A DNA stretch of 64,000 nucleotides from Candidatus Eisenbacteria bacterium (lineage in GTDB: Bacteria > Eisenbacteria > RBG-16-71-46), in NCBI GenBank assembly GCA_020847735.1, contig JADLBL010000020.1, forward strand, positions 443,632 through 507,631. Reading direction: 5' to 3'. The position numbers and the translations under genes are program-made. Shown here piece after piece: positions 1-64,000 of the stretch. How positions within the stretch are numbered: the first letter of the stretch is position 1; every line of letters starts with the position of its first letter. The notes below the pieces were generated by a model. The model was not told the DNA's origin. It saw only the letters and a program-made list of their open reading frames with translations, and searched no databases.

Positions 1-1056
1 TTCGTCGCGAAGGCGGCGCCCGAGCACCCGGACCAGGCCGAGACCATCCTGCAGAGCATCAACTTCACGTTGCGCGACGAGATGCAACGCAACTCGCGCA
101 TCGTGGTCTTCGGCGAGGACGTCGCCGACGCTTCACACGAGCACGTCCTGAGCGAGGTCAAGGGCAAGGGCGGCGTGTTCGGCGTCACGCTCGGACTGCA
201 GAAGCAGTTCGGCGGCAAGCGCGTCTACAACTCGCCGCTGGCCGAGGCCAACATCGTCGGCCGCGCCATCGGCATGGCCACGCTCGGCTTCAAGCCGGTC
301 GTCGAGATCCAGTTCTTCGACTACATCTGGCCGGCGATGATGCAGATTCGCGACGAGCTGGGTTACATGCGCTATCGCTCGAACAACGCCTGGAGCTGTC
401 CGGTCGTGATCCGCACCGCGTACGGCGGCTACCTGGGCGGCGGCGCGCCGTACCACAGCCAGTGCGGCGAGAGCATCTTCGCGCACTGCCCGGGGCTGCG
501 CGTCGTGCTGCCGAGCTGCGCGAGCGACGCGGCCGGGCTGCTGCGCACGGCGCTGCGCTGCGAGGATCCGGTGCTGTTCCTCGAGCACAAGCACCTCTAC
601 CGCCAGCCCTACGCCAAGGAGCCCTACCCCGGGGCGGAGTACACGGTGCCGTTCGGACGCGCGCGCGTCGTGCGACCGGGCTCCGACGTCACGATCGTGA
701 CCTACGGCGCGCTCGTGCAGCGCAGCTATCTCGCCGCGCAGGAGCTGGCCGAGGAAGGGCTGGACGTCGAGGTGCTCGACCTGCGGACGATGCAGCCGCT
801 GGACTTCGCCAGCGTGGCGGCATCCGTCGCCCGCACCGGACGAGTCGTCGTCGCGCACGAGGACACGTTGTTCTGCGGCTTCGGCGCCGAGGTCGCGGCG
901 CGCATCGCCAGCGAGTGCTTCATGGACCTCGACGCTCCCGTGCGGCGGATCGGGGCGCTCGATACGCCGATCGCCTACGCGCCGAAGCTCGAGGAGGAGA
1001 TCCTTCCCCACAAGAACGACCTCGTGAGGGCCGTTCGGGAGATCGCCGCCTTCTAA
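1..1056 (+). CDS. 2-oxoacid dehydrogenase E1, beta part (5' truncated by window)
   Basis: Beta half of the thiamine-diphosphate E1 of a branched-chain 2-oxoacid or acetoin/pyruvate dehydrogenase complex, which decarboxylates the 2-oxoacid and passes the acyl group to lipoyl-E2 in the cytoplasm. The reading frame is open from base 1. The E1-beta fold begins near residue 17 ([11 protein letters not shown], then VVFGEDV). The cofactor-contacting Glu lies in [11 protein letters not shown], and the transketolase C-terminal domain follows from about residue 225 ([10 protein letters not shown]). About 16 residues precede the usual E1-beta start with no start codon in them, so the gene may be an alpha-beta fusion, as in many FCB bacteria; the edge hides this. 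Substrate cannot be fixed from the sequence. Confidence 0.9.
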
Positions 1057-1104
1057 GCCGTACGAAATTTCCCATTCGCGGCAGGTAAACGTTTTCAGTT
1101 TCGA

Positions 1105-1144
1105 CCGGGCCGCGGCCACGATTCTTAATGTGGTCGCGGCCCGG
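1105..1144. terminator. Hairpin after E1 gene
   Basis: A 15-bp stem (1105-1119 with 1130-1144, one G-T wobble) around a 10-nt AT-rich loop lies 48 bp after the E1 stop. No T-tract follows, so it may terminate weakly or only protect the 3' end. The rest of the gap up to 1303 shows nothing else beyond the ribosome binding site GGAGG at 1293-1297. Confidence 0.5.
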
Positions 1145-1303
1145 CGATTTGTCATGACAACGCCTTGACCGCCGTGCTATTCAACGCCCGCGCGGGGCTG
1201 GTGCGTCCGGGAACGCACCGACCCCTTCGCATGCAGTTCACTGGCCGGTCTTCAGGAGGTCCACGAAGCGTTCGTTCGTCCCACGGCAGATTGGAGGCGG
1301 TAC

Positions 1304-4300
1304 ATGATGCGATCCCCCAGTCGTTTCATTGCCCTGATCTCGTTCACCATCCTCTTCGCAACCCCCGGGTTCCCGGCCCGGGCCGCAGCGCCGCCCGCGC
1401 GCGTCTATTCCGCGCCGGTCCAGTTCGGCTTTCAGCCCAACGCCCCGCTCGTTCCGGCGCACGTGCCCGGTCGGGTGCTGGTGCAACTGCGCGCCGACGC
1501 GCAGGAACAGTCGGTCTCCGCGATGGGCATGCGCTTCGGCCAGCCGGCCCGCGGGGTCACGCTCGGCCTCGCGGAGGTGGACCAGGCCCTGGCGGTGAGC
1601 GGCGCCACCGCGCTCTCGCGCGCCTTCATCGAACCCGCGAACGCCGAGATGGCCGAGCACCTGGGCGTCGGCCGCTGGCTGCGCGTGGATCTCGACGGCA
1701 CGCAGGACGCGGCCGCGGTCGCCGAACGGCTGGCGAAGCTCCCGCAGGTCGAGGCGGTCTCGCTCGACTGGATCGCGTTCCCGGCCGTGGTCCCGGCCGA
1801 CCCGCTCCACGGCATGCACTGGGGACACAACAACACCGGCCAGCTCCTCAGCTACAACTGGGCCAACAACAACCACGAGACCGGCTCGCCGGTCGGCACA
1901 CCCGGGTTCGACGCGAACGCCCAGGCCGCGTGGGACGGCACGCAGGGTTACGGCTCCTCGTCGGTGATCATCGCGATCATCGACAGCGGCGTGCAGACCG
2001 CGCACCCCGACCTCACGCAGGTCACGGGCTACGACTACGGCGACAACGACGCCAACCCCGACGACAACTCGTCGCAGGCCGGACACGGAACCGCCTGTGC
2101 CGGCGTCGCCGCCGGCCGCGCGAACGGTCTCGGCGCCGCGGGCGCCGCTCCCGGCTGCAGCATCATGCCGCTCAAGGTCGCCAACAGCGCCGGCACGATG
2201 ACGTTCACCTCCATCCAGAACGCCCTCTACTACGCCGCCGACAACGGCGCCAACATCATCAGCATGAGCCTCGGGGCCGCGATCTCGAGCGACCCGGCGA
2301 CCGACACGGCGATCCAGTACGCCTACAACGCCGGTTGCGTCATCCTGGCCGCGACCGGCAACGAGAACGCCTCGACCATCAGCTACCCGGCCGTCAACGC
2401 CAACGTCATCGGCGTGGGCGCCGCCTCGCCGTGCGGCGATCGCAAGCGCTCGAGCAACCTGTCGTCGGAGGTGAACCCCGGCGTCAACACCGACCCGAAC
2501 GGCTACACCTGCGACGGCGAGCGCTGGTGGGGTTCGAACTACGGCACCAACAGCCAGAACGCCGCCGGCGCCGTGGACGTGATCGCGCCGACGATCCTGC
2601 CGACCACCGACCGGCTGGGCGCCGCCGGCTACGACCCCTCGGACTACTCCAAGTGGTTCAACGGCACCTCGTGCGCGACGCCCTACGCGGCCGGCGTGTG
2701 CGCGCTCATCAAGTCGAAGAACCCCTCGTGGACGAACGCGCAGATCCGCACGCAGCTCCTGACCACGGCGCAGGACGTGACCAGCGTCGAGTCCGGAGCC
2801 GGCTGGGACCGCTATGCCGGCTTCGGCATGGTGGACGCGGCCGCGGCCGTGGGCGGCGGTGGCGGTTCGACCGACGTCGTGACGGTGACCGCGCCCAACG
2901 GCGGCGAGTCGCTCACGGCGGGCGCGTCGGTCAACATCACCTGGACGTGGACCGGCAGCTTCCCGACCGTCAACCTCGACTACTCGACGAACGGCGGCTC
3001 GACGTGGACGAACATCGCGACCGGAACGCCGAACGACGGCACGCAGGCCTGGACCGTGCCCTCGACCGCGACGACGCAGGGCCGCGTGCGCGTGAGCGGC
3101 GGCACCGCCACCGACATGAGCAACGCGAACTTCACGATCAGCGTGCCTTCGGGCGGCGGCTACGCGACGCTTCCGTACACGACGGGCTTCGAAGGCTCGG
3201 GCTTCGATTCGTACTGGACGACGGCCGTCACCTCCAACGGCCGCGTGCGCCGGCTCACGACGAACACGCCGCACTCCGGCTCGTACCATGTGGTCATGGA
3301 CGACGCCGTGAGCGGCGGCTACAGCCAGACCGAGGCGCGCCTCGGCCTGAACCTGTCGGGCCAGACGCAGGTCAACCTGTCGTTCTGGACCAAGGATTTC
3401 GGCGACGAGACGCAGGCCCAGGACGGCGTCTACTTCTCGAGCAACGGCGGCACGAGCTGGGTGAAGGTCTACAGCCTGAATCCGGGGAGCTACGCGAACA
3501 ACACCTGGCGGCAGGTGACGCTCGACCTCGACGCGCTCGCGGCGTCGAACGGGCTCTCGCTCACCTCGACCTTCATGGTCAAGTTCCAGCAGTACGACGA
3601 CTACCCGATCACCACCGACGGCATGGCGTTCGACGACGTCAGCGTGACGGTGGCGGGCGGGGGCGGGGGCGGGGGCGCGATCAGCGCGGAGTCCGAGCCC
3701 AACGACGCCTCGGGCACGGCGGACGGGCCCGTCGGCACGGGCACGGCGGTCTCCGGCAGCATCGCGAGCACGACCGACAACGACTACTACTACTTCGACG
3801 TTTCGACCGCGGGCACCGTGAACGTCTCGCTCGCGATCGGGACTTCGGCCGACCTCGACTGGTACCTGTACAACTCGGCCCTCACACAGGTCGCCCGTGG
3901 CTACACGACCGCCAACCCCGAGGCCGGAAGCTACAGCGCCGCGACCGGACGCTATTACCTGCGGGTGAACGGCTACTCGGGAGCGACCAGCAGCTACACG
4001 CTGACCGTGACGGGTGGGCTGGCGAACTCGATCGAACGGGCGGACGAAACGCCCGTGCTGCACCCGATCGCCACGGAGCTGCTGCAGAACGCCCCGAACC
4101 CGTTCCGCGGCTCGACGGCGATGCTGTTCGCGCTCGCCGAACGCGGCCGCGTGAGGCTCGAGGTCTACGACGCGAGCGGGCGGCTCGTCGCCACCCCGGC
4201 CGACGGCGAGTTCGACGCCGGCCTGCACTCGGTGGCCTGGAAGGGGCGTGACGCGCAGGGGCGCGCCGTGCCGAACGGCGTCTACTTCTCGCGCTTCTCG

Positions 4301-4345
4301 GCCAACGGCGTGCACCAGACGCGCAAGCTGATCCTGTTGCAGTAG
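1304..4345 (+). CDS. Secreted subtilisin-family (S8) serine protease with PPC and FlgD-like C-terminal domains
   Basis: Extracellular endoprotease of 1013 aa. Order: signal peptide (1-28), inhibitor-like propeptide (about 50-155), S8 catalytic domain with Asp227 (IIDSG), His261 (GHGTAC) and Ser456 (GTSCATP), an Ig-like segment (about 525-610), a jelly-roll/MAM-like region (about 620-780), a poly-Gly linker (783-791), a PPC domain (about 795-905, starting SEPNDASG) and a FlgD-like Ig domain (about 920-1013) after NAPNPF. The last domain is the type used for sorting or surface anchoring in FCB bacteria. GGAGG lies 6 nt before the ATG; a second ATG follows immediately. A strong terminator makes it monocistronic. 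Likely role: feeding on protein outside the cell. Confidence 0.93.
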   Translation: MMRSPSRFIALISFTILFATPGFPARAAAPPARVYSAPVQFGFQPNAPLVPAHVPGRVLVQLRADAQEQSVSAMGMRFGQPARGVTLGLAEVDQALAVSGATALSRAFIEPANAEMAEHLGVGRWLRVDLDGTQDAAAVAERLAKLPQVEAVSLDWIAFPAVVPADPLHGMHWGHNNTGQLLSYNWANNNHETGSPVGTPGFDANAQAAWDGTQGYGSSSVIIAIIDSGVQTAHPDLTQVTGYDYGDNDANPDDNSSQAGHGTACAGVAAGRANGLGAAGAAPGCSIMPLKVANSAGTMTFTSIQNALYYAADNGANIISMSLGAAISSDPATDTAIQYAYNAGCVILAATGNENASTISYPAVNANVIGVGAASPCGDRKRSSNLSSEVNPGVNTDPNGYTCDGERWWGSNYGTNSQNAAGAVDVIAPTILPTTDRLGAAGYDPSDYSKWFNGTSCATPYAAGVCALIKSKNPSWTNAQIRTQLLTTAQDVTSVESGAGWDRYAGFGMVDAAAAVGGGGGSTDVVTVTAPNGGESLTAGASVNITWTWTGSFPTVNLDYSTNGGSTWTNIATGTPNDGTQAWTVPSTATTQGRVRVSGGTATDMSNANFTISVPSGGGYATLPYTTGFEGSGFDSYWTTAVTSNGRVRRLTTNTPHSGSYHVVMDDAVSGGYSQTEARLGLNLSGQTQVNLSFWTKDFGDETQAQDGVYFSSNGGTSWVKVYSLNPGSYANNTWRQVTLDLDALAASNGLSLTSTFMVKFQQYDDYPITTDGMAFDDVSVTVAGGGGGGGAISAESEPNDASGTADGPVGTGTAVSGSIASTTDNDYYYFDVSTAGTVNVSLAIGTSADLDWYLYNSALTQVARGYTTANPEAGSYSAATGRYYLRVNGYSGATSSYTLTVTGGLANSIERADETPVLHPIATELLQNAPNPFRGSTAMLFALAERGRVRLEVYDASGRLVATPADGEFDAGLHSVAWKGRDAQGRAVPNGVYFSRFSANGVHQTRKLILLQ

Positions 4346-4366
4346 CCTTCACGTCCCGCGGAAACC

Positions 4367-4408
4367 GGACGGCCCGCCCCTGGCCAGTGGGCGGGCCGTC
4401 CGCTTTTT
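4367..4408 (+). terminator. Rho-independent terminator
   Basis: A perfect 13-bp GC-rich stem (4367-4379 pairs with 4389-4401) with a 9-nt loop is followed by five T residues at 4404-4408. It lies 21 bp after the protease stop codon. The convergent regulator gene ends at 4497, so it could also stop transcripts from that side. Confidence 0.9.
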
Positions 4409-4496
4409 CAGGCGACGACCGGCGTCTGCCTTCGAGGCGGGAGGAGGAAGAAGGGCCGGGCGACCCCGGGGGAAAACTGGTCGACCGCGCTCGGCC

Positions 4497-5099
4497 TCAG
4501 GCCTCGCGCGCCGCACGATGGCGGCCGGCCCTGCTCGCAGGCCCCGGGGACGCGGGGCCGGTTTCGGACAACAGAAGCGTGAGCACATGCGGCGTCCGTC
4601 CGGCACGCGGCCGGCGGGCGCGAATGCGGTACACCATCTGCAGCAGCGCCTCCTGCAGGGCCTCGCGCTCGGCGGACGTCAGCCACAGGCACGAGCGCTG
4701 GTAGCGCGGAGTCGGTCCCTCGCCGGCCACGGCCCGGCGCAGCGCCCGCCGGTAGTCGCGCAGCCCGGAGCGCGCGACCACGCCCGCCACCCGTTCGGCG
4801 TGCGGGACGTGCCGGGCGGCGAGGTTCCGCGTGGCGACCCGCACCGACTTGACGCGCAACCGCCAGACCGCGGCCGGACGGCCGCCCGTGGAGCGGCCCC
4901 GCTCGGGTTGCGCCAGCCCGGCGCGCTGCAGGGTGCGCAGGTGGTGGTAAAGGGAATCGGGGCGCTTGCCTAATCGCCTGGCGAGATCCGCGACCGAAAT
5001 CGTCGGCGTGCTCTCGAGGATGACCACCATGTCCAGACGAGTGGGGGATGCAAGCGCCCCCAGTACGGTCGGGCTGGGCGTGATTGCCTTTGCCGCCAT
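4497..5099 (-). CDS. ArsR-like winged-helix transcriptional regulator
   Basis: Predicted DNA-binding repressor of 200 aa. Residues 10-75 form a winged helix of the ArsR/HTH_20 type: LASPTRLDMVVILE, then SVADLARRLGKRPDSLYHHL as recognition helix, then AGLAQPERG as the wing. No metal-binding ELCVCDL motif is present, so metal sensing is not indicated. The C-terminal half is Arg-rich and matches no effector domain I know. The gene stands alone. A large inverted repeat just upstream (5116-5145) strongly suggests autoregulation. Its other targets are unknown. Confidence 0.8.
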   Translation of the reverse strand: MAAKAITPSPTVLGALASPTRLDMVVILESTPTISVADLARRLGKRPDSLYHHLRTLQRAGLAQPERGRSTGGRPAAVWRLRVKSVRVATRNLAARHVPHAERVAGVVARSGLRDYRRALRRAVAGEGPTPRYQRSCLWLTSAEREALQEALLQMVYRIRARRPRAGRTPHVLTLLLSETGPASPGPASRAGRHRAAREA

Positions 5100-5115
5100 G
5101 GGCAGAGTCTTCCAC

Positions 5116-5145
5116 TTATTGAACTCCGAGGCAAGGATTCAATAA
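5116..5145. promoter_or_regulatory. Inverted-repeat operator of the ArsR-like regulator
   Basis: TTATTGAA (5116-5123) and TTCAATAA (5138-5145) are perfect inverted arms separated by 14 nt, 17 bp before the regulator start. Read on the minus strand, TTGAAT sits like a -35 element and AATAAG like a -10 element 16 nt later, so a bound repressor would cover the promoter. The AT-rich arms stand out against the GC-rich surroundings. Confidence 0.7.
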
Positions 5146-5314
5146 CTCGGAAGCCCGCGGCGGCCCCGCGGATCGGGACCGGTCTCCGGCCGCGGCGTTC
5201 CAACCGCGCCATGGCCGGCGGATCTTCGGAACGTTTCGGGCCCGCGGCCGGTCGAGGGTCGGGGCGGCAGGCGGCCGCGGTCGCCCGCCGGTCCCCGGAG
5301 GGTGGATTCGCGAG

Positions 5315-7732
5315 TCAGCGCGTGGCGATCTTCGCGCCCAGCGTGACGCGGTCAATCACGCGCGCCTCGATGCGGCCCCAATCGCGCAGCAGCGGGATGT
5401 AACGGTGTTCCGCCCATCGCGGACGCTGGTCGATCCGGAAGGCGTCGCTGTTCCAGGGCGGAACCACGGCGAGCGAGGACTCGGCGATCGCGAGATCCAC
5501 GACGTGGCGGAAGCCGGGCCCGTGCGTCACCCGGAAGTCCCAGGGCGCGCGCGTCCCGCCCACCGCGATGGTGCCGCCGTCGCCGTCCTCCTCGATCGGC
5601 TCGGGCGACCACTCGCGACCGGCGCGTGTCCCCAGCGCGTGCGCGAAGTACGCCCGGTGCGCGCGGCCCCACGTCCAGGTGAACAGATCGGGCCCGAGCC
5701 TCGCCTGCAGCGTGTCCAGCGCGCTCGTGAGCGCGGCGATGGCCACGGACGACGGGCGGCGGGCAGTCCCGCCGCCGCCGGCCAGCACCTCCGGGGCTTC
5801 GCCACGCAGCGCCGCCAGCGTCAGCCCGGGCAGGCCCTCGGTGCCGGTGCTGCGGGCGAACACGTTCCACCACGAACGATTGAGCGTCGGGGCCACCCGG
5901 TCGCGCTGGGAAAGCAGGTTCCAGGCCCGCATCAGCGCCACGGCCTCGCGCGCCCGGCTGCCGAGCGAATCGGCGAGCGAATCGGCGGCGGCGAGCAGCA
6001 CCGGGTTCGAACGGGCGCCGGCGCGGGAGAAGACGTCGTTCTGGATCGCCGCGGCGCCTTCGAGCGTGAGCGCCTTCGACTCGCCGATCAGCTCCGACAT
6101 GCGCGCGGCGCGGTCCTGGATCCAGTCGAATCGGTCCCAGCCGGGAAGGTCGCGCGGCCGGTTGTTGCCGTTGACGACCCAGCCGTCTCGCGGCACGCGC
6201 CAGGCGGGCATCGAGTCGGCCGGCAGGAACCCGGCCCATTCGTGGCGTCCGTCGGAGGGCAGCGGGCCGTAGGCGAACGGAAACGGGCGCAGCGGCATGA
6301 GCCCGGCCGCCTGATAGACGACGTGGCCCTCGTCGTCCGCGGCGACGCAGTTGAACGCGGGCGTCACGAGGCTGCGAAAGCGCCGCGCGATTTCGTGGGC
6401 CGATCGCGAACGCTCGAGGCCGACCATGTCGCGAACGGTGATGCGCGCGTCCTCCATCGCGCTCCAGCGCGCAGAGAGCGCGATGCCGCTCCCACGGTCC
6501 CAGCCCACGACCGGACCGTGCGGCGTCCAGCGCCGCTCGCGCACGAAGGCGGGAACGGGCAGGGGGATGCCGAAGCGGTGGATTCGAAGGTCGTAGGGCG
6601 CGGTCCGGACCGGCGCCCAACCACCCTGCCAGCGGACGCGGCGGCCGTCGGCCGACAGCGTGTCGGCGTACAGGTCGATGACGTCCGCGCCGAGCGAGGT
6701 GACGCCCCAGGCGCACGTCTCGTTCCGGCCCGAGACGATGCACGGAAGTCCCACGGCGGCCGCGCCGCTCGCGTCGAGGACTCCGGGGACGTACAGGTGC
6801 ACGACATGGAACGGCCCCGGCGTGGTCAGCCGCAGGTGCGGGTCGTTCGCGAGGATCGGCATGCCGCCCGCGGTGCGTCGCGGCCCGACGGCGAAGGCGT
6901 TGCTGGCGCGGTCGGAGCCATCCGCGGAACGGGCGGGAAACGCGCGCGCGGCGCCGGCGGCCGCCGCCAGCAGCGACGCGGGCAGCGGCGCGGTGCGGAC
7001 GGCGGCGGCCTTCGCCGGCGCCGGTGAAGCGCGGCGAAGCGAAGGCACGGCGTCGCCGGCCGAGTCCGGAATCGTGTCGAAGATCCACTGGCTTTCGAAT
7101 CGCCGCCGGTGCTCGATCCAGCCCGGACCGTGCTCGCGGATGAGCGCGGCCTCGCCCAGCTCGGGCAGCGCCAGATCGAGCGTCACGCCGTAGCCGAGCA
7201 GCAGCGCGTAGGTGTCCTCGGGCCTCCAGGGTTCGGGCCGGAGTCCGAGCGCCGCGAACTCCCCGCGCGGCGTGGCCGCCTCGCCGCGGCTGCCGAGCCA
7301 GGCGTTGATGCCGTCGGTGTAGCGCTGGACGAGCTCGCGAAGCGCGGGGTCCTGGCGGTCGCGCTGCCAGATCGCCGCGGCACGCTCGCGCAGCCGGAAG
7401 AGCTGCGCGCCCGCGTCGGCCGCGAGGGCCTCGTCGCCGAGAAAGCGGTGCGAGAGCCCCTGCGCCTGCGCGCGCGTCAGGACGAGCTGCCAGCTGCGGT
7501 CGCGCGCGGTGACCCAGCCCCACGCGAAGTAGAGGTCGGGCAGATTCGCCGCGCGGACGTGCGGCACGCCGTAGACGTCCGTCTCGATCGTGACGGTGGC
7601 GGCCGGCGGCGGCGCGGACGGCCAGCGGGCGCGCGGCGCGCACGTACACGCGCACAGCAGCGCGGCGGGCAGCAGGAGAGCAAGGGTGCTGGCGGCGTGC
7701 GGAACCGGCTCGGGGGAAAGTCGGGGTCGCAT
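5315..7732 (-). CDS. Penicillin acylase family (S45, Ntn hydrolase) lipoprotein
   Basis: Amidohydrolase of 805 aa, cleaved autocatalytically into alpha and beta chains. Family members hydrolyse penicillins, acyl-homoserine lactones or other N-acyl amides; the real substrate cannot be told. The alpha chain starts with VTIETDVYGVPHV and AWGWVTARDRSWQ. The nucleophile is Ser277 in RASNAFAVG, which becomes the N-terminus of the beta chain; GMPILANDPHL follows, as is usual. I chose the ATG at 7732 because it gives a signal peptide ending in LCAC, a plausible lipobox. Upstream in-frame starts reach 7828 but add an atypical leader. It lies divergent from the ROK kinase. Confidence 0.9.
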   Translation of the reverse strand: MRPRLSPEPVPHAASTLALLLPAALLCACTCAPRARWPSAPPPAATVTIETDVYGVPHVRAANLPDLYFAWGWVTARDRSWQLVLTRAQAQGLSHRFLGDEALAADAGAQLFRLRERAAAIWQRDRQDPALRELVQRYTDGINAWLGSRGEAATPRGEFAALGLRPEPWRPEDTYALLLGYGVTLDLALPELGEAALIREHGPGWIEHRRRFESQWIFDTIPDSAGDAVPSLRRASPAPAKAAAVRTAPLPASLLAAAAGAARAFPARSADGSDRASNAFAVGPRRTAGGMPILANDPHLRLTTPGPFHVVHLYVPGVLDASGAAAVGLPCIVSGRNETCAWGVTSLGADVIDLYADTLSADGRRVRWQGGWAPVRTAPYDLRIHRFGIPLPVPAFVRERRWTPHGPVVGWDRGSGIALSARWSAMEDARITVRDMVGLERSRSAHEIARRFRSLVTPAFNCVAADDEGHVVYQAAGLMPLRPFPFAYGPLPSDGRHEWAGFLPADSMPAWRVPRDGWVVNGNNRPRDLPGWDRFDWIQDRAARMSELIGESKALTLEGAAAIQNDVFSRAGARSNPVLLAAADSLADSLGSRAREAVALMRAWNLLSQRDRVAPTLNRSWWNVFARSTGTEGLPGLTLAALRGEAPEVLAGGGGTARRPSSVAIAALTSALDTLQARLGPDLFTWTWGRAHRAYFAHALGTRAGREWSPEPIEEDGDGGTIAVGGTRAPWDFRVTHGPGFRHVVDLAIAESSLAVVPPWNSDAFRIDQRPRWAEHRYIPLLRDWGRIEARVIDRVTLGAKIATR

Positions 7733-7898
7733 GGACGGCGACGATACGCAGCCCGGGTCGCGCGCGTCCATGCCCGAATGCATCCGCTGGGGCGGGAGCC
7801 GGACCGCGATCGCCCCTCGGGCGCCCACGGTCCGCCTTTCGGCCGGCCGGACCCGATTCGGCCGCGGCGGGCGGGCGGCCGCGCCGCGACGCCCGTGC

Positions 7899-7904
7899 TA
7901 GCGT
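7899..7904 (+). promoter_or_regulatory. TAnnnT -10 box for ROK kinase (leaderless)
   Basis: TAGCGT lies 8 nt before the ATG at 7913, with no Shine-Dalgarno sequence between. The spacing puts transcription start at or next to the start codon. The same box precedes the gene at 22320. Confidence 0.5.
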
Positions 7905-7912
7905 GGCGCGCC

Positions 7913-8839
7913 ATGAACGCCGCGAAGCACGCCGCCACGCACGCGGTCGCCCTCGATCTGGGCGGCACGGACCTCAAGTTCGCTCGCATCTCCCGCGACG
8001 GCTCGGTGCTGGAGGCGGGGCGGACACCCTCTCGGGCCATGGCGGGCGCCGACGCGCTGCTCGGCGTGCTGTCCGCCGCCGCGCGGCGCTTCGCCGCCGG
8101 GGCGTGCGGGGTCGGGCTCGGCTGCCCGGGCGTCCTCGATCCGCTGACGGGCGCGCTCGTGGACGAGACACCGCACCTTTCGCTGCCGCGCGACTTCCCG
8201 CTCGCGGAGCGTCTCGCGCGCGAGTCGGGCCTCGCGGTCCATGCCGACAACGACGCCAACCTCGCGGCGCTGGGCGAATCGCTCGCCGGCGCGGCGAAGG
8301 GCGCGCGCGTCTCGGTCACGATCACGGTCGGCACCGGCGTCGGATGCGGCATCGTCGCCGAAGGCCGCGTGCTGCGCGGTGCGTGGGGAGGCGCGGGCGA
8401 GATCTCGCACGCGGCGCTCGGCGGCACGGGGCCGGCGTGCGCGTGCGGCGTCCCGGGCTGCCTCGAGCCGCTCTCGGGGGGCGAGGGGCTCGTGCTGCGC
8501 GCGCGCGAAGCCGGGCTCGCGGCCGCGGGCGCCCGCGACGTCTTCGATGCGGCGGCGAAGGGTGACTCGCGCGCCGCCGCGCTCGTCGAGGCCATGACCG
8601 GGGCGCTCGGCCGCCAGATCGCGCTCGTCGTGCAGGTCGTGAACCCCGACGTCGTCGTGATCGGCGGAGGCGTCGCGAACGCGGGTGAGGCGTGGCTCGA
8701 AGCGGTCCGTGCGGCGGTGCGCCGCTGCGCCCAGCCCTCGCACCTGCGCGGGCTGCGCATCGTGCCCGCACTGCTCGGCAATCGCGCGGGCGTCGTCGGC
8801 GCGGGGCTCTTCGCCTGGCGGCGTCTGGAGGGTCGCTGA
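7913..8839 (+). CDS. ROK family sugar kinase (glucokinase-like)
   Basis: ATP-dependent hexose or amino-sugar kinase of 308 aa, cytoplasmic. The phosphate loop is DLGGTD (15-20). The catalytic Asp lies in HADNDANLAALGE, and the substrate loop is GAGEISHAALG, where most ROK kinases have EIGH. The ROK zinc site is complete: CACGVPGCLE. There is no N-terminal HTH, so it is an enzyme, not a ROK repressor. Sugar specificity (glucose, ManNAc, GlcNAc or other) is not decidable. It starts with a leaderless-type promoter and converges with miaB. Confidence 0.9.
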   Translation: MNAAKHAATHAVALDLGGTDLKFARISRDGSVLEAGRTPSRAMAGADALLGVLSAAARRFAAGACGVGLGCPGVLDPLTGALVDETPHLSLPRDFPLAERLARESGLAVHADNDANLAALGESLAGAAKGARVSVTITVGTGVGCGIVAEGRVLRGAWGGAGEISHAALGGTGPACACGVPGCLEPLSGGEGLVLRAREAGLAAAGARDVFDAAAKGDSRAAALVEAMTGALGRQIALVVQVVNPDVVVIGGGVANAGEAWLEAVRAAVRRCAQPSHLRGLRIVPALLGNRAGVVGAGLFAWRRLEGR

Positions 8840-8866
8840 CGGCGCAGGGCCTTCGCGCCGTGCGGA

Positions 8867-10201
8867 TCAGCCGCCGATCGTCACCAGCGGCTCGCTCCTC
8901 GGAGCGTCGGCCGACTCGCCGATCAGCGTGACCGGGGTCGCGCCGACGACGCGGACGCGGCGCAGCGTTCCGGGGGGGGAGCCGTCGTCACCGAAAACCA
9001 CGGTGCGGAAGGTGCGGCTCTTGCCGAAGAGCTGCCCGCCGTCCCGCCGGCCCCTGCCCTCGACCAGCACTTCCTCGATCCGGCCGATCCGGCCGTCGTG
9101 GATCTCGCCCGAGATGCCGTGCTGCAGCTCGATCAGCTCGGCGAGCCGCCTGCCCTTTTCCGCCTCGCTCACGGTCTCGGGCCAGCGGTGCGCCTTGGTG
9201 TCGGGGCGCGCCGAGTACTTGAACAGGAAGGCGCCGTCCCAGCGGACCTCGCGCATGTATTCGAGCGTCGCGCGATGGTCGGCTTCGTCCTCGCCAGGGA
9301 AGCCCGCGATCAGGTCGGTGGTGAGCGCGATCTCCGGCACCGCCGCCCGCAGCTTCGCGACCACCCCGCGGTAGCGCTCGAGCGTGTAGGTGCGGTTCAT
9401 CGCGGCCAGCACGCGGTCCGACGCCGACTGCAGCGGCAGGTGGACGTGCGGCATGACCCTTTCGCACTCCGCCATCGCCGCGATCAGGCGGTCGCTCACG
9501 TCCGCCGGGTGCGGCGAGGTGTAACGGATGCGCAGCACGCCCTCGATGTCGTTCGCGGCGCGCAGCAGGTCCGCGAAGTCGTGGCCGTCGTGCTTCCACG
9601 AGTTGACCGTCTGGCCGAGGAACACGATCTCGCGGCAGCCGGCGGCGGCGGCCCGCTCCACCTGCCGCACGAGGTCCGCCAGCGGCAGGCTGCGCTCGCG
9701 GCCGCGCGTGTACGGCACGACGCAGTACGAGCAGAACTTGTCGCAACCGCGCTGCACGGTCACCCAGGCCCGCACCGAGTCGCCGCGTCTCGGCTCGAGG
9801 TCACCGTAGGTTTCGTCGCGGTCGAGCCGGACTTCGGCGACCGGGCCGTGGGCGGCGCGCCGCAGCAGCTCCGGCAGGTCGCGGTAGCCGTCGGGTCCGA
9901 CGACCAGGTCGAGGACGCGCTTCTTCTCGAGCAGCCGCGCGCGCAGGTGCTGGGCCATGCAGCCTGCGACGCCCACCACCAGCTCCGGATTGCGCTGCTT
10001 GAGGTGCGCGAACTCGCCGAGCCGGCCCAGCACGCGCTGTTCGGCGTGCTCGCGGATGGCGCAGGTGTTGAGGATGACCGCGTCGGCCTCCTCGGGCCGC
10101 TCGACGAGCGACATGCCGGCGCGTTCGAGCACGCCGATCATGAGCTCGCTGTCCGCCACGTTCATCTGGCAGCCGTAGGTTTCGAGAAAGACGCGTTTCA
10201 T
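8867..10201 (-). CDS. miaB: tRNA-2-methylthio-N6-dimethylallyladenosine synthase MiaB
   Basis: Radical-SAM methylthiotransferase that converts i6A37 to ms2i6A37 in tRNAs reading UNN codons. Length 444 aa is normal. The UPF0004 domain carries the second 4Fe-4S cluster ligands Cys11 (ETYGCQMN), Cys47 (NTCAIRE) and Cys81 (AGCMAQ). The radical-SAM CxxxCxxC is Cys153, Cys157 and Cys160 (RGCDKFCSYC). A TRAM domain closes the protein (about 375-440). ETYGCQMN with IREHAEQR marks MiaB rather than MtaB or RimO. It is divergent from queF, another tRNA-modification gene, across 125 bp. Confidence 0.96.
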   Translation of the reverse strand: MKRVFLETYGCQMNVADSELMIGVLERAGMSLVERPEEADAVILNTCAIREHAEQRVLGRLGEFAHLKQRNPELVVGVAGCMAQHLRARLLEKKRVLDLVVGPDGYRDLPELLRRAAHGPVAEVRLDRDETYGDLEPRRGDSVRAWVTVQRGCDKFCSYCVVPYTRGRERSLPLADLVRQVERAAAAGCREIVFLGQTVNSWKHDGHDFADLLRAANDIEGVLRIRYTSPHPADVSDRLIAAMAECERVMPHVHLPLQSASDRVLAAMNRTYTLERYRGVVAKLRAAVPEIALTTDLIAGFPGEDEADHRATLEYMREVRWDGAFLFKYSARPDTKAHRWPETVSEAEKGRRLAELIELQHGISGEIHDGRIGRIEEVLVEGRGRRDGGQLFGKSRTFRTVVFGDDGSPPGTLRRVRVVGATPVTLIGESADAPRSEPLVTIGG

Positions 10202-10326
10202 GCGGGCGAGAACGCTACCACGCTCCTCGGCGCGGCGGCCAGCGGACCGGGGCGGGGCGGGCTTGACCCGGCCCCGCGCGCTCGCCGAGACTTCGTCACC
10301 CGCACGCGTGAACCGAGGAGAAACCC

Positions 10327-10689
10327 ATGCCGTCCAGGCCGTCGCGCAAGCTCGAGACCTTCCCGAATCCGCAGCCGAAGCGCGACTACTGGATCCGTCA
10401 CGAGTGCCCCGAGTACACGGCCGTCTGCCCGGTCACGGGGCAGCCCGATTTCGGCACCATCATCGTGCTCTACGTGCCCGACCGCACCTGCGTCGAGCTC
10501 AAGTCGCTCAAGCTGTACCTGTGGTCCTTCCGCGACGAGGGGCATTTTTTCGAGGACGTGACCAACCGGATTCTCGACGACCTGGTGCGCGCGACGAAGC
10601 CGCGCCGCATGACGGTGGTCGGGCGCTTCAACGTCCGGGGAGGAATCTCCACGCAGGTGGTGGCGCGCTACGAGGCCCGCCGCCGCTGA
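10327..10689 (+). CDS. queF: NADPH-dependent 7-cyano-7-deazaguanine reductase QueF (unimodular)
   Basis: Reduces preQ0 to preQ1 in queuosine biosynthesis. At 120 aa it is the short, single-T-fold form. The catalytic Cys34 and Asp41 lie in CPVTGQPDF, and the preQ0-binding [13 protein letters not shown] is present. After it, the sequence reads GHFFEDVTN where many members have FHE: the His before the conserved Glu is Phe here. GGAG precedes the ATG by about 10 nt. A possible promoter is TTGACC (10263-10268) with GAGACT (10287-10292), spacer 18. No queC, queD or queE is in the window. Confidence 0.93.
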
Positions 10690-10732
10690 AGGCTCGCCGC
10701 GGCCGGTCCACCGCTTTCCGCAAGGACGGCGC

Positions 10733-13700
10733 ATGAAACACCTCTCGACTCTCGCAACGGCCGCCGCGTTGCTGATCGCGTGCTCCGGCCCCGCGGCCGG
10801 CGCCCGCTCGGTGGAGCCGCCGGCGGAGCGGCTGCCGGTGGTCGAGCCCCTGCCCGCGGGCGCGCCGAACGGGCCGCGCTGGGCGAGCGACGGCGTGCTC
10901 GTGCGCTTCCGGGCGGGCCTGCGCCCCGCGGCGCGCGCCGCGGCGCTCGCCGTCGCGAACGCGAGCGTGGCCGAGGAGTACCCGCGCTCCGGCGTCACGC
11001 GGCTGCACCTCGCGGGTACGAGCGTCGAGCAGGCGGTCGCTGCGCTGTCGGCGGATCCGCGGATCGCGTGGGCCGAACCCGACTGGGTGCTGTGGGCCGA
11101 CCGCGTGCCCGACGACACGCGCTATCCCGACCAGTGGTCGCTCGCCAACCGCGGCCAGGGCGGCGGCATCCCCGGCGCCGACATTCGCGCCGAATTCGCG
11201 TGGGATTTCACGACGGGCGACTCGAGCGTGGTGGTCGGCGTGATCGACACCGGGGTGGATCTCGCCCACCCGGACCTCGCCGGGAACCTTTGGACCAATC
11301 CCGGCGAGATCCCCGGAAACGGCGTGGATGACGAGGGCGACGGCTACGTGGACGACGTGCACGGCTGGGACTTCGCGAACCAGGACGCCGATCCGCAGGA
11401 CGACAACGGCCACGGCACGCACGTCGCCGGCACCATCGCGGCCGTCGGCGACAACGCGCTCGGCATCGCGGGCGTGTGCTGGCGCACGAAAGTCATGGCG
11501 CTCAAGTTCCTGTCGGCCGGCGGCAGCGGGCTCACCTCGAACGCGGTCGCCGCGCTCGAGTACGCGATGGCGCACGGCGTGCGCATCACCAACAACTCGT
11601 GGGGCGGCGGGCCCCGCTCGCAGGCTCTGGCCGACGCGCTCGCCGCCGCCGGCGCGGGCGGAATGCTGATCGTGGTCGCGGCGGGCAACTCGGCGGTGGA
11701 CGTGGACGCGACGGCGGTCTATCCGCCCTCCTACGACGTTCCGGAGATGATCACGGTCGCGGCCACCGACAAGAACGACTCGCTGGCCGGCTTCTCGAAC
11801 TGGGGCGCGACGACCGTGGACCTGGCGGCGCCGGGCGACCGCATCCTCTCGCTGTGGCCGGCCCGGCGGCTCGCGATTCTCTCGGGCACTTCGATGGCGG
11901 CGCCGCACGTCTCGGGCGCCGCCGCGCTGCTGCTGGCGCGCGAGCCGGGGCTCCCGGCCGCCGCGATGAAGGCGCGCCTCATGCGGGGCGCCGTGCCGCT
12001 CGCTTCGCTGGCCGGGCGCTGCGTCAGCGGCGCGCGTCTCGACCTGCTGCGCGCCGTCGCCGATCCGGACACGGTCGCGCCCGGCGCCCCCGAGCAGCTG
12101 CGGGTGACGGGGGCCGGCTCGGACTGGCTGGACCTCGCGTGGACGGCGACGGGTGACGACGGCGACGGCGGCACGGCCTATCGTTACGACCTGCGAACGG
12201 CGGCGCGGCCCTTCGGCCCCGCGGGCTTCGACTCGGCGCTTCGCGTGTTCGTGGGTGCGCCGCGGGCGGCGGGCAGCCCCGAATCCGTGCGGCTCCACGG
12301 CCTCGCGCCACTCACCACCTACTGGCTGGCGGTGCGGGCCGAGGACGAGTTCGGAAACGCCGGCCCGCTTTCGGAGGTGGTGAGCGGCACGACGCTCGAA
12401 CCGCCGCGCCTCGCGCTCGCCGCTCCGCCGCTCACGGCGGCGCTGCGCACGGGCGAGCGGCTCGATCGGGACCTGATCCTCACGAACGCCTCGCAGGGCA
12501 CGCTCGATTGGCGCGTGCGACAGCCCGCGCTCGGGCCGATGACGGGAGCGCCCCCGTCGGCAGGAGGCGTCGCGGACGCCGCGGGGCCGGTGACGCCGGC
12601 CGCCAAGGGAGCGCGAAGCCTGCCGCGCCCGGCCCGGACGGACTCCGCCGGCGGTCCCGACGCGTTCGGCTACCGATGGCTCGACTCGCGTGAGCCCGGA
12701 GGACCCGGCTTCGCGTGGCTGGACATCGCCCGGCCCGCGAATCAGCTCGACCTGACCGGGGACGACGCGGTGCGCGACGGGATTCCGATCGGTTTCGCAT
12801 TCCCGTTCTACGGCGACACCTTCACGACCGTGAGCGTGTGCACCAACGGCTTCCTGTCGTTCGAGCCGGCCGAGGCGGCGTACGCGAACACCGGCCTGCC
12901 CTCGGTGCTCGCGCCCGGGCGGCTGGTGGCGCCGCTGTGGGACGACCTGAGTTTCGGCTTCGGCGCGCGCCGGACGTACGCGTGGTCCGACGGAGCGCGC
13001 TTCGTGGTCTCGTGGGTCGCGGCGCCGCGCTACGCCGACCCGCTCACGAGCCTGACGTTCCAGGTGATTCTCGAGCCGGGCGGGGAGATCCGCTGCCAGT
13101 ACCTCCGGCTCACCGGCGACGTCACCTCGTGCACGGTCGGCATCCAGGACGCCTCGCGTTCGACCGGCCTGCAGGTGGCGGCCAACCAGCCGTACCTGCG
13201 CGACAGCCTCGCGCTGCGCATCGTGCCGCTGCCCCGCTGGGTCGCCGCCGGGCCCGACTCGGGGACGCTCGGGCCCGGAGGCAGCACGGTGGTGCGGGTG
13301 AGTTTCGACGCGACGCGCCTCGGCGACGCGGCGCTGCTCTCGGCGCTGCACGTGCTCACGAACGATCCCCTCGCTCCCGACACGCTGCTGCCGGTGTCGC
13401 TGCAGGTGACGGGCGTGCCGCTGGCCCGCCTGCACACGTCCGCGCTCGATTTCGGCGCGGTCCAGGCCGGGCGCGAGGACACGCTCGCGCTGCTGCTCGA
13501 AAACGCCGGCGGCGTGCCGCTGCCGCTCGCGGCCTTCGAGGCCCCGGCGCCGTTCGCCGCGCTGGCGACGCCGCACTCGCTCGAGCCGGGAGCCTACGAG
13601 GCGCTGCCGGTGCGCTTCGCGCCGCCGGCGCCGGGCGCGAGCGCCGGCATTCTGGTGCTGACCACCGGCGATCCGCAGCGGCCGCGCATCGAAGTTCCGC

Positions 13701-15637
13701 TCGCAGGGCTCGCGATCCCGCCACCGGCCATCGCGGTGCCGGCCGATGAGCTCCGGTTCCTCGCGGCGAACGACGCGGGCGCCCTCGCGCGTGAACGTCG
13801 GGCCGCGGTGCTGGTGCGGAACACCGGGCTTTCGCCGCTTCACTGGAGCGCCACCGCCTCGCAGGCGGCCGCTCCGCCACCGGCGTCGCGCGCCGTCCGT
13901 GGTCCGGCGATCAAGGGCGCGGCGGAGCCGGCGGGCGCGCTCGGCGGCGGCGGCCCTGACGCGGCCGGCTACCGGTGGAGCGACAGCGACTCACCCGGGG
14001 GATTGCCCTTCGAGTGGGAGGAGATCTCCGAGTCCGGCTCGCGGCTGTTCGGCGGAGCCGACGATTCGACGCGCACCGGTGTGCCGCTGCCGTTCGCGTT
14101 CCCGTTCTACGGCGACACCTTCACGACCGTCAACGTGTGCACCAACGGCTGGCTGTCGTTCACCGGCGAGGGCACCGCGTTCCTGAACGGCGACCTGCCC
14201 GACACCTCGGCGGCGACCCCGCGCGCTCTCATCGCGCCCTGGTGGGACGACCTGGACCTGCGCCCGGTCGGCGGCCTGCCGGCCGCGTTCGCCTGGTACG
14301 ACGGCGAAAAATTCGTGATCGAGTGGCGCGACGTCGCGCACTTCGCGATCGGCGGGCCCTACACGTTCGAGGTGATGCTGTGGCCCGACGGGGCGATGGA
14401 TCTGCAGTACCTGTCGATGTCCGGCGCGACCGACCAGGCGACCATCGGTCTCCAGGACGGCACGGGTGCGGCGGGACTGCGCATCGCCTGGAACACGCCG
14501 TACGTCCACGACCGGCTGCGGGTGAGGATCGCCCGCCGGGCGCCGTGGCTGGCGCTCGAGCGCGCCACCGGGGTGACGGTCCCGGGTGGGACCGACACGC
14601 TGTGGGTGCTGGCCCGCGCCGAGGGATGGCAGAACGGGGAACTGGCCGGGCAGGTGCGCATCGCCAGCGACGATCCGGGCACGCCGCTGGCCATCCTGCC
14701 GGTCTCGCTGCACATCGGCGCCGTGCGCGCGGCGGCCACGATGACGCCGGCTCGGCTGGGTCCCGTCTCGCTCGCGCCCCGGGTGAGGCTCGAGGTGGCG
14801 CTGCCCGCCGGACACTCCGGGCTGCTCGCGCCGACCGTGACGCTGGCGGGCGTCCCGGCGCGCACGGACAGCGGGGGCGGGCCGCCGGCAGGGACCGGGG
14901 TGGCGTGGTTCGACGCCATCGCGCTGCGCGCGGCCCTTCCCGCGGGCGGCGATTCGGTCGCGCTGCCCTTCGCGGGAGAGACCCGCGAAGGCTGGGTCGT
15001 GGATACGGTTCATGCCGCGGTCGAGCGCGCGACCCTCGCGGCGACCGGGCTCGCTCCCTTCGGGACTCCGGCCGCGGTCGAACCGGTGCGGACCGGAACG
15101 CCCGTCCTTCTCGAGTGGCAGGCCCCGGAAGCGGCCGAGCGCGTGGACGTCCTGCACTCGGCCGACGGCGGCCGCGCCTGGAAGCGTCTGGCCAGCGTAC
15201 GTGAGCCTTCGTGGACGCTGGTGCCGGCCGAGTCTTCGCAGGCGAACCTGATCGAGCTCGTGGCGATGCGGGCCGACACGGCGATCGCGTCCTGGCTGTC
15301 GGCGCCCTTCGCCGTGACCGGCCCGGAGGCCCCGCGCCTGCTGCCGGCCCTGCCTCCCCGGGCCTTCGCGCTGCGCCTGCTCGGGTCGCGGCCCGGCCGG
15401 CTGCCGGCGCGCCTGCTGCTTTCGCTTCCGGAGACGGGGCAGGCGCGCGTGACCGTGCACGACCTGCGCGGCGCCCGCGTGCGCACGCTGGTCAGCGGCC
15501 GGCTCGAGGCGGGCGAGCACCTGCTCGAATGGGATGGCCGCGCGGGCGGGGCCGGAGCCGTTCCGCCGGGCGTCTACTTCCTGCGCGCCGAGGCCGGCGG
15601 GCACGGGATCACGGCGCGGGTCGTGCTGCTGCGATAG
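10733..15637 (+). CDS. Giant multidomain S8 subtilase with duplicated beta module
   Basis: Secreted or lipid-anchored protease of 1634 aa. The N-terminus has a signal peptide with a lipobox-like LIAC (Cys17). The propeptide is about 50-115. Catalytic residues are Asp172 (VIDTGVD), His227 (GHGTHVAG) and Ser387 (SGTSMAAP). Then come a fibronectin-III-like domain (about 446-560), beta module A (about 640-830), a choice-of-anchor-D-like segment (about 900-1000), beta module B (about 1071-1270) and a FlgD-like end (about 1545-1634). Modules A and B both start with a GGPDA.GYRW block and share FAFPFYGDTFTTV. The terminal domain lacks the usual NPF motif. It follows queF by 43 bp. Confidence 0.92.
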   Translation: MKHLSTLATAAALLIACSGPAAGARSVEPPAERLPVVEPLPAGAPNGPRWASDGVLVRFRAGLRPAARAAALAVANASVAEEYPRSGVTRLHLAGTSVEQAVAALSADPRIAWAEPDWVLWADRVPDDTRYPDQWSLANRGQGGGIPGADIRAEFAWDFTTGDSSVVVGVIDTGVDLAHPDLAGNLWTNPGEIPGNGVDDEGDGYVDDVHGWDFANQDADPQDDNGHGTHVAGTIAAVGDNALGIAGVCWRTKVMALKFLSAGGSGLTSNAVAALEYAMAHGVRITNNSWGGGPRSQALADALAAAGAGGMLIVVAAGNSAVDVDATAVYPPSYDVPEMITVAATDKNDSLAGFSNWGATTVDLAAPGDRILSLWPARRLAILSGTSMAAPHVSGAAALLLAREPGLPAAAMKARLMRGAVPLASLAGRCVSGARLDLLRAVADPDTVAPGAPEQLRVTGAGSDWLDLAWTATGDDGDGGTAYRYDLRTAARPFGPAGFDSALRVFVGAPRAAGSPESVRLHGLAPLTTYWLAVRAEDEFGNAGPLSEVVSGTTLEPPRLALAAPPLTAALRTGERLDRDLILTNASQGTLDWRVRQPALGPMTGAPPSAGGVADAAGPVTPAAKGARSLPRPARTDSAGGPDAFGYRWLDSREPGGPGFAWLDIARPANQLDLTGDDAVRDGIPIGFAFPFYGDTFTTVSVCTNGFLSFEPAEAAYANTGLPSVLAPGRLVAPLWDDLSFGFGARRTYAWSDGARFVVSWVAAPRYADPLTSLTFQVILEPGGEIRCQYLRLTGDVTSCTVGIQDASRSTGLQVAANQPYLRDSLALRIVPLPRWVAAGPDSGTLGPGGSTVVRVSFDATRLGDAALLSALHVLTNDPLAPDTLLPVSLQVTGVPLARLHTSALDFGAVQAGREDTLALLLENAGGVPLPLAAFEAPAPFAALATPHSLEPGAYEALPVRFAPPAPGASAGILVLTTGDPQRPRIEVPLAGLAIPPPAIAVPADELRFLAANDAGALARERRAAVLVRNTGLSPLHWSATASQAAAPPPASRAVRGPAIKGAAEPAGALGGGGPDAAGYRWSDSDSPGGLPFEWEEISESGSRLFGGADDSTRTGVPLPFAFPFYGDTFTTVNVCTNGWLSFTGEGTAFLNGDLPDTSAATPRALIAPWWDDLDLRPVGGLPAAFAWYDGEKFVIEWRDVAHFAIGGPYTFEVMLWPDGAMDLQYLSMSGATDQATIGLQDGTGAAGLRIAWNTPYVHDRLRVRIARRAPWLALERATGVTVPGGTDTLWVLARAEGWQNGELAGQVRIASDDPGTPLAILPVSLHIGAVRAAATMTPARLGPVSLAPRVRLEVALPAGHSGLLAPTVTLAGVPARTDSGGGPPAGTGVAWFDAIALRAALPAGGDSVALPFAGETREGWVVDTVHAAVERATLAATGLAPFGTPAAVEPVRTGTPVLLEWQAPEAAERVDVLHSADGGRAWKRLASVREPSWTLVPAESSQANLIELVAMRADTAIASWLSAPFAVTGPEAPRLLPALPPRAFALRLLGSRPGRLPARLLLSLPETGQARVTVHDLRGARVRTLVSGRLEAGEHLLEWDGRAGGAGAVPPGVYFLRAEAGGHGITARVVLLR

Positions 15638-15641
15638 CGCC

Positions 15642-15670
15642 TTGACGCTGCGCGGCCGGGCCGGAACACT
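15642..15670 (+). promoter_or_regulatory. Sigma70-like promoter of PP2C phosphatase gene
   Basis: TTGACG (15642-15647) and AACACT (15665-15670) are 17 nt apart. The predicted start of transcription falls 2-3 nt before the ATG at 15680, so the message would be leaderless. No Shine-Dalgarno sequence is visible. Confidence 0.6.
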
Positions 15671-15679
15671 GGCCGCCCG

Positions 15680-17953
15680 ATGACCAACAGTTCGAATCTG
15701 CTGGCCTCCATCAATCTCGTGCTCGGCGGGCTCGTCTTCCTGCTCGGGCTCGTCATCCTGCGCGAGAATCCGAAGCAGCGCCTGAACCGGGTCGTCTCGC
15801 TGCTGCTGTTCCTCGGCGGCTTCGGCGCGGTCTCCTCGGCGCTCGCGCTGATGCTGCCCGCCCGCGGCCCTTCGAGCGTCTCGCAGAACGCGTCCATGCT
15901 CTGGGAGTTCTTCTTCCCGACCGCGTTCGTGCTCGCCGCCATTTTTCCCGAGGAGCGGCCGTTCACGCGGCTGCTGCGCATTCCGGGCCCGTTTCGCGAC
16001 CGCAGCTTCCTGCCGCTCGTCTTCGGTCCGCACGTCTTCCACATCCTGGTGATCCTGGTCGTCGGCGACGGCCGCTCGCAGCCCGGCGCGCTCGCGCACG
16101 TGCCGGCGCTGGTGCAGCCGCTGCTCGCGCTGGGCGCGCTGTTCGGGCGGCTCTTCCTGAGCGTTCACCGCTCGCTGTTCTCGCTCGTGGATCTCGCCTT
16201 CGGCGCGGCGGCGATCGCGCTGCTCGTCGGCAGCTGGCGCTCGACCCGCGCGCCACGCCTGCGCCGGCAGCTCGGGGCGATCGCCGTCGGACTCGCCGCC
16301 TGCCTCGCGCTCTACGCCTCGGCGACCTCGATCCCGACGCTGCTCGGGCGGCCGCTCGCGGACCATCACCGGACGCTGCTCACCACCGCGGCACTGCTGG
16401 TGGGCTCGGGTGCGATCGCGTTCGCGATGGTGCGCTACAAGTTCCTCGACACGAAGCTCATCGCCCGGCGCGGCATTCTCTACGCGATCGCCTCCGCGGT
16501 GCTCATCGGCTTCTACCTGATGTTCGTGGGCCGCATCAACGCCTGGGTCGCGCACGCCTTCGGCATCGAGGCGCGGATCGTCGAGCCGGTGTTCCTGATC
16601 ATGGCGCTGACGCTGTTCCAGCCGGCGATCAGCCGGCTCGAGGACCTGCTCGACCAGATGTTCCTGCGCGACCCGGGGGACTATCGCAACGTCCTGCGCC
16701 AGCTCGGTCGCGATCTGCAGACCACGATCGATCTCGACGACCTGCTCACGCGCTCGGCGCGCACCGTGGCCGACACGCTGCTGCTGCGCTCGGCGCACGT
16801 CGTCGCGTTCACGCCGGAGGGGCCGGTCGCGCGCACCGGCTCCGGCGCGCCGCTCGAGAGCGAGGCGCTCGAGCGCCTCGCGTCGCTCGCCGGCCGGTTG
16901 CCCGCGAACGAGACCAGCTTCCGCCTCTCGGAGCCGATCGACGGGCTCAAGCGGCTCGATCGCGAACTGCTCGAGAAGGCGCTGCGCATCGAGCTGCTGC
17001 TGCCGCTCCGCTGGCGGGGCGAGGCGGTCGGCCTGCTGCTGCTGGGCGAGAAGCTGACGGCGACGCAGTTCACGTCCGAGGACGTGTCGCTGCTCGGGGC
17101 CCTCGGCGGGCAGATGGCGGTCTCGCTGCAGAACTCGCTGCTGCTGCGCGACCGCCTGCGTGTCGCCCGCCTCGAGGAGGAGTTGAGTCTTGCGCAGCAG
17201 ATCCAGCGCACGTTCCTGCGCGCCGATTTCCCGCCGCTGCCGCGCTGCGAGGTGCACGCCGTGAACCTGCCCTCACGGCAGGTCGGCGGCGATTACTACG
17301 ACATCGTCCCGCGGGGCGACGGCTCCTTCTTCGTGGCCATCGCCGACGTCGCGGGCAAGGGCGTCCCGGCCGCGCTCATGTCCTCGATGCTGCAGGCGTC
17401 GCTGCGCACGCAGGCGCGCACGACGGCGTCGGTGAGCGACATCCTGCGCAACATCAACGCGCTCATCTACCGCAGCACGGCGGTGCACCAGTTCGCGACG
17501 TTCTTTCTCGCGCACGTGGACTCGACGGGCTGCCGGATGTCGTTCGCCAACGCGGGGCACAACTACCCGGTGCTGGTTCGCGCCAGCGGCGAGCGGCGCT
17601 ACCTCGAGCGCGGCGGCCTGATCATCGGCATCATGGAGGACATCGCGATGGAGGAGGACGTGGTCGCGCTGCAGGACGGGGACGTGATCGTCTTCTACAC
17701 CGACGGCATCAGCGAGGCGACCAACGCGAGCGGTGAGCTGTTCGGGGACGACCGCGTCGCCGAGCTGGCCGCCGGCGCGCCGCGCCACATGGCGGCTCGC
17801 GAGCTGGCGCAGCGCGTGCTCGCGGAGGTCGAGTCGTTCCTGGACGGCGTCGAGGCGCAGGACGACCGCACGCTGGTGGTGCTGCGCGTGCGCGAGCCGG
17901 CGGGCGAGGCGAAGCACGCCGGCTCGCCCGCCGAGGCGGTCGCCGCGGACTAG
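15680..17953 (+). CDS. Membrane PP2C-type phosphatase (RsbU/SpoIIE) with GAF domain
   Basis: Signal-transduction phosphatase of 757 aa that likely dephosphorylates an anti-sigma-factor antagonist. Residues 8-320 hold about eight hydrophobic segments. A GAF-like sensor follows (about 345-490), then a coiled linker (LEEELSLAQQIQRTFL) and the PP2C domain (500-735). Metal-binding residues are in place: Asp538 (VGGDYYD), Asp556 (IADVAGKG), Asp675 (FYTDGISE) and Asp728/729 (QDDRT). No STAS or anti-sigma gene is adjacent, so its partner lies elsewhere. It ends 7 bp from the convergent dehydrogenase gene. Confidence 0.92.
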   Translation: MTNSSNLLASINLVLGGLVFLLGLVILRENPKQRLNRVVSLLLFLGGFGAVSSALALMLPARGPSSVSQNASMLWEFFFPTAFVLAAIFPEERPFTRLLRIPGPFRDRSFLPLVFGPHVFHILVILVVGDGRSQPGALAHVPALVQPLLALGALFGRLFLSVHRSLFSLVDLAFGAAAIALLVGSWRSTRAPRLRRQLGAIAVGLAACLALYASATSIPTLLGRPLADHHRTLLTTAALLVGSGAIAFAMVRYKFLDTKLIARRGILYAIASAVLIGFYLMFVGRINAWVAHAFGIEARIVEPVFLIMALTLFQPAISRLEDLLDQMFLRDPGDYRNVLRQLGRDLQTTIDLDDLLTRSARTVADTLLLRSAHVVAFTPEGPVARTGSGAPLESEALERLASLAGRLPANETSFRLSEPIDGLKRLDRELLEKALRIELLLPLRWRGEAVGLLLLGEKLTATQFTSEDVSLLGALGGQMAVSLQNSLLLRDRLRVARLEEELSLAQQIQRTFLRADFPPLPRCEVHAVNLPSRQVGGDYYDIVPRGDGSFFVAIADVAGKGVPAALMSSMLQASLRTQARTTASVSDILRNINALIYRSTAVHQFATFFLAHVDSTGCRMSFANAGHNYPVLVRASGERRYLERGGLIIGIMEDIAMEEDVVALQDGDVIVFYTDGISEATNASGELFGDDRVAELAAGAPRHMAARELAQRVLAEVESFLDGVEAQDDRTLVVLRVREPAGEAKHAGSPAEAVAAD

Positions 17954-17960
17954 CGGGGCT

Positions 17961-19115
17961 TCAGCGCGCGGGGTCGAGCCGGTAAAGGCGCCCGTTCGAG
18001 CTGGTCAGGTAGAGCTCGCCGGCGGAGTCCTCGCCGAAGCTGGTCACGTTGCCGAGGTCGCCGACCCGCCATTGCCGCCGCTCCGTCGCGCGGGCGCCGT
18101 CCCAGCGGAACGAGCGCAGCCAGCCCGAGCAGTAGTCCGAGAAGAAGTACGTGCCCTGCAGGTGCCGGCCCAGCGCGCGGCCGCGATAGACGTAGCCGCC
18201 GGTCACGCTGCACCCCTCGCCGTGGCCGTACTCCACGACGGGATCGGTGAACCGGACGGCTTCGGCGCGAGACGATCCGTAGGGATGCAGGCCCTCGCGC
18301 AGGTTCCAGCCGTAGTCGAGACCGGGGGTGCGCGCGTCGGCCACGTCCACTTCCTCCCACTGGTTCTGGCCGACATCGGCGATGTACACGAGGTGGGAGC
18401 GGGGATCGAACGAGAACCGCCACGGATTGCGCACTCCCGAGGCCCAGATCTCGGGCCGGCCGTCGCGGCCGTCGGCGTACGGATTGTCGGGCGGGATCGC
18501 GTACGGGGCCGCGCGGTCCACGTCGAGGCGAAGCATCTTGCCGAGCAGCGCGCGCCGGTTCTGGCCGTTGCCGTGCGGGTCACCCCCGGAGCCGCCGTCG
18601 CCCATCCCGACCCACAGCATGCCGTCCGGCGCGAAGGCGATCATCCCGCCGTTGTGGTTCGCGAACGGCTGCTCGACCTGGAGCACCAGCCGCGCGCTGG
18701 CCGGATCGGCGCGGTCGGGATGGTCGCCCACGTGGAAGCGCTCGACGTGCGTGTCGCCATTGCGGTCGGTGAAGTTGACGAAGAAGAATCCGTTCTTCGC
18801 GTAGTCCGGATGAAAGGCGAGTCCGAGCAGCCCGCGTTCGCCGCCGGCCGAAATGCGGCCGGAAACATCGAGGAACGGGACGGGAAGCAGGCGTCCCGAC
18901 TTCACGATCCGGATGCGGCCGGGTTGTTCGACCACGAACAGCCGCGGGTCGCCCGCGGGCGCGGTCAGGAACAGCGGCGCCTCGAGGCCCTGGGCGACGA
19001 CGGTGGCGCGCAGGCCGTTCACGGCGGTCCAGGTCTCGGCCGAAGGCGGAGCGGCGCAGGCGCATGGAACGAGCGCGAAGGCGGTCAGGACGAGCAGCGT
19101 CGCAAGGCGGGGCAT
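17961..19115 (-). CDS. PQQ-type glucose/sorbosone dehydrogenase-like lipoprotein
   Basis: Six-bladed beta-propeller of the GSDH family, 384 aa, exported. The family includes soluble PQQ glucose dehydrogenases and Yli-type aldose sugar dehydrogenases. Matching motifs are FVVEQPGRIRIV, GERGLLGLAFHPDY, NHNGGMIAFAPDGMLWVGMGDGG, and GVRNPWRFSFD; the His in NHNGG is where the catalytic His lies in this family. PQQ use is inferred. I chose the ATG at 19115 because it opens directly on a signal peptide (MPRLATLLVL, ending ALVPCACA) and has a TATGCT box 7 nt upstream. Starts at 19127 and 19142 are possible. Confidence 0.85.
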   Translation of the reverse strand: MPRLATLLVLTAFALVPCACAAPPSAETWTAVNGLRATVVAQGLEAPLFLTAPAGDPRLFVVEQPGRIRIVKSGRLLPVPFLDVSGRISAGGERGLLGLAFHPDYAKNGFFFVNFTDRNGDTHVERFHVGDHPDRADPASARLVLQVEQPFANHNGGMIAFAPDGMLWVGMGDGGSGGDPHGNGQNRRALLGKMLRLDVDRAAPYAIPPDNPYADGRDGRPEIWASGVRNPWRFSFDPRSHLVYIADVGQNQWEEVDVADARTPGLDYGWNLREGLHPYGSSRAEAVRFTDPVVEYGHGEGCSVTGGYVYRGRALGRHLQGTYFFSDYCSGWLRSFRWDGARATERRQWRVGDLGNVTSFGEDSAGELYLTSSNGRLYRLDPAR

Positions 19116-19122
19116 GGGCGGG

Positions 19123-19128
19123 AGCATA
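19123..19128 (-). promoter_or_regulatory. TAnnnT -10 box for the dehydrogenase-like gene
   Basis: TATGCT on the minus strand, 7 nt before the ATG at 19115, with no ribosome binding site between. It supports that start and leaderless transcription. Confidence 0.45.
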
Positions 19129-19227
19129 GCGGCGGTCCACACGGTCGCGCACCCCGCAAATGAACGCGTCGCGCGGGGTGTGGGCGTCGCGGCGGCGCGG
19201 GCGCGGACGCGCGGCGTCTGCGCGGCG

Positions 19228-20508
19228 CTAGAACTGCTGCTTCTCGGTGCTGCCGCCGAGCGCGGTGGTGGCGCTCCTGCCGCCGGAGATGACCTCCTGC
19301 AGCGCGTCGAACCAGCCGGTGCCGACGAACTTCTGGTGCGTCACGCCGCCGTAGCCCGCCTGCTTCTGGAGGTCGAACTCGCGGTTCTGCAGCTTCGCGT
19401 AGGCGGACATCGCCTCGTCGCGATAGCCGCTCGCCAGCTCGAACATGGACAGGTTGAGCGCGTGGAAGCCCGCGAGCGTGACGAACTGGAACGCGTAGCC
19501 CATCGCCCCCAGCTCGCGCTGGAACTTCGCGATCGTCGCCGCGTCGAGCTTTCCCGACCAGTTGAAGGACGGCGAGCAGTTGTAGGCGAGCAGCTTGCCG
19601 GGGTGCTCGCGGTGGATCCCCTCGGCGAACTCCCGCGCCTCGGCGAGGTCGGGCGTCGAGGTCTCGCACCACAGGACGTCGGCGACCTGCGCGTACGCGC
19701 GTCCGCGGGCGATGGCGGCGGGCAGGCCGCTGCGGAAGCGCCAGAAGCCCTCGACGGTGCGTTCGCGGATCAGGAACTCGTGATCGCGTTCGTCCACGTC
19801 CGACGTGATCAGCGTCGCGCTGTGCGCGTCGGTGCGCGCGACGAGCACCGTCGGAACGTCGAGCACGTCGGCCGCGAGCCGCGCGGCGCCCAGCTTCTGC
19901 ACGAACTCGCGCGTCGGCACGAGCACCTTGCCGCCCAGGTGGCCGCACTTCTTGGCCGAGGCGAGCTGGTCCTCGAAATGGACGCCGGCCGCGCCGGCTT
20001 CGATCATCGCCTTCATCAGCTCGTAGGCGTTCAGGTCGCCGCCGAAACCGGCCTCGGCGTCGGCGACGATGGGCGCGAACCAGTGGGTGCCCGAGGGGTT
20101 GCCCTCGAGGTGCGCGATCTGGTCGGCGCGGCCGAGCGCCGCGTTGATCCGCCGCACGACGCTGGGCACCGAGTCCACCGGGTAAAGGCTCTGGTCCGGG
20201 TACATTTGCCCCGCGGTGTTCGCGTCGGCCGCGACCTGCCAGCCCGAGAGGTAAATGGCCTGCAGCCCGGCCGCGACCTGCTGGACGGCCATGTTGCCGG
20301 TGAGCGCGCCGAGCGCGCGCACGGGCGGCTGCCTGGACATCAGGCGCCAGAGACGCTCGGCGCCCGCGCGCGCCAGCGTGTGCTCGATGTGCAGCGAACC
20401 GCGCAGCCGGGCGACGTCGTCGGCGGTGTGGTTGCGGTGCACTCCCTGCCAGCGCGCCTCGCTGCTCCAGGAGGCGCGGATCTCGGCGGCGGCTCTCGGC
20501 TTGCTCAT
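19228..20508 (-). CDS. aceA: Isocitrate lyase
   Basis: Splits isocitrate into glyoxylate and succinate, the first glyoxylate-shunt step, letting the cell grow on acetate or fatty acids. At 426 aa it is the bacterial class. The catalytic loop is KKCGH with Cys188; [23 protein letters not shown] and the CSPSFNW segment are all present. It follows aceB by 52 bp on the same strand, so both are probably cotranscribed from the promoter before aceB. No isocitrate dehydrogenase kinase/phosphatase is nearby. Confidence 0.97.
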
Positions 20509-20560
20509 CGTCTTCTCCGTTGCGAAAAGGCGGCGACCGCCGGACGGGACGGACTCCGGC

Positions 20561-22108
20561 TCAGGCGGGGTCGAACCAGCCGTTGAGGATCATGGCTTCG
20601 CTGCGGCGGCGTGCTTCGCCCAGGGTTTCGGCCGTTCCGACGTCGCGCGCGAGGGGCAAGTCGGCGACCAGTTTCCCGAGCGCCTCGTCGAGGCAGCGCG
20701 CCAGCAGGGCTTCGTCGTGAACGACGGGCGCGCCGTCGGGGCCCGGAATCCGCACGACGTCCCGATGGCGCAGGCGCTGGGCGAGCATCAGCCGGTAAAT
20801 GCGGTCGGTCGCGAGGTCCTCCATGTAGCCGTCCAGCAGGCTCGCGCCGTTGCCGTTCAGGACGCCGTTGCGATAGCGAATCACCGTGCGGGCAGCGGCC
20901 CGCGTGCCTTCCAGCGAGTGGCGCCCGACGCCCGCGGGGACGGGCCTCAGGTCCGGGTAGCGCTCCACGTCCGGCGGCCGGCGTTCGATCTGGTTCGGTC
21001 CCGGGAACTGCGCGACCGCGATGGCGTTCTGGTCGGGGTGGCCCGTCCATGCGCCGTCCATCAGGCACGCGGCCTCGTTCCGCTTGTCCTGCTCGAGCAC
21101 CGCCAGCGCGCGCGCGTTGAGCTCCGCGTCCACGCGGCTCGGGTAGAGCGCGGTCATGCCGCCGATCGCGAGCGCCCCGCGACGGTGGCAGACGTCCACC
21201 AGCAGGTGCCGGAGCCGCTGGAAGAACGGCACGTCGTGCGGAATCGTGTTGCGGTCGGGCAGCACCCACGCCGGGTTCTCGAAGTTCCAGTGGATGAGGC
21301 TCGCCATGTAGTCCCAGCGCCCGAGGTTCAGCCCGACGATGTGCTCCCGCAGCTCGTGGAGGAACTCCTCCATCTGGTAGGCGAGCGGGTGGGACTCGAC
21401 GAGCGCCATGCAGCGGAGGGTCGTACGCGGCCAGCCGCGCGCCTCGGCCACCATCTGGAACGCGTCGCGCCACCAGCCGGCCTCCTCGGCCGACTCGGAT
21501 TTGGGGATGTAGATCGCGAGCGGATGGCGAAGCTTCTCGGGCGCCGCGTTCCAGGCGACGAGCGCGAGGTCGAACAGCGAGGCGCTCGCGACCGAACCGT
21601 CGGCGGTGACCCCGGCCTGCGAGAGGTGCAGGCCGCGGACGCGGTTCCAGATGGCGACGCCGCTCGGCTCGATGCCGACCGCCCGGCCGCGCCTGGCGTC
21701 GTCGTAGGTGAGCGTCCCTTCGAGGGCGGCGCGGATGTTGGCGATGCCGGTCATGAGATGGGACCAGTCGTTCGCCATGGAGTCCTCGAGATCGAGCATC
21801 ACGCCCGGGGCTCCGGAGTTGAGCATCTTGACCACCAGCGCGGCGTCGTCGGCCGGTCCGGTCATCTGGTTGCGCTGGTCGGCGCACCAGGCGGGCAGCT
21901 CGATGCGCCACGGCCCGGTGGTCGCCTGCGAAGGCGGCAGGTGGTCGGGCAGAACGCCGCGGGTGTGCGCGGCGGCAAGGCGGTCGCGTCGCGCGGCGGC
22001 GAGCCGCTGCTGGCGCGGGCTGAGTTCGGCGTGCAGCCTGGCGAAGAACGCCGCGAAGCCCGCGGGCAGGTCCCGCTCGGCGCGGAATCCAGCGGGCGCG
22101 GTGTTCAT
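20561..22108 (-). CDS. aceB: Malate synthase A
   Basis: Condenses glyoxylate with acetyl-CoA to malate, the second glyoxylate-shunt step. At 515 aa from the ATG at 22108 it has the length of the A isoform (G is about 720). Family signatures seen are [28 protein letters not shown], and a [10 protein letters not shown] segment near the C-terminus. An in-frame GTG at 22132 is a possible longer start. No good Shine-Dalgarno sequence precedes either. It heads the aceBA operon. Confidence 0.96.
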
Positions 22109-22245
22109 GCGCGGGGCGCGCGAATCGGTCACGGGCGTCCTCGGGCGCACGCCGTGGGGCGAAGCCGGACGCCGCGCGCCGTGCGCACGCGCGGGCCGGT
22201 GGACAGGGGAGCGTCGTCCGCGCGCTGCCGATCGCGGACGCCGGC

Positions 22246-22273
22246 ACCCTAGCGCACGGGCGCCGTCCGTCAA
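22246..22273 (-). promoter_or_regulatory. Promoter of aceBA
   Basis: On the minus strand, TTGACG (22268-22273) and TAGGGT (22246-22251) have a 16-nt spacer. Transcription would start near 22239 and leave a leader of about 130 nt before aceB. No hairpin or binding site is obvious in the leader. Confidence 0.6.
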
Positions 22274-22306
22274 CCGGGCCGGGATGCCGAATCGCGGGGA
22301 TTCCAC

Positions 22307-22312
22307 TAGCGT
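22307..22312 (+). promoter_or_regulatory. TAnnnT -10 box for the DUF2891 gene
   Basis: TAGCGT 7 nt before the ATG at 22320 and no Shine-Dalgarno sequence. The surrounding string CTAGCGTGGC is identical to the one before the ROK kinase at 7898-7907. Confidence 0.5.
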
Positions 22313-22319
22313 GGCCCGC

Positions 22320-23357
22320 ATGACGCCCGATCTCGCGCGCCTGCCCGGCGCGACGCTCGCGCCTTTCGCGGGGATGATGCTCGAGGCCATCGTCCGCGAG
22401 TATCCCTATCATTCGCTCGTGCTGCTCGCCGGCGACGCGGATGTCGCGGCGCCGCGCGCGGCGACGCCCGCCTTCTCGACCTGCTTCGACTGGCATTCGG
22501 CCGTGCACACGCACTGGGGCCTCGCGCGCGCGCTGCGCGCCGCGCCCGCGGCGCCGTGGGCGACGCGCGCGCGAGCGGCGCTCGAGGCGAGCCTGACTCC
22601 GCGGCGCCTCGCGGTGGAGCATGCGTTCCTGACCGCCCCGGGGCGGGAGGGCTTCGAGCGGCCGTACGGACTCGCCTGGCTGCTGCAGTTGTGCGCCGAA
22701 CTGCGCGCCTGGCCCGACGCCGACGCGCGCCGCTGGGCGGGCGCGCTCGCGGCGCTGGAGCATGTGGCCGCGTCCCGGCTGACGGCATGGGCGGAGAGGC
22801 TCCCCTGGCCGGTGCGTTCGGGCGAGCACTCGCAGAGCGCCTTCGCGCTCGGGCTCGCGCTGGACTGGTCGCGCGATGCGGGCGAACCGCGGGCACGCGC
22901 CCGTCTGGCGGAGCAGGTGGAGCGCCTCTACCTCGCGGATCACGACGCGCCGGTCGGCTGGGAGCCCTCGGGGCACGACTTTCTTTCGCCGCTGCTCGGC
23001 GAAGCGGATCTCCTGCGGCGGGTGCTCGCCCGCCAGGAGTTCGGCCGTTGGCTCGGCGCGTTCCTGCCCGCGAACGACCCGGCCGCGCTCGGGCGCTGGC
23101 TCGCTCCGGTGGCCTCGCCCGACCGCGCGGACGGCAAGTTCGCGCACCTGGACGGGCTCAACCTGACGCGCGCCTGGATGCTCGAGGGAATCGTCTCGGC
23201 ACTGGACGGCGCGCATCCGCTCCACGGAGTGCTTCACGCGGCGGCCGGACGGCACCGCGAGGCCGGGCTCGCGGGCGCGCTCTCGCCGCACTGGGCGGGA
23301 TCACACTGGCTCGGCAGTTTCGCGGTCTACCTGCTCACGCTGCGCGGGTTGGAGTGA
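22320..23357 (+). CDS. DUF2891 family protein
   Basis: Protein of 345 aa without signal peptide. It fits DUF2891: FDWHSAVHTHWGL near residues 60-72, ERPYGLAWLLQL near 117, RSGEHSQSAFAL in the middle, WEPSGHDFLSPLL near 217, and HLDGLNLTRAWML towards the end. The regular helical pattern with conserved His, Trp and Tyr recalls six-hairpin glycosidase-like folds, but I know of no proven function. It is divergent from aceB across 211 bp and is followed by a peptidase gene. Confidence 0.8.
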   Translation: MTPDLARLPGATLAPFAGMMLEAIVREYPYHSLVLLAGDADVAAPRAATPAFSTCFDWHSAVHTHWGLARALRAAPAAPWATRARAALEASLTPRRLAVEHAFLTAPGREGFERPYGLAWLLQLCAELRAWPDADARRWAGALAALEHVAASRLTAWAERLPWPVRSGEHSQSAFALGLALDWSRDAGEPRARARLAEQVERLYLADHDAPVGWEPSGHDFLSPLLGEADLLRRVLARQEFGRWLGAFLPANDPAALGRWLAPVASPDRADGKFAHLDGLNLTRAWMLEGIVSALDGAHPLHGVLHAAAGRHREAGLAGALSPHWAGSHWLGSFAVYLLTLRGLE

Positions 23358-23454
23358 TGCGGGTCACGCCGGGGGCCGGACGCTTCGAGCGGGCTTCGAG
23401 TCCGCGGCCGGGGGTCCATGCGTGCCGGCGGCACACCACCGGTCGGGAGGAAGC

Positions 23455-24426
23455 ATGAACGCACCGTTGAAGGATCCGGTCAGCTGGATGTATCCGCCTC
23501 TCGAGCCGCGCCTCACCGGACGGCTCAGGGTTTCGGACGTGCACGAGCTCTACTGGGAGGAAAGCGGGAACCCCGCGGGCAAACCGGTGGTGTTCCTGCA
23601 CGGCGGTCCCGGCGGTGGTACGGACGCCCGGCAGCGGCGGTTCTTCCATCCGGGTCGCTACCGCATCGTGCTTTTCGATCAGCGCGGCTGCGGCCGGAGC
23701 ACGCCGCACGCGAGCCTCGAAGGCAACACGACGTGGGATCTCGTCGCCGACATCGAACGACTGCGCGAACATCTCGGCATCCCGCGCTGGCAGGTCTTCG
23801 GCGGAAGCTGGGGATCGACGCTGGCGCTCGCGTACGCGCAGAAGCATCCCGATCGGGTCACCGAGCTGGTGCTGCGCGGGATCTTCCTGCTGCGCCGGAG
23901 GGAGATCGAGTGGTTCTACCAGCACGGCGCCTCGATCCTCTTTCCCGACGCGTGGGAACCGTACCGCGACCACATTCCCGAGGCCGAGCGGCACGATTTC
24001 CTGTCGGCCTATCATCGCCGGCTGCTCAGCGACGACCCGCCGACGCGGCTCGCGGCGGCGCGGCGCTGGAGCGTCTGGGAGGGGAGCACCTCGAAGCTGC
24101 TTCCGGATCCCGCGATGGCCGCGCACTACGACGAGGATGCGGTGGCGCTCGCCATGGCGCGCATCGAGTGCCACTACTTCGTGAACCGCGGCTTCCTCGA
24201 CGCCGACGACCAGCTGCTGCGCGACGTCGGGCGGATCCGGCACGTTCCCGCGACGATCGTGCAGGGGCGCTACGACGTCGTCTGCCCGATCGACAGCGCC
24301 TGGGCGCTGCACCGCGCCTGGCCGGAAGCGGACTTCGTGATCTCGGCCGACAGCGGGCACAGCGCGTACGAGCCCGGCAACAGCCGGGCGCTGGTCGCCG
24401 CCACGGACCGTTACGCCGATCGGTGA
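23455..24426 (+). CDS. pip: Proline iminopeptidase (S33 alpha/beta hydrolase)
   Basis: Releases N-terminal proline from peptides in the cytoplasm. At 323 aa the length is normal. The oxyanion-hole motif is HGGPGGG (49-55), DQRGCGRS is diagnostic for prolyl aminopeptidases, and the nucleophile is Ser118 in GGSWGS. The Asp in QGRYDVVCP and the His in DSGHSAYE complete the triad. I chose the ATG at 23455 because GGGAGG lies 5 nt upstream; an in-frame ATG at 23422 lacks this. It converges with the dehydratase gene. Confidence 0.93.
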   Translation: MNAPLKDPVSWMYPPLEPRLTGRLRVSDVHELYWEESGNPAGKPVVFLHGGPGGGTDARQRRFFHPGRYRIVLFDQRGCGRSTPHASLEGNTTWDLVADIERLREHLGIPRWQVFGGSWGSTLALAYAQKHPDRVTELVLRGIFLLRRREIEWFYQHGASILFPDAWEPYRDHIPEAERHDFLSAYHRRLLSDDPPTRLAAARRWSVWEGSTSKLLPDPAMAAHYDEDAVALAMARIECHYFVNRGFLDADDQLLRDVGRIRHVPATIVQGRYDVVCPIDSAWALHRAWPEADFVISADSGHSAYEPGNSRALVAATDRYADR

Positions 24427-24460
24427 AGTTCGCGAGCGGAACGGGCGGACCGTCCGCGGC

Positions 24461-24763
24461 TCAGGGCCTGGGCCAGCGGGACGCGAGCGCTTCCAGCTTG
24501 CGGGCCAGCTCGATGTCGCGCGCGCTGACGCCGCCGGCGTCGTGCGTCACGAGGCCGACCCGCACGGTGCCGTAGACGTTCGACCACTCGGGATGGTGAT
24601 CCATCTCCTGGATGCGCAGCGCCGCCGCGGTCATGAACGCGAACGCCTCGACGAAGTCGCGGAAGCGATACTCACGCTCGATGCGCCCGGCTTCGAATCG
24701 CCACTGCGGCAGGCCGGCGAGTTCCTGTTCGATCTGCTCCGGCGTGAGCTTCGGGACCGGCAT
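24461..24763 (-). CDS. phhB: 4a-hydroxytetrahydrobiopterin dehydratase (PCD/DCoH)
   Basis: Dehydrates 4a-hydroxytetrahydrobiopterin to regenerate the pterin used by aromatic amino acid hydroxylases, and also found with molybdopterin enzymes. The protein is 100 aa, the normal size. The active-site motif is complete in MDHHPEWSNVY, with the HH pair and Trp. GGAGG lies 5 nt before the ATG at 24763, and TATGCT on the minus strand (24816-24821) is a likely -10 box. No phenylalanine hydroxylase is in the window. The symbol follows function and could equally be pcd. Confidence 0.92.
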   Translation of the reverse strand: MPVPKLTPEQIEQELAGLPQWRFEAGRIEREYRFRDFVEAFAFMTAAALRIQEMDHHPEWSNVYGTVRVGLVTHDAGGVSARDIELARKLEALASRWPRP

Positions 24764-25213
24764 GGCACCTCCACGAGTGCTCGGGTTCGCGACCGCGGCG
24801 CGCGTTCGTGTGGCCAGCATAGCCGCGATGCCAACACGGCGCGGTTGCGGGCCTCGTTCGGCGTCGCGAATCGTCCGCGCCGCGGATCGCCGGGGCAGTC
24901 GGATCAGGAGGGAGTCCGACCGGACCGGGCGTTCGGAAGCGCCGCAAGCGAGGCGCACGGGAAGCTTCGCGCCCATGAAGGAAGTTCTCAGGCGAGACGG
25001 TCAGGCCGTTGCCGGAAGGCCGGTTGCTCGACGCCGCAACTTTCTTCGTGGCCACGGCTCGGATGCCCGTACTAGTTTCCCGCCGACGCGAAGGCGCGAA
25101 GGCGCACTCGCGCGCCCGCGGCGCACCGAGCGCCGTCGGGCCGAAAGCAGGGTTCAGGCCGCGAACCGGGGTGTGTCCCCCCGCCGCCGGCGGGCCCGTC
25201 ACCAGGAGGCCGC
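24764..25213. other. 450-bp divergent intergenic region
   Basis: No gene that I can support. It contains the minus-strand -10 box TATGCT (24816-24821) and the AGGAGG ribosome binding site (25204-25209) of the barrel protein. Between 24900 and 25150 the G+C is slightly lower, which suits a long 5' leader or promoter. I matched it to no known riboswitch. Confidence 0.4.
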
Positions 25214-25822
25214 ATGCGATCCACGAAGTTCCCGCTCGTCGCCGCGCTGTCACTCGTCACGCTGCTGGCCGGCTCGTCGTATGCCGCCGGCTTCTCCGCC
25301 GGCATCGGCGCCGGCATCCACAAGTTCACGGGTGACGCCGGAGAAGGCATCAAGACGGGCATCGTCGTGCAGGCGTTCGGCGACTACATGATCAGCCCCA
25401 TGTGGGCGGCCGGCGCCGACCTCGGCTACTCGACGAGCAAGCACGAGGACGACGGCAAGCTGGCCGAGGACGTCTACCCGGGCGGCGGGCTCACCGGCAA
25501 GATCTCGAGCAGCTTCAAGGTCACCTCCTTCGGCGCGCACGCGAAGTTCTTCCCGCCCATGACCGGCTCGCCCATCGCGCCGTATCTGGTCGCGGGCGTC
25601 GGGATGTACAACTGGAAGGGCGAATGGTCGGTCCCCGGCCAGTCCCAGGACGAGAGCGGCACCGACTTCGGCTTCCGCGGCGGCGCCGGCGCGAACTACT
25701 CGGTCAATCCGGTCTTCGGGATCAACGCCGAGGCCGATTTCCGCTCGATCATGACCGAGAACGAGTCCACGAACATGTTCTCGGTTCGCGCGGGGGTGGT
25801 CTTCAAGCTCGCGAGCAAGTGA
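25214..25822 (+). CDS. Outer-membrane beta-barrel protein (OmpA/OprF-like porin domain)
   Basis: Secreted protein of 202 aa with a clear signal peptide (1-24, ending SSYAAG). The rest alternates polar and hydrophobic residues in about eight strands (GFSAGIGAGIH, YMISPMWAAGADLGYS, APYLVAGVGMYNW, and a final RAGVVFKLAS ending close to the membrane). This is the pattern of small eight-stranded barrels. No OmpA peptidoglycan domain follows. AGGAGG precedes the ATG by 4 nt. Its role is unknown. Confidence 0.8.
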   Translation: MRSTKFPLVAALSLVTLLAGSSYAAGFSAGIGAGIHKFTGDAGEGIKTGIVVQAFGDYMISPMWAAGADLGYSTSKHEDDGKLAEDVYPGGGLTGKISSSFKVTSFGAHAKFFPPMTGSPIAPYLVAGVGMYNWKGEWSVPGQSQDESGTDFGFRGGAGANYSVNPVFGINAEADFRSIMTENESTNMFSVRAGVVFKLASK

Positions 25823-25839
25823 CCCGGCGGATGTGACGA

Positions 25840-25870
25840 AGCCCGGCGACGCCTCGCGCGCCGCCGGGCT
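25840..25870. terminator. Hairpin between convergent genes
   Basis: A 9-bp stem (25840-25848 with 25862-25870) with a 13-nt loop, followed by short T groups, lies between the barrel gene and the convergent M24 peptidase gene. It could act in both directions. Confidence 0.6.
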
Positions 25871-25891
25871 TTCGCGTTTCGCGCGCCGGAG

Positions 25892-27157
25892 TCAGAGCGA
25901 CTTGGGGACCGCCGAAGTGAGCACCTCCGGGGCGCCGTTCGTGACGTGAACGTTGTCCTCGATGCGGATGCCGCCAAAGTCGAGCAACCCGTCCACGCGC
26001 TCCCAGGCCACGCTGCGGGCGTGCTTCGCGCGGTGCGCCGGCGAGGTGAGCAGGGCGCGGATGAAGTAGACGCCGGGCTCGACCGTGATCACGTAGCCCG
26101 GCTGCAGCGGCAGGTCGGTGCGCAGCATCGACAGGCCGGGCCGCGTGCTGCGCGTGCGCCCGGGCAGGTAGCCGCTCGCGTCGCGCACCCCCAGACCGAC
26201 CAGGTGCCCGAGGCCGTGCGGGTAAAAGAGCGCGTGCGCGTCCTGCTCGACCAGCCCTTCGGCGCTGCCGGTGAGGATTCCCAGCTTCGCGAGGCCTGCG
26301 GCGATGCCGAGCGCCGAGTTCAGGTGCAGCTCGCGCCACTCGACGCCGGCGCGGCAGGCGTCCACGAGCCGCACCTGGACCTCGAGCAGCATCTGGTAAA
26401 GGTCGCGCGCGAATCCGTCCCAGCCGCCGACGCGGTAGGTGCGCGTGATGTCGCACGCGTAGCGCTCCACTTCGGCGCCCGCGTCGATCAGCACGACATC
26501 GCCCTGCCGGGCGACGCGCGTGCCCGGTTCGAAGTGCAGCACCGCGGCGTTGGAACCGAAGCCGACGATGCTGCCGTACGCCGTACGGTCGCCGCCGGCG
26601 CGGAAGAACGCCGCCTCCATCTCGACCTGCACGGCCCGCTCGGTGACGCCTTCGCGGATCGTCGCGAGCGCGGCTTCGTAGCCGGCGGCCGTCGCCGTCG
26701 CCGCGCGCCGCAGGCGCGCCATCTCGACGTCGTCCTTGGGTCGGCGCGCGTGCGAGAGCGCGGCGCGCAGTTCGTCGCCGCGCGAGCCGCCCGCGCCGGC
26801 GCACGGCAGGGAAGCGCCGAGGTTCACGACCGGACGGCCGCGGCGCGCGGCCAGCCAGCCGGGAAGCTCGGAAAGCGGCGTTCCGGGCGTCTGCTCCTTG
26901 CCCTCCCACACGCGCTCGGCCTCGGTCACCGTGGGCACGAAGTCCACCCACCCGGAGCGCGGATCGAAGGCCGTCACGGCGCCGGCCGCCTCGTGGTCGG
27001 AAAGCCATACGAACTCCGCGTGGGCGAGGAAGGGATAGGTCTGGTCCTGGCCGCCGGGGATCGGCACGGGCTCGCCCGCGCCGACGAGGATCACTTCGTC
27101 CGTGAGCCCCCAGGCGGACGCCGCCCGTTCGCGTCGCTGCTCGAGATAGGTCGCCAT
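25892..27157 (-). CDS. M24B metallopeptidase (Xaa-Pro aminopeptidase-like)
   Basis: Cytoplasmic aminopeptidase of 421 aa that likely removes residues before proline. An N-terminal creatinase-like domain spans 1-150. The pita-bread fold carries all five metal ligands: Asp225 (IDAGAE), Asp236 (CDITRT), His318 (PHGLGH), Glu360 (TVEPGVYF) and Glu400 (RIEDN). It resembles PepP/PepQ, and prolidase activity is also possible. TAGCTT lies 6 nt before the ATG. It is divergent from abgT, whose substrate is a pAba-Glu dipeptide. Confidence 0.9.
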   Translation of the reverse strand: MATYLEQRRERAASAWGLTDEVILVGAGEPVPIPGGQDQTYPFLAHAEFVWLSDHEAAGAVTAFDPRSGWVDFVPTVTEAERVWEGKEQTPGTPLSELPGWLAARRGRPVVNLGASLPCAGAGGSRGDELRAALSHARRPKDDVEMARLRRAATATAAGYEAALATIREGVTERAVQVEMEAAFFRAGGDRTAYGSIVGFGSNAAVLHFEPGTRVARQGDVVLIDAGAEVERYACDITRTYRVGGWDGFARDLYQMLLEVQVRLVDACRAGVEWRELHLNSALGIAAGLAKLGILTGSAEGLVEQDAHALFYPHGLGHLVGLGVRDASGYLPGRTRSTRPGLSMLRTDLPLQPGYVITVEPGVYFIRALLTSPAHRAKHARSVAWERVDGLLDFGGIRIEDNVHVTNGAPEVLTSAVPKSL

Positions 27158-27163
27158 GCCGGC

Positions 27164-27169
27164 AAGCTA
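27164..27169 (-). promoter_or_regulatory. TAnnnT -10 box for M24 peptidase
   Basis: TAGCTT on the minus strand 6 nt before the ATG at 27157, with no Shine-Dalgarno sequence. It implies a leaderless message. Confidence 0.45.
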
Positions 27170-27287
27170 CACCCGCGGGAGCGGTGGGCGCACGCCGCCG
27201 GATACGGGCGTGGCCCGACTCGCGACGAACGCCACGCGAGGGGAGGGGGGCCGTGCGATTCCTGCTGAATCGCCGACGCCGCTGAAG

Positions 27288-27293
27288 TAGCTT
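27288..27293 (+). promoter_or_regulatory. TAnnnT -10 box for abgT
   Basis: TAGCTT 9 nt before the ATG at 27303. It mirrors the divergent box for the peptidase, giving two back-to-back promoters in a 145-bp gap. Confidence 0.4.
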
Positions 27294-27302
27294 CCGGCCT
27301 CC

Positions 27303-28850
27303 ATGAACTCCGAGAGCGCCCCCGCCGCAGCGCCGCGCCGCCGGTTCTCGCCCCTCGACGCCATCGAGCGCATCGGGAACCGGCTGCCGCACCCCGCCAC
27401 ACTGTTCGTGCTGTTCGCGGTCGTGACGCTCCTCGCTTCGTGGCTTGCGGCGAAGCTCGGCGTGCAGGTGGCGAACCCCAAGGACGGCTCGGTCATCGCC
27501 GCGGTCAACCTGCTCGATCGCGAGGGCATCCGGCGCACGTTCGTGGACGCCGTGCGCAACTTCACCGGCTTCGCCCCGCTCGGAACGGTGCTCGTGGCGA
27601 TGCTCGGGATCGGGATCGCCGAGGGCACGGGCCTCATCGGCGTCACGTTGCGCGCGCTGGTCCTGAGCGTGCCGCGCCGCTGGCTGACGCTGACCCTGAT
27701 GTTCGCGGCGGTCAACGGGGCGATGGCGGCCGACGCCGGCATCATCGTCCTGCCGCCGATCGCGGCCATGCTGTTCGCGGCCTCGGGACGCCATCCGCTG
27801 GCGGGCATCGCCGCGGCCTTCGCCGGGGTGGCGGGCGGCTTCGGCGCCTGCGTGCTGCCGACGTCGCTGGACGTGCTGCTGTCGGGCTTCTCGCAGGCCG
27901 CCCTCGACGCCTCCCGGCTGCTGCCGGGCTACCACGTCCAGATTCTCGGCAACTGGTACTTCATGGCCGCGGCGTCGCCGCTGCTCGCGATCGTCGGCAC
28001 CGTCATCACCGAAAAGCTGATCGAGCCGCGCCTGGGCCCGTGGCGCTCGGAGGCTCCGCAGGAACTGGCGGCGTTGTCCGGCGAGGAGCGGCGCGGCCTC
28101 GCCTTCGCGCTGGCGGCGCTCGCCGGCACCGCCGCGCTGGCGCTGGTGCTCACCCTGCCGGCGGGGGCGCCCCTGCGCGAAGCCGCCGGCGCCAGCACGA
28201 TCGAGCGCATCCGGCCGTTCCTCGATTCGATGGTGGTCTGGGTGCTGCTGCTGTTCTTCGTTCCGGGGCTCGCCTACGGCATTGCGACGCGCCGGGTGCG
28301 CAACGACCACGACGTGGCGAAGATCACGACCGACACGATGGCCTCGATGGGCGCGTACATCGTGCTCGCCTTCGTCGCCGCGCAGTTCCTGAACTACTTC
28401 TCGCGTTCGAATCTCGGGGCGATCATCGCCGTGAACGGCGCGAACCTGCTCAAGGGGTTCGGACTCGAGGGCGCACCGCTCATCTTCGGGCTGGTCGCGC
28501 TGGCCGCGGGGATCAACCTGTTCCTCACGTCCTCGTCGGCGCTGTGGGGAATCATGGGACCGATCTTCGTGCCGATGTTCGTCCTGCTCGGCCTGACGCC
28601 CGAGGCGACGCAGGCGATCTATCGCATCGGCGAGTCGAGCACCAACATCGTCACCCCGCTGATGGTCTACATGCCGTTCATCCTGTCGTACATGAACCGC
28701 TACGACGAGAAGGCGGGCACGGGCACGGTCATCTCGCTGATGGTGCCGTACACGATCGCCTTCCTGATCGCCTGGACGCTGCTGATGCTGTGCTTCCACG
28801 CGTTCGGCTGGCCGATCGGGCCCGGCGTGGGAATCACGCTGCCCCGCTGA
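27303..28850 (+). CDS. abgT: AbgT family transporter (p-aminobenzoyl-glutamate)
   Basis: Inner-membrane carrier of 515 aa with about 11-13 hydrophobic segments. AbgT of E. coli imports p-aminobenzoyl-glutamate for folate salvage; the relatives MtrF and YdaH export sulfonamides. Typical segments are the start DAIERIGNRLPHPATLF, TGFAPLGTVLVAMLGIGIAEGTGL, FLTSSSALWGIMGPIFVPMF, and YRIGESSTNIVTPLMVYMPF. No abgA or abgB hydrolase genes accompany it, so direction and substrate are inferred from the family only. Confidence 0.92.
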   Translation: MNSESAPAAAPRRRFSPLDAIERIGNRLPHPATLFVLFAVVTLLASWLAAKLGVQVANPKDGSVIAAVNLLDREGIRRTFVDAVRNFTGFAPLGTVLVAMLGIGIAEGTGLIGVTLRALVLSVPRRWLTLTLMFAAVNGAMAADAGIIVLPPIAAMLFAASGRHPLAGIAAAFAGVAGGFGACVLPTSLDVLLSGFSQAALDASRLLPGYHVQILGNWYFMAAASPLLAIVGTVITEKLIEPRLGPWRSEAPQELAALSGEERRGLAFALAALAGTAALALVLTLPAGAPLREAAGASTIERIRPFLDSMVVWVLLLFFVPGLAYGIATRRVRNDHDVAKITTDTMASMGAYIVLAFVAAQFLNYFSRSNLGAIIAVNGANLLKGFGLEGAPLIFGLVALAAGINLFLTSSSALWGIMGPIFVPMFVLLGLTPEATQAIYRIGESSTNIVTPLMVYMPFILSYMNRYDEKAGTGTVISLMVPYTIAFLIAWTLLMLCFHAFGWPIGPGVGITLPR

Positions 28851-28904
28851 CCCGTCGTGCGCGACGGGCCTGCGTGACCGGCCGTGGCGCGCGCAGGGGC
28901 GTCG

Positions 28905-31565
28905 TCAGCGCAGCCGGGCGATGCGCGCCACGGGACTCTCGCCGGGCAGCTGGATCCTCACGAAGAACAGCCCGGCGCCCGCGTCCCGGCCGGCGTCGTC
29001 TCGGCCATCCCAGCGGATCGCGTGCGCACCCGCATCGAGAAGGCGGGGTCCCAGCGCGCGCACGCGGCGGCCGCTCACGTCCAGCACGTCCACGCGCACC
29101 CGCGCGGAGTGCGGCAGCTCGAAGCGCAGCAGGGTCGAGTCGCGAAACGGGTTCGGCGCGGCGCTCACGCCGACGCGGGCGTCCGGCGGGCCGCCGGGAA
29201 CGGAAAGCACCGTGCCGATCGTCGCGTATTGCGCTCCGGCGATCGCCTCGAGCGACAGCGGCGGCAGGCCGGGTGAGGCGGCGCCGGGTCCCAGCGGGGG
29301 CAGCACCTGGTTCGTGACGAAGCCGTTGGACCCGACGATGGCGGCCATCATCCGCAGCTCGGTGCCCGGACCGGCCAGCGCGAGGTCGGCCCACGGCACG
29401 ATCGCTTCGAAGCCGAACGTCGCGCTCGCCGCCCCCTCGGCATCCGAGCCGCTGACGCCGGCCGTGTTGCTGTCGCAGAAGGCGGCCAGCATGCCGTTGG
29501 CGTTGTCGCCGCCCGCCAGTACCGGTGAGCCGCCGTTGACGAGGTTGTTGCCGACGTAACGGTGGCTCCCTCCGCCGCCGGCCTCGAGCGTGTAGCGGTC
29601 CACGTACTGCGTGCCCGAGTAGTGGTTGATCCACAGCATCACGTCCGGCTCGAAGCCGGCATCGAACCCCAGGCCGTCGAGATCGGAAGGCCCGTAGGGC
29701 GGTTTCGGGATCCACGCGCTCGCGAGCGGGTCCTGGCCGCCCGGGACGGTGTCGAAGAACAGCGCGAGCCCGGTGCCGGTGTGGTCAAGGTTGCCGGTGA
29801 TTCCGACGGCGAGGCCGGTGGGCGTCGGCTTCGCGAACAGCTGGTCCAACTCGTTCTCGTTGTCGCCGGCTTCCGTCGCCGCCGTCTGCGTCGCCCGCAG
29901 GGCCGTGGCGCCGAAGTCCGCCGGAATCGCGCGCCCGTCCCACGGCGACGGCGGTGGCGGTGGGCCCGGCGTGAGGTTCGCGTTCAGGACCACCCAGCCG
30001 TACGCGGGGATCGTGAGCGGATAGGCGCCGAGGTTGGCGGAGGTGATCGGGGCCAGCCAGGCCCCGCTGGCGATGTCGCGCACGGGCGACGAGCCGCCGG
30101 GCAGCTCGAAGCCCGAGAGATCGAGCGTCATCGCCTGCGCCGAGCCGGCGAGGTTGATGGCGACGAGCAGCGTCTCGCCGCCGGTCTGGCGCACGAAGGA
30201 CCACACGGCCTGGCTGGTGCTCGGGACCTCCGCGTAGCCCCCGCGCCGGAGGGCGACGTGATCCCGGCGCAGCGCGATCAGCCCCCGGTAGGTCTCGAGG
30301 AGTGAACCGGGGACGCCGGTCTGCTCCTGCACCGAGCGGCCGTCGTTGTCGCGCTCGGCGCGCGCGTTGTAGGCGCTCGAGTTGAGCACGAAGTAGTTCG
30401 ACATCGGCGGGCCGGCGACGGCGTTCCATTTGAACGGTTCGCGGAACGGGATGTCCACGGCGTCCGTGCCCCAGTTGCCCTTGGACCCGCGCATGCCCAG
30501 CTCGTCGCCGTAGTAGATGCACGGCGGGAACGGCTGCGTCATGAGGATCGCGGCCGCCACCCGGTTGCGCCCCGCGACGTCGCCGGTGCTCGAGGCGAGC
30601 CGGTTCACGTCGTGGTTGCCGACCACGGCGACGTAGGTCCTGCCCGCCGGCAGCGAGGCGAGGGTGGCCCGCATCGAGGCGTAAAGGCCCGAGGCCGACT
30701 CGGACGAAAGCGCCGCGCGCGAGGCGAACATGAAGGGAATCGTGAACGCCGCGTCGTGCCCCGCCAGCAGTTCGCCGCCGTACGATCCCCAGTCGGCCTG
30801 CTCGATGACCGTGAAGGCCGACGGGTTCTTCGCCAGGAGCGAGTCCTTCCACTGCTGCCACCACGCGGTGGTGTAGCCCCAGCCCTCGTTCGCGAGCACG
30901 TGATCGAGTCGCCAGCCGTCGATGCCGTCGGCCGGATTGCCGTCGCCGTTCGGATCCATCCAGTGCTGGCACCAGCCGTCGATCAGCGCCGTGACCGCCG
31001 GGTTGTCGAGTCGCCACTTGATGAAGCCGACCGTCGAGCCGTTCCAGGTCGTGAACGAGCCCCCGTCGAAGGTCGAGTTGGAGCCGTTCGTGTAGGCGAG
31101 GTAGCCCGTGTACGGCGAGGCGGGGTTCAGGTGCGAGTCCTGGAAATACGTGCTGTTCTGCGACACGTGATAGGCGACGAAATCGAGCAGCACCTTGACG
31201 CTCTCGGCGTGCGCGGCCGAGACGAACGAGAGGAACTGCGGCTCGGTGCCGAACCACGGGTTGAGCAGGTTCGCCGGCATGTGCTGGTAGCCGTGGTAGG
31301 CGGGCGAAGCGAAGATCGGGTTCATCCACACCGCGGTCACGCCGAGCGACTTCAGGTACGGCAGGCTGGCGGTCATGCCGCCGAAGTCGCCGAAGCGCGA
31401 GGCGTCGTTGTCCGAATCGCGCCAGGCGATGGGCATGAACTGGTAGAAGACGTCGTCGCGGACGTCGCGCCCGGCGAGCGGCGCGGCGCCGGCCCTGTCG
31501 GGGCCGGCCGCGAGGGCCGGCAGCGCCGCGGCCAGCAGCAGGAACGCGAGGAATCGTGGTCGCAT
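28905..31565 (-). CDS. Secreted alpha-amylase family (GH13) glycoside hydrolase with FlgD-like end
   Basis: Extracellular alpha-glucan hydrolase of 886 aa. Signal peptide (1-20), then the barrel: region I LLDFVAYHVS (Asp128, His133), nucleophile Asp221 in GWRLDHV, acid/base Glu255 in VIEQADWG, and Asp319 in VVGNHDVNR. A beta-sandwich C domain follows to about 560 (TSQAVWSFV...INLAG). A separate region (about 575-790) resembles carbohydrate-active or lectin-like folds. A FlgD-like Ig domain closes it (about 800-886, after AAPNPF). Exact substrate (starch, maltodextrin or other) is open. Its ATG and the upstream gene's region are divergent. Confidence 0.92.
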   Translation of the reverse strand: MRPRFLAFLLLAAALPALAAGPDRAGAAPLAGRDVRDDVFYQFMPIAWRDSDNDASRFGDFGGMTASLPYLKSLGVTAVWMNPIFASPAYHGYQHMPANLLNPWFGTEPQFLSFVSAAHAESVKVLLDFVAYHVSQNSTYFQDSHLNPASPYTGYLAYTNGSNSTFDGGSFTTWNGSTVGFIKWRLDNPAVTALIDGWCQHWMDPNGDGNPADGIDGWRLDHVLANEGWGYTTAWWQQWKDSLLAKNPSAFTVIEQADWGSYGGELLAGHDAAFTIPFMFASRAALSSESASGLYASMRATLASLPAGRTYVAVVGNHDVNRLASSTGDVAGRNRVAAAILMTQPFPPCIYYGDELGMRGSKGNWGTDAVDIPFREPFKWNAVAGPPMSNYFVLNSSAYNARAERDNDGRSVQEQTGVPGSLLETYRGLIALRRDHVALRRGGYAEVPSTSQAVWSFVRQTGGETLLVAINLAGSAQAMTLDLSGFELPGGSSPVRDIASGAWLAPITSANLGAYPLTIPAYGWVVLNANLTPGPPPPPSPWDGRAIPADFGATALRATQTAATEAGDNENELDQLFAKPTPTGLAVGITGNLDHTGTGLALFFDTVPGGQDPLASAWIPKPPYGPSDLDGLGFDAGFEPDVMLWINHYSGTQYVDRYTLEAGGGGSHRYVGNNLVNGGSPVLAGGDNANGMLAAFCDSNTAGVSGSDAEGAASATFGFEAIVPWADLALAGPGTELRMMAAIVGSNGFVTNQVLPPLGPGAASPGLPPLSLEAIAGAQYATIGTVLSVPGGPPDARVGVSAAPNPFRDSTLLRFELPHSARVRVDVLDVSGRRVRALGPRLLDAGAHAIRWDGRDDAGRDAGAGLFFVRIQLPGESPVARIARLR

Positions 31566-31800
31566 GGGGGAACCCGGGGAGCGGGTGGAGGCGGTGCCGC
31601 TCACGGCGGCGGAGCGCGACGATTGTACGTTGGGCGCCGGGCGGGAGCGAAGCCCGGCCGGTCGGGCCGCCGTGTCCGCGGACCGTCGCCGGCACGTTGC
31701 GGGCTTGTGCGATCGGGGCCGAGGGCCCACAATCTTCGGCCAACTCGAGAGTCCGCAGGCGGCGGACCCGTCCCCCGATTCGAGAAAGGAAGCCCCGGCC

Positions 31801-34008
31801 CTGCGTCCCACCCGTGCTCTTGCCCTCGCCGCGCTTTCCGCGCTCATTCTCGGCGCCGCGCCCGCGAAAGCGGACCTGATCCTTTCCGAACTGTGCGATC
31901 CCAAGGTCGGCTACCAGACCGACCGCTTCATCGAGATCTACAACACCGGCCCGGGGTCCATGGACCTGACCGGCTGGTCGGTCGTCGCCATCGCCAACGG
32001 CGTGGACGCCTGCACCTGGCCGCTCTCGGGAACGCTGCCCGCCGGGCAGGCCCGCGTCTGCGGGCACACTTCGACGTCCGTCCCGTTCGTCGTCAACTTC
32101 CAGAACCCGATCTGGAACACGTACACGTCGCAGGTCGGCGCCTACAACTGGAACGGCGGTTCGAACGACGGGGCGAAGCTGATTTCGCCGGGCAGCGTCG
32201 TCGTGGACCTGATCGGCAACCCCGGCGCGGTGTTCACCGACGGCCATCTCGTCCGCAACGCTTCGGTGACCACCGGTTCGCCGTCGTATGTCGCTTCGGA
32301 GTGGACCTACTCGGCCGTCAACCTGGCCACCGACGCGACACCGGGGACCCACAACGGATCCACGCCCCCGCCCGGCGGCCCGGTCATCTCGAACGTCGTG
32401 ATCTTCCCCGCCTCGCCGGCCGCGAACGATCCCGTCAGCGTCAACGCCAGCGTCGTGGACACGAGCGGCGCGATCGCCTCGGTGACGCTCGACTGGGGAC
32501 CTTCGGCCGGCTCGCTGACGAATCACATCGCGATGTCGCTGGTCGCGGACAGCACCTACGCGGGCGACTCGCCGATTCCCGGACAGGCGGCCGGCGCGAC
32601 GGTCCACTACCGCGTCACGGCGGTCGGCGCGAGCGCGACCTCGCAGTCGCCGACCGCCAGCTACGCGATTCCCGGCGCCGGCGGCTCGCCGCCCGCGGTG
32701 CTGTCGGTGGGCGAGATGAGCGACTCGACCCTGCTCGTCATCTTCAGCGAGCCGGTCGAGGAGACGAGCGCCGAGGCCCCCGCGAACTACGTGGTGGACG
32801 GGCTCGTGGCCGTGAACGCCGCGCGCGACGGAGCGAACACCTCGTGGGTCACGATCACGGTGCGCAACCTGCCCGCCGGCTCGCGCACGCTGACCGTCAG
32901 CGGAGTCGCCGACCTCGGCGGCTCGACCGCCTTCGGCGCGACCTGCGCGTTCAACTACGTGGACGTGCGCATTCCGGCCGGCTACTACGACGGCATCGTC
33001 GGACTGAAGGGCTCGGCCCTGCGCTGGGCGCTGCACGAGCGGATCAAGAACCACACGGTGCGCAGCTACTCGTACGTGCTGACGGCGTTCGCGACGACCG
33101 ACGTCAAGTGGAACGGCAAGATCTGGGACGTCTATTCCGACATTCCCGGCGGCACGCCCCCCTACGAATACGCCATCGGCCAGACGGGTCAGGGCGCGAC
33201 CGAAGGGCTCGGGTACAACCGGGAGCACTCGTTCCCGCAGTCGTGGTTCGGCGGCGCCTCGCCCATGTACTCGGACATCTTCCACCTCTACCCGACGGAC
33301 GCGAAGGTGAACGGCTATCGCGCCAACTACGCCTACGGCGCCGTCGCGGTGCCGACCACGACCTCGTGGAACGGCAGCAAGCTCGGACCGAGCGCCTCAC
33401 CGGGCTTCACGGGAACCGTGTTCGAGCCGATCGACCCCTTCAAGGGCGACCTCGTCCGCAGCCAGTTCTACATGGCGACCCGCTACCTGGGCGAGGATGC
33501 CGGCTGGCCGGGCAGCGATTCGTTCGACGGCGCCGAGATGAAGCCGTGGGCGGTGGCCCAGTATCTCGACTGGGCCGCGAACGATCCGGTGAGCTGGAAG
33601 GAACGCATGCGCAACGGCGCGGTCTACGTCCTGCAGGGCAACCGCAATCCGTTCATCGATCATCCGGAGTTCGTCGCCGCGATCTGGGACTCGAACTCGG
33701 TGACCGGCGTGGAGCCGCCCGCCGGGCCGCTGGCCGTGCGTCTTTCACCCGCGTACCCGAATCCCGCACGGTCCGGAGCGAACCTGACGTTCGACCTGCC
33801 CGCGACGCAGGAAGCGAGCCTCGAGGTGTTCGACATTCAGGGACACCGCGTGACGACGCTCGCTTCGGGCCGTCTTGCCGCCGGTTCCCACGCGGTCGTC
33901 TGGTCGGGCCGCGACGACGCAGGGCGCACCGTGTCGAACGGCATTTACTTCGTACGCCTCAGCTCCGGCGGCCTCGCGCTGACGCGCCGGCTCACCTGGT
34001 TGAACTGA
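31801..34008 (+). CDS. Secreted endonuclease I family nuclease with lamin-tail and FlgD-like domains (probable CTG start)
   Basis: Extracellular DNase/RNase of the EndA/NucM type, 735 aa from the chosen start. A signal peptide (ALALAALSALILGAAPAKA) is followed by a lamin-tail domain (about 25-130, DLILSELCDP and FIEIYNTG), Ig-like domains, the endonuclease I domain with His476 (YNREHSFPQSWF) and IFHLYPTDAKVNGYRANYAYG, then a FlgD-like domain (about 645-735, AYPNPA). No ATG, GTG or TTG sits at the signal peptide. CTG at 31801, 10 nt after AAAGGA, fits best. The in-frame ATG at 31564 would add 79 unlikely residues and overlap the divergent amylase start. Confidence 0.85.
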   Translation: MRPTRALALAALSALILGAAPAKADLILSELCDPKVGYQTDRFIEIYNTGPGSMDLTGWSVVAIANGVDACTWPLSGTLPAGQARVCGHTSTSVPFVVNFQNPIWNTYTSQVGAYNWNGGSNDGAKLISPGSVVVDLIGNPGAVFTDGHLVRNASVTTGSPSYVASEWTYSAVNLATDATPGTHNGSTPPPGGPVISNVVIFPASPAANDPVSVNASVVDTSGAIASVTLDWGPSAGSLTNHIAMSLVADSTYAGDSPIPGQAAGATVHYRVTAVGASATSQSPTASYAIPGAGGSPPAVLSVGEMSDSTLLVIFSEPVEETSAEAPANYVVDGLVAVNAARDGANTSWVTITVRNLPAGSRTLTVSGVADLGGSTAFGATCAFNYVDVRIPAGYYDGIVGLKGSALRWALHERIKNHTVRSYSYVLTAFATTDVKWNGKIWDVYSDIPGGTPPYEYAIGQTGQGATEGLGYNREHSFPQSWFGGASPMYSDIFHLYPTDAKVNGYRANYAYGAVAVPTTTSWNGSKLGPSASPGFTGTVFEPIDPFKGDLVRSQFYMATRYLGEDAGWPGSDSFDGAEMKPWAVAQYLDWAANDPVSWKERMRNGAVYVLQGNRNPFIDHPEFVAAIWDSNSVTGVEPPAGPLAVRLSPAYPNPARSGANLTFDLPATQEASLEVFDIQGHRVTTLASGRLAAGSHAVVWSGRDDAGRTVSNGIYFVRLSSGGLALTRRLTWLN

Positions 34009-34050
34009 CCGGGCGCCCGCGCGAAGTCCGCCGCCCCGCAGGGTCGCGGT

Positions 34051-35166
34051 TCAGGCGACCGTCTTGCGGAAGCGCGAGGCGGCGAGGGAGACGACGGCGC
34101 TTCCGAGCAGCGCCAGCGCCGCGAACGGCCGCCACAGCGCCTCGAAGCCGGCGGCTTTGAGGAACACCGCCCGCACGATTTCGAGGTAGTGGCGCAGCGG
34201 GTTCAGCCACGTCAGCCACTGAAAGCCCGCGGGCATGCTCGAGATCGGGAACATGAACCCCGACAGCAGCATCAGCGGCATGAAGAGCATGAAGGTCGAG
34301 AGGAAGGCCTCCTGCTGCGTGTTCGCGACGGTCGAGACCAGCAATCCGAGCCCGAGCGCCGACAGCAGGAACAGCATCGTCGCCAGCAGCAGGAGCAGGA
34401 AGTTCCCGGTGAAGGGCACGCGAAACCACAACAGCGCGATGCCCGTGATGAGCGCCATGTCGAGCAGGGCGACGCCGGCGAAAGGCAACGTCTTGCCGAC
34501 GATCAGTTCCGCGGGCGTGATCGGGCTCACCATGAGCTGCTCGAGCGTGCCGATCTCCCGCTCGCGCACGACCGCCAGCGCGGTCAGCAGCAGGCACACC
34601 AGCAGCAGGATCGAGCCGAGGACGGCCGGAACGTTGAAGACCCGCGAGAGCAGCGCGGGGTTGTACCAGGCCCGCTCGCGAAGGTCCACCGGTGGCGGGC
34701 GCAGGGTCGGGGCCCGCGTGAGGCCATAGCGGCGCACGATCTGCTCGGCGTAGCCGAGCGCGACGGTGGCGATGTTCGAATTCGTTCCGTCCACCAGAAG
34801 CTGCACGGTCGCGCCGCCGGGGCGATTCAGGGCCGCGGCGAAGCCGGGCGAAACCTGGAGTCCGACCACCGCGCGGCCGTGGTCGAGCGCCGCCACCAGG
34901 TCTTCCGGACGGTCCGAGCGCCCGGCGACGCGGAAGTATCCGGACGAAGTCATGCTCTCGACCAGCGCGCGCGACGCTGCGGTGCGGTCGTGGTCCACCA
35001 CGAACATGCGCGTGTCGCGCACGTCCGTCGAGACGGCGTAACCGAGGACCAGCACCTGCAGGATCGGCGCGACCAGCACCAGCCGCAGAAGCTTCGGATC
35101 GCCGCGCAGGGCGATCAGCTCCTTGCGCGCCAGCGCGAGCGCACGCTCGAACCCCGCGCGGTTCAC
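34051..35166 (-). CDS. ABC-2 type permease, YbhR-like
   Basis: Membrane subunit of an ABC exporter, 371 aa. One N-terminal membrane helix (LLRLVLVAPILQVLVLGYAV) precedes a large extracytoplasmic domain (about 45-170). Five helices follow from about 175. ERAWYNP and VREREIGTLEQLMVSPI are family signatures. The start is GTG at 35166, which overlaps the TGA of the upstream permease in GTGA. Two non-identical permeases imply a heterodimer. It is the last gene of the operon. Confidence 0.9.
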   Translation of the reverse strand: MNRAGFERALALARKELIALRGDPKLLRLVLVAPILQVLVLGYAVSTDVRDTRMFVVDHDRTAASRALVESMTSSGYFRVAGRSDRPEDLVAALDHGRAVVGLQVSPGFAAALNRPGGATVQLLVDGTNSNIATVALGYAEQIVRRYGLTRAPTLRPPPVDLRERAWYNPALLSRVFNVPAVLGSILLLVCLLLTALAVVREREIGTLEQLMVSPITPAELIVGKTLPFAGVALLDMALITGIALLWFRVPFTGNFLLLLLATMLFLLSALGLGLLVSTVANTQQEAFLSTFMLFMPLMLLSGFMFPISSMPAGFQWLTWLNPLRHYLEIVRAVFLKAAGFEALWRPFAALALLGSAVVSLAASRFRKTVA

Positions 35167-36341
35167 CGCTGCAGTTCCTTGCGGAACGCGTGCACGGCGA
35201 GGCCGACGCCGGCGAGCGCGAACAGCAGCATGAACAGCGCCTGCGGCCACAGGACCGCGACGCCGACGCCCTTGAGGAACAGGCCCCGGGTGACGACCAG
35301 GAAGTAGCGGGCCGGAACGAGCAGGCTGACCGCCTGCAGAGGACGCGGCATGACGTCGATGGCGAACATGAACCCCGAGAGCAGGAACGCCGGCAGGAAG
35401 GTGACCGCCATGGCCGTCTGCGTCGCGAGCACCTGCGAGCGGGCCACCGCCGAGACGAACAGTCCCAGGCCGAGCGCCCCGATCAGGAACAGGAGCGAAA
35501 GCCCCAGCAGGAGCACGACGTCGCCACGAAACGGCACGCCGAACAGGGCCACGCCGAGGGTCGAGGTGACGACCAGGTCCACCATGCCGATGGCGACGTA
35601 GGGCAGGAGCTTGCCGCCCACGACCTCGAACCGCGAGACCGGCGTCGCCACCAACTGCTCCATCGTTCCCCGCTCCCATTCCCGGGCGATGGTCAGCGAC
35701 GTCAGCATCGCGGCGATGATGGACATGATGACCGCGATCAGCCCGGGCACGATCATGTTCCGGCTCGCCAGCTCCTCGTTGTACCAGACGCGGCTGCGGA
35801 CGCTGGCGGCGGGCGGCGTGGCCGCGCCGGGCAGCCCCTCGCGGCCGGCCCAGTTCTGCACGACGGCGCGCACGTAGCCGAGTGCGATGGTGGCGGTGTT
35901 GGCGTCGGAGCCGTCCACGATCACCTGCAGGGGGGAGGGCCGTGGGGCGCCGAGTCCGGCCGCGAAGCCGGGTGGCAGGACGACGGCGACGCGAGCGCGA
36001 CCGCGCTCGAACTCGCCCGCGAGTTCGGTGGCGCTGGCGAGTCGGCCGACCTGTCGGAAGTATCCCGAGGACGTGAACGCGTCCACCAGCGCGCGGCTGC
36101 GGGCGGTCTGATCCTGGTCCACGACGACCATCGCGAGGTCGCGCACGTCCCACGTGATCGCGTAGCCGAACAGCACCAGCAGGGCCACCGGCATCGCGAA
36201 CGCCAGCAGCAGGCTGCGCGGATCGCGGCGAAGCTGGAGCCACTCCTTGCGCGCGATCGCGCCGCATCGCGTGCGCGAGAAGCGGAAGGTCGCGCGGGCC
36301 GGCGCGGAAGCCGCGGCGGAAGCAGGAGCGCGCTCAGCCAT
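35163..36341 (-). CDS. ABC-2 type permease, YbhS-like
   Basis: Second membrane subunit of the exporter, 392 aa, with the same plan as its neighbour: one early helix (LLLAFAMPVALLVLFGYAI), an external domain containing VVVDQDQTARSRALVDAF, then five C-terminal helices starting near RNMIVPGLIAVIM. The signature REWERGTMEQLVATPV is present. Its ATG overlaps the end of the ATPase gene by 8 bp, and it has about 25 extra residues at the N-terminus relative to the paralogue. Confidence 0.9.
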   Translation of the reverse strand: MAERAPASAAASAPARATFRFSRTRCGAIARKEWLQLRRDPRSLLLAFAMPVALLVLFGYAITWDVRDLAMVVVDQDQTARSRALVDAFTSSGYFRQVGRLASATELAGEFERGRARVAVVLPPGFAAGLGAPRPSPLQVIVDGSDANTATIALGYVRAVVQNWAGREGLPGAATPPAASVRSRVWYNEELASRNMIVPGLIAVIMSIIAAMLTSLTIAREWERGTMEQLVATPVSRFEVVGGKLLPYVAIGMVDLVVTSTLGVALFGVPFRGDVVLLLGLSLLFLIGALGLGLFVSAVARSQVLATQTAMAVTFLPAFLLSGFMFAIDVMPRPLQAVSLLVPARYFLVVTRGLFLKGVGVAVLWPQALFMLLFALAGVGLAVHAFRKELQR

Positions 36342-37290
36342 CCACGACCCCGCCCGAGGCCTGGACGGCGGAGAGGAACACGTGCTCGAGCGTCGGTTCG
36401 ATCCGGCGAAGCGAACCCCGCGGGACGCCGCGCGCCGCGAGGCGTTCCTGGATTCCGGGCAGGGCGTCCTCGCCGCTGAGCGTCAGGTGCACGGCGCGGC
36501 CGAACAGCCCGGCGGACCGCACCCCGGGCGCGCCCCGCAGGGCGGCGACGACCTCGGGGCCGTTCGTCACCCGCACCTCGACGACGGGTTCGCGCAGCCC
36601 GCGCCTGAGCTCCGCGGGCCGGCCGAGCGCGATGAGCCGGCCGCGATTCATGAGCGCGAGGCGGCCGCAATACTCGGCCTCCTGCATGTAGTGCGTGCTG
36701 ACGAGCACCGTCGTTCCCGCGGCCGCGAGGTCCTGGATCAGATCCCAGAACGTGCGCCGGGAGATCGGATCCACGCCCGAGGTGGGCTCGTCGAGCAGCA
36801 GCATGAGCGGGCGATGGAGCACGGCGGTGCCGAGCGCGAGTCGCTGCTTCCAGCCCAGCGGAAGGTCCGACGTCCGCTGGTCGCGATGTCCGGCGAGGCC
36901 GGACATCGCCAGCACCCAGTCGCGACGCGCCGCGCGTTCCGCCCGGGGCACGCCGTTCAGGGCGGCGAAGAACTCGATGTTCTGGTCCACCGTCAGCTCG
37001 GCGTAGAGCGAGAACGACTGCGACATGTAGCCGACGTTGCGCTTGATCCGCTCGGTTCCGGTGAGCAGGTCGTGACCCGCGACGGTGCCGCGCCCGGCGC
37101 TGGGGCGAAGCAGCCCGCACAGCATGCGGATCGTCGTGGTCTTGCCGGCGCCGTTGGGTCCGAGGAAGCCGAAGATCTCGCCGCGATCCACCGACAGCGT
37201 GACGTCGTCCACGGCCCGGAACGCGCCGAAATCCCGGCGGAGGTGTTCGACCTCGACGAGAGGGGCGGCGGTGGCCGGGGCCGAACTCAC
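36334..37290 (-). CDS. ABC exporter ATPase, YbhF C-terminal-half-like
   Basis: Nucleotide-binding subunit of 318 aa. Walker A is GPNGAGKTT, Walker B LLLDEPTSG, and the H-loop VSTHYMQEAE. The ABC signature reads LPLGWKQR instead of LSGGQ, a variant I recall from YbhF/RbbA-type ATPases. A C-terminal DUF4162-like extension runs from about 230. The start is GTG at 37290, chosen because it lies in a 4-bp GTGA overlap with the previous gene, as elsewhere in this operon, and gives the normal N-terminus. Confidence 0.9.
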   Translation of the reverse strand: MSSAPATAAPLVEVEHLRRDFGAFRAVDDVTLSVDRGEIFGFLGPNGAGKTTTIRMLCGLLRPSAGRGTVAGHDLLTGTERIKRNVGYMSQSFSLYAELTVDQNIEFFAALNGVPRAERAARRDWVLAMSGLAGHRDQRTSDLPLGWKQRLALGTAVLHRPLMLLLDEPTSGVDPISRRTFWDLIQDLAAAGTTVLVSTHYMQEAEYCGRLALMNRGRLIALGRPAELRRGLREPVVEVRVTNGPEVVAALRGAPGVRSAGLFGRAVHLTLSGEDALPGIQERLAARGVPRGSLRRIEPTLEHVFLSAVQASGGVVDG

Positions 37291-38228
37291 GACGGTGTGC
37301 CCGAGACCTCGGCCCCGGCGACGCGGTCCAGGAAGACGTCCTCCAGCGTAGGCTCGATCGGACGGTGCTCGCTCACCTCGCAGCCGGCGGCGAGCAGCGC
37401 GGCCTGGACGCGCGCGGGCGCATCGCCGGCGGCCGTGACGTGCAGCCAGTCGCCGAACACCGCCGCCCGGCGCACGCCGGAAACGGCCTCGGCGGCCGCA
37501 CGCGCGACCCGAAGGGGCTCGGCGCGGAAGCCGAACAGCCGTCCCGTCAGGGTCCTCTGCAGCGCTTCGGGGGCGTCCAGCGCCACGACGCGCCCGCGGT
37601 TCAGCAGCGCGAGGCGGTCGAAGCGCTCGGCCTCGTCCAGGTAGGCGGTGCTGACGACGGCGGTGACGCCGCGCGCGACCATTTCGTGGACGATCATCCA
37701 CAGGTCGCGGCGCGAAACGGGATCCACGCCGAACGTGGGCTCGTCGAGCAGCAGCACGCGCGGTTCGTGCACCAGCGCGCAGGAAAGCCCCAGCTTCTGC
37801 TTCATGCCGCCGGAGAGCTGTCCCGCCAGGCGATTCGCGAACGGCTCCAGGTTGGAGAATCGCCACAGTCGTTCGAGCCGCGCGGCGCGCTCCGACGGCG
37901 GCACCTCGTAGAGGTCGGCGTAGAAGTCGAGGTTCTCGCGCACCGTGAGGTCGCCGTAGAGTCCGAAGCGCTGGGACATGTACGCGAGGTCGCGCTTCAC
38001 GCGCTCGCTCTCGCGCGCGACGCTCGCCCCGAAGACGAGCGCGTCGCCGGCGCTCGGCGGCAGAACCCCCGCGAGCATGCGCAGCGTCGTCGTCTTGCCC
38101 GCGCCGTCGGGTCCGACGAGCCCGAACAACTCGCCCGGGCGGACGTCGAACGTCAGTTCGTCCACGGCGGTCAGTGCTCCGAACCGGCGCGCGAGGCCGC
38201 GGATCGAGATCGCGGCATCCCCCGTCAC
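37287..38228 (-). CDS. ABC exporter ATPase, YbhF N-terminal-half-like
   Basis: Nucleotide-binding subunit of 313 aa. Walker A is GPDGAGKTT (Asp where Asn is usual), signature LSGGMKQK, Walker B LLLDEPTFG, with a C-terminal extension similar to that of its partner. E. coli YbhF carries two such ATPase halves in one chain; here they are separate genes. GTG start at 38228 in a GTGA overlap with the HlyD gene. The two ATPases probably pair with the two permeases. Confidence 0.9.
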   Translation of the reverse strand: MTGDAAISIRGLARRFGALTAVDELTFDVRPGELFGLVGPDGAGKTTTLRMLAGVLPPSAGDALVFGASVARESERVKRDLAYMSQRFGLYGDLTVRENLDFYADLYEVPPSERAARLERLWRFSNLEPFANRLAGQLSGGMKQKLGLSCALVHEPRVLLLDEPTFGVDPVSRRDLWMIVHEMVARGVTAVVSTAYLDEAERFDRLALLNRGRVVALDAPEALQRTLTGRLFGFRAEPLRVARAAAEAVSGVRRAAVFGDWLHVTAAGDAPARVQAALLAAGCEVSEHRPIEPTLEDVFLDRVAGAEVSGTPS

Positions 38229-39223
38229 CGGGCCACTCCCTCGAGCGTCACGTCGGCCGGCATGCCGGGTTTGAGGTCGTGGGCGGGATCGCCGGTGATG
38301 CGGACCTTGACCGCGTACACCAGCTTCACGCGCTCCTCGCGTGTCTGGACCGTCCGGGGCGTGAACTCCGCTTCGGAAGCGATCGCGATCACGCGGCCCG
38401 CGTAGCGGCGGGCGCGGAACGAGTCGGAGGTGATGCGGGCCGGCTGCCCGAGGCGCACGGCGCCGATCCGGTCCTCGGGGACGTAGATGCGCACCCAGCG
38501 ATCGTCGCGGTGCAGCAGCGTGACGACCGGAGCGCCGGCGGCCAGCACCTCGCCCGGCACGTGGTGACGGACGCTGATCGTGCCGGGAAACGGGGCGCGC
38601 ACCTCCATCTGGGCGAGCGTCGCATCCAGCGCGCGCAGCGTCGCCCGAGCGGCCGCCAGCGAGGCGCGGGCGGCCGCGATCCTCTCGCGCCGTGGCCCGA
38701 GCTCCACGAGCCGGCGCTGCTCGTCGGCCTGCACCTTCGCGCTGCGCGCGAGTTCGAGCGCGGTCGTGGCACGGTCGAGGTCCTGCTGACTCACGACCAG
38801 CCGCTGGCGCAGCTCGCGCAGGCGACGCTCGTCCCGTTCGGCCTCCGCGAACCGGTCGGCCGCCGCCTGCGCGGCCGCGCGTGCGGTGGCGATCTCCTCG
38901 GGACGCGAGCCGCGCTCGAGCTCGCGCAACTGGGCGGTCGCGGCCGCCACCTGGGCCGCGGCCTGGTCGCGCCGCCCACGCGTCTCGGAGCGGTCCAGCC
39001 AGGCGATCGGCTCCTGCGCGGCGACCGTGTCTCCCTCGTTCACGCGCAGGCCCTCGAGCCGACCCGGCACGGTGAAGCCGAGCGCCGCGTCGGTCGCCTC
39101 GACGGTTCCCGTGGCGACCAGGGGCCCGGCGCCGCCGCGGCCACGCAGGATCGCGAACCCGATCGCCAGGAGGACGGCGAGCACGAGCAGCGCGGCCAGC
39201 CATGGTCCGCGGCGGGGGATCAC
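38225..39223 (-). CDS. HlyD/YbhG-type membrane fusion protein
   Basis: Periplasmic adaptor of 332 aa anchored by one N-terminal helix (AALLVLAVLLAIGFAIL). A lipoyl half (VPGRLEGLRVNEGDTV) leads into a long coiled-coil hairpin (about 85-190, Ala-, Arg- and Glu-rich), then the second lipoyl half (MEVRAPFPGTISVRHHVPGEV) and beta-barrel. It would link the ABC-2 pump to an outer-membrane channel; no TolC gene is adjacent. GTG start at 39223, overlapping the TetR stop in GTGA. Confidence 0.9.
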   Translation of the reverse strand: MIPRRGPWLAALLVLAVLLAIGFAILRGRGGAGPLVATGTVEATDAALGFTVPGRLEGLRVNEGDTVAAQEPIAWLDRSETRGRRDQAAAQVAAATAQLRELERGSRPEEIATARAAAQAAADRFAEAERDERRLRELRQRLVVSQQDLDRATTALELARSAKVQADEQRRLVELGPRRERIAAARASLAAARATLRALDATLAQMEVRAPFPGTISVRHHVPGEVLAAGAPVVTLLHRDDRWVRIYVPEDRIGAVRLGQPARITSDSFRARRYAGRVIAIASEAEFTPRTVQTREERVKLVYAVKVRITGDPAHDLKPGMPADVTLEGVAR

Positions 39224-39879
39224 GCGGATCGCCTTTGCGGCCGCGGGCGGCGCGCGGCGTGGCGGCGGGCGGCCGGCTTGCGCGGGGCCCGGATGCCGGC
39301 CAGATAGATGGACCACGCCCGGCGGACGGTGCCGGTGAGATCCGTGCGGCCGCCGGCCAGATGCCAGTGGACCCCGGCCGGCATGAACAGACCGAGGAAG
39401 ACGAACGCCGCCGCCTCCGGATCGGCGTCCCGCCGCACGGCGCCCTGCCGCTGGCCCTCGCGCACGAGCCCGGTGATGGTGTCGCGAAAATGGTCGAGCG
39501 TCGCGAGCATCGTCGAGCGACGCCCGGCATGCTGCAGGACGAGATCGGAAAAGAGGAGCAGGGGGAAGCCGCGGTTCTCGAGCAGGAACGCGACGTGGCG
39601 CGTGAGCAGCGCTCCGAGCGCCGCGAGCGCGTCGGCCTTCGATTCGGCCGTCGCCCGCTCGAGATTGGCGCGCACGCCGGAGCCGAGGCGCGCGATCATG
39701 TGCTCGAGCATCGCGTCCTTGTCGGGGAAATGCCGGTACAGGGCCGAGGGCGCGACGCCGACGCGATGGGCCACCGAGGCGATGCTCAGCGCCCCCGTTC
39801 CCTGCTCGTGGACGATCCCGAGCGCCGCCCGGGCGATCTGGTCGCGTCGTTCCTCGCCGCTTCTGCGAACTCGCCTCAT
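39220..39879 (-). CDS. TetR/AcrR family repressor of the ABC export operon
   Basis: Transcriptional regulator of 219 aa. The N-terminal HTH (about 8-55) contains IARAALGIVHEQG and IASVAHRVGVAPSALYRHFPDKDAM. The C-terminal ligand domain is close to that of CecR (YbiH), with FLGLFMPAGVHWHL. I chose the ATG at 39879 because AGGAG lies 2-3 nt upstream and an ATG at 39891 would fall inside the operator. It is the first gene of a six-gene operon and probably represses it until a toxic ligand binds. Confidence 0.88.
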   Translation of the reverse strand: MRRVRRSGEERRDQIARAALGIVHEQGTGALSIASVAHRVGVAPSALYRHFPDKDAMLEHMIARLGSGVRANLERATAESKADALAALGALLTRHVAFLLENRGFPLLLFSDLVLQHAGRRSTMLATLDHFRDTITGLVREGQRQGAVRRDADPEAAAFVFLGLFMPAGVHWHLAGGRTDLTGTVRRAWSIYLAGIRAPRKPAARRHAARRPRPQRRSA

Positions 39880-39890
39880 GTCTCCTCGCA

Positions 39891-39911
39891 TGTGAACGAT
39901 GGTTCACAATA
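39891..39911. promoter_or_regulatory. TetR operator and promoter of the ABC export operon
   Basis: TGTGAAC (39891-39897) and GTTCACA (39902-39908) form a perfect 7-bp inverted repeat with a 4-nt spacer, a typical TetR-family operator. On the minus strand TATTGT (39906-39911) overlaps its outer arm and fits a -10 box, placing the transcription start inside the operator, 12 bp before the regulator start. Confidence 0.75.
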
Positions 39912-40231
39912 GGGCGTGCGCGGGGTGGTGGGCAAGCTGCTTCCAGCGACGGTGGTCCGTCGAGCGTGGCGGCCCATCGGACCCGTCCGGAGGGAGGGGC
40001 TTGCGGTGAGGCCGATCCGCGAGCCGTGAAGCGTGGCATGTGAATCGCTCCTCACTTGCGGCGGCTTCGAGCGGGTCGGCCGCGGCCGCGGCCCGGCGGC
40101 GCGCCGGATGGATTCCGCGCGGACCGCCGGCCCGCCGCCGCCGGGGCGCACGCGTCGCGGGCGGGGAGCCATCCGGTAGGATGCGGCCTGCCGCGGCCGC
40201 GACCGGAGCCCCGGCCGGACCGGAGGAAAGG
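39912..40231. other. Intergenic region before endonuclease/phosphatase gene
   Basis: No gene seen. A possible -10 box TAGGAT lies at 40177-40182, and GGAGG at 40222-40226 serves the next gene. Open frames here on both strands have no family similarity and are shadows. Confidence 0.35.
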
Positions 40232-41107
40232 ATGGCGATGAAACAACACCCGGCGGCGGGCCGCCTCGCGGCGCTGCTGTGCGCGGGCTGGACCGCCACA
40301 TGGCCGGCTTCCCCGGCGGCCGCCCAGCCGCGCGCCTCGACCCCGCGGACGGACGACATCACCGTCGTGTCGCTCAACCTGTGGCACGACGCGCACGACT
40401 GGCCGGCGCGCCTGGCGCGCATCGTCGCAGGGCTGCGCGCGCTCGATCCGGACGTGATCTGCCTGCAGGAAGTCCTGCAGAACCCGGTCCTGCCCAATCA
40501 GGCCGCGACGATCGCCGACAGCCTGGGTTGCGCGTACCGGTTCGTTTCGGTGGACGGCGAGGAGCGGCCCAAGCGCTACGGGAACGCCATCCTCACGCGC
40601 CATCCGCTGCTCGCGGACGGAGGGAAGTTCCTGCTGCCGCTGAACGACTGGCGCGTCGTCGCGCACGTTCGCGTGGACGTGCGCGGGCGCGCGCTGGATG
40701 TGTACGACACGCACCTGCACCACACGCCTGAAGGCGGCGCAATCCGCGCCGAGCAGATCCGCGACCTGCTCGCCTACGTGGACTCGACGCGCGGCGACGG
40801 TCCCGCGGTGCTGGCGGGCGACTTCAACTGCGAGCTCGGCAGCCCCGAGATGCGGCCGCTCGAGCGCGACTGGCTCGACGCGTTCGCGGCGACCCACCCG
40901 CGGGTCCGGGGAGAGCAGGCCGCGACCATGAATCCGCGGTTCGATGGCGGCGCCGCGCGCGCCATAGACCACGTGTTCGTGCCGCGCCGTGGCCGGCTCG
41001 TGCCGCGCGAGGCCGAGATCCTGTTCCGCGACTGCGGCCCCGACAGTGTCTGGGCCTCGGACCATTATGGCGTGCTCGCGCGCCTCGGCTCCCCCGACTC
41101 GAGGTAG
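40232..41107 (+). CDS. Secreted endonuclease/exonuclease/phosphatase family protein
   Basis: Exported metal-dependent phosphodiesterase-fold enzyme of 291 aa. A signal peptide (1-31, ending AAAQPRA) is followed by the fold from residue 40: SLNLWHD, the metal-binding Glu in DVICLQEV, YDTHLHHT, AGDFNCELGS, and the final SDHYGV with the catalytic His. DNase I-like nucleases, sphingomyelinases and inositol phosphatases share this fold, so the substrate is undecided. GGAGG lies 5 nt before the ATG; a second ATG is two codons later. Confidence 0.88.
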   Translation: MAMKQHPAAGRLAALLCAGWTATWPASPAAAQPRASTPRTDDITVVSLNLWHDAHDWPARLARIVAGLRALDPDVICLQEVLQNPVLPNQAATIADSLGCAYRFVSVDGEERPKRYGNAILTRHPLLADGGKFLLPLNDWRVVAHVRVDVRGRALDVYDTHLHHTPEGGAIRAEQIRDLLAYVDSTRGDGPAVLAGDFNCELGSPEMRPLERDWLDAFAATHPRVRGEQAATMNPRFDGGAARAIDHVFVPRRGRLVPREAEILFRDCGPDSVWASDHYGVLARLGSPDSR

Positions 41108-41152
41108 GGGCTCCGCTTGCGCCTCCGGGTGCCGGCCGCGCACCCTGCGTGA

Positions 41153-41989
41153 ATGGAACACGACCCCTCCGAACCGGCGGACCTGCCGGCCGACGGCCGC
41201 GCCGACGACGACGAAGCGGCCGAGCTCGCCGCGCTCGGCTACGTCCCGCCGGACCCGAACGAAGAGCGCCCGGTGGACCTGTGGTCCGCCGTCGGCGGGG
41301 TCCGGCCGTGGGGCACGCTGCTGCTGCTCCTTTCGTGGGGCGTGATGTTCCTGCTGGTCGGTGCGCGCGGCGCACTGGCCGATCCGCGCGGCCTGCTCGC
41401 CTGGGGAGCGAACGCGACGATGCTGCCGTGGCGCGAGAACGCCTGGCGCCTGCTGGCCTCGACGTTCCTGCACGCGGGCGCGGCGCACGTGTTCTTCAAC
41501 TCGATCAGCCTGCTCGTGGTCGGCCCGGCGGTCGAGCGAATCTTCACTCGCACCCGCTTCTGGAGCGTCTACGCCCTGGGAGGCGCCGTCGCCTCGTTCG
41601 CGAGCCTGCTGTGGCGGGACACGCGCGGAGGCGCGAGCCTCAGCGTCGGGGGCTCGGGCGCGATCTTCGCGCTCGGCGGCGCACTGCTGGTCGCGACGGT
41701 GAGGCTGCGCGCGCGCCTCGCGCCCACGCGTGCGCGGGCGCTGACGGCGGCGCTGCTCTTCCTGCTCGCGCCCGGTTTCGCCGCCGGCTACGCGAAGCCG
41801 GGAACCGACAACGTCGCGCACGCGGCGGGACTCGCCTGCGGGGCGCTGCTCGGGGTGCTGCTGCCGCTCGACCCGAGGCTGGGCGGCAGGCCGCCGGGAA
41901 CGACCACGCGCGTCGCGGCGGTGGTTTCCCTGCTCGCGCTCCTGACTTCGCTCGCCCTGGGACTGGCCGGTGGCCTCACGGCGCGCTGA
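41153..41989 (+). CDS. Rhomboid family intramembrane serine protease
   Basis: Membrane protease of 278 aa that cuts transmembrane segments. The first 50 residues are acidic and cytoplasmic. Six or seven helices follow. The L1-loop/TM2 signature is LHAGAAHVFFNS, the nucleophile is Ser168 in GGSGAIFALGG and the general base His223 in VAHAAGLACG. All catalytic features are intact. Physiological substrates are unknown. It follows the phosphatase gene by 45 bp. Confidence 0.92.
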   Translation: MEHDPSEPADLPADGRADDDEAAELAALGYVPPDPNEERPVDLWSAVGGVRPWGTLLLLLSWGVMFLLVGARGALADPRGLLAWGANATMLPWRENAWRLLASTFLHAGAAHVFFNSISLLVVGPAVERIFTRTRFWSVYALGGAVASFASLLWRDTRGGASLSVGGSGAIFALGGALLVATVRLRARLAPTRARALTAALLFLLAPGFAAGYAKPGTDNVAHAAGLACGALLGVLLPLDPRLGGRPPGTTTRVAAVVSLLALLTSLALGLAGGLTAR

Positions 41990-42008
41990 GGCCGGACGGA
42001 CCTGCCGA

Positions 42009-42041
42009 GACGGGCGCGCCCCGCGAAGGGGCGCGCCCGTC
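42009..42041. terminator. Strong hairpin between convergent genes
   Basis: A perfect 14-bp stem (42009-42022 with 42028-42041) has a 5-nt loop (GCGAA). It sits between the rhomboid and methyltransferase genes, which converge, so it is probably a bidirectional terminator, though only short T runs follow. Confidence 0.75.
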
Positions 42042-42052
42042 GTTCCCTCCGG

Positions 42053-42880
42053 TCAGGCCCGCGTGATCACGACCTCGAGGTACTCGCCCGGCACGATCAG
42101 CGAAGCCGCGCCGCCGCGGTTGCGCCGCTGGAGCAGCTCGATGAGCGCGGCGTGAAGCGCCTTCTGCCCGGCCTCGTCCAGCGCGGCGAAAGCCTTGTGC
42201 ACCGGTCCGTAGTAGCGGCGGAACTCGTCCACCCAGTGTTCGGCCGAGCGGTAGCGGAACACGTGGTGCCGGCGGTGCGCCCGCAGACCGGCCGCCTGCG
42301 GACCGAACAGCTCGACCAGGCGCGGTTCCGTGCCCCACGCGGCCGCCGGACGCAGGCCGGCCGGCGGCGGAACGAAACCGCCGACCAGCCGGAACAGCTC
42401 GCCGACGAACCCTTCCGGCGTCCAGTTCGCGAGCCCGATGCGCCCGCCGGGGCGCGTCACCCGCAGCATCCCGGCCGCGGCACGCTCCTGGTCCGGCGCG
42501 AACATGACCCCGAAGGTCGAGAGCACCACGTCGAACTCACCGTCGGCGAACGGCAGGTTCTCGACGTCGGCGACGCGCGTGCGCAGGGCCAGCCCGTCGG
42601 CCTCCGCGCGCTTCGCGCCCTGCGCGAGCAGTTCGGGCACGTAGTCGGTCGAGGTGACGTCGGCGTAGCGGCGCGCGGCCGCGAGGGAGGCGTTTCCGTT
42701 GCCGGCGGCGACGTCGAGCACGCGGTCGTTGGCGCTCAGGTCCACCGCCTCGCACAGCGACTCGCCGACGAGCGTGAGCTGGACGCCGATCCGGCCGTAG
42801 TCACCGGACGACCAGGTGATCTGCTGGCGGGACTTGATGGCTTCCAGCGGGGAAGCCGCGGATGAGACGTTCGCTGACAT
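42053..42880 (-). CDS. Class I SAM-dependent methyltransferase (UbiE-like fold)
   Basis: Small-molecule methyltransferase of 275 aa. Motif I is VLDVAAGNGNASLAAA (near 64-79), the acidic motif II follows in STDYVPELLAQG, the adenine-binding DVENLPFADGEFDVV next, and LRVTRPGGRIGLANW is motif III. The C-terminal third is helical and specific to a subfamily I cannot name. GAGGAG lies about 8 nt before the ATG at 42880. It is divergent from an AraC regulator, which is likely its controller; the substrate is unknown. Confidence 0.88.
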   Translation of the reverse strand: MSANVSSAASPLEAIKSRQQITWSSGDYGRIGVQLTLVGESLCEAVDLSANDRVLDVAAGNGNASLAAARRYADVTSTDYVPELLAQGAKRAEADGLALRTRVADVENLPFADGEFDVVLSTFGVMFAPDQERAAAGMLRVTRPGGRIGLANWTPEGFVGELFRLVGGFVPPPAGLRPAAAWGTEPRLVELFGPQAAGLRAHRRHHVFRYRSAEHWVDEFRRYYGPVHKAFAALDEAGQKALHAALIELLQRRNRGGAASLIVPGEYLEVVITRA

Positions 42881-43044
42881 GGTGTGCTCCTCGTGGTTTG
42901 GAAGTGGGGTCATTCCCACGCGGAGCAGGATGCCGGTCGCAGGACCTTGACGCATTGCCCGGCGTCGGGAAGATATTGCCGACCGTCCGGGTGCGAGCGG
43001 GAGCGGGTCCGCGCGACGCCGGCCGGAGGCGCGGGGGAACGTCC

Positions 43045-44052
43045 ATGAGCGGTGACACGCTGTCCGACCTGCTCCGCGCCGTGCGACTGCGGGGCGCGGT
43101 CTTCTACCACATCGAAGCGGACGAGCGCTGGGTCGCCGAGGCCCCGCCCGCGCGCGAGATCATCGCGGCGATCATGCCCGGCGCCGGGCACATGATCGAG
43201 TTCCACGGCATCGTGCGCGGCTCATGCTGGGCCGCGGTGCTCGGCGAGCCACCGGTGCGGCTGGAGGCCGGCGACGTGGTGCTCTTCCCGCAGGGCGAAG
43301 CGCACACGCTGTCGAGCGCGCCCGGCATGCGCGCCGGACAGATGGACCGCAGCCTGTTCTTTACGCCGCGGCCGCTGCAGCTGCCGTTCGGTCTGCGGGT
43401 GGACGACGCCGGCGTCGTGACGCCGAGGCGCGAGGAGGCCGCCTCGGGCGGCACCACGGTCGTGTGCGGCTTCCTCGGCTTCGACGCCCGGCCGTTCAAT
43501 CCGCTACTCGCCTCGCTGCCGCGGGTGCTGCACGTGCCCGGCGCCGCCCTGGGGGACGCCTCGTGGATCGCGGGCTTCCTGCGCACGGCCGCCGACGAGT
43601 CGGGCCGGCGCCGCCCCGGGGGCGAGGCGGTGCTCGAGCGGATGAGCGAGATGATGTTCGTCGAGGTCCTGAGGCGCCACCTCGATGCGCTCCCATCGGA
43701 GCAGACCGGCTGGCTTGCCGGCCTGCGCGACCCCGCGGTCGGCCGGGCGCTGTCGTTGCTGCACTCGCGTCCCGCCGAGGCCTGGACGCTCGAGTCCCTC
43801 GGGGAGCAGGCCGGGCTCTCGCGCTCGAGCCTGCACGAACGATTCGTCCACTTCATCGGCCAGCCGCCGATGCAGTATCTGGCTCAGTGGCGCATGCAAC
43901 TCGCCGCGGCACTTCTGCGGGACACCGATTCCAAGCTGATCGAGATCGCCCTCGAGGTCGGCTACGAGAACGAGGCGGCCTTCTCGCGCGCGTTCAAGCG
44001 CATGGCGGGGAGTTCGCCGGGCAGCTGGCGGCGCGCCCTGCGCTCGGGCTGA
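43045..44052 (+). CDS. AraC family transcriptional regulator with N-terminal cupin
   Basis: Regulator of 335 aa. Residues 1-190 form an AraC-type cupin (DLLRAVRLRGAVFYHIEA, then LEAGDVVLFPQGEAHTL). The two-HTH AraC domain spans about 230-330: LESLGEQAGLSRSSLHERF and EIALEVGYENEAAFSRAFKR. The same layout is common for regulators divergent from small oxidoreductases or transferases. Here the divergent gene is a methyltransferase 164 bp away, so local control is likely. No clear operator repeat was found. Confidence 0.9.
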   Translation: MSGDTLSDLLRAVRLRGAVFYHIEADERWVAEAPPAREIIAAIMPGAGHMIEFHGIVRGSCWAAVLGEPPVRLEAGDVVLFPQGEAHTLSSAPGMRAGQMDRSLFFTPRPLQLPFGLRVDDAGVVTPRREEAASGGTTVVCGFLGFDARPFNPLLASLPRVLHVPGAALGDASWIAGFLRTAADESGRRRPGGEAVLERMSEMMFVEVLRRHLDALPSEQTGWLAGLRDPAVGRALSLLHSRPAEAWTLESLGEQAGLSRSSLHERFVHFIGQPPMQYLAQWRMQLAAALLRDTDSKLIEIALEVGYENEAAFSRAFKRMAGSSPGSWRRALRSG

Positions 44053-44372
44053 GGGTTCCGTCGCGGCGCGGCGACGACGCGGCCGCGCCGCCAACAGGGC
44101 GCGGGACGGCACGCGCCCGAAGCCCGGGGCGCGGAAATCAGCCGGAACAGGAACCCGCCGCCGGGCATTCCGCCGGCCGGGAAAAAGCCCTCCGTGGGGG
44201 TGCCGGCAAGCTCCCTGACGCGATCGGGAGGCGATTTTCGCCGAACCCGCATGTGCCCGCGCGGGATATCTGGCGTTCAAGGTGGTGTACGGCTAGTCTG
44301 CCGGCCAATTCCCCCGCTCGAACCCCCCGGCCGCGCTCCAGCGCCGGCCCGGTCCGTCCCCGGAGGTGCCGC
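44053..44372. other. 320-bp intergenic region
   Basis: No gene seen. A short hairpin (CTCCC 44211-44215 with GGGAG 44226-44230) and a TAGTCT -10-like box (44294-44299) precede the next gene, which has GGAGG at 44362-44366. This gives a leader of about 65 nt. Confidence 0.35.
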
Positions 44373-44954
44373 ATGAAACAAATCGCGACTCTCTTCCTCG
44401 TGTTGTGCGCTTCCGCGCTCCTTCCTGCCATGGCTTCCGCGGGGCAGAAGAACATCGGGCTCACGCGAATCTTCGGGACCGCGCACGTGGCTGCTTCCAT
44501 CACCATTCCGCCCGAGTGGGGCGGGATCTGGGATGTGACGGATTCGACCTACGACTGCCTCGGCAACTTTCAGAGCGTGGACACCGAACCCGACACGCTC
44601 TGCCCGGGCACACAAGTGATTGGCGACGACGAGAATCCGGTGGTCTGGGACTGCTCGGGAACCGCGGACGCCAATTCCGTGAACGTGACCTGCACCGGAA
44701 GCAGCGAGCTGATGCCGGACTGCGTGGCGAACTACACGTACACGATCTCCGGCACGCGCTCGAGCGACTCCTACTTCGTGGTGACCACGATCTCGATCAC
44801 CTATTCCGGCACCGCGAAGGGCTGCGACATGATTCCTCCCTATTGCTCACAGAACAATAGCCACGGCATTCGCACCGCGCCGACACCGGTCTCGTACTGC
44901 CAGACGCCGGTGCGTCCCGGGACGTGGGGAGAACTCAAGGTCCGCTACCGCTGA
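44373..44954 (+). CDS. Small secreted Cys-containing protein of unknown function
   Basis: Exported protein of 193 aa; I recognise no family. A signal peptide (1-23, ending AMASAG) precedes a soluble region rich in Thr, Ser and Asp. Eight cysteines in the mature part (first in YDCLGNF, last in SYCQTPV) suggest up to four disulfides formed outside the cytoplasm. WGGIWDVTDSTYDC near residue 50 recalls small beta-rich secreted proteins. It has its own ribosome binding site and is monocistronic by its surroundings. Confidence 0.7.
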   Translation: MKQIATLFLVLCASALLPAMASAGQKNIGLTRIFGTAHVAASITIPPEWGGIWDVTDSTYDCLGNFQSVDTEPDTLCPGTQVIGDDENPVVWDCSGTADANSVNVTCTGSSELMPDCVANYTYTISGTRSSDSYFVVTTISITYSGTAKGCDMIPPYCSQNNSHGIRTAPTPVSYCQTPVRPGTWGELKVRYR

Positions 44955-45015
44955 CGGGGCGACGGGGCGGCCTGGCGCTCGATCGGCGCACCCGACGGCC
45001 GGCCGCCGGAGCCGC

Positions 45016-45759
45016 TCAGCGGGTGAACGAGCGGACCGCCGCCTCGATCTCGGCGACTTTCGCCCGCAGGCCGGTGACTTCGGCCCGCAGGGCGGCGACC
45101 TCGGCCGCGAGCGTGTCGGCCGACGTGACCGGCCCGCCGTCGGGCGTGGTTGCGGCGGCCGCGTGCGCGACGGGGTGGGCGGGCGCCGGGGCCGTGGAAT
45201 CCGCGGCTCCTCCCGCGTAGCGCCCCCGCAGCTCCGCCAGTTCGTCCGGCGGGTAGAGGTTGTGGCTCACGATCTGCCCGCGCCCGGGCGGCGTGAGCTC
45301 GATCATGAGCCCGCGATCCAGCAGCGCCTGCGCGATGGGGCGCAGGGCCGCGAGATCCTCGATGGGTTCCATGCGCGCGGCCCGGCCCCGCAGCTCGCCC
45401 ATGGCCTGCGCGCCGCGCAGCAGCAGTTCCGCCAGGACCGCCGCCTCGGCCCGGTCCACGCCCAGCCACTCGTAGGCGTGGTGCCGGTACTTGGACACCC
45501 GCCCCAGCCAGTCCATCTCGCTCACGGCCTTCAGCGTCCGCAGCCGGTCGAGTGCCTGTTCGACGGCCAGCTCGTCGTAGTCGGTCACGGGATCACGATT
45601 GTTCTTCTGGTTGCATCCGGCGACGATCGCGTTCACCGACATGGGGTAGCCGGCGGGCGTGGTCTTGGCCTTCTCGATCAGCACGCCGAGGACGCGGCGC
45701 TCGCGCGGGGCGAGCGGTGTCCATGCGGGCGCGGGCGGATTCGCTTCGGATGGCGGCAT
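45016..45759 (-). CDS. YceH (DUF480) family winged-helix protein
   Basis: Cytoplasmic protein of 247 aa. It matches YceH/DUF480 along its length: ERRVLGVLIEKAKTTPAGYPMSVNAIVAGCNQKNNRDP at the start (two parts of the signature), the tandem winged helices, YEWLGVDRAEAAVLAELLLRGAQ in the middle. The C-terminus adds a predicted coiled coil (about 205-243, LAAEVAALRAEV). Structures of the family show two winged helices, so nucleic acid binding is possible, but no function is proven. Confidence 0.9.
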   Translation of the reverse strand: MPPSEANPPAPAWTPLAPRERRVLGVLIEKAKTTPAGYPMSVNAIVAGCNQKNNRDPVTDYDELAVEQALDRLRTLKAVSEMDWLGRVSKYRHHAYEWLGVDRAEAAVLAELLLRGAQAMGELRGRAARMEPIEDLAALRPIAQALLDRGLMIELTPPGRGQIVSHNLYPPDELAELRGRYAGGAADSTAPAPAHPVAHAAAATTPDGGPVTSADTLAAEVAALRAEVTGLRAKVAEIEAAVRSFTR

Positions 45760-45888
45760 GGCGCCGCGAAGGTACCCGCGAAGCGGCCGGCGCGGAAGGG
45801 CGCGAGTGCGGCGCGCGGGCGCCCGGCGCCGGCGGAGCCCCCGAGCACACGGCCCGCGTAACTTTTGTGTCTCCGGCCACGTACTGCG

Positions 45889-45912
45889 GGCCGGCGCCGG
45901 CCGGCGCCGGCC
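45889..45912. repeat. 24-bp perfect palindrome
   Basis: GGCCGGCGCCGG followed at once by CCGGCGCCGGCC reads the same on both strands over 24 bases. It lies 37 bp before the adaptor gene. It could form a cruciform or transcript hairpin, or simply reflect G+C-rich drift. Confidence 0.6.
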
Positions 45913-45948
45913 ATTGCGGTTCCACCCCGAGCCCGGAGCACGTGTCGA

Positions 45949-47226
45949 ATGAAGAGGAAGAGCAGGCTTCTCTGGGGGGCCGCCGCCTTTGTCGCGGTGA
46001 CGATCCTGGTCCTCGGCGTCGCGGCGAAGAGCCGCGGCCCGAAGGGACTCGAGGTCCAGACCGCGAAGGTGGAGCGGCGCGAGATCGTCCAGCGGGTCAC
46101 CGCCACCGGCCGCATCCAGCCGAAGACCCAGGTCAAGATCAGCGCCGACGTGAGCGCGAAGATCAAGCGCCTGGGGGTCGTCGAGGGCCAGTGGGTGGAC
46201 AAGGGCGCGTTTCTCGTCGAGCTCGACCGCGAGCGCTACCTGGCCGCCGTCGAGAGCGCCGAGGCGACGGTGCGCTCGGCGCAGGCGAACGCCACGCTGG
46301 TGCGCGAGAACCGGGACCGCGCGCAAAAGGAATTCGAGCGCTCGAAGGAACTCATGGCGCGTCAGCTCGAGTCCGAGTCCGACCACGACGCGCGGCGCAC
46401 GGCGGCCCAGGTCGAGGAGGCGCGCTGGAAGTCGGCGCTCGAGCAGGTCGCCCAGGCCCGGGCCGCGCTCAAGCAGGCCCGCGACGATCTGTCCAAGACG
46501 ACGATCTACGCGCCCATGGCCGGCACCGTGAGCGTCCTCAACAAGGAGGCCGGCGAGATCGCGCTCGGGTCGCAGTTCCAGGCGGACGTGATCCTCGTCA
46601 TCGCCGATCTCTCGGAGATGGAAGCGCAGGTGGACGTGGACGAGAACGACATCGTCGCGATCCGCAAGGGGCAGGCGGCCGGGATCGAGGCCGACGCGCT
46701 GCTCTCGCAACCGCTGAAGGGCGCCGTCTCGGAGATCAGCAGCAGCGCCAACGCGACGGCCGAGGGCACGTCGGAGCAGAAGACGGATTTCGAGATCAAG
46801 ATCGCGATCCAGGATCCGCCGCGGACGCTGCGCCCGGGGATGACCGCGACCGCCGAGATCGTGACGAACACGAACCCGAAGGCCCTGAGCGTGCCGATCC
46901 AGTGCGTCGCGTTGCGGACGGTGGACCAGCTGATGAAGAAGGGCGAGCGGCGCAAGGACGTCGAGTCGCGCTACAAGCCCGACAAGGACGGCTTCGTCCA
47001 GGTCGTCTTCTGCCTCGAGAACGGCAGGGCGGCGGCCCGGCAGGTGAGGACCGGAATCCAGAGCGAGGACCGCATCGAAGTCCTGGACGGCCTCAAGGAA
47101 GGCGAGGAGGTCGTGACCGGCAGCTATCGGGCGATCTCGAAGGATCTCGAAAACGGCGCCGTGGTGCGCGTCAACAACCAGAAGTCGCCCGACAAGTCCG
47201 ACGCCGGCGACCCGGCGCGCGGCTAG
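45949..47226 (+). CDS. MacA-like periplasmic adaptor (membrane fusion protein)
   Basis: Adaptor of 425 aa for a MacB-type ABC transporter. One N-terminal helix (LLWGAAAFVAVTILVLGVAA), the first lipoyl half (VTATGRIQPKTQVKISADV), a coiled-coil hairpin (about 95-185), the second lipoyl half (TTIYAPMAGTVSVLNKEAGE), beta-barrel and membrane-proximal domains follow in the usual order. It is followed by two permease genes, 13 bp and then 11 bp apart, so the three form an operon. Confidence 0.9.
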   Translation: MKRKSRLLWGAAAFVAVTILVLGVAAKSRGPKGLEVQTAKVERREIVQRVTATGRIQPKTQVKISADVSAKIKRLGVVEGQWVDKGAFLVELDRERYLAAVESAEATVRSAQANATLVRENRDRAQKEFERSKELMARQLESESDHDARRTAAQVEEARWKSALEQVAQARAALKQARDDLSKTTIYAPMAGTVSVLNKEAGEIALGSQFQADVILVIADLSEMEAQVDVDENDIVAIRKGQAAGIEADALLSQPLKGAVSEISSSANATAEGTSEQKTDFEIKIAIQDPPRTLRPGMTATAEIVTNTNPKALSVPIQCVALRTVDQLMKKGERRKDVESRYKPDKDGFVQVVFCLENGRAAARQVRTGIQSEDRIEVLDGLKEGEEVVTGSYRAISKDLENGAVVRVNNQKSPDKSDAGDPARG

Positions 47227-47239
47227 CAACGACGCCGGA

Positions 47240-48478
47240 ATGCCCTTCCCCGTCCTGCTTCGCGAGTCCTTCCGCATCGCGCTCGCCGCCCTCGCGGCCA
47301 ACAAGGCGCGCGGAGCGCTCACGACGCTCGGGATCGTCATCGGGATCGTCGCGGTCGTCACGACGATGACCGCGGTCAACGGACTGCAGAACCGGTTCCG
47401 CGAGAGCTTCTCGGCGGTCGGCAGCGACGTCCTCTACGTGTCGCGCATGCCGTGGGTCGTGATGAACGACTTCTTCCTCTACCGCAACCGTCGGCCGATC
47501 GACCTGCGCGAGGCGCGCGCGCTCGAGACACGGCTGCGCGGGCGGGCCGCGGTGAGTTCCTCGATCTCCCGTCGCGCCGATGTCCGCTACGGCTCGCGCG
47601 CGCTCGAGGACGTGCTCGTGATCGGCACCACCGAGCGCCGGCAGCTGGTGTCCACGACCCGGCCGGAGAGCGGCCGGTTCCTGATGCCCTTCGACGTCGA
47701 GTACAAGCGGAACGTGTGCGTGATCGGCCGGGACGTGAGCGACGCGTTGTTCGCGGGGCTCGACCCGGTGAACCGCAAGCTGCGCATCGGCGCCCACGAG
47801 TTTCGCGTCATCGGGGTCATGGAGAAGCAGGGTGGCGGTTTCCTCGGCGGGCCCAACTTCGACCGGCAGGTCTACATCCCGATCACCTCCCACGTGCGCG
47901 TGTTCGGGGCGCGCCGCGGGCTGGTGGACGTCAACATCGCGGTCAAGGCGCCCCGCCAGGAGGAGATGGCCGACTTCGAGTACGAACTGATCGGCGAGAT
48001 GCGGAAGGTTCGCGGGCTGCGGCCCGCCGAAGGGGACAACTTCTCGGTCAACAAGCTGGACAGCCTCGTCGGCACCTTCAACAACGTCATGGGCATCGTG
48101 CTGCTCGTCGGGCTGCTGGTCACGAGCCTGTCGCTGTTCGTGGGCGCGGTCGGGGTCATGAACATCATGCTCGTGTCGGTGACCGAGCGGACGCGCGAAA
48201 TCGGCATCCGGCAGGCGATCGGCGCGACCCGGCTCAGCATCCTCACCCAGTTCCTGCTCGAGTCCGCCGCGATCTGCCTGCTCGGTGGCGCGGTCGGCAT
48301 CGCGCTGGCCGCGGCGATCACCGCGGTGCTGAACGCCACGCTCATGCCGGCGAGCCTGTCGCTGCCGATCGTCGGCGTCGCGGTGCTCGTCTCGGTGCTG
48401 GTCGGAGTGGCCGCGGGCGTCGCTCCGGCCTGGCGCGGTGCGCGGCTCGATCCGGTCGAAGCGCTCCGCTACGAATAG
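47240..48478 (+). CDS. MacB/FtsX-type ABC permease (first)
   Basis: Inner-membrane subunit of 412 aa. One N-terminal helix (ALTTLGIVIGIVAVVTTMTAV) precedes a MacB periplasmic core domain (about 50-270), and three helices close the protein with the FtsX signature VGVMNIMLVSVTERTREIGIRQAIGA (read in two parts). The end PVEALRYE is typical. There is no ATPase domain, unlike E. coli MacB, and no separate ATPase gene next to it. Confidence 0.9.
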   Translation: MPFPVLLRESFRIALAALAANKARGALTTLGIVIGIVAVVTTMTAVNGLQNRFRESFSAVGSDVLYVSRMPWVVMNDFFLYRNRRPIDLREARALETRLRGRAAVSSSISRRADVRYGSRALEDVLVIGTTERRQLVSTTRPESGRFLMPFDVEYKRNVCVIGRDVSDALFAGLDPVNRKLRIGAHEFRVIGVMEKQGGGFLGGPNFDRQVYIPITSHVRVFGARRGLVDVNIAVKAPRQEEMADFEYELIGEMRKVRGLRPAEGDNFSVNKLDSLVGTFNNVMGIVLLVGLLVTSLSLFVGAVGVMNIMLVSVTERTREIGIRQAIGATRLSILTQFLLESAAICLLGGAVGIALAAAITAVLNATLMPASLSLPIVGVAVLVSVLVGVAAGVAPAWRGARLDPVEALRYE

Positions 48479-48489
48479 GGGACGGCGCG

Positions 48490-49737
48490 ATGAATCCGCG
48501 GGATCTGCTGGCCATGTCGCTCGGCGCGCTGTTCGCGAACAAGCTGCGCAGCCTGCTGACGCTTATCGGCATCGTCGTCGGCGTCGCTTCGATCATCGCC
48601 GTCATGACCGCGATCTCGCTGGTCCAGTCCGCGATGGAGCGCGAGATGAGCGTGCTCGGTGCGCAGACCTTCCAGGTCCAGAAGTGGCCCGCGGGAGGCT
48701 TCGTGACGGACGCCGAGCAGCGCCGCGCGATGCGCCGGCCACCGCTCACGCTCGCCGACGCCGACGCCATCCGCGGCAACGTGGCGGCGGTGGACCTGGT
48801 CGGCGCCGAACTCTGGGACTTCGGGTTCGCCGCCGAGTACCACGGCGAGCGGACCCACCCGAACCTGTCGTTGTGCGGCGGCACGCCCGAGTACTCGGCC
48901 AACAACAGTCACTTCGTCGGACAGGGCAGGAACCTGTCGCCGCTGGACGTGCGGAGCGGCGCCCGGGTCGTGGTGATCGGACCGGCGATCGCCCGGAAGC
49001 TGTTTCCGTTCGTGGACCCGATCGGGCGCGATCTGTTCGTGGACCGCCGGCCGTACCGCGTGATCGGCGTGTTCGACGAGAAGAAGTCGGCCTTCGGCGG
49101 CGGTTTCGACAGCTACCTGCTGATTCCGGTCAGCACGTTCCTGAACGTGTACGGGCTCGTGGACCGGCAGGGCACGGCGCGTTCGGTCAACATCACGGTG
49201 CGGGCGAAGAGCCCCGAACAGATGGACGACGCCATCGACCAGACGCGGCAGATCCTGCGCGCCCGCCGCGGCGTCCGGCCGGGCGAGCCCGACAACTTCG
49301 ACTTCTACAACAGCGCCAGCCTGATCACCGAGTTCAACAAGATGAGCCTCGGGGTGAAGCTCGCGGGCTTCGTCATCGGCATCATCGCCCTGATCGTGGC
49401 GGGCATCGGCATCATGAACATCATGCTCGTGGCGGTCACCGAGCGGACGCGCGAGATCGGGCTGCGCAAGGCGCTCGGCGCGCGGCCCGCGGGCATCCGC
49501 GCGCAGTTCCTGCTCGAGGCGGTGCTGCTGTGCAATGCGGGCGGTGTCGTCGGGGTGCTCGCCGGGTTCGCTCTGGGCAACCTGGTCGCGCTGTTTGCCC
49601 GCTTCGACCCGCGCGTGCCGCTCGAGTGGGCGGTGATCGGCCTGCTGTTCTGCACCGCGGTCGGCGTGGTCTTCGGGCTCCTGCCGGCGGTGCGCGCTTC
49701 CCGTCTGGACCCGATCGAGGCGCTGCGGTACGAGTAG
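48490..49737 (+). CDS. MacB/FtsX-type ABC permease (second)
   Basis: Paralogue of the preceding permease, 415 aa, same topology: N-terminal helix (LLTLIGIVVGVASIIAVMTAI), periplasmic core domain, three C-terminal helices with GIMNIMLVAVTERTREIGLR and the end PIEALRYE. The two share the closing 'IEALRYE' style and probably form a heterodimer. Its ATG lies 11 bp after the first permease stop. The required ATPase must be encoded elsewhere. Confidence 0.9.
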   Translation: MNPRDLLAMSLGALFANKLRSLLTLIGIVVGVASIIAVMTAISLVQSAMEREMSVLGAQTFQVQKWPAGGFVTDAEQRRAMRRPPLTLADADAIRGNVAAVDLVGAELWDFGFAAEYHGERTHPNLSLCGGTPEYSANNSHFVGQGRNLSPLDVRSGARVVVIGPAIARKLFPFVDPIGRDLFVDRRPYRVIGVFDEKKSAFGGGFDSYLLIPVSTFLNVYGLVDRQGTARSVNITVRAKSPEQMDDAIDQTRQILRARRGVRPGEPDNFDFYNSASLITEFNKMSLGVKLAGFVIGIIALIVAGIGIMNIMLVAVTERTREIGLRKALGARPAGIRAQFLLEAVLLCNAGGVVGVLAGFALGNLVALFARFDPRVPLEWAVIGLLFCTAVGVVFGLLPAVRASRLDPIEALRYE

Positions 49738-49967
49738 TTCATGCTGCGTCTCTCGCCCGACCTGCGGTCCGCGATCGGCGCGAGCGTCGTACCGCGGCCC
49801 TGCGCGTGCAGGAGCGCCACGGCCCGAAGGCCCCGCTCGCGACGAACGCCGCGGACCCGGGCCCGCGCCGCCTCTCGACGCGGCGGTTCCGCGAGCACCG
49901 ATTCGCCCGCCTTGCAGCCGACGTCGTCGCGTCCGGGGAGGGCCGGCGTCTCCCGGGCCCGGCCGGC

Positions 49968-50549
49968 TCAGGAGCCGCGCACGAACGCGAGCACGTCCTC
50001 CACGTGGCCGCTGACGCTCACCCTGGGCCAGACGCGGGCGATGTGCCCGGTCTTGTCGATCACGAACGTGGTGCGCTCGATGTAGGTGAAGGACTTGCCG
50101 TCGCGTTCGCGCTGGCGCAGGACGCCGTAGGCGCGCGAGACCCGCCCGTCGGTGTCGGCGAGGAGCGGAAACGTCAGCTTCTCTTTGGCGCGGAAGCGGC
50201 GGTGCGAGGCGAGGTCGTCCATCGAGACGCCGAGCACGACGACCCCGGCGCGCTTGAGGTCGTCCCGGTGGTCGCGAAAATCACACGCCTCCTTGGTGCA
50301 GCCCGGCGTCTCGTCCTTCGGGTAGAAGTAGAGCACCACCGTCCGGCCCTTGAGCTTGTCCAGCTTCTGCGTGCCGCCCGCGGTCGAAGCGAGCGAGAAG
50401 TCGGGTGCGGCCTGTCCGACCTGCGGAAGCGCCGTGGAATCCATGGGCGCGGCGGCCGGCGCGGAGGACTGCGCGCGTGCCGGAGCAGGCGCGGCGGCGG
50501 CGGCGAGCGCGAACGTTGCGGCGAAGAGCAGGGTGGTGAGACGGGACAT
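49968..50549 (-). CDS. Exported thioredoxin-dependent peroxiredoxin (Bcp/PrxQ type)
   Basis: Reduces hydrogen peroxide and alkyl peroxides. The protein is 193 aa, with a signal peptide (1-26, ending APARAQ), so unlike cytoplasmic Bcp it acts in the periplasm. The peroxidatic Cys84 and the resolving Cys89 lie in DETPGCTKEACDFRD, the PrxQ arrangement. VGQAAPDFSL starts the fold. GGGAGG precedes the ATG at 50549 by about 6 nt. A periplasmic thiol reductant is needed; none is encoded nearby. Confidence 0.92.
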   Translation of the reverse strand: MSRLTTLLFAATFALAAAAAPAPARAQSSAPAAAPMDSTALPQVGQAAPDFSLASTAGGTQKLDKLKGRTVVLYFYPKDETPGCTKEACDFRDHRDDLKRAGVVVLGVSMDDLASHRRFRAKEKLTFPLLADTDGRVSRAYGVLRQRERDGKSFTYIERTTFVIDKTGHIARVWPRVSVSGHVEDVLAFVRGS

Positions 50550-50644
50550 CGGATCCTCCCGGTCGTGGGACGACGGCGCGCGGCGACGGTGGGTGAGGGG
50601 ACGGCCTTCGGATGCGGCGGTGGCGGGCGAGGCGCGCGCGGATT

Positions 50645-51670
50645 TCACGCTCCCGACCGCCGCGACTTTTCCCGGGCCCGGGAAGGGGTCTCGCCCGTCC
50701 AGCGTTTGAAAGCCCGATGAAACGTGCTCGGGTCCGCGAAGCCCAGCAGGTAGGCGATCTCGGCGATCGCGATGTCGGGCTGCTCGAGGTAGAGCTGTGC
50801 GGTGGCCCTTCTCACCTGGTCGGCGAGGGTGATGTACGAGCAGCCGAGCTCGCCCAGCCGCCGCTGCAGGCTTCGCGGGCTCATTCCCAGCTCCCGTGCG
50901 ACGGCCTCGAGCGAGGCCCGGTCGCCGCGAAGGCGGGCGCCGATGGCCTGCCTCGTGCGCTCCACCAGCGCCGGGCCCCTCGGCAGGTCGCGCAGCAACC
51001 GGTCGGCGTGCTCGCTCAGCACCTGCAGCACGCCGGGATGGGCGTGGGCCGTCGGGGTGTCCCAGGCTGCGCGGCCGATCTCGATCCGGCAGCGCCGCGC
51101 CTCGAACTCGACCGTGCAGCCGAAGATTCGCCGGTGCTCGCGGGGGTCGGCGGGCGCCGGGTGGACGAACGTCACGCGGAGGAGCGGAACCGGCGCCTCG
51201 GTGGCCGCGCGCACGTGCAGGACGAAGGCGGCGAAGCAGTACTCGGCGAACGCGCGCGCGACCGGGCCGGCGCCGCCCTCCTCGACGATGTCGAGCGTGA
51301 CCGGGTCGCCCGACTCGTCGATCGGCAGCCGGATGGCCGTGTTGATGAGGTGGAAATAACGCGCGGCGAAGCGGAACGCCTCGCCGACGGTGGCGGCGTT
51401 CGCGGCCATGAAGTCGATGACCTTGTAGGCGCCGAGCGGGCACGCCTCGGCGGCGTGCAGCGAGAGCACCGGATCGCGGGAGAGCTCGTAGGCCTTCTCC
51501 CACAGCCGGCCCACGACGGCCGCGTCGAGCCGGGCGTCCGGATCGTCCAGCTGCTCGCGGGGGACACCGGCGGCGCGCAGCAGTTCGGCCGCATCGAGGC
51601 CCAGCCCCTCGCAGGCGCCGACCATCGCGCGGCTCGAAACCGTGAGCACCGTTCCGGTTCGCGTCCACAT
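50645..51670 (-). CDS. AraC family regulator (arabinose-binding-domain type)
   Basis: Regulator of 341 aa in the OruR/ArgR-like group. The N-terminal domain (about 15-190) contains CEGLGLDAAELLRAAGV and DPVLSLHAAEACPLGAY, which fits PF12625. The AraC HTH pair spans about 235-335, with VARELGMSPRSLQRRLGE and IAEIAYLLGFADPSTFHRAFKR. The ATG at 51670 was chosen; an in-frame ATG at 51712 adds a less likely leader. Its target is unknown; the divergent barrel gene at 51838 is the nearest candidate. Confidence 0.88.
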   Translation of the reverse strand: MWTRTGTVLTVSSRAMVGACEGLGLDAAELLRAAGVPREQLDDPDARLDAAVVGRLWEKAYELSRDPVLSLHAAEACPLGAYKVIDFMAANAATVGEAFRFAARYFHLINTAIRLPIDESGDPVTLDIVEEGGAGPVARAFAEYCFAAFVLHVRAATEAPVPLLRVTFVHPAPADPREHRRIFGCTVEFEARRCRIEIGRAAWDTPTAHAHPGVLQVLSEHADRLLRDLPRGPALVERTRQAIGARLRGDRASLEAVARELGMSPRSLQRRLGELGCSYITLADQVRRATAQLYLEQPDIAIAEIAYLLGFADPSTFHRAFKRWTGETPSRAREKSRRSGA

Positions 51671-51837
51671 GCGGGTGCAGGCTACCGCAGGCGAAGGCGA
51701 TCTGGCGTGCAAAGCACGAACTCTGGCGTCCGCGGCCCGTCCCCGCCCCCGTGCCGCTCCGTAATCCGGCCAGGCACACGCGCGACGGGCGCGGGCCGCC
51801 GGGGCGCCGTCCCGGCCGCTGCGGAAGGAGGGACGTC

Positions 51838-52641
51838 ATGAAGCGAGCGACGCTGTATCTGGCCGCCCTGCTGGGGCTCGTTCCCACGCTGGCACTGGCG
51901 CATGGCGAGAACGGTCATGCCGCGGATCCCAACCTGCACGTGGATCCGGGTCTGAAGGATTGCTCCGTGGACTTCGCGCCCGGGTTGACGCAGGTCGCGT
52001 TCCGGCGCTTCGCCCGGGAGTTCGGTTCGGCGTCGGCGTTCACGCTCATGGCGCCGCCGACGACGCTCGGCCGCGGGCACGTCGCGTTCGCCCTCGACGT
52101 CACCTCGTTCTCGGTCGAGGAAAAGGCGGACGCGTGGAACGACACGTTCTCGCACCCGGACGACCGTCACGAGCTCGGCTCGCGCAGGCAGTTTCCCAAG
52201 CTCCGCCTGCGCGCAGGGCTGTCCGACCGGGCGGACCTCGGCGTCTTCTACACGGCGAACCCCAACGCCAACTATGGCTGGTTCGGCATCGAAGGCCGCT
52301 ACGCGCTGTGGCGGCAGGATGGGACGACGCCGGTGAGCGTGGTGGCGCGCGGCGCATGGACGAAGACGCTTTATGTGGACGACATAGACCTGCAGGCCGC
52401 CACCGGAGACCTCGAGGCGGGTCGGACGTTCTGGAACGTGTTCACGCCCTACGCCGGCGTCGGCACCACCGTCGTCGTGGTGCGCGAGACGACCGATTCG
52501 GTGGACCTGCATTCCGAGACGCTGCAGATCCCGCACGTCCTCGGGGGCGCCGAGCTGCGGTGGTGGCGCTTCTCGCTCGGCGGCGAAGTGCGCGCTTCGG
52601 CGCTCACGACCTTCGAAGTGCAGCTGGCGACGATCTTCTGA
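51838..52641 (+). CDS. Secreted beta-barrel-like protein of unknown function
   Basis: Protein of 267 aa with a signal peptide (1-21, ending LALAHG). A short His-rich start (HGENGHAADPNLH) could bind metal. The remainder shows alternating strands ending in VRASALTTFEVQLATIF, a closing aromatic residue typical of outer-membrane barrels. I recognise no family with confidence. AAGGAGGG precedes the ATG by about 8 nt. It is divergent from an AraC regulator across 167 bp. Confidence 0.7.
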   Translation: MKRATLYLAALLGLVPTLALAHGENGHAADPNLHVDPGLKDCSVDFAPGLTQVAFRRFAREFGSASAFTLMAPPTTLGRGHVAFALDVTSFSVEEKADAWNDTFSHPDDRHELGSRRQFPKLRLRAGLSDRADLGVFYTANPNANYGWFGIEGRYALWRQDGTTPVSVVARGAWTKTLYVDDIDLQAATGDLEAGRTFWNVFTPYAGVGTTVVVVRETTDSVDLHSETLQIPHVLGGAELRWWRFSLGGEVRASALTTFEVQLATIF

Positions 52642-52675
52642 TCGGATCCCGGCGGGGTCCGAAGCCCGTGGACAC

Positions 52676-52721
52676 CGGCCCGCCCCGTCGCCCGCCTCGC
52701 GGCGGCGACCGGCGCGGGCCG
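52676..52721 (+). terminator. Hairpin after the barrel gene
   Basis: Outer arms CGGCCCGC (52676-52683) and GCGGGCCG (52714-52721) enclose an inner GTCGCC/GGCGAC pairing. No T-tract follows. Further right (52722-52906) I see only a possible promoter, TTGACA (52806-52811) with TGATAC (52831-52836), and a short repeat of GTGCGAAAT. Confidence 0.4.
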
Positions 52722-52906
52722 CAGGTCGTGCGAAATGCCATGTGCGAGCGCGATGCGGTGCGAAATCCCGGACGCGACCGTGAAGTGTTTGTCACCCGGG
52801 CGGGATTGACACCGCACACGCGCCGGCGCTTGATACGCTTCGATGCGCGCCTCAGCCCGAGTTCCGGCGCCATCCTCCCATCCGACCGTCACCCGAAAGG
52901 TCGAGC

Positions 52907-54469
52907 TTGAAACCGTCCGGTCCGCTTCGCCCGCTCGCCGCGCTGGTCCTGATGTTCGTCGCTCTCGCCCCCGGACCCGCCTTCGCCCAGACGGATCCGC
53001 GGCCGAGCCCGCGCGACAACCACACGGCGATCTACGACCCGGTGCGCGACCGGATGATCGTGTTCGGCGGCTGGAACGGCGTCACGAACTTCGGCGACGC
53101 GTGGGCGCTGTCGCTCTCGGGCACGCCCACCTGGACGCCGCTCTCGCCGGCGGGCACGCCACCCGCGGGCCGCCGGTGGCACAGCGCCGTGTACGATTCG
53201 CTGCGCGACCGCATGCTGGTCTTTGGCGGCTTCACCGGCGATCTGTACGTCAACGACGTCTGGGCCCTGTCGCTCGCCGGCACTCCCGAGTGGACCGAAC
53301 TGACCCCCACCGGAACGCCGCCGAGCCCGCGCTATCGCCAGAGCGCCATCTACGACCCGGTGCGCGATCGGCTGGTGATCTTCGGCGGCTGGTTCTCGGG
53401 CGACGGCTACAACGACGTCTGGGCCCTGTCGCTCGCGGGCACCCCGCAGTGGCAGGAACTCACGCCCGCCGGACCGCTGCCGAGCCCGCGCATCTCGCAC
53501 AGCGCCATCTTCGATCCGATCCGCGACCGCATGCTCGTCTTTGGCGGCGTGGACGACAGCCTGCTGAACGAAACCTGGGCGCTGTCCATGGACAACCCGG
53601 CCTGGACGGAACTCTCGCCCGCGGGGGAGCGGCCCCTGCCGCGCTACATCCACAGCGCGGTCTACGACCCGGTGCGCGACCGCATGGTGATCTACGGCGG
53701 GTACGACGTCGCCCTTTACGGCGAGGACGCGTGGGCGCTCTCGCTCGCGGACTCCGGCTCCTGGAGCGAACTCGCGCCGGCCGGGTCGCTGCCTCCCGGC
53801 CGCCAGGGACACGGCGCGATTTACGATCCGCTTCGGGACCGCATGGTCGTCTTCGGCGGCTTCGGCGCCCCCGGCTTTCTCGACGACACCTGGTCGCTGT
53901 CGCTCGGCGACCCCACGGCGTGGACGCCGATGTTCCCCTCCGCGCTGCTGACGCTGACCGTGAACGCCGAGCACGGCACCGTGACGGAGGATCCGCTGCC
54001 GGCCGGGGGCGGGTTCGCCTACGGCACGGCCGTCCACCTGACCGCGGTCCCCGACGCCGGATACCACTTCGTGGACTTCAGCGGCGCGATCGCCGCGACG
54101 ACCGACACCGCCACCGTGGTCCTGGTCAGCGACGAGACGGTGACCGCCAGCTTCGCGCCCACGCTCGCGGTGGACGGAAACGCGCTGCCGGCCGCGACGC
54201 TCCTGCAGCCGGCGCGACCGAATCCGTTCCACGGCACCGCGACGCTGGACTTCAGCCTCGTGCGTGGCGGGCCCGTGGACCTTTCGGTGTTCGCGGTGGA
54301 TGGCCGGCACGTGCGCACGCTGGACCACGAGGCGCTGGCCGCCGGCGAGTACCGGGAGCGCTGGGACGGTCGCGACGACGACGGGAACCCGCTGGCTTCC
54401 GGCGTCTACTACGCGCGGCTCGAGACCGAGGACGGCCCGCTCACGCGGATCATCACCTACCTGCGGTGA
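52907..54469 (+). CDS. Secreted kelch-repeat protein with FlgD-like end (TTG start)
   Basis: Exported beta-propeller of 520 aa. A signal peptide (1-27, ending PAFAQT) precedes six or seven kelch-like repeats of about 55 residues, each with a core such as HSAIYDPVRDRMLVFGG followed by a WALSL strand (about 33-340). Then comes an InlB-type bacterial repeat (about 345-415, VNAEHGTVTEDPLPAGG) and a FlgD-like Ig domain (about 430-520, after RPNPF). No catalytic site is visible; a binding or structural surface role is likely. The start is TTG at 52907, with AAAGG 8 nt upstream and no ATG giving a signal peptide. Confidence 0.85.
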   Translation: MKPSGPLRPLAALVLMFVALAPGPAFAQTDPRPSPRDNHTAIYDPVRDRMIVFGGWNGVTNFGDAWALSLSGTPTWTPLSPAGTPPAGRRWHSAVYDSLRDRMLVFGGFTGDLYVNDVWALSLAGTPEWTELTPTGTPPSPRYRQSAIYDPVRDRLVIFGGWFSGDGYNDVWALSLAGTPQWQELTPAGPLPSPRISHSAIFDPIRDRMLVFGGVDDSLLNETWALSMDNPAWTELSPAGERPLPRYIHSAVYDPVRDRMVIYGGYDVALYGEDAWALSLADSGSWSELAPAGSLPPGRQGHGAIYDPLRDRMVVFGGFGAPGFLDDTWSLSLGDPTAWTPMFPSALLTLTVNAEHGTVTEDPLPAGGGFAYGTAVHLTAVPDAGYHFVDFSGAIAATTDTATVVLVSDETVTASFAPTLAVDGNALPAATLLQPARPNPFHGTATLDFSLVRGGPVDLSVFAVDGRHVRTLDHEALAAGEYRERWDGRDDDGNPLASGVYYARLETEDGPLTRIITYLR

Positions 54470-54554
54470 GGCGGTCAGGGCCCGGAACGTGGTAGTGGTT
54501 GGCACCTCCCACGTCCCATTCGTTCCGGTCCCTTCGCCCGACCCGAGGTCGCCC

Positions 54555-55004
54555 GTGAAGAAGCGCCCGCCGCACGACGGCGTCTACGCCCGCATCGGCC
54601 CCTCGCGCGTTCACGGCGTCGGCGTCATCGCCATTCGCGATATTCCGGCCGGGACGCTCGTTTTTCGGGGTGAGAACGAGCGCGTCGCATGGGTCTCACG
54701 CGCGGCCGTGCGGCGCCTGCCGCCCGCGACGCGCGCCCTGTACGAGGACTTCGGCATGATCTGGGGCGGGCGCATCGGCGTGCCCCCGAGCCTCAACAAC
54801 CTGTCCGTGGGCTGGTACGTGAACCATTCCACGCGGCCGAACGTCGAGGCCGGTGAGGACGCCCGCTTCCGCGCGCTTCGCCGGATTCGCAGGGGCGAGG
54901 AACTGACCGCCGACTACCGGACGTTCGTGGACGAGCCGCTGGCGTTTCGCGCCCGAGGAGCGCGGAGGAAGAAGCGCGCGCCAGCCGGCAGGCGCGAGAC
55001 GTAG
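54555..55004 (+). CDS. SET-domain protein, first of a pair
   Basis: Small SET-domain protein of 149 aa, a putative lysine methyltransferase using SAM. The fold starts with the SRVHGVGVIAIRDIPAGTLV strand pair, then the pseudoknot motif WYVNHSTRPN, and GEELTADYRTF with the active Tyr. It lacks post-SET cysteines and ends in a basic tail (RGARRKKRAPAGRR). I chose GTG at 54555 because GAGG lies 6 nt upstream; longer in-frame starts begin near 54490. Substrate unknown. A second SET gene follows 76 bp later. Confidence 0.8.
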   Translation: MKKRPPHDGVYARIGPSRVHGVGVIAIRDIPAGTLVFRGENERVAWVSRAAVRRLPPATRALYEDFGMIWGGRIGVPPSLNNLSVGWYVNHSTRPNVEAGEDARFRALRRIRRGEELTADYRTFVDEPLAFRARGARRKKRAPAGRRET

Positions 55005-55080
55005 CCTTCGCCGCCTCGTCCGCCCGAAGCGGCGGCATTCGGTTCATGCTTCGAGTGGTCTCGCGCGCATTCTTTGCTTG

Positions 55081-55716
55081 ATGTCGGGGCGCGTTGCCAC
55101 GAAAGTGCGCGTGGTCGGCATCGTCCCGCGCGAGTCGACCCTCGGACGCGGGACTTCACGCAGGATGGATCCGCACGCACGGAGGCGTCCCTTGGCCGAG
55201 GCCTATCCGAAGCTGCTGTCGCTGCCGCGTCACGCCCACCCTTCCGCAACGCTGCTGCGCACCGGCGCCGATCTCGTCGGCATCCAGGTGCAGGATCGTC
55301 ACCGCCGCCTCGTCGCCGTCGGCGACATCGCCCGCGGAACGCTCGTCTTCCGGCTCGAGGGCCGTGAAAGCCCGAAGCCGACGCGGTACTCCGTGCAGGT
55401 GGGCCCGGGGCTTCATCTCGACCCCGACTTCGGCAGGGACGAGTTCGAGATGGTGCAGAAGTACTTCTGGCGCTACCTGGACCACGCCTGCGAGCCGACC
55501 GTGCGGATCATCGGCCGCGACGTGATCGCGCTGCGCGACATCGCCGAGGACGAGGGCGTGACCTTTCACTACTGCACCACCGAGTACGACATGGCGACAC
55601 CCTTCGACTGCCGGTGCGGGAGCGATCACTGCATGGGCAGGATCCGCGGCGCGTGTCACCTGACGCCGGTCCAGCGCCGCCGGCTGGCGAAGTGGATGGC
55701 CGACTACCTGAAGTAG
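55081..55716 (+). CDS. SET-domain protein with post-SET cysteines, second of a pair
   Basis: SET-domain protein of up to 211 aa. The fold starts near residue 67 (GADLVGIQVQDRHRRLVAV), with YLDHACEPTVR in place of the NHSxxPN motif, then IAEDEGVTFHYCTTEYD and a post-SET-like zinc cluster FDCRCGSDHCMGRI. The first 60 residues are unlike a SET domain. Start is uncertain: ATG at 55081 or at 55168, neither with a strong ribosome binding site. Whether it methylates proteins is inference from family only. Confidence 0.75.
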   Translation: MSGRVATKVRVVGIVPRESTLGRGTSRRMDPHARRRPLAEAYPKLLSLPRHAHPSATLLRTGADLVGIQVQDRHRRLVAVGDIARGTLVFRLEGRESPKPTRYSVQVGPGLHLDPDFGRDEFEMVQKYFWRYLDHACEPTVRIIGRDVIALRDIAEDEGVTFHYCTTEYDMATPFDCRCGSDHCMGRIRGACHLTPVQRRRLAKWMADYLK

Positions 55717-55854
55717 TGGAGAAGGGCCGCGGCGACCCGCCGGGGTGAACCTCGGAGGGTCGCCGCGCGCTCGAGAGAGGGCGATCGTGAATGCGGCCGG
55801 AGTCCGTGCCCGGCGTGTGCCCGGCCCTGCTGCCCGAGGTTTGCGCCCCGCCGC

Positions 55855-56199
55855 TCAGGACTTCCGGACGATATCCACCGAAACCTCCACCGCCGTCTGC
55901 GTTCCCCGGTTCTCGAGCCAGTGCAGGGTGTTCCGGTCCTCGGGCCATCCTAGGCCCGGCCCATACTCGGTCGCGACGCCATTGCGGTGATCGGTGATCG
56001 TGCCCTGCAGGATGTAGACTGTGCCCGGCCTGCCCCTGTGGTCGTGAAGCGGGCCGAAGACCGCACCCGGCTCCATCGTGACCAGTCGCATTCGCAGCTC
56101 GCGGCCCTCCATGCCCTCGATCTCGGGGCCGAGGTCAATCGCCGCCAACAGCTTCACCGTGACGCCGCGGGAATCCGGCACCTTCCGCTCTTCGCTCAT
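55855..56199 (-). CDS. Cupin domain protein
   Basis: Small single-domain cupin of 114 aa. Motif 1 is GPLHDHRGRPGTVYILQGTI, with two His and a missing Glu (Gly-Thr-Val-Tyr instead). Motif 2 is weak: TLHWLENRG keeps one His. Metal binding is therefore plausible but not certain. GGGAGA lies before the ATG at 56199. Cupins of this size may be isomerases, dioxygenases or simple binding proteins; no function can be assigned. Confidence 0.75.
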   Translation of the reverse strand: MSEERKVPDSRGVTVKLLAAIDLGPEIEGMEGRELRMRLVTMEPGAVFGPLHDHRGRPGTVYILQGTITDHRNGVATEYGPGLGWPEDRNTLHWLENRGTQTAVEVSVDIVRKS

Positions 56200-56491
56200 C
56201 GAGTTTCTCCCGTCGCAGGGCTGCCGCCCGCTGAAGTGCGCAGGTCGCGCGCGGCCGATCCGCGTGCTCACGACCTCGGCGTGCACGCTTCATGGACGCG
56301 GCGGCCGCGCGTTACGCGCCGCACGATAACCGGTGGCTGACGCGCTGTCAGGGCATCCACCGTTGCCCCCGGTGTCGGTTGCCCGCCCACCGCTGCCGTC
56401 CCCTTGCGTGCGCGCTCAAGCGCGGTCACGACGCGTTCGATAACCACCCCGCGAAGCCGGGCCCAGCCTGCCCGGTTCCCCAGGGGGTTTC

Positions 56492-56959
56492 ATGCTCCGG
56501 TTCCTGCGGTTCCGCGTCCTGCTGGCCGTCGCCCTGATCCTGTTCGCGATGGCCGCCGTGCATCAGGCCATGCACACCACGCAAGGCGTGAAGGGTGCGC
56601 TCGAGGACGGGCCCCTCGCGTCGGCGGACTTCCGCGCCCCGATCGTGGACGTCGAGACCCTCCTGTTTTCGCCGGCTCCGCTCTCGATGGAAGATCGAAC
56701 GCGGCTCGCCGGGGCGATCGACGCGATGCGCCGCGAGCTCGAGGCGCGCGGTGGGACGAATCTGGCGAAGTACAGCGCGCGCGAGCTCGGGACGCTGGCG
56801 GGCATGAGCCGCGGACTCGGCAGGCTCGAGGGCGACCCCCTCGATCGCGTCCGGCAGAACTGGATGCGCATCCGCTCGAACACCTTCGACGACGCGTGGT
56901 GGTACCGCTTCAGCGAATCCGACCCGCCCGTGCCGCGCGAGGAGCCTCCGACGAAGTAG
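56492..56959 (+). CDS. Small single-pass membrane protein of unknown function
   Basis: Protein of 155 aa; family not recognised. One N-terminal hydrophobic segment (FRVLLAVALILFAMAAV) anchors it or is a signal peptide. The rest is soluble, helical and charged, with RTRLAGAIDAMRRELEARGG and ending DDAWWYRFSESDPPVPRE. AGGGGG lies about 5 nt before the ATG. It is the last gene of normal base composition before the island. Confidence 0.6.
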   Translation: MLRFLRFRVLLAVALILFAMAAVHQAMHTTQGVKGALEDGPLASADFRAPIVDVETLLFSPAPLSMEDRTRLAGAIDAMRRELEARGGTNLAKYSARELGTLAGMSRGLGRLEGDPLDRVRQNWMRIRSNTFDDAWWYRFSESDPPVPREEPPTK

Positions 56960-57425
56960 CAGGCGAGGTGGAGCGAGCGCACGCGCAGGCCGAATCGCGA
57001 GGGGTGGAGCTGCGGGTGCGCGTTGATGCGACCGGGTGTGGCGTCCCCCACCGTACCTACTTGGAACCATCTGCGGGATTGGCTGCGCGAGATGGACGGC
57101 GTGCGGGCCGTATTGACGGGCGAAGCGGCCTGACGCGCGATCTGCGGGCGCGAGGGCGCGACGTGGACACTCCCACGCAAGCTTCGCACCAGCGCGAGCC
57201 GGGGTGGCGGGGGCGTCGAGCCGCCGCAGGCGGCTCCAGCGGGGCGGGGGGGCGCAGGCGCGTCGTCGCCCCTCGGACGCGGCTGTGCAGTGCCGCGGAC
57301 CTCGTCTCCGCGTGGTTCGGCGGCTCTTGCGGTTATCCTGCGCGCGGACCCCGCCGATGCAGCTGGCTTGCGCGCCAGCATAGCTCCGCTGCAAGCGGCG
57401 GCGATTGTCGGAGGAACCGGCTGCC
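56960..57425. other. 466-bp junction region at left edge of the island
   Basis: No supported gene. It holds a 35-codon ORF (57026-57133), the 10-mer TGGCGTCCCC (57039-57048) also found at the 3' end of the tRNA-Glu gene, a tight hairpin (57218-57225 with 57229-57236) and a TATCCT -10-like box (57334-57339) before the next gene. Confidence 0.4.
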
Positions 57426-58262
57426 ATGGCTCGACGTGTTGCGCACGAACGAGAAGACAGGGTGCTCTCGGAGTTATGCGACTGCTTGGCGCTCCGTGAG
57501 GGCGTCGCGGTGACCGTAACTGACCGGCCGGACAGGGCGCCTGGCGCGAATGGCGGCTGCGACGCCATCATCCAGCGTGGGGTGAGTTCGGAGGCGGTAG
57601 AGATCACGCGGCTCTATGCCGCTCCTCAGCACCCGCGCACCGTGAGGCTGCTGGAGCAGATCAGGCCCGTGATTGCCGCGAGGGTGGTCGCTGCGTATCC
57701 GAGTTCGATCGTCATGATCGGCGTCCCGGCCGAGGACTTCAAACCGGGATTGGACTGGCAGGCGCTCGCTCAGTCTGTTGCCGATGCCGCGATCGCTGCG
57801 CTGCGGGACCTCTCGCCGCGTGAGCAACTGCCCGTGACGGTTGCGGGCTTGCCGACTCAATCGCTTGTTCGGGTGCTCTTGCAGGGCGCGCCCGAGGGAT
57901 TCTGCGCCGTGAATCCGGTTGTTTGGGGCCGGGACCCGGAAGACCTGACCGTCGACGACCTCTGCAGGGCATTGGCCGACAAGCGAGCGTCGATGCGTTG
58001 TTACCAGCAGGCGGGGCTGCGGACCATCCTGCTCTTGGATTGCGAGCACTTCCCTTGGCCGCCCCACGTGTCTGGGCTCTTCGGTCGCGCCATCGAGCTC
58101 GAGGATCCGAGCGCATTCGACGAGGTCTACGCTGTTCTCTCGGCCCACAGTCCATCGTTCGTTATCCCGCTCAAGTTGGGCTCGGTCGCCCCGGTCGGCC
58201 AGCCAGAACTTGGCGATTTCATCGGGCTCCGAGCTGCGGTCGCGCGGCTGCACCAGTACTAG
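57426..58262 (+). CDS. Uncharacterised island protein, possibly nuclease-like
   Basis: Protein of 278 aa, soluble, family not recognised. Its N-terminal 60 residues show a charged helix (REDRVLSELCDCLALREG), a strand ending with CDAII and then a strand AVEITRL: an Asp, a spacer, then an Glu in a hydrophobic strand, as in PD-(D/E)xK-type folds. The lysine is not evident, so this is only a hint. The C-terminus has TILLLDCEHFPWPP and DEVYAVLS. GGAGG (57411-57415) precedes the ATG by 10 nt; TTG at 57405 is possible. G+C is lower than in neighbours, and it sits beside an AbiE system. Confidence 0.55.
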   Translation: MARRVAHEREDRVLSELCDCLALREGVAVTVTDRPDRAPGANGGCDAIIQRGVSSEAVEITRLYAAPQHPRTVRLLEQIRPVIAARVVAAYPSSIVMIGVPAEDFKPGLDWQALAQSVADAAIAALRDLSPREQLPVTVAGLPTQSLVRVLLQGAPEGFCAVNPVVWGRDPEDLTVDDLCRALADKRASMRCYQQAGLRTILLLDCEHFPWPPHVSGLFGRAIELEDPSAFDEVYAVLSAHSPSFVIPLKLGSVAPVGQPELGDFIGLRAAVARLHQY

Positions 58263-58306
58263 CCACCCTCTGCGAGGGCACTCGGGCCGCTTGCACCTGT
58301 TCGCTT

Positions 58307-58330
58307 GAACTGGCCGTTCTCTGCCAGTTC
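58307..58330. repeat. Inverted repeat between unknown gene and AbiEi
   Basis: GAACTGGC (58307-58314) and GCCAGTTC (58323-58330) are perfect inverted arms 8 nt apart, 44 bp after the previous stop. Without a T-tract it may be a weak terminator or a protein site. Confidence 0.45.
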
Positions 58331-58489
58331 AGGAGTTTGAGTGCGAGTCTGTCTATCGCATGGCCTCGCTACGACTCCATGCGTAAGGCAGCGAATCGCA
58401 TGGCTTGCCCCGCCCCCGTCGGCCCCCGGCCAGCGTGTTGCTCGATCTGGGCGGCGATGTCGGTCCGGCCACCGAAACCCCCTTTTCAG

Positions 58490-58545
58490 TTGACGACAAA
58501 CCGTCATCCGGGGCAAAGTTGGCCCCGTATGGCGACGAAACGTCA
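58490..58545. promoter_or_regulatory. AbiE promoter with paired operators
   Basis: TTGACG (58490-58495) and CAAAGT (58514-58519) fit a promoter with 18-nt spacer, 9 nt before the ATG at 58529. Two related inverted repeats flank the start: TGACG/CGTCA (58491-58506, 6-nt spacer) and GACG/CGTC (58534-58544, 3-nt spacer). Their centres lie about 40 bp apart, near four helical turns. A further GGGGC/GCCCC pair (58510-58526) precedes the ATG. AbiEi antitoxins are known to repress their own operon through inverted repeats. Confidence 0.6.
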
Positions 58546-59359
58546 ACAGGCACTCGGGGCCTACCTGGCCTTTCTGACTGCGAACCCGGTCTTCTCGCTC
58601 GACGATCTGGCGAAGGTCGCGGGTGGTCGGGACCCGCGCGCCAGGGCGCGCGAGCGCGTGAAGTACTACGCCGAGACGGGGCGCGTGCGCCGGCTTGCGC
58701 GGGAGCTGTATGCGGCGGTGCCGGCGGGGGCGCAGGCGGACAACTACGCACCTGACGCGTTTCTCGTGGCGGCAGCGCTGCGCGCGGACGCCGTCTTCAG
58801 CCACCACAGCGCGCTCGAGCTGCTGGGAGCCGCGCATAGCGACTGGAGCGTGTGCACGGCGTACACGGCGGGGACGCCCACGAGCGTGCGCTGGGGTTTG
58901 CACACCGCCCGCCTGCTGGCAGCGCCGGCGTCAGCCTTGGGTACGAAGTGGAGCACCCTCGGCGTGCGCAGCGTGCAGCGCGCGGGGCGGACGCTCCGTG
59001 TCACTGGCCCGGAGCGCACCCTCGTCGAAGGCTTCCGCCAGCTGCGGTGGGTCGGTGGGCTGGAGGAGCTCGCGGAGTCGGCGGGTGGTTTCGCTTCGCT
59101 GGATCTCAAGGTCCTGCGTGAGGTCCTCGCGGCCTACGACAAGCGCTCGCTCTGGGCCGCTGTCGGGTGGTTCCTCGAGCGCCACGCGAAGGCGTTCTAC
59201 GTCACGCCGGGCGTGCTGGAGGAGTTCGAGAAGCACCGCCCCAAGGCCCGGCACTACCTGCCGCGCGGGAAGAGAGGCGGCGTATTCGTGCCGCGATGGA
59301 ACCTCATGTTGCCGCCATCGCTGGTGGCCGAGGGCGGAGCCGGTGAACCTCTCGCGTGA
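58529..59359 (+). CDS. abiEi: AbiEi family antitoxin/transcriptional repressor (type IV TA)
   Basis: Antitoxin of 276 aa that counteracts AbiEii without direct binding and represses the operon. The N-terminal winged helix (about 1-60) contains FSLDDLAKVAGG and YAETGRVRRLARELYAAV. The AbiEi C-terminal domain follows: DAFLVAAALRADAVFSHHSALELLG and LRVTGPERTLVEGFRQL. It overlaps the toxin start by 17 bp. Codon choice and G+C are lower than in flanking core genes, which suits transfer. Confidence 0.88.
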   Translation: MATKRQQALGAYLAFLTANPVFSLDDLAKVAGGRDPRARARERVKYYAETGRVRRLARELYAAVPAGAQADNYAPDAFLVAAALRADAVFSHHSALELLGAAHSDWSVCTAYTAGTPTSVRWGLHTARLLAAPASALGTKWSTLGVRSVQRAGRTLRVTGPERTLVEGFRQLRWVGGLEELAESAGGFASLDLKVLREVLAAYDKRSLWAAVGWFLERHAKAFYVTPGVLEEFEKHRPKARHYLPRGKRGGVFVPRWNLMLPPSLVAEGGAGEPLA

Positions 59360-60314
59360 CGTGATCGTCGCCCTGGAGGCGGAGACCGGCTTCCGCGCGA
59401 CGACCCTGGAGAAGGTGCTGCGCTTGGGCGAGGTGGCTGCAGGGATCGCCGAGCACCCCTTCCTCGGCCCGCGGCTCGTGCTCAAGGGCGGCACGGCAAT
59501 CCAGCTCGCCCTCGGCTCGCCGCTGCGGCTCTCGGTGGATCTCGACTTCAACTACGTCGGCGAGCTGGACCGAGAGGCGATGCTGCGCGAGCGGCCGGAC
59601 GTGGAGGCTGCGCTCGACCGCATCGCGCGCGCGCTCCGGTACGACGTATCCCACTCGGCCGACGAGCATGCCGGCAGGAAGTTCTATCTCGGTTACCGCT
59701 CTCACGCGGGGTCGCAAGACCGAATCGAGCTGGACGTCAACTACCAGATGCGGCTGCCCATCGTCACACCCGTCGAGCGCGAGCTTTGGCAACCGGGCAG
59801 CACGTCTCGACCGCCGATCCGCTGCGTGGGCGACGAGGAGCTCTGGGCGGGCAAGATCGCGGCGCTCCTGGACCGCACCATGCCGCGGGATCTGTTCGAC
59901 GTCGCGCACCTCGCCGAGCGGTCGCCCCGGCTGATCGGCGACGAGCGATTCGGGAAGATCGTGGTGGCATGGTGCGGGATCCTGCCGCACCCGCTCCACA
60001 GCTACGGGTTGAATCGCGTGGACCGCGTGGACGACGCGACTATCAGCGAGCAGCTTGTGCCGATGCTCGCCGGAGGCTCTCAGCCATCGCGGCCAGATCT
60101 CGCGCAGCGGTGCCGCGAGGTGCTTGGGACGCTGCTCGCGCTGACCGGGTCTGAAACCGAGTACTGCGATCGCCTGCAGCGGGGAGAACTGAAGCCGGAG
60201 CTCGTGTTTGGAGACGGTGATCCACTGGCGGAGCGATTTCGCGGACACCCGGCACTGAAGTGGAAGGCAATCAATGCGGGTGAACACGCCCGCCGTCAAC
60301 CCGGAGGCAACTGA
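59343..60314 (+). CDS. abiEii: AbiEii family nucleotidyltransferase toxin (type IV TA)
   Basis: Toxin of 323 aa with a DUF1814 nucleotidyltransferase fold; related enzymes transfer nucleotides to tRNA 3' ends or proteins and halt growth on phage infection. The nucleotide site reads KGGTAIQLA (48-56) with SVDLDFNY carrying Asp66 and Asp68. YDVSHSADEHAGRKFYLGY and GKIAALLDRTMPRDLFDVAHL are later family motifs with the expected Lys and Asp. GTG start at 59343 inside the antitoxin gene, no ATG fits. All catalytic residues look intact. Confidence 0.88.
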   Translation: MNLSRDVIVALEAETGFRATTLEKVLRLGEVAAGIAEHPFLGPRLVLKGGTAIQLALGSPLRLSVDLDFNYVGELDREAMLRERPDVEAALDRIARALRYDVSHSADEHAGRKFYLGYRSHAGSQDRIELDVNYQMRLPIVTPVERELWQPGSTSRPPIRCVGDEELWAGKIAALLDRTMPRDLFDVAHLAERSPRLIGDERFGKIVVAWCGILPHPLHSYGLNRVDRVDDATISEQLVPMLAGGSQPSRPDLAQRCREVLGTLLALTGSETEYCDRLQRGELKPELVFGDGDPLAERFRGHPALKWKAINAGEHARRQPGGN

Positions 60315-60429
60315 GTCCATGCGATCCAAGTTGCCATGGTTGGAATGCTCCCGAGAAGTGCCAAACGCTGAGGTTTCCGACTGACTGGCGCAGGGCTACA
60401 CGAGAACCCTCAACTGGAGGTGCCTTTTC

Positions 60430-60618
60430 ATGAAGATCGCGTGTTTAAGCTGAAGGCGATTCGAATTCGAAGTCGAACTCAACGAGATGGATTTTCGACG
60501 AGCGCCCGTAATCGCCCTTACTTGCCCCGCCTGCGGGAAGTCGACAGCAGTTCAGCAGCGGTCAGGCGGTGGGATCGAGATCGCCCTCGACAAGCACCTT
60601 GAAAAGGAACGGGGCTGA
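60430..60618 (+). pseudogene. Small zinc-ribbon gene with in-frame TGA at a Cys position
   Basis: GGAGG (60416-60420) lies 9 nt before an ATG that reads MKIACLS and then TGA (60451-60453). The same frame continues for 54 codons (RRFEFEVELNEMDFRR..., CPACGK) to TGA at 60616. With Cys at the stop, the protein would be a 62-aa zinc ribbon with Cys5-x2-Cys8 and Cys32-x2-Cys35. TGC to TGA by one base is the simple explanation. Translation could restart at the ATG at 60487 and give 43 aa with one CxxC. Selenocysteine is an alternative, see findings. Confidence 0.6.
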
Positions 60619-60743
60619 GCGCTTCCCTGACCGCCGAGCCAAACAGTTGGTAGGAGGCCCTGCGAATGCCCTTCCTGGACGCTCATGATCCCCGACCGCT
60701 GAGCGGAACCTGCCAACGACTTTGAGACACTCGCTTCTTGAGT

Positions 60744-60930
60744 TTACTGAGCAGCGGCCATGCGTACGGCCGCGGACGTGGGATTCGGGCTCGCGAGGCG
60801 CTCGAGCTCCGGATCGGCCTTCACAGTTGGCCCAGGATCGCCGATCGTGACCTCGTTCGACTCCGGGGTCGGGATGATTTCGACGCCGAGGGCCGTCGCG
60901 CGCGCTGCCGGCGGGTTGATCCACACCGCG
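60744..60930 (-). pseudogene. Possible C-terminal fragment of an unknown minus-strand gene
   Basis: On the minus strand a frame ending in TAA at 60744-60746 shows core-like codon use and reads WINPPAARATALGVEIIPTP and then DPELERLASPNPTSAAVRMA. It overlaps the N-terminal part of the integrase frame, which does not look like an integrase there. It may be a leftover joined to a truncated integrase by rearrangement. Family unknown. Confidence 0.3.
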
Positions 60931-61787
60931 CGTGTCGTGAAGGGGTACATCCATGCCCGCCTCACGAAGGGTGCAGCGCCGGCAACCGTCAAGAACGAGG
61001 TGGGAGTGCTTGGCCGCGCCTTCACGTTGGCCTGCCGTTCGGGGCACATGCCGCACCGGCCGTACTTGCCGAGCCCGCGCGTCAGCAACGCCCGCACGGG
61101 CTTCTTCACCGACGCTGAGGTGCGCACGCTACCGTAGCACCTGCCCGAGTACATGCGGCCATTCGTCGAGGCGGCGTTCATCACCGGGTGGCGTCGCGGT
61201 GAGCTGCGCGGCTTACGCTGGACGCAAGTGGACTGGGAGGGCGGCACGATTCGTCTCGAGCGAGTGACCACGAAGTCTGGTGAGCCGCGGTCGTTTCCGT
61301 TTGCCGCGCACCCGCGACTGGCAGAGCTGCTGATCGAGCAGCGCGCAATGACATTGTCGTTCGAGCGAAAACACGAAACGGTCTGCCCGTTGGTCCTCCA
61401 CCGCCCCGGTCATCAGGTCGCGTGGTACTACGAAGGCTGGCGCACCGGGTGCGAGAAGGCCGGCGTCCCAGGTCGACTGTTCCACGATCTGCGGCGTTCC
61501 GCTGTGCGCAAGCTCGTTCGAGCCGGCGCCTCCGAGTAGGTAGCCATGTCCATCACCGGCCACAAGACGCGCTCGGTGTTCGACCGCTACCACATCGTTT
61601 CGTCGAACGATCAGATCGAGGCGGTGAAGAAACTCGCGATCCTGCACGGTGCCGTTGTTGCAGAGCAGCGCAAAGTCGTCGCGATCAACGAAGTGCGCGC
61701 CACGAGAAGAGGGACAATACAGGGGACAATCGAGGGACAGTGGCCCTCGGAATCGTTCGCAAGTCCCTGCGACGCAATGGAGGCAGC
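60760..61787 (+). pseudogene. Tyrosine recombinase (phage integrase), broken by two in-frame TAG codons
   Basis: One reading frame carries an integrase from about 60930: the core-binding domain (YIHARLTKGAAPATVKNEVG), then the catalytic domain with Arg in GWRRGELRGLRW, HDLRRSAVRKL (HxxR), GHKTRSVFDRY with the nucleophile Tyr (61588-61590). TAG codons interrupt it at 61135-61137 and 61537-61539; both fit CAG to TAG changes, and no frameshift exists. The first 57 codons do not look like an integrase, so the 5' end is probably lost. The frame runs on into the tRNA gene. Confidence 0.85.
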
Positions 61788-61863
61788 TGGCGTCCCCAAC
61801 GGGATTCGAACCCGTGTTACCGCCGTGAAAGGGCGGTGTCCTAGGCCTCTAGACGATGGGGAC
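61788..61863 (-). tRNA. tRNA-Glu (anticodon TTC), CCA encoded
   Basis: The minus strand folds as a tRNA: acceptor GTCCCCA/TGGGGAC, anticodon stem CCGCC/GGCGG around CTTTCAC (anticodon TTC), and a T arm ACGGG/CCCGT around TTCGAAT. It closely resembles E. coli tRNA-Glu. The 3' CCA is encoded at 61788-61790. Its 3' end faces the broken integrase gene, the usual arrangement where an island has entered at a tRNA. Confidence 0.97.
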
Positions 61864-62006
61864 GCAGGCAGGGCTTGCGCGCGCGAAGGGCGCGGCTCCG
61901 TTGTCCGGCAGCGGCCGCGCAACATAGCCTCGCGCCGCGCGAACGGCAAGCTCACCGCGCGTCGCGCCTCCCGCGCCCGCCGCGCTCGCGCCGATCCGGC
62001 GCAGAG

Positions 62007-64000
62007 TCAGTTCGCGCGCGTCTTCGCGATCACCACGACGCGCGCTTCGCGCACGCCGGGCTGGCCGAGCACGCGATCGGCGGCGCGCTCGGCGCTGGGG
62101 GAGTCGCCGAAGTTGCCGAGCACGACGCGGAACATCGTCGCGCCGTCCGAGGTGTTGCGCACCACGCGACCGGACAGGCCGGTGAGGTCGGCGAGCCGGG
62201 CGCTCTCCTCGCCGGCGCGGCTCTCGTCGAGATAGTTGCCCACCGCGATGCCGTAGATGTTGGCCGCCTCGTGACGGGCCGCAGCCTCGGGCGTGACCGT
62301 TCGTGCGGACGCGGCGGTTGGTGACGCAGCGGCCGCCGGCGTTGGCGTCCGGGTCGTGCGTCCGGCGGGCGCGGCGCTCCTGGGGGCGGCGCCGATCGCG
62401 GCGGCACCGCTCGACGAGGCGGGCGTTTCCGTCGCGACGCGCGCCGAGCTGTCGGCGATCGCGGGGTCGGTGGCGGATGCCGCGTTTCCGGGCGCCTGCC
62501 CTCCGGTCGGCCCGCTCGCCAGTTGCGCGGCGTCGGACGCCGCGTGCGGTCGCGGCGAACCGCCCGGCAGCGGAAGGTTTATGAGCCCGAAGCGCTGCGT
62601 GAGGACCACGGCCATCAGCACGACGGCGATCGCGGCGATTCCGATCATCCACGGAACGGCGCCGCGGTAGCGCGATTCCTCGGCAAGTCCGGCGTCGAGT
62701 CCCGAGCGCAGGCTCGGCGGCGGCGCGGGAAAGCCGGGCCGTGGGGCCGGAGACTCGGCCGCCGCTGCCGGGTACGGCGGCACGGGAAGCCGAAGCGGCG
62801 GGGGTGGCGCTGCGGCGGAAGGGGATTGCAACGCCGATGCGGCGGCGGGCGGCGGAGCGGGCACGGGCGGCTCGAGGCCGCCTTCGCGTGCGCGCAGGCG
62901 GGCCTTCATCAGCTCGCTCGCGGGGGTGTTCCAGACCTGAAGGTCCTCGCGCAGCACCGGCTCGACCCGGTCCTCGGGCTTTTCGTGCGGCCCGGGCGAC
63001 CAGGCGGGCGGCGCTTCCGCGTGCGGTGAAGGCGAGTGCGATTGCGGCGGTTTCGGCAAGGGGAAGGGTGCCGAAGGCGCTGCAGGCGGGGTTGCCGCCG
63101 CGCGCGAAACGGTCACGTTCGAAGGCGGCGCGTCCGCAACGTCGAAAGGTCCGACTTCGGCCTGCGGCGCGGTCGCGACGGGCGCTTCGGCCGCCGTGCC
63201 CGACGGCGCGCCGAGCGCGGCGGCCATCTCGGCGGCCGTGGGCAGTTTGGGCGCCTGCGGCGCGAGCACGCTGCTGAACTCGGCCTCCTGCCGGGCGGCG
63301 TTCACGTGCTCGCTCGTCACGCTCGAGGCGTTCTCGCTGAACGCGGTGATCATCGCCTGCGCGGCGATGGTGTTGATCTCGCGCGGAATGCCGTGCGTGA
63401 CGCGGTAGACCTCGCGACAGGTCTCGGGGGGGAAGGTCGTCCAGGCGTTTCCGCCGGCGACCGAGATGCGGTGGTGGATGTAGCCGGCCGTCTCCTCGGG
63501 CGAGAGCGGGTTCAACCGGTAGTGCACGGTGATCCGCTGCCGGAGCTGGCGCAGCTCGGGGCGGCCGAGGCGCGCTTCGAGTTCGGGCTGGGCGACGAGG
63601 AAGATCTGCAGCAGCTTCTCGCCCTGCACCTCGAGGTTCGAGAGCAGGCGGATTTCCTCGAGCAGGTCGGTGGCCAGGTTCTGCGCCTCGTCGAGCAGCA
63701 GCACGGCGTGCTCGCCGCGCGCGCGCAGCGACAGCAGGTGACGTTCGAGCAGCGCGAGCATCTTGGGTTTGCTGACGTCGGCGGGCAGGGCGACGCCGAA
63801 GCGCAGGCAGATCTCCTCGAGCAGCTCCGAGCGGGTCAGCGCCGAGTTGGTGATGAGCGCGACGCTGACCTGCGCGCCCCATTCGGCGAGCGCGTCGTAA
63901 AGCGCCGTGGTCTTGCCGGTTCCGACCTCGCCGGTGATGAGCACGAACGGCTCGCGGTTCTCGATCCCGTAGCGCAGGTGCGCGCGCGCCTCCTGATGCT
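62007..64000 (-). CDS. ExeA/GspA-like AAA ATPase with C-terminal SPOR domain (5' truncated by window)
   Basis: Membrane ATPase linked to general secretion or cell-envelope assembly. The frame is open at the right edge (HQEARAHLRYGIENREPF is visible upstream of the first possible internal start). Walker A is GEVGTGKTT, Walker B AVLLLDEAQNL, then the AAA_22 sensor region (AQPELEARLGRPELRQLRQRI, read in two parts). A Pro/Ala-rich linker of about 170 residues follows, one helix (GIAAIAVVLMAVVLTQRF), a second Ala/Thr-rich stretch and a SPOR peptidoglycan-binding domain (IYGIAVGNYLDES to the end). ExeA in Aeromonas helps insert the secretin. Confidence 0.88.
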   Translation of the reverse strand, partial: HQEARAHLRYGIENREPFVLITGEVGTGKTTALYDALAEWGAQVSVALITNSALTRSELLEEICLRFGVALPADVSKPKMLALLERHLLSLRARGEHAVLLLDEAQNLATDLLEEIRLLSNLEVQGEKLLQIFLVAQPELEARLGRPELRQLRQRITVHYRLNPLSPEETAGYIHHRISVAGGNAWTTFPPETCREVYRVTHGIPREINTIAAQAMITAFSENASSVTSEHVNAARQEAEFSSVLAPQAPKLPTAAEMAAALGAPSGTAAEAPVATAPQAEVGPFDVADAPPSNVTVSRAAATPPAAPSAPFPLPKPPQSHSPSPHAEAPPAWSPGPHEKPEDRVEPVLREDLQVWNTPASELMKARLRAREGGLEPPVPAPPPAAASALQSPSAAAPPPPLRLPVPPYPAAAAESPAPRPGFPAPPPSLRSGLDAGLAEESRYRGAVPWMIGIAAIAVVLMAVVLTQRFGLINLPLPGGSPRPHAASDAAQLASGPTGGQAPGNAASATDPAIADSSARVATETPASSSGAAAIGAAPRSAAPAGRTTRTPTPAAAASPTAASARTVTPEAAARHEAANIYGIAVGNYLDESRAGEESARLADLTGLSGRVVRNTSDGATMFRVVLGNFGDSPSAERAADRVLGQPGVREARVVVIAKTRAN

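Follow-up and report, generated by a model that had tools for sequence, protein, structure and literature searches.

The in-frame TGA in a small reading frame of a Candidatus Eisenbacteria genome is best explained as the scar of a mutation. We put a probability of roughly 0.7 on the frame being an orphan zinc-ribbon pseudogene that lost its function when a nonsense substitution struck the cysteine codon of a zinc ligand, and that lies in a decaying island at a tRNA-Glu gene. Codon 8 would formerly have specified cysteine, and the UGA that replaced it is probably read as a stop. On balance this explanation, one of the two originally put forward, is better supported than the other, the insertion of selenocysteine (Sec), because there is decay next door, no good SECIS element was found, the product falls into no known family and the affected residue resembles a structural zinc ligand. 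The features of the locus are collected in Table 1, in which all positions refer to the window, i.e. the whole stretch of 64,000 nucleotides that was analysed.

Table 1. Features of the small frame and of the surrounding island.
Feature	Position	Strand	Evidence
AbiEi-type antitoxin gene, open	58529..59359	+	PADLOC PDLC02270, E 2.3e-60
AbiEii-type nucleotidyltransferase toxin gene, open, 115 bases 5' of the small frame	59343..60314	+	PADLOC, E 1.6e-84
Shine-Dalgarno-like AACTGGAGG (GGAGG 60416-60420) with ATG 60430-60432	60412..60432	+	sequence
Small zinc-ribbon frame with TGA at codon 8; ligands would be Cys5, codon 8, Cys32 and Cys35	60430..60618	+	
In-frame TGA, second position of the first CxxC	60451..60453	+	
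Best SECIS-like hairpin, 5 bp, loop UGGAU, 34 nt past the TGA, no better than background	60483..60497	+	
43-codon ORF from the next ATG, alternative product	60487..60618	+	
Tyrosine integrase remnant, TAG in frame at 61135-61137 and 61537-61539	60925..61731	+	
tRNA-Glu (TTC), probable integration site	61788..61863	-	

From its ATG the frame runs for seven codons to the internal TGA, continues for 54 sense codons and ends at a second TGA (60616-60618). The translation is MKIACLS-U-RRFEFEVELNEMDFRRAPVIALTCPACGKSTAVQQRSGGGIEIALDKHLEKERG, with CPACGK at residues 32-37, and the internal TGA occupies the place of the +3 partner of Cys5 in a CxxC pair. The original prediction, that MKIACLS is followed by TGA and that the same frame then goes on to CPACGK, was thus exact. 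The GGAGG ends 9 bases 5' of the ATG, and both other frames contain stops across 60430-60618. The GC content at third codon positions is 0.63 as against 0.84-0.86 in the adjacent AbiE genes, so that codon usage gives little support for the frame being coding. The stretch 60280-60800 showed no site resembling a terminator or a promoter. When the window is read in six frames, the pattern of a cysteine, two residues, a cysteine or stop, 12-35 residues and CP.CG is seen once, whereas 60 first-order Markov copies contain it 0.03 times on average. Seven frames of up to 60 codons with a Shine-Dalgarno-preceded ATG terminate at a TGA that is followed by 40 or more further open codons, and the small frame is the only one in which the TGA lies three residues past a cysteine; both sets of criteria were formulated post hoc and the figures are therefore descriptive.

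Three cysteines (Cys5, Cys32 and Cys35) are encoded in the frame, and the fourth position of the two-CxxC layout is the TGA. When cysteine was placed at position 8, the best of five single-sequence AlphaFold2 models reached a mean pLDDT of 80.1 (range 60.9-80.1) and a pTM of 0.61, and its predicted strands (residues 2-5, 11-14, 27-31 and 38-44) would follow the order of elements of a zinc ribbon. Structure matches of this model by VIA-align had Z scores of 2.0-4.7, all low; they include spliceosomal, ribosomal, MCM, RNA-polymerase, rubredoxin, HypA and LysW chains together with unrelated chains, a viral protease for example. Many of these chains presumably carry zinc-ribbon, knuckle or rubredoxin sites; the arrangement is a common one, and the likeness is no proof of kinship. 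A Foldseek search with the model gave no match at E <=0.001; that the fold searches point to no family is not evidence in itself.

At the level of sequence, the small zinc-ribbon proteins of the families Zn_ribbon_4, Zn_ribbon_8 and the Lar-like phrog_6422 resemble the small frame in having two cysteine pairs about 23 residues apart; they differ in that the matches to them are weak (E 0.018-0.04) and the Pfam ones lie far below the curated cut-offs (14.8 against 34.4 bits for Zn_ribbon_8, 14.3 against 30.3 bits for Zn_ribbon_4). The best PHROGs match was likewise weak (E 0.017), and PADLOC returned a weak match to the candidate-defence model PDC-M14A (E 0.0053, residues 3-39). Neither Pfam profile was listed once codon 8 was entered as X; since, in addition, the profiles remain below their cut-offs, the cysteine at codon 8 is one that we partly assume. 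The original prediction of a standard four-cysteine zinc ribbon, made for the case that the stop stands for cysteine, therefore stands as regards the layout, with which the strand order of the single-sequence model agrees; it does not stand as regards the curated profiles, and the fourth cysteine is one that we infer.

If the locus holds a functional gene at all, that gene may begin at the ATG at 60487 and specify a 43-residue protein with a single CPAC knuckle, in which case MKIACLS would be a short leader or a remnant. The frame from this ATG to 60618 is open, and the best weak sequence matches all lie past codon 8, within residues 19-58 (1qyp at 19-41, LysW at 30-58). The good Shine-Dalgarno sequence, on the other hand, precedes 60430 and not 60487, and a lone CxxC pair would make an unusual zinc site, while the upstream C-x-x-stop suits the missing half. 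We consider this later start unlikely.

The search for relatives that might show which residue belongs at codon 8 returned no convincing homologue, either with the 62-residue reading in six frames of 47 genomes of the class (which is also the phylum set; own genome included) or with the 43-residue piece in six frames of 59 genomes, again including its own. One match outside the genome itself, in G025, had E values of 7.4e-4 and 2.9e-4, and in a single-pair comparison 36% of 56 aligned residues were identical (E 5e-9); the ORF concerned has neither CxxC pair and G025 has no integrase match, and the similarity was judged to be due to chance. Two sets of patterns run against genome_contigs and viral_contigs gave no match; such scans detect mainly close relatives, and distant ones may escape. 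A tblastn search against phages found nothing and one against plasmids gave seven records at E 0.2-0.8, all rejected; the one sequence that was read (L022) has a CPDC pair and no upstream CxxC, and its alignment starts before the likely ATG.

The neighbourhoods of related mobile genes were searched in the same way. In 18 wider stretches around related integrases (one of them from the same genome) the best tblastn matches had E values of 0.012-0.013 over 30 residues and included no CPAC pair, and were taken as chance. No small zinc-ribbon gene is annotated downstream of the plasmid AbiEii relatives in the two records examined of 113, and AbiEii gave no match in a viral scan. Another integrase of the same genome (contig C8), whose alignment row contains a TGA, appears simply to terminate at that TGA.

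The island around the small frame is partly degraded. The integrase next to it is 68-69% identical to that of the relative G014 (L026), whose own frame is open over 420 codons. In the window the similarity becomes clear at residue 101 of the translated G014 stretch; the roughly 100 N-terminal residues before that point can no longer be recognised, save for a match at E 1.2 to residues 59-80 in another frame. In the closest relatives that cover the places of the two in-frame TAG codons, the first is Glu (L026) and the second is Asn or Gln (L026, L028), and both places are variable among the remaining relatives. The loss of about 100 recognisable N-terminal residues and the two in-frame TAGs bear out the earlier view of the island as decaying. 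The AbiE pair is open, which shows that the decay does not extend throughout the island. AbiEi and AbiEii form a type IV toxin-antitoxin pair, situated directly upstream of the small frame and in the same direction.

The integrase match ends at 61731 and adjoins the 3' end of the tRNA-Glu gene. Related integrases gave 28 matches in 17 of the 47 genomes, its own included; one of these (L047, G016:C157:34850-35353) contains an in-frame TAG, and broken members of the family thus occur beyond the window too. The tRNA-Glu gene and a neighbour that we take to be an ExeA/SPOR-like gene are found as a pair in all eight relatives fetched (seven of the 11 others found, plus G014). Three of the eight (G003, G004 and G014) have an integrase of this family at the tRNA-Glu gene; the contig ends at or near it in two (G002 and G008), and the fetched tRNA-Glu stretch contains no such integrase in the other three (G001, G005 and G009). 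Because the same integrase family is present there in three of eight relatives, this tRNA-Glu gene is a site that elements enter repeatedly, and the element in the window is one with a broken integrase.

To judge from its position, the AbiE pair probably belongs to the tRNA-Glu element. A direct repeat of the tRNA end at the far side of the element was looked for and not found: the best candidate agrees at 15 of 23 positions within 50001-61700, and no exact copy of at least 13 bases is present elsewhere in the window. In G005 (L102, region 4589-6034), an AbiEii-like match (29% identity, E 1.4e-6) has the tRNA-Glu gene on one side and, at 6012-6034, a 23-bp repeat of the tRNA end on the other; AbiE-type cargo may thus enter the same tRNA-Glu site in a further species.

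It is conceivable that the TGA is an assembly error and that the real codon 8 is intact. The genome is a 27-contig assembly whose read type is not given, which leaves some room for such an error; the integrase remnant, by contrast, shows decay alongside, and we regard an error here as very improbable.

The host itself is very probably able to read UGA as selenocysteine. The genome contains matches to SelA (C3:85833-86936, E 9.4e-137), SelB (C11:70755-72611, E 1.1e-99) and SelD (C1:24890-25813, E 4.2e-103), the last of which adjoins a tRNA-Sec gene (selC, C1:25940-26030). The tRNA-Sec gene scores 74.1 bits, where the gathering score of the model is 47; 5 of 14 control genomes also pass this threshold, and weight is placed on the height of the score. 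By these sequence matches the machinery (selA, selB, selC and selD) is complete. Furthermore, one of four molybdopterin oxidoreductase matches (L053, G000:C1:240771-242042, minus strand) is interrupted by just one in-frame TGA, whose context, CNRT-TGA-HAP, we take to be the classic FdhA selenocysteine site. Since FdhA carries a TGA of this type, the genome very probably makes use of the system. According to the original prediction, a genome lacking selenocysteine machinery would speak against recoding; selA, selB, selD and tRNA-Sec were all found, together with the FdhA site, and the easiest refutation of selenocysteine therefore falls away.

The small frame could accordingly be imagined to encode a CxxU zinc-ribbon-like selenoprotein, made with the SelB and tRNA-Sec of the genome, in which selenocysteine would act as a redox residue or as a metal ligand. 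We regard this as quite unlikely. It would agree with the complete machinery and the Sec-type FdhA, with the exact placement of the TGA, which a random nonsense change would seldom produce, and with the frame staying open for 54 codons past it. CXXU is a known selenocysteine motif, and bacterial CXXU selenoproteins include SelW-like and AhpD-like proteins and hypothetical protein 1 (PMC1088965). The small frame shares with them a cysteine, two residues and an in-frame TGA in a host with selenocysteine machinery; it is unlike them in having no convincing SECIS and no known family, and its second pair, CPAC, suggests a structural zinc site and not a redox site.

A small dual-CXXC family with selenocysteine members does exist, NF041197, for which the selenocysteine motif is given as RxU (PMC13188914). 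The likeness lies in the small size, the two CXXC pairs and the selenocysteine of some members. The small frame, however, scores 12.3 bits (E 0.14) against a cut-off of 40 bits, matches over residues 28-43 only and would have CxxU in place of RxU. None of the 47 genomes of the class reaches the NF041197 cut-off, and weak matches occur in eight of them, the present genome not being among these. Also against selenocysteine are that no convincing relative was found to show conservation and that the adjoining integrase is a remnant. Literature searches on bacterial zinc-ribbon selenoproteins with SECIS returned nothing, and among the titles on zinc fingers none concerned bacterial selenocysteine zinc ligands.

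The SECIS search used a script written for the bacterial model described in the Fig. 2 legend of PMC13188914; as stated in that legend, the loop has 3-9 nt with a G in its first two positions, the stem has 4-16 bp, the distance from the UGA is 16-37 nt and the MFE is <=-7.5 kcal/mol, and we required four stacked pairs at the loop. In favour of selenocysteine, the best hairpin past the small-frame TGA has a G counted within the first two loop positions and lies inside the permitted range of distance. Its extended form reaches -7.3 kcal/mol, narrowly outside the limit, and 261 of 400 randomly sampled TGAs (out of the 1,079 in the window) score at least as well. The scan discriminates poorly, as 150 of the 400 equal the score of FdhA itself, for which a hairpin other than the one with a GGUCU loop was chosen; it is thus weak in GC-rich DNA. 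The FdhA hairpin with the GGUCU loop has a seven-pair stem 18 nt past the TGA and is present when 45 or 50 nt are folded but absent when 60 nt are, whereas GGU is absent from the 50 nt from the small-frame TGA onward. This difference in the loop is a sharper hint than the energy scan.

Four folds of the region do not differ noticeably from their shuffled counterparts (z 0.32, -0.91, -0.07 and 0.61). The palindrome TTCGAATTCGAA forms a small stem only, with the loop AAUU, closer to the TGA than the SECIS model permits. The energy just short of the limit, the many equally good TGAs and the unremarkable folds make this check negative to neutral, in line with the earlier remark that no convincing SECIS hairpin was visible. 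A more specific proposal, that a mobile cargo gene on the AbiE island encodes a new selenoprotein family with a CxxU...CxxC zinc ribbon and a SECIS of a type other than that of FdhA, appears to us to have little chance of being right.

The mutational origin of the TGA has points against it as well. Only 2.5-4% of the single-base paths to a nonsense codon strike codon 8, and a random change would therefore seldom land there; 10-16% strike any of the four cysteine codons. The remaining 54 codons contain no further stop. The cysteine at codon 8 is not shown by any homologue; three cysteines are encoded either way, and the fourth is presumed from the layout.

Nonsense-mutated cargo genes are a known kind in decaying integrative elements at tRNA sites. 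The small frame resembles them in its single in-frame stop near a wrecked integrase at a tRNA gene, and it differs in that the host has selenocysteine machinery and the adjoining AbiE pair is open. We suggest that the frame was a small orphan cargo gene of the integrative element at tRNA-Glu, whose ancestral product would have been a four-cysteine zinc-ribbon protein of about 62 residues. One substitution may then have changed the codon for the second cysteine of the first CxxC to TGA, with the result that translation from the Shine-Dalgarno-backed ATG would now stop after seven residues, and the gene would be a pseudogene like the adjacent integrase remnant.

Were the TGA read as selenocysteine after all, selenium would be placed at a zinc-ribbon ligand of a mobile cargo protein. 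As a pseudogene, the small frame is in itself of small importance. It does point to a trap, for simple hairpin scans of GC-rich DNA are unable to tell mutation from selenocysteine when nearly two thirds of the sampled TGAs (261/400) score at least equally well, and where selenocysteine machinery is present, a nonsense change in a cysteine codon of a small mobile gene can mimic a selenoprotein.
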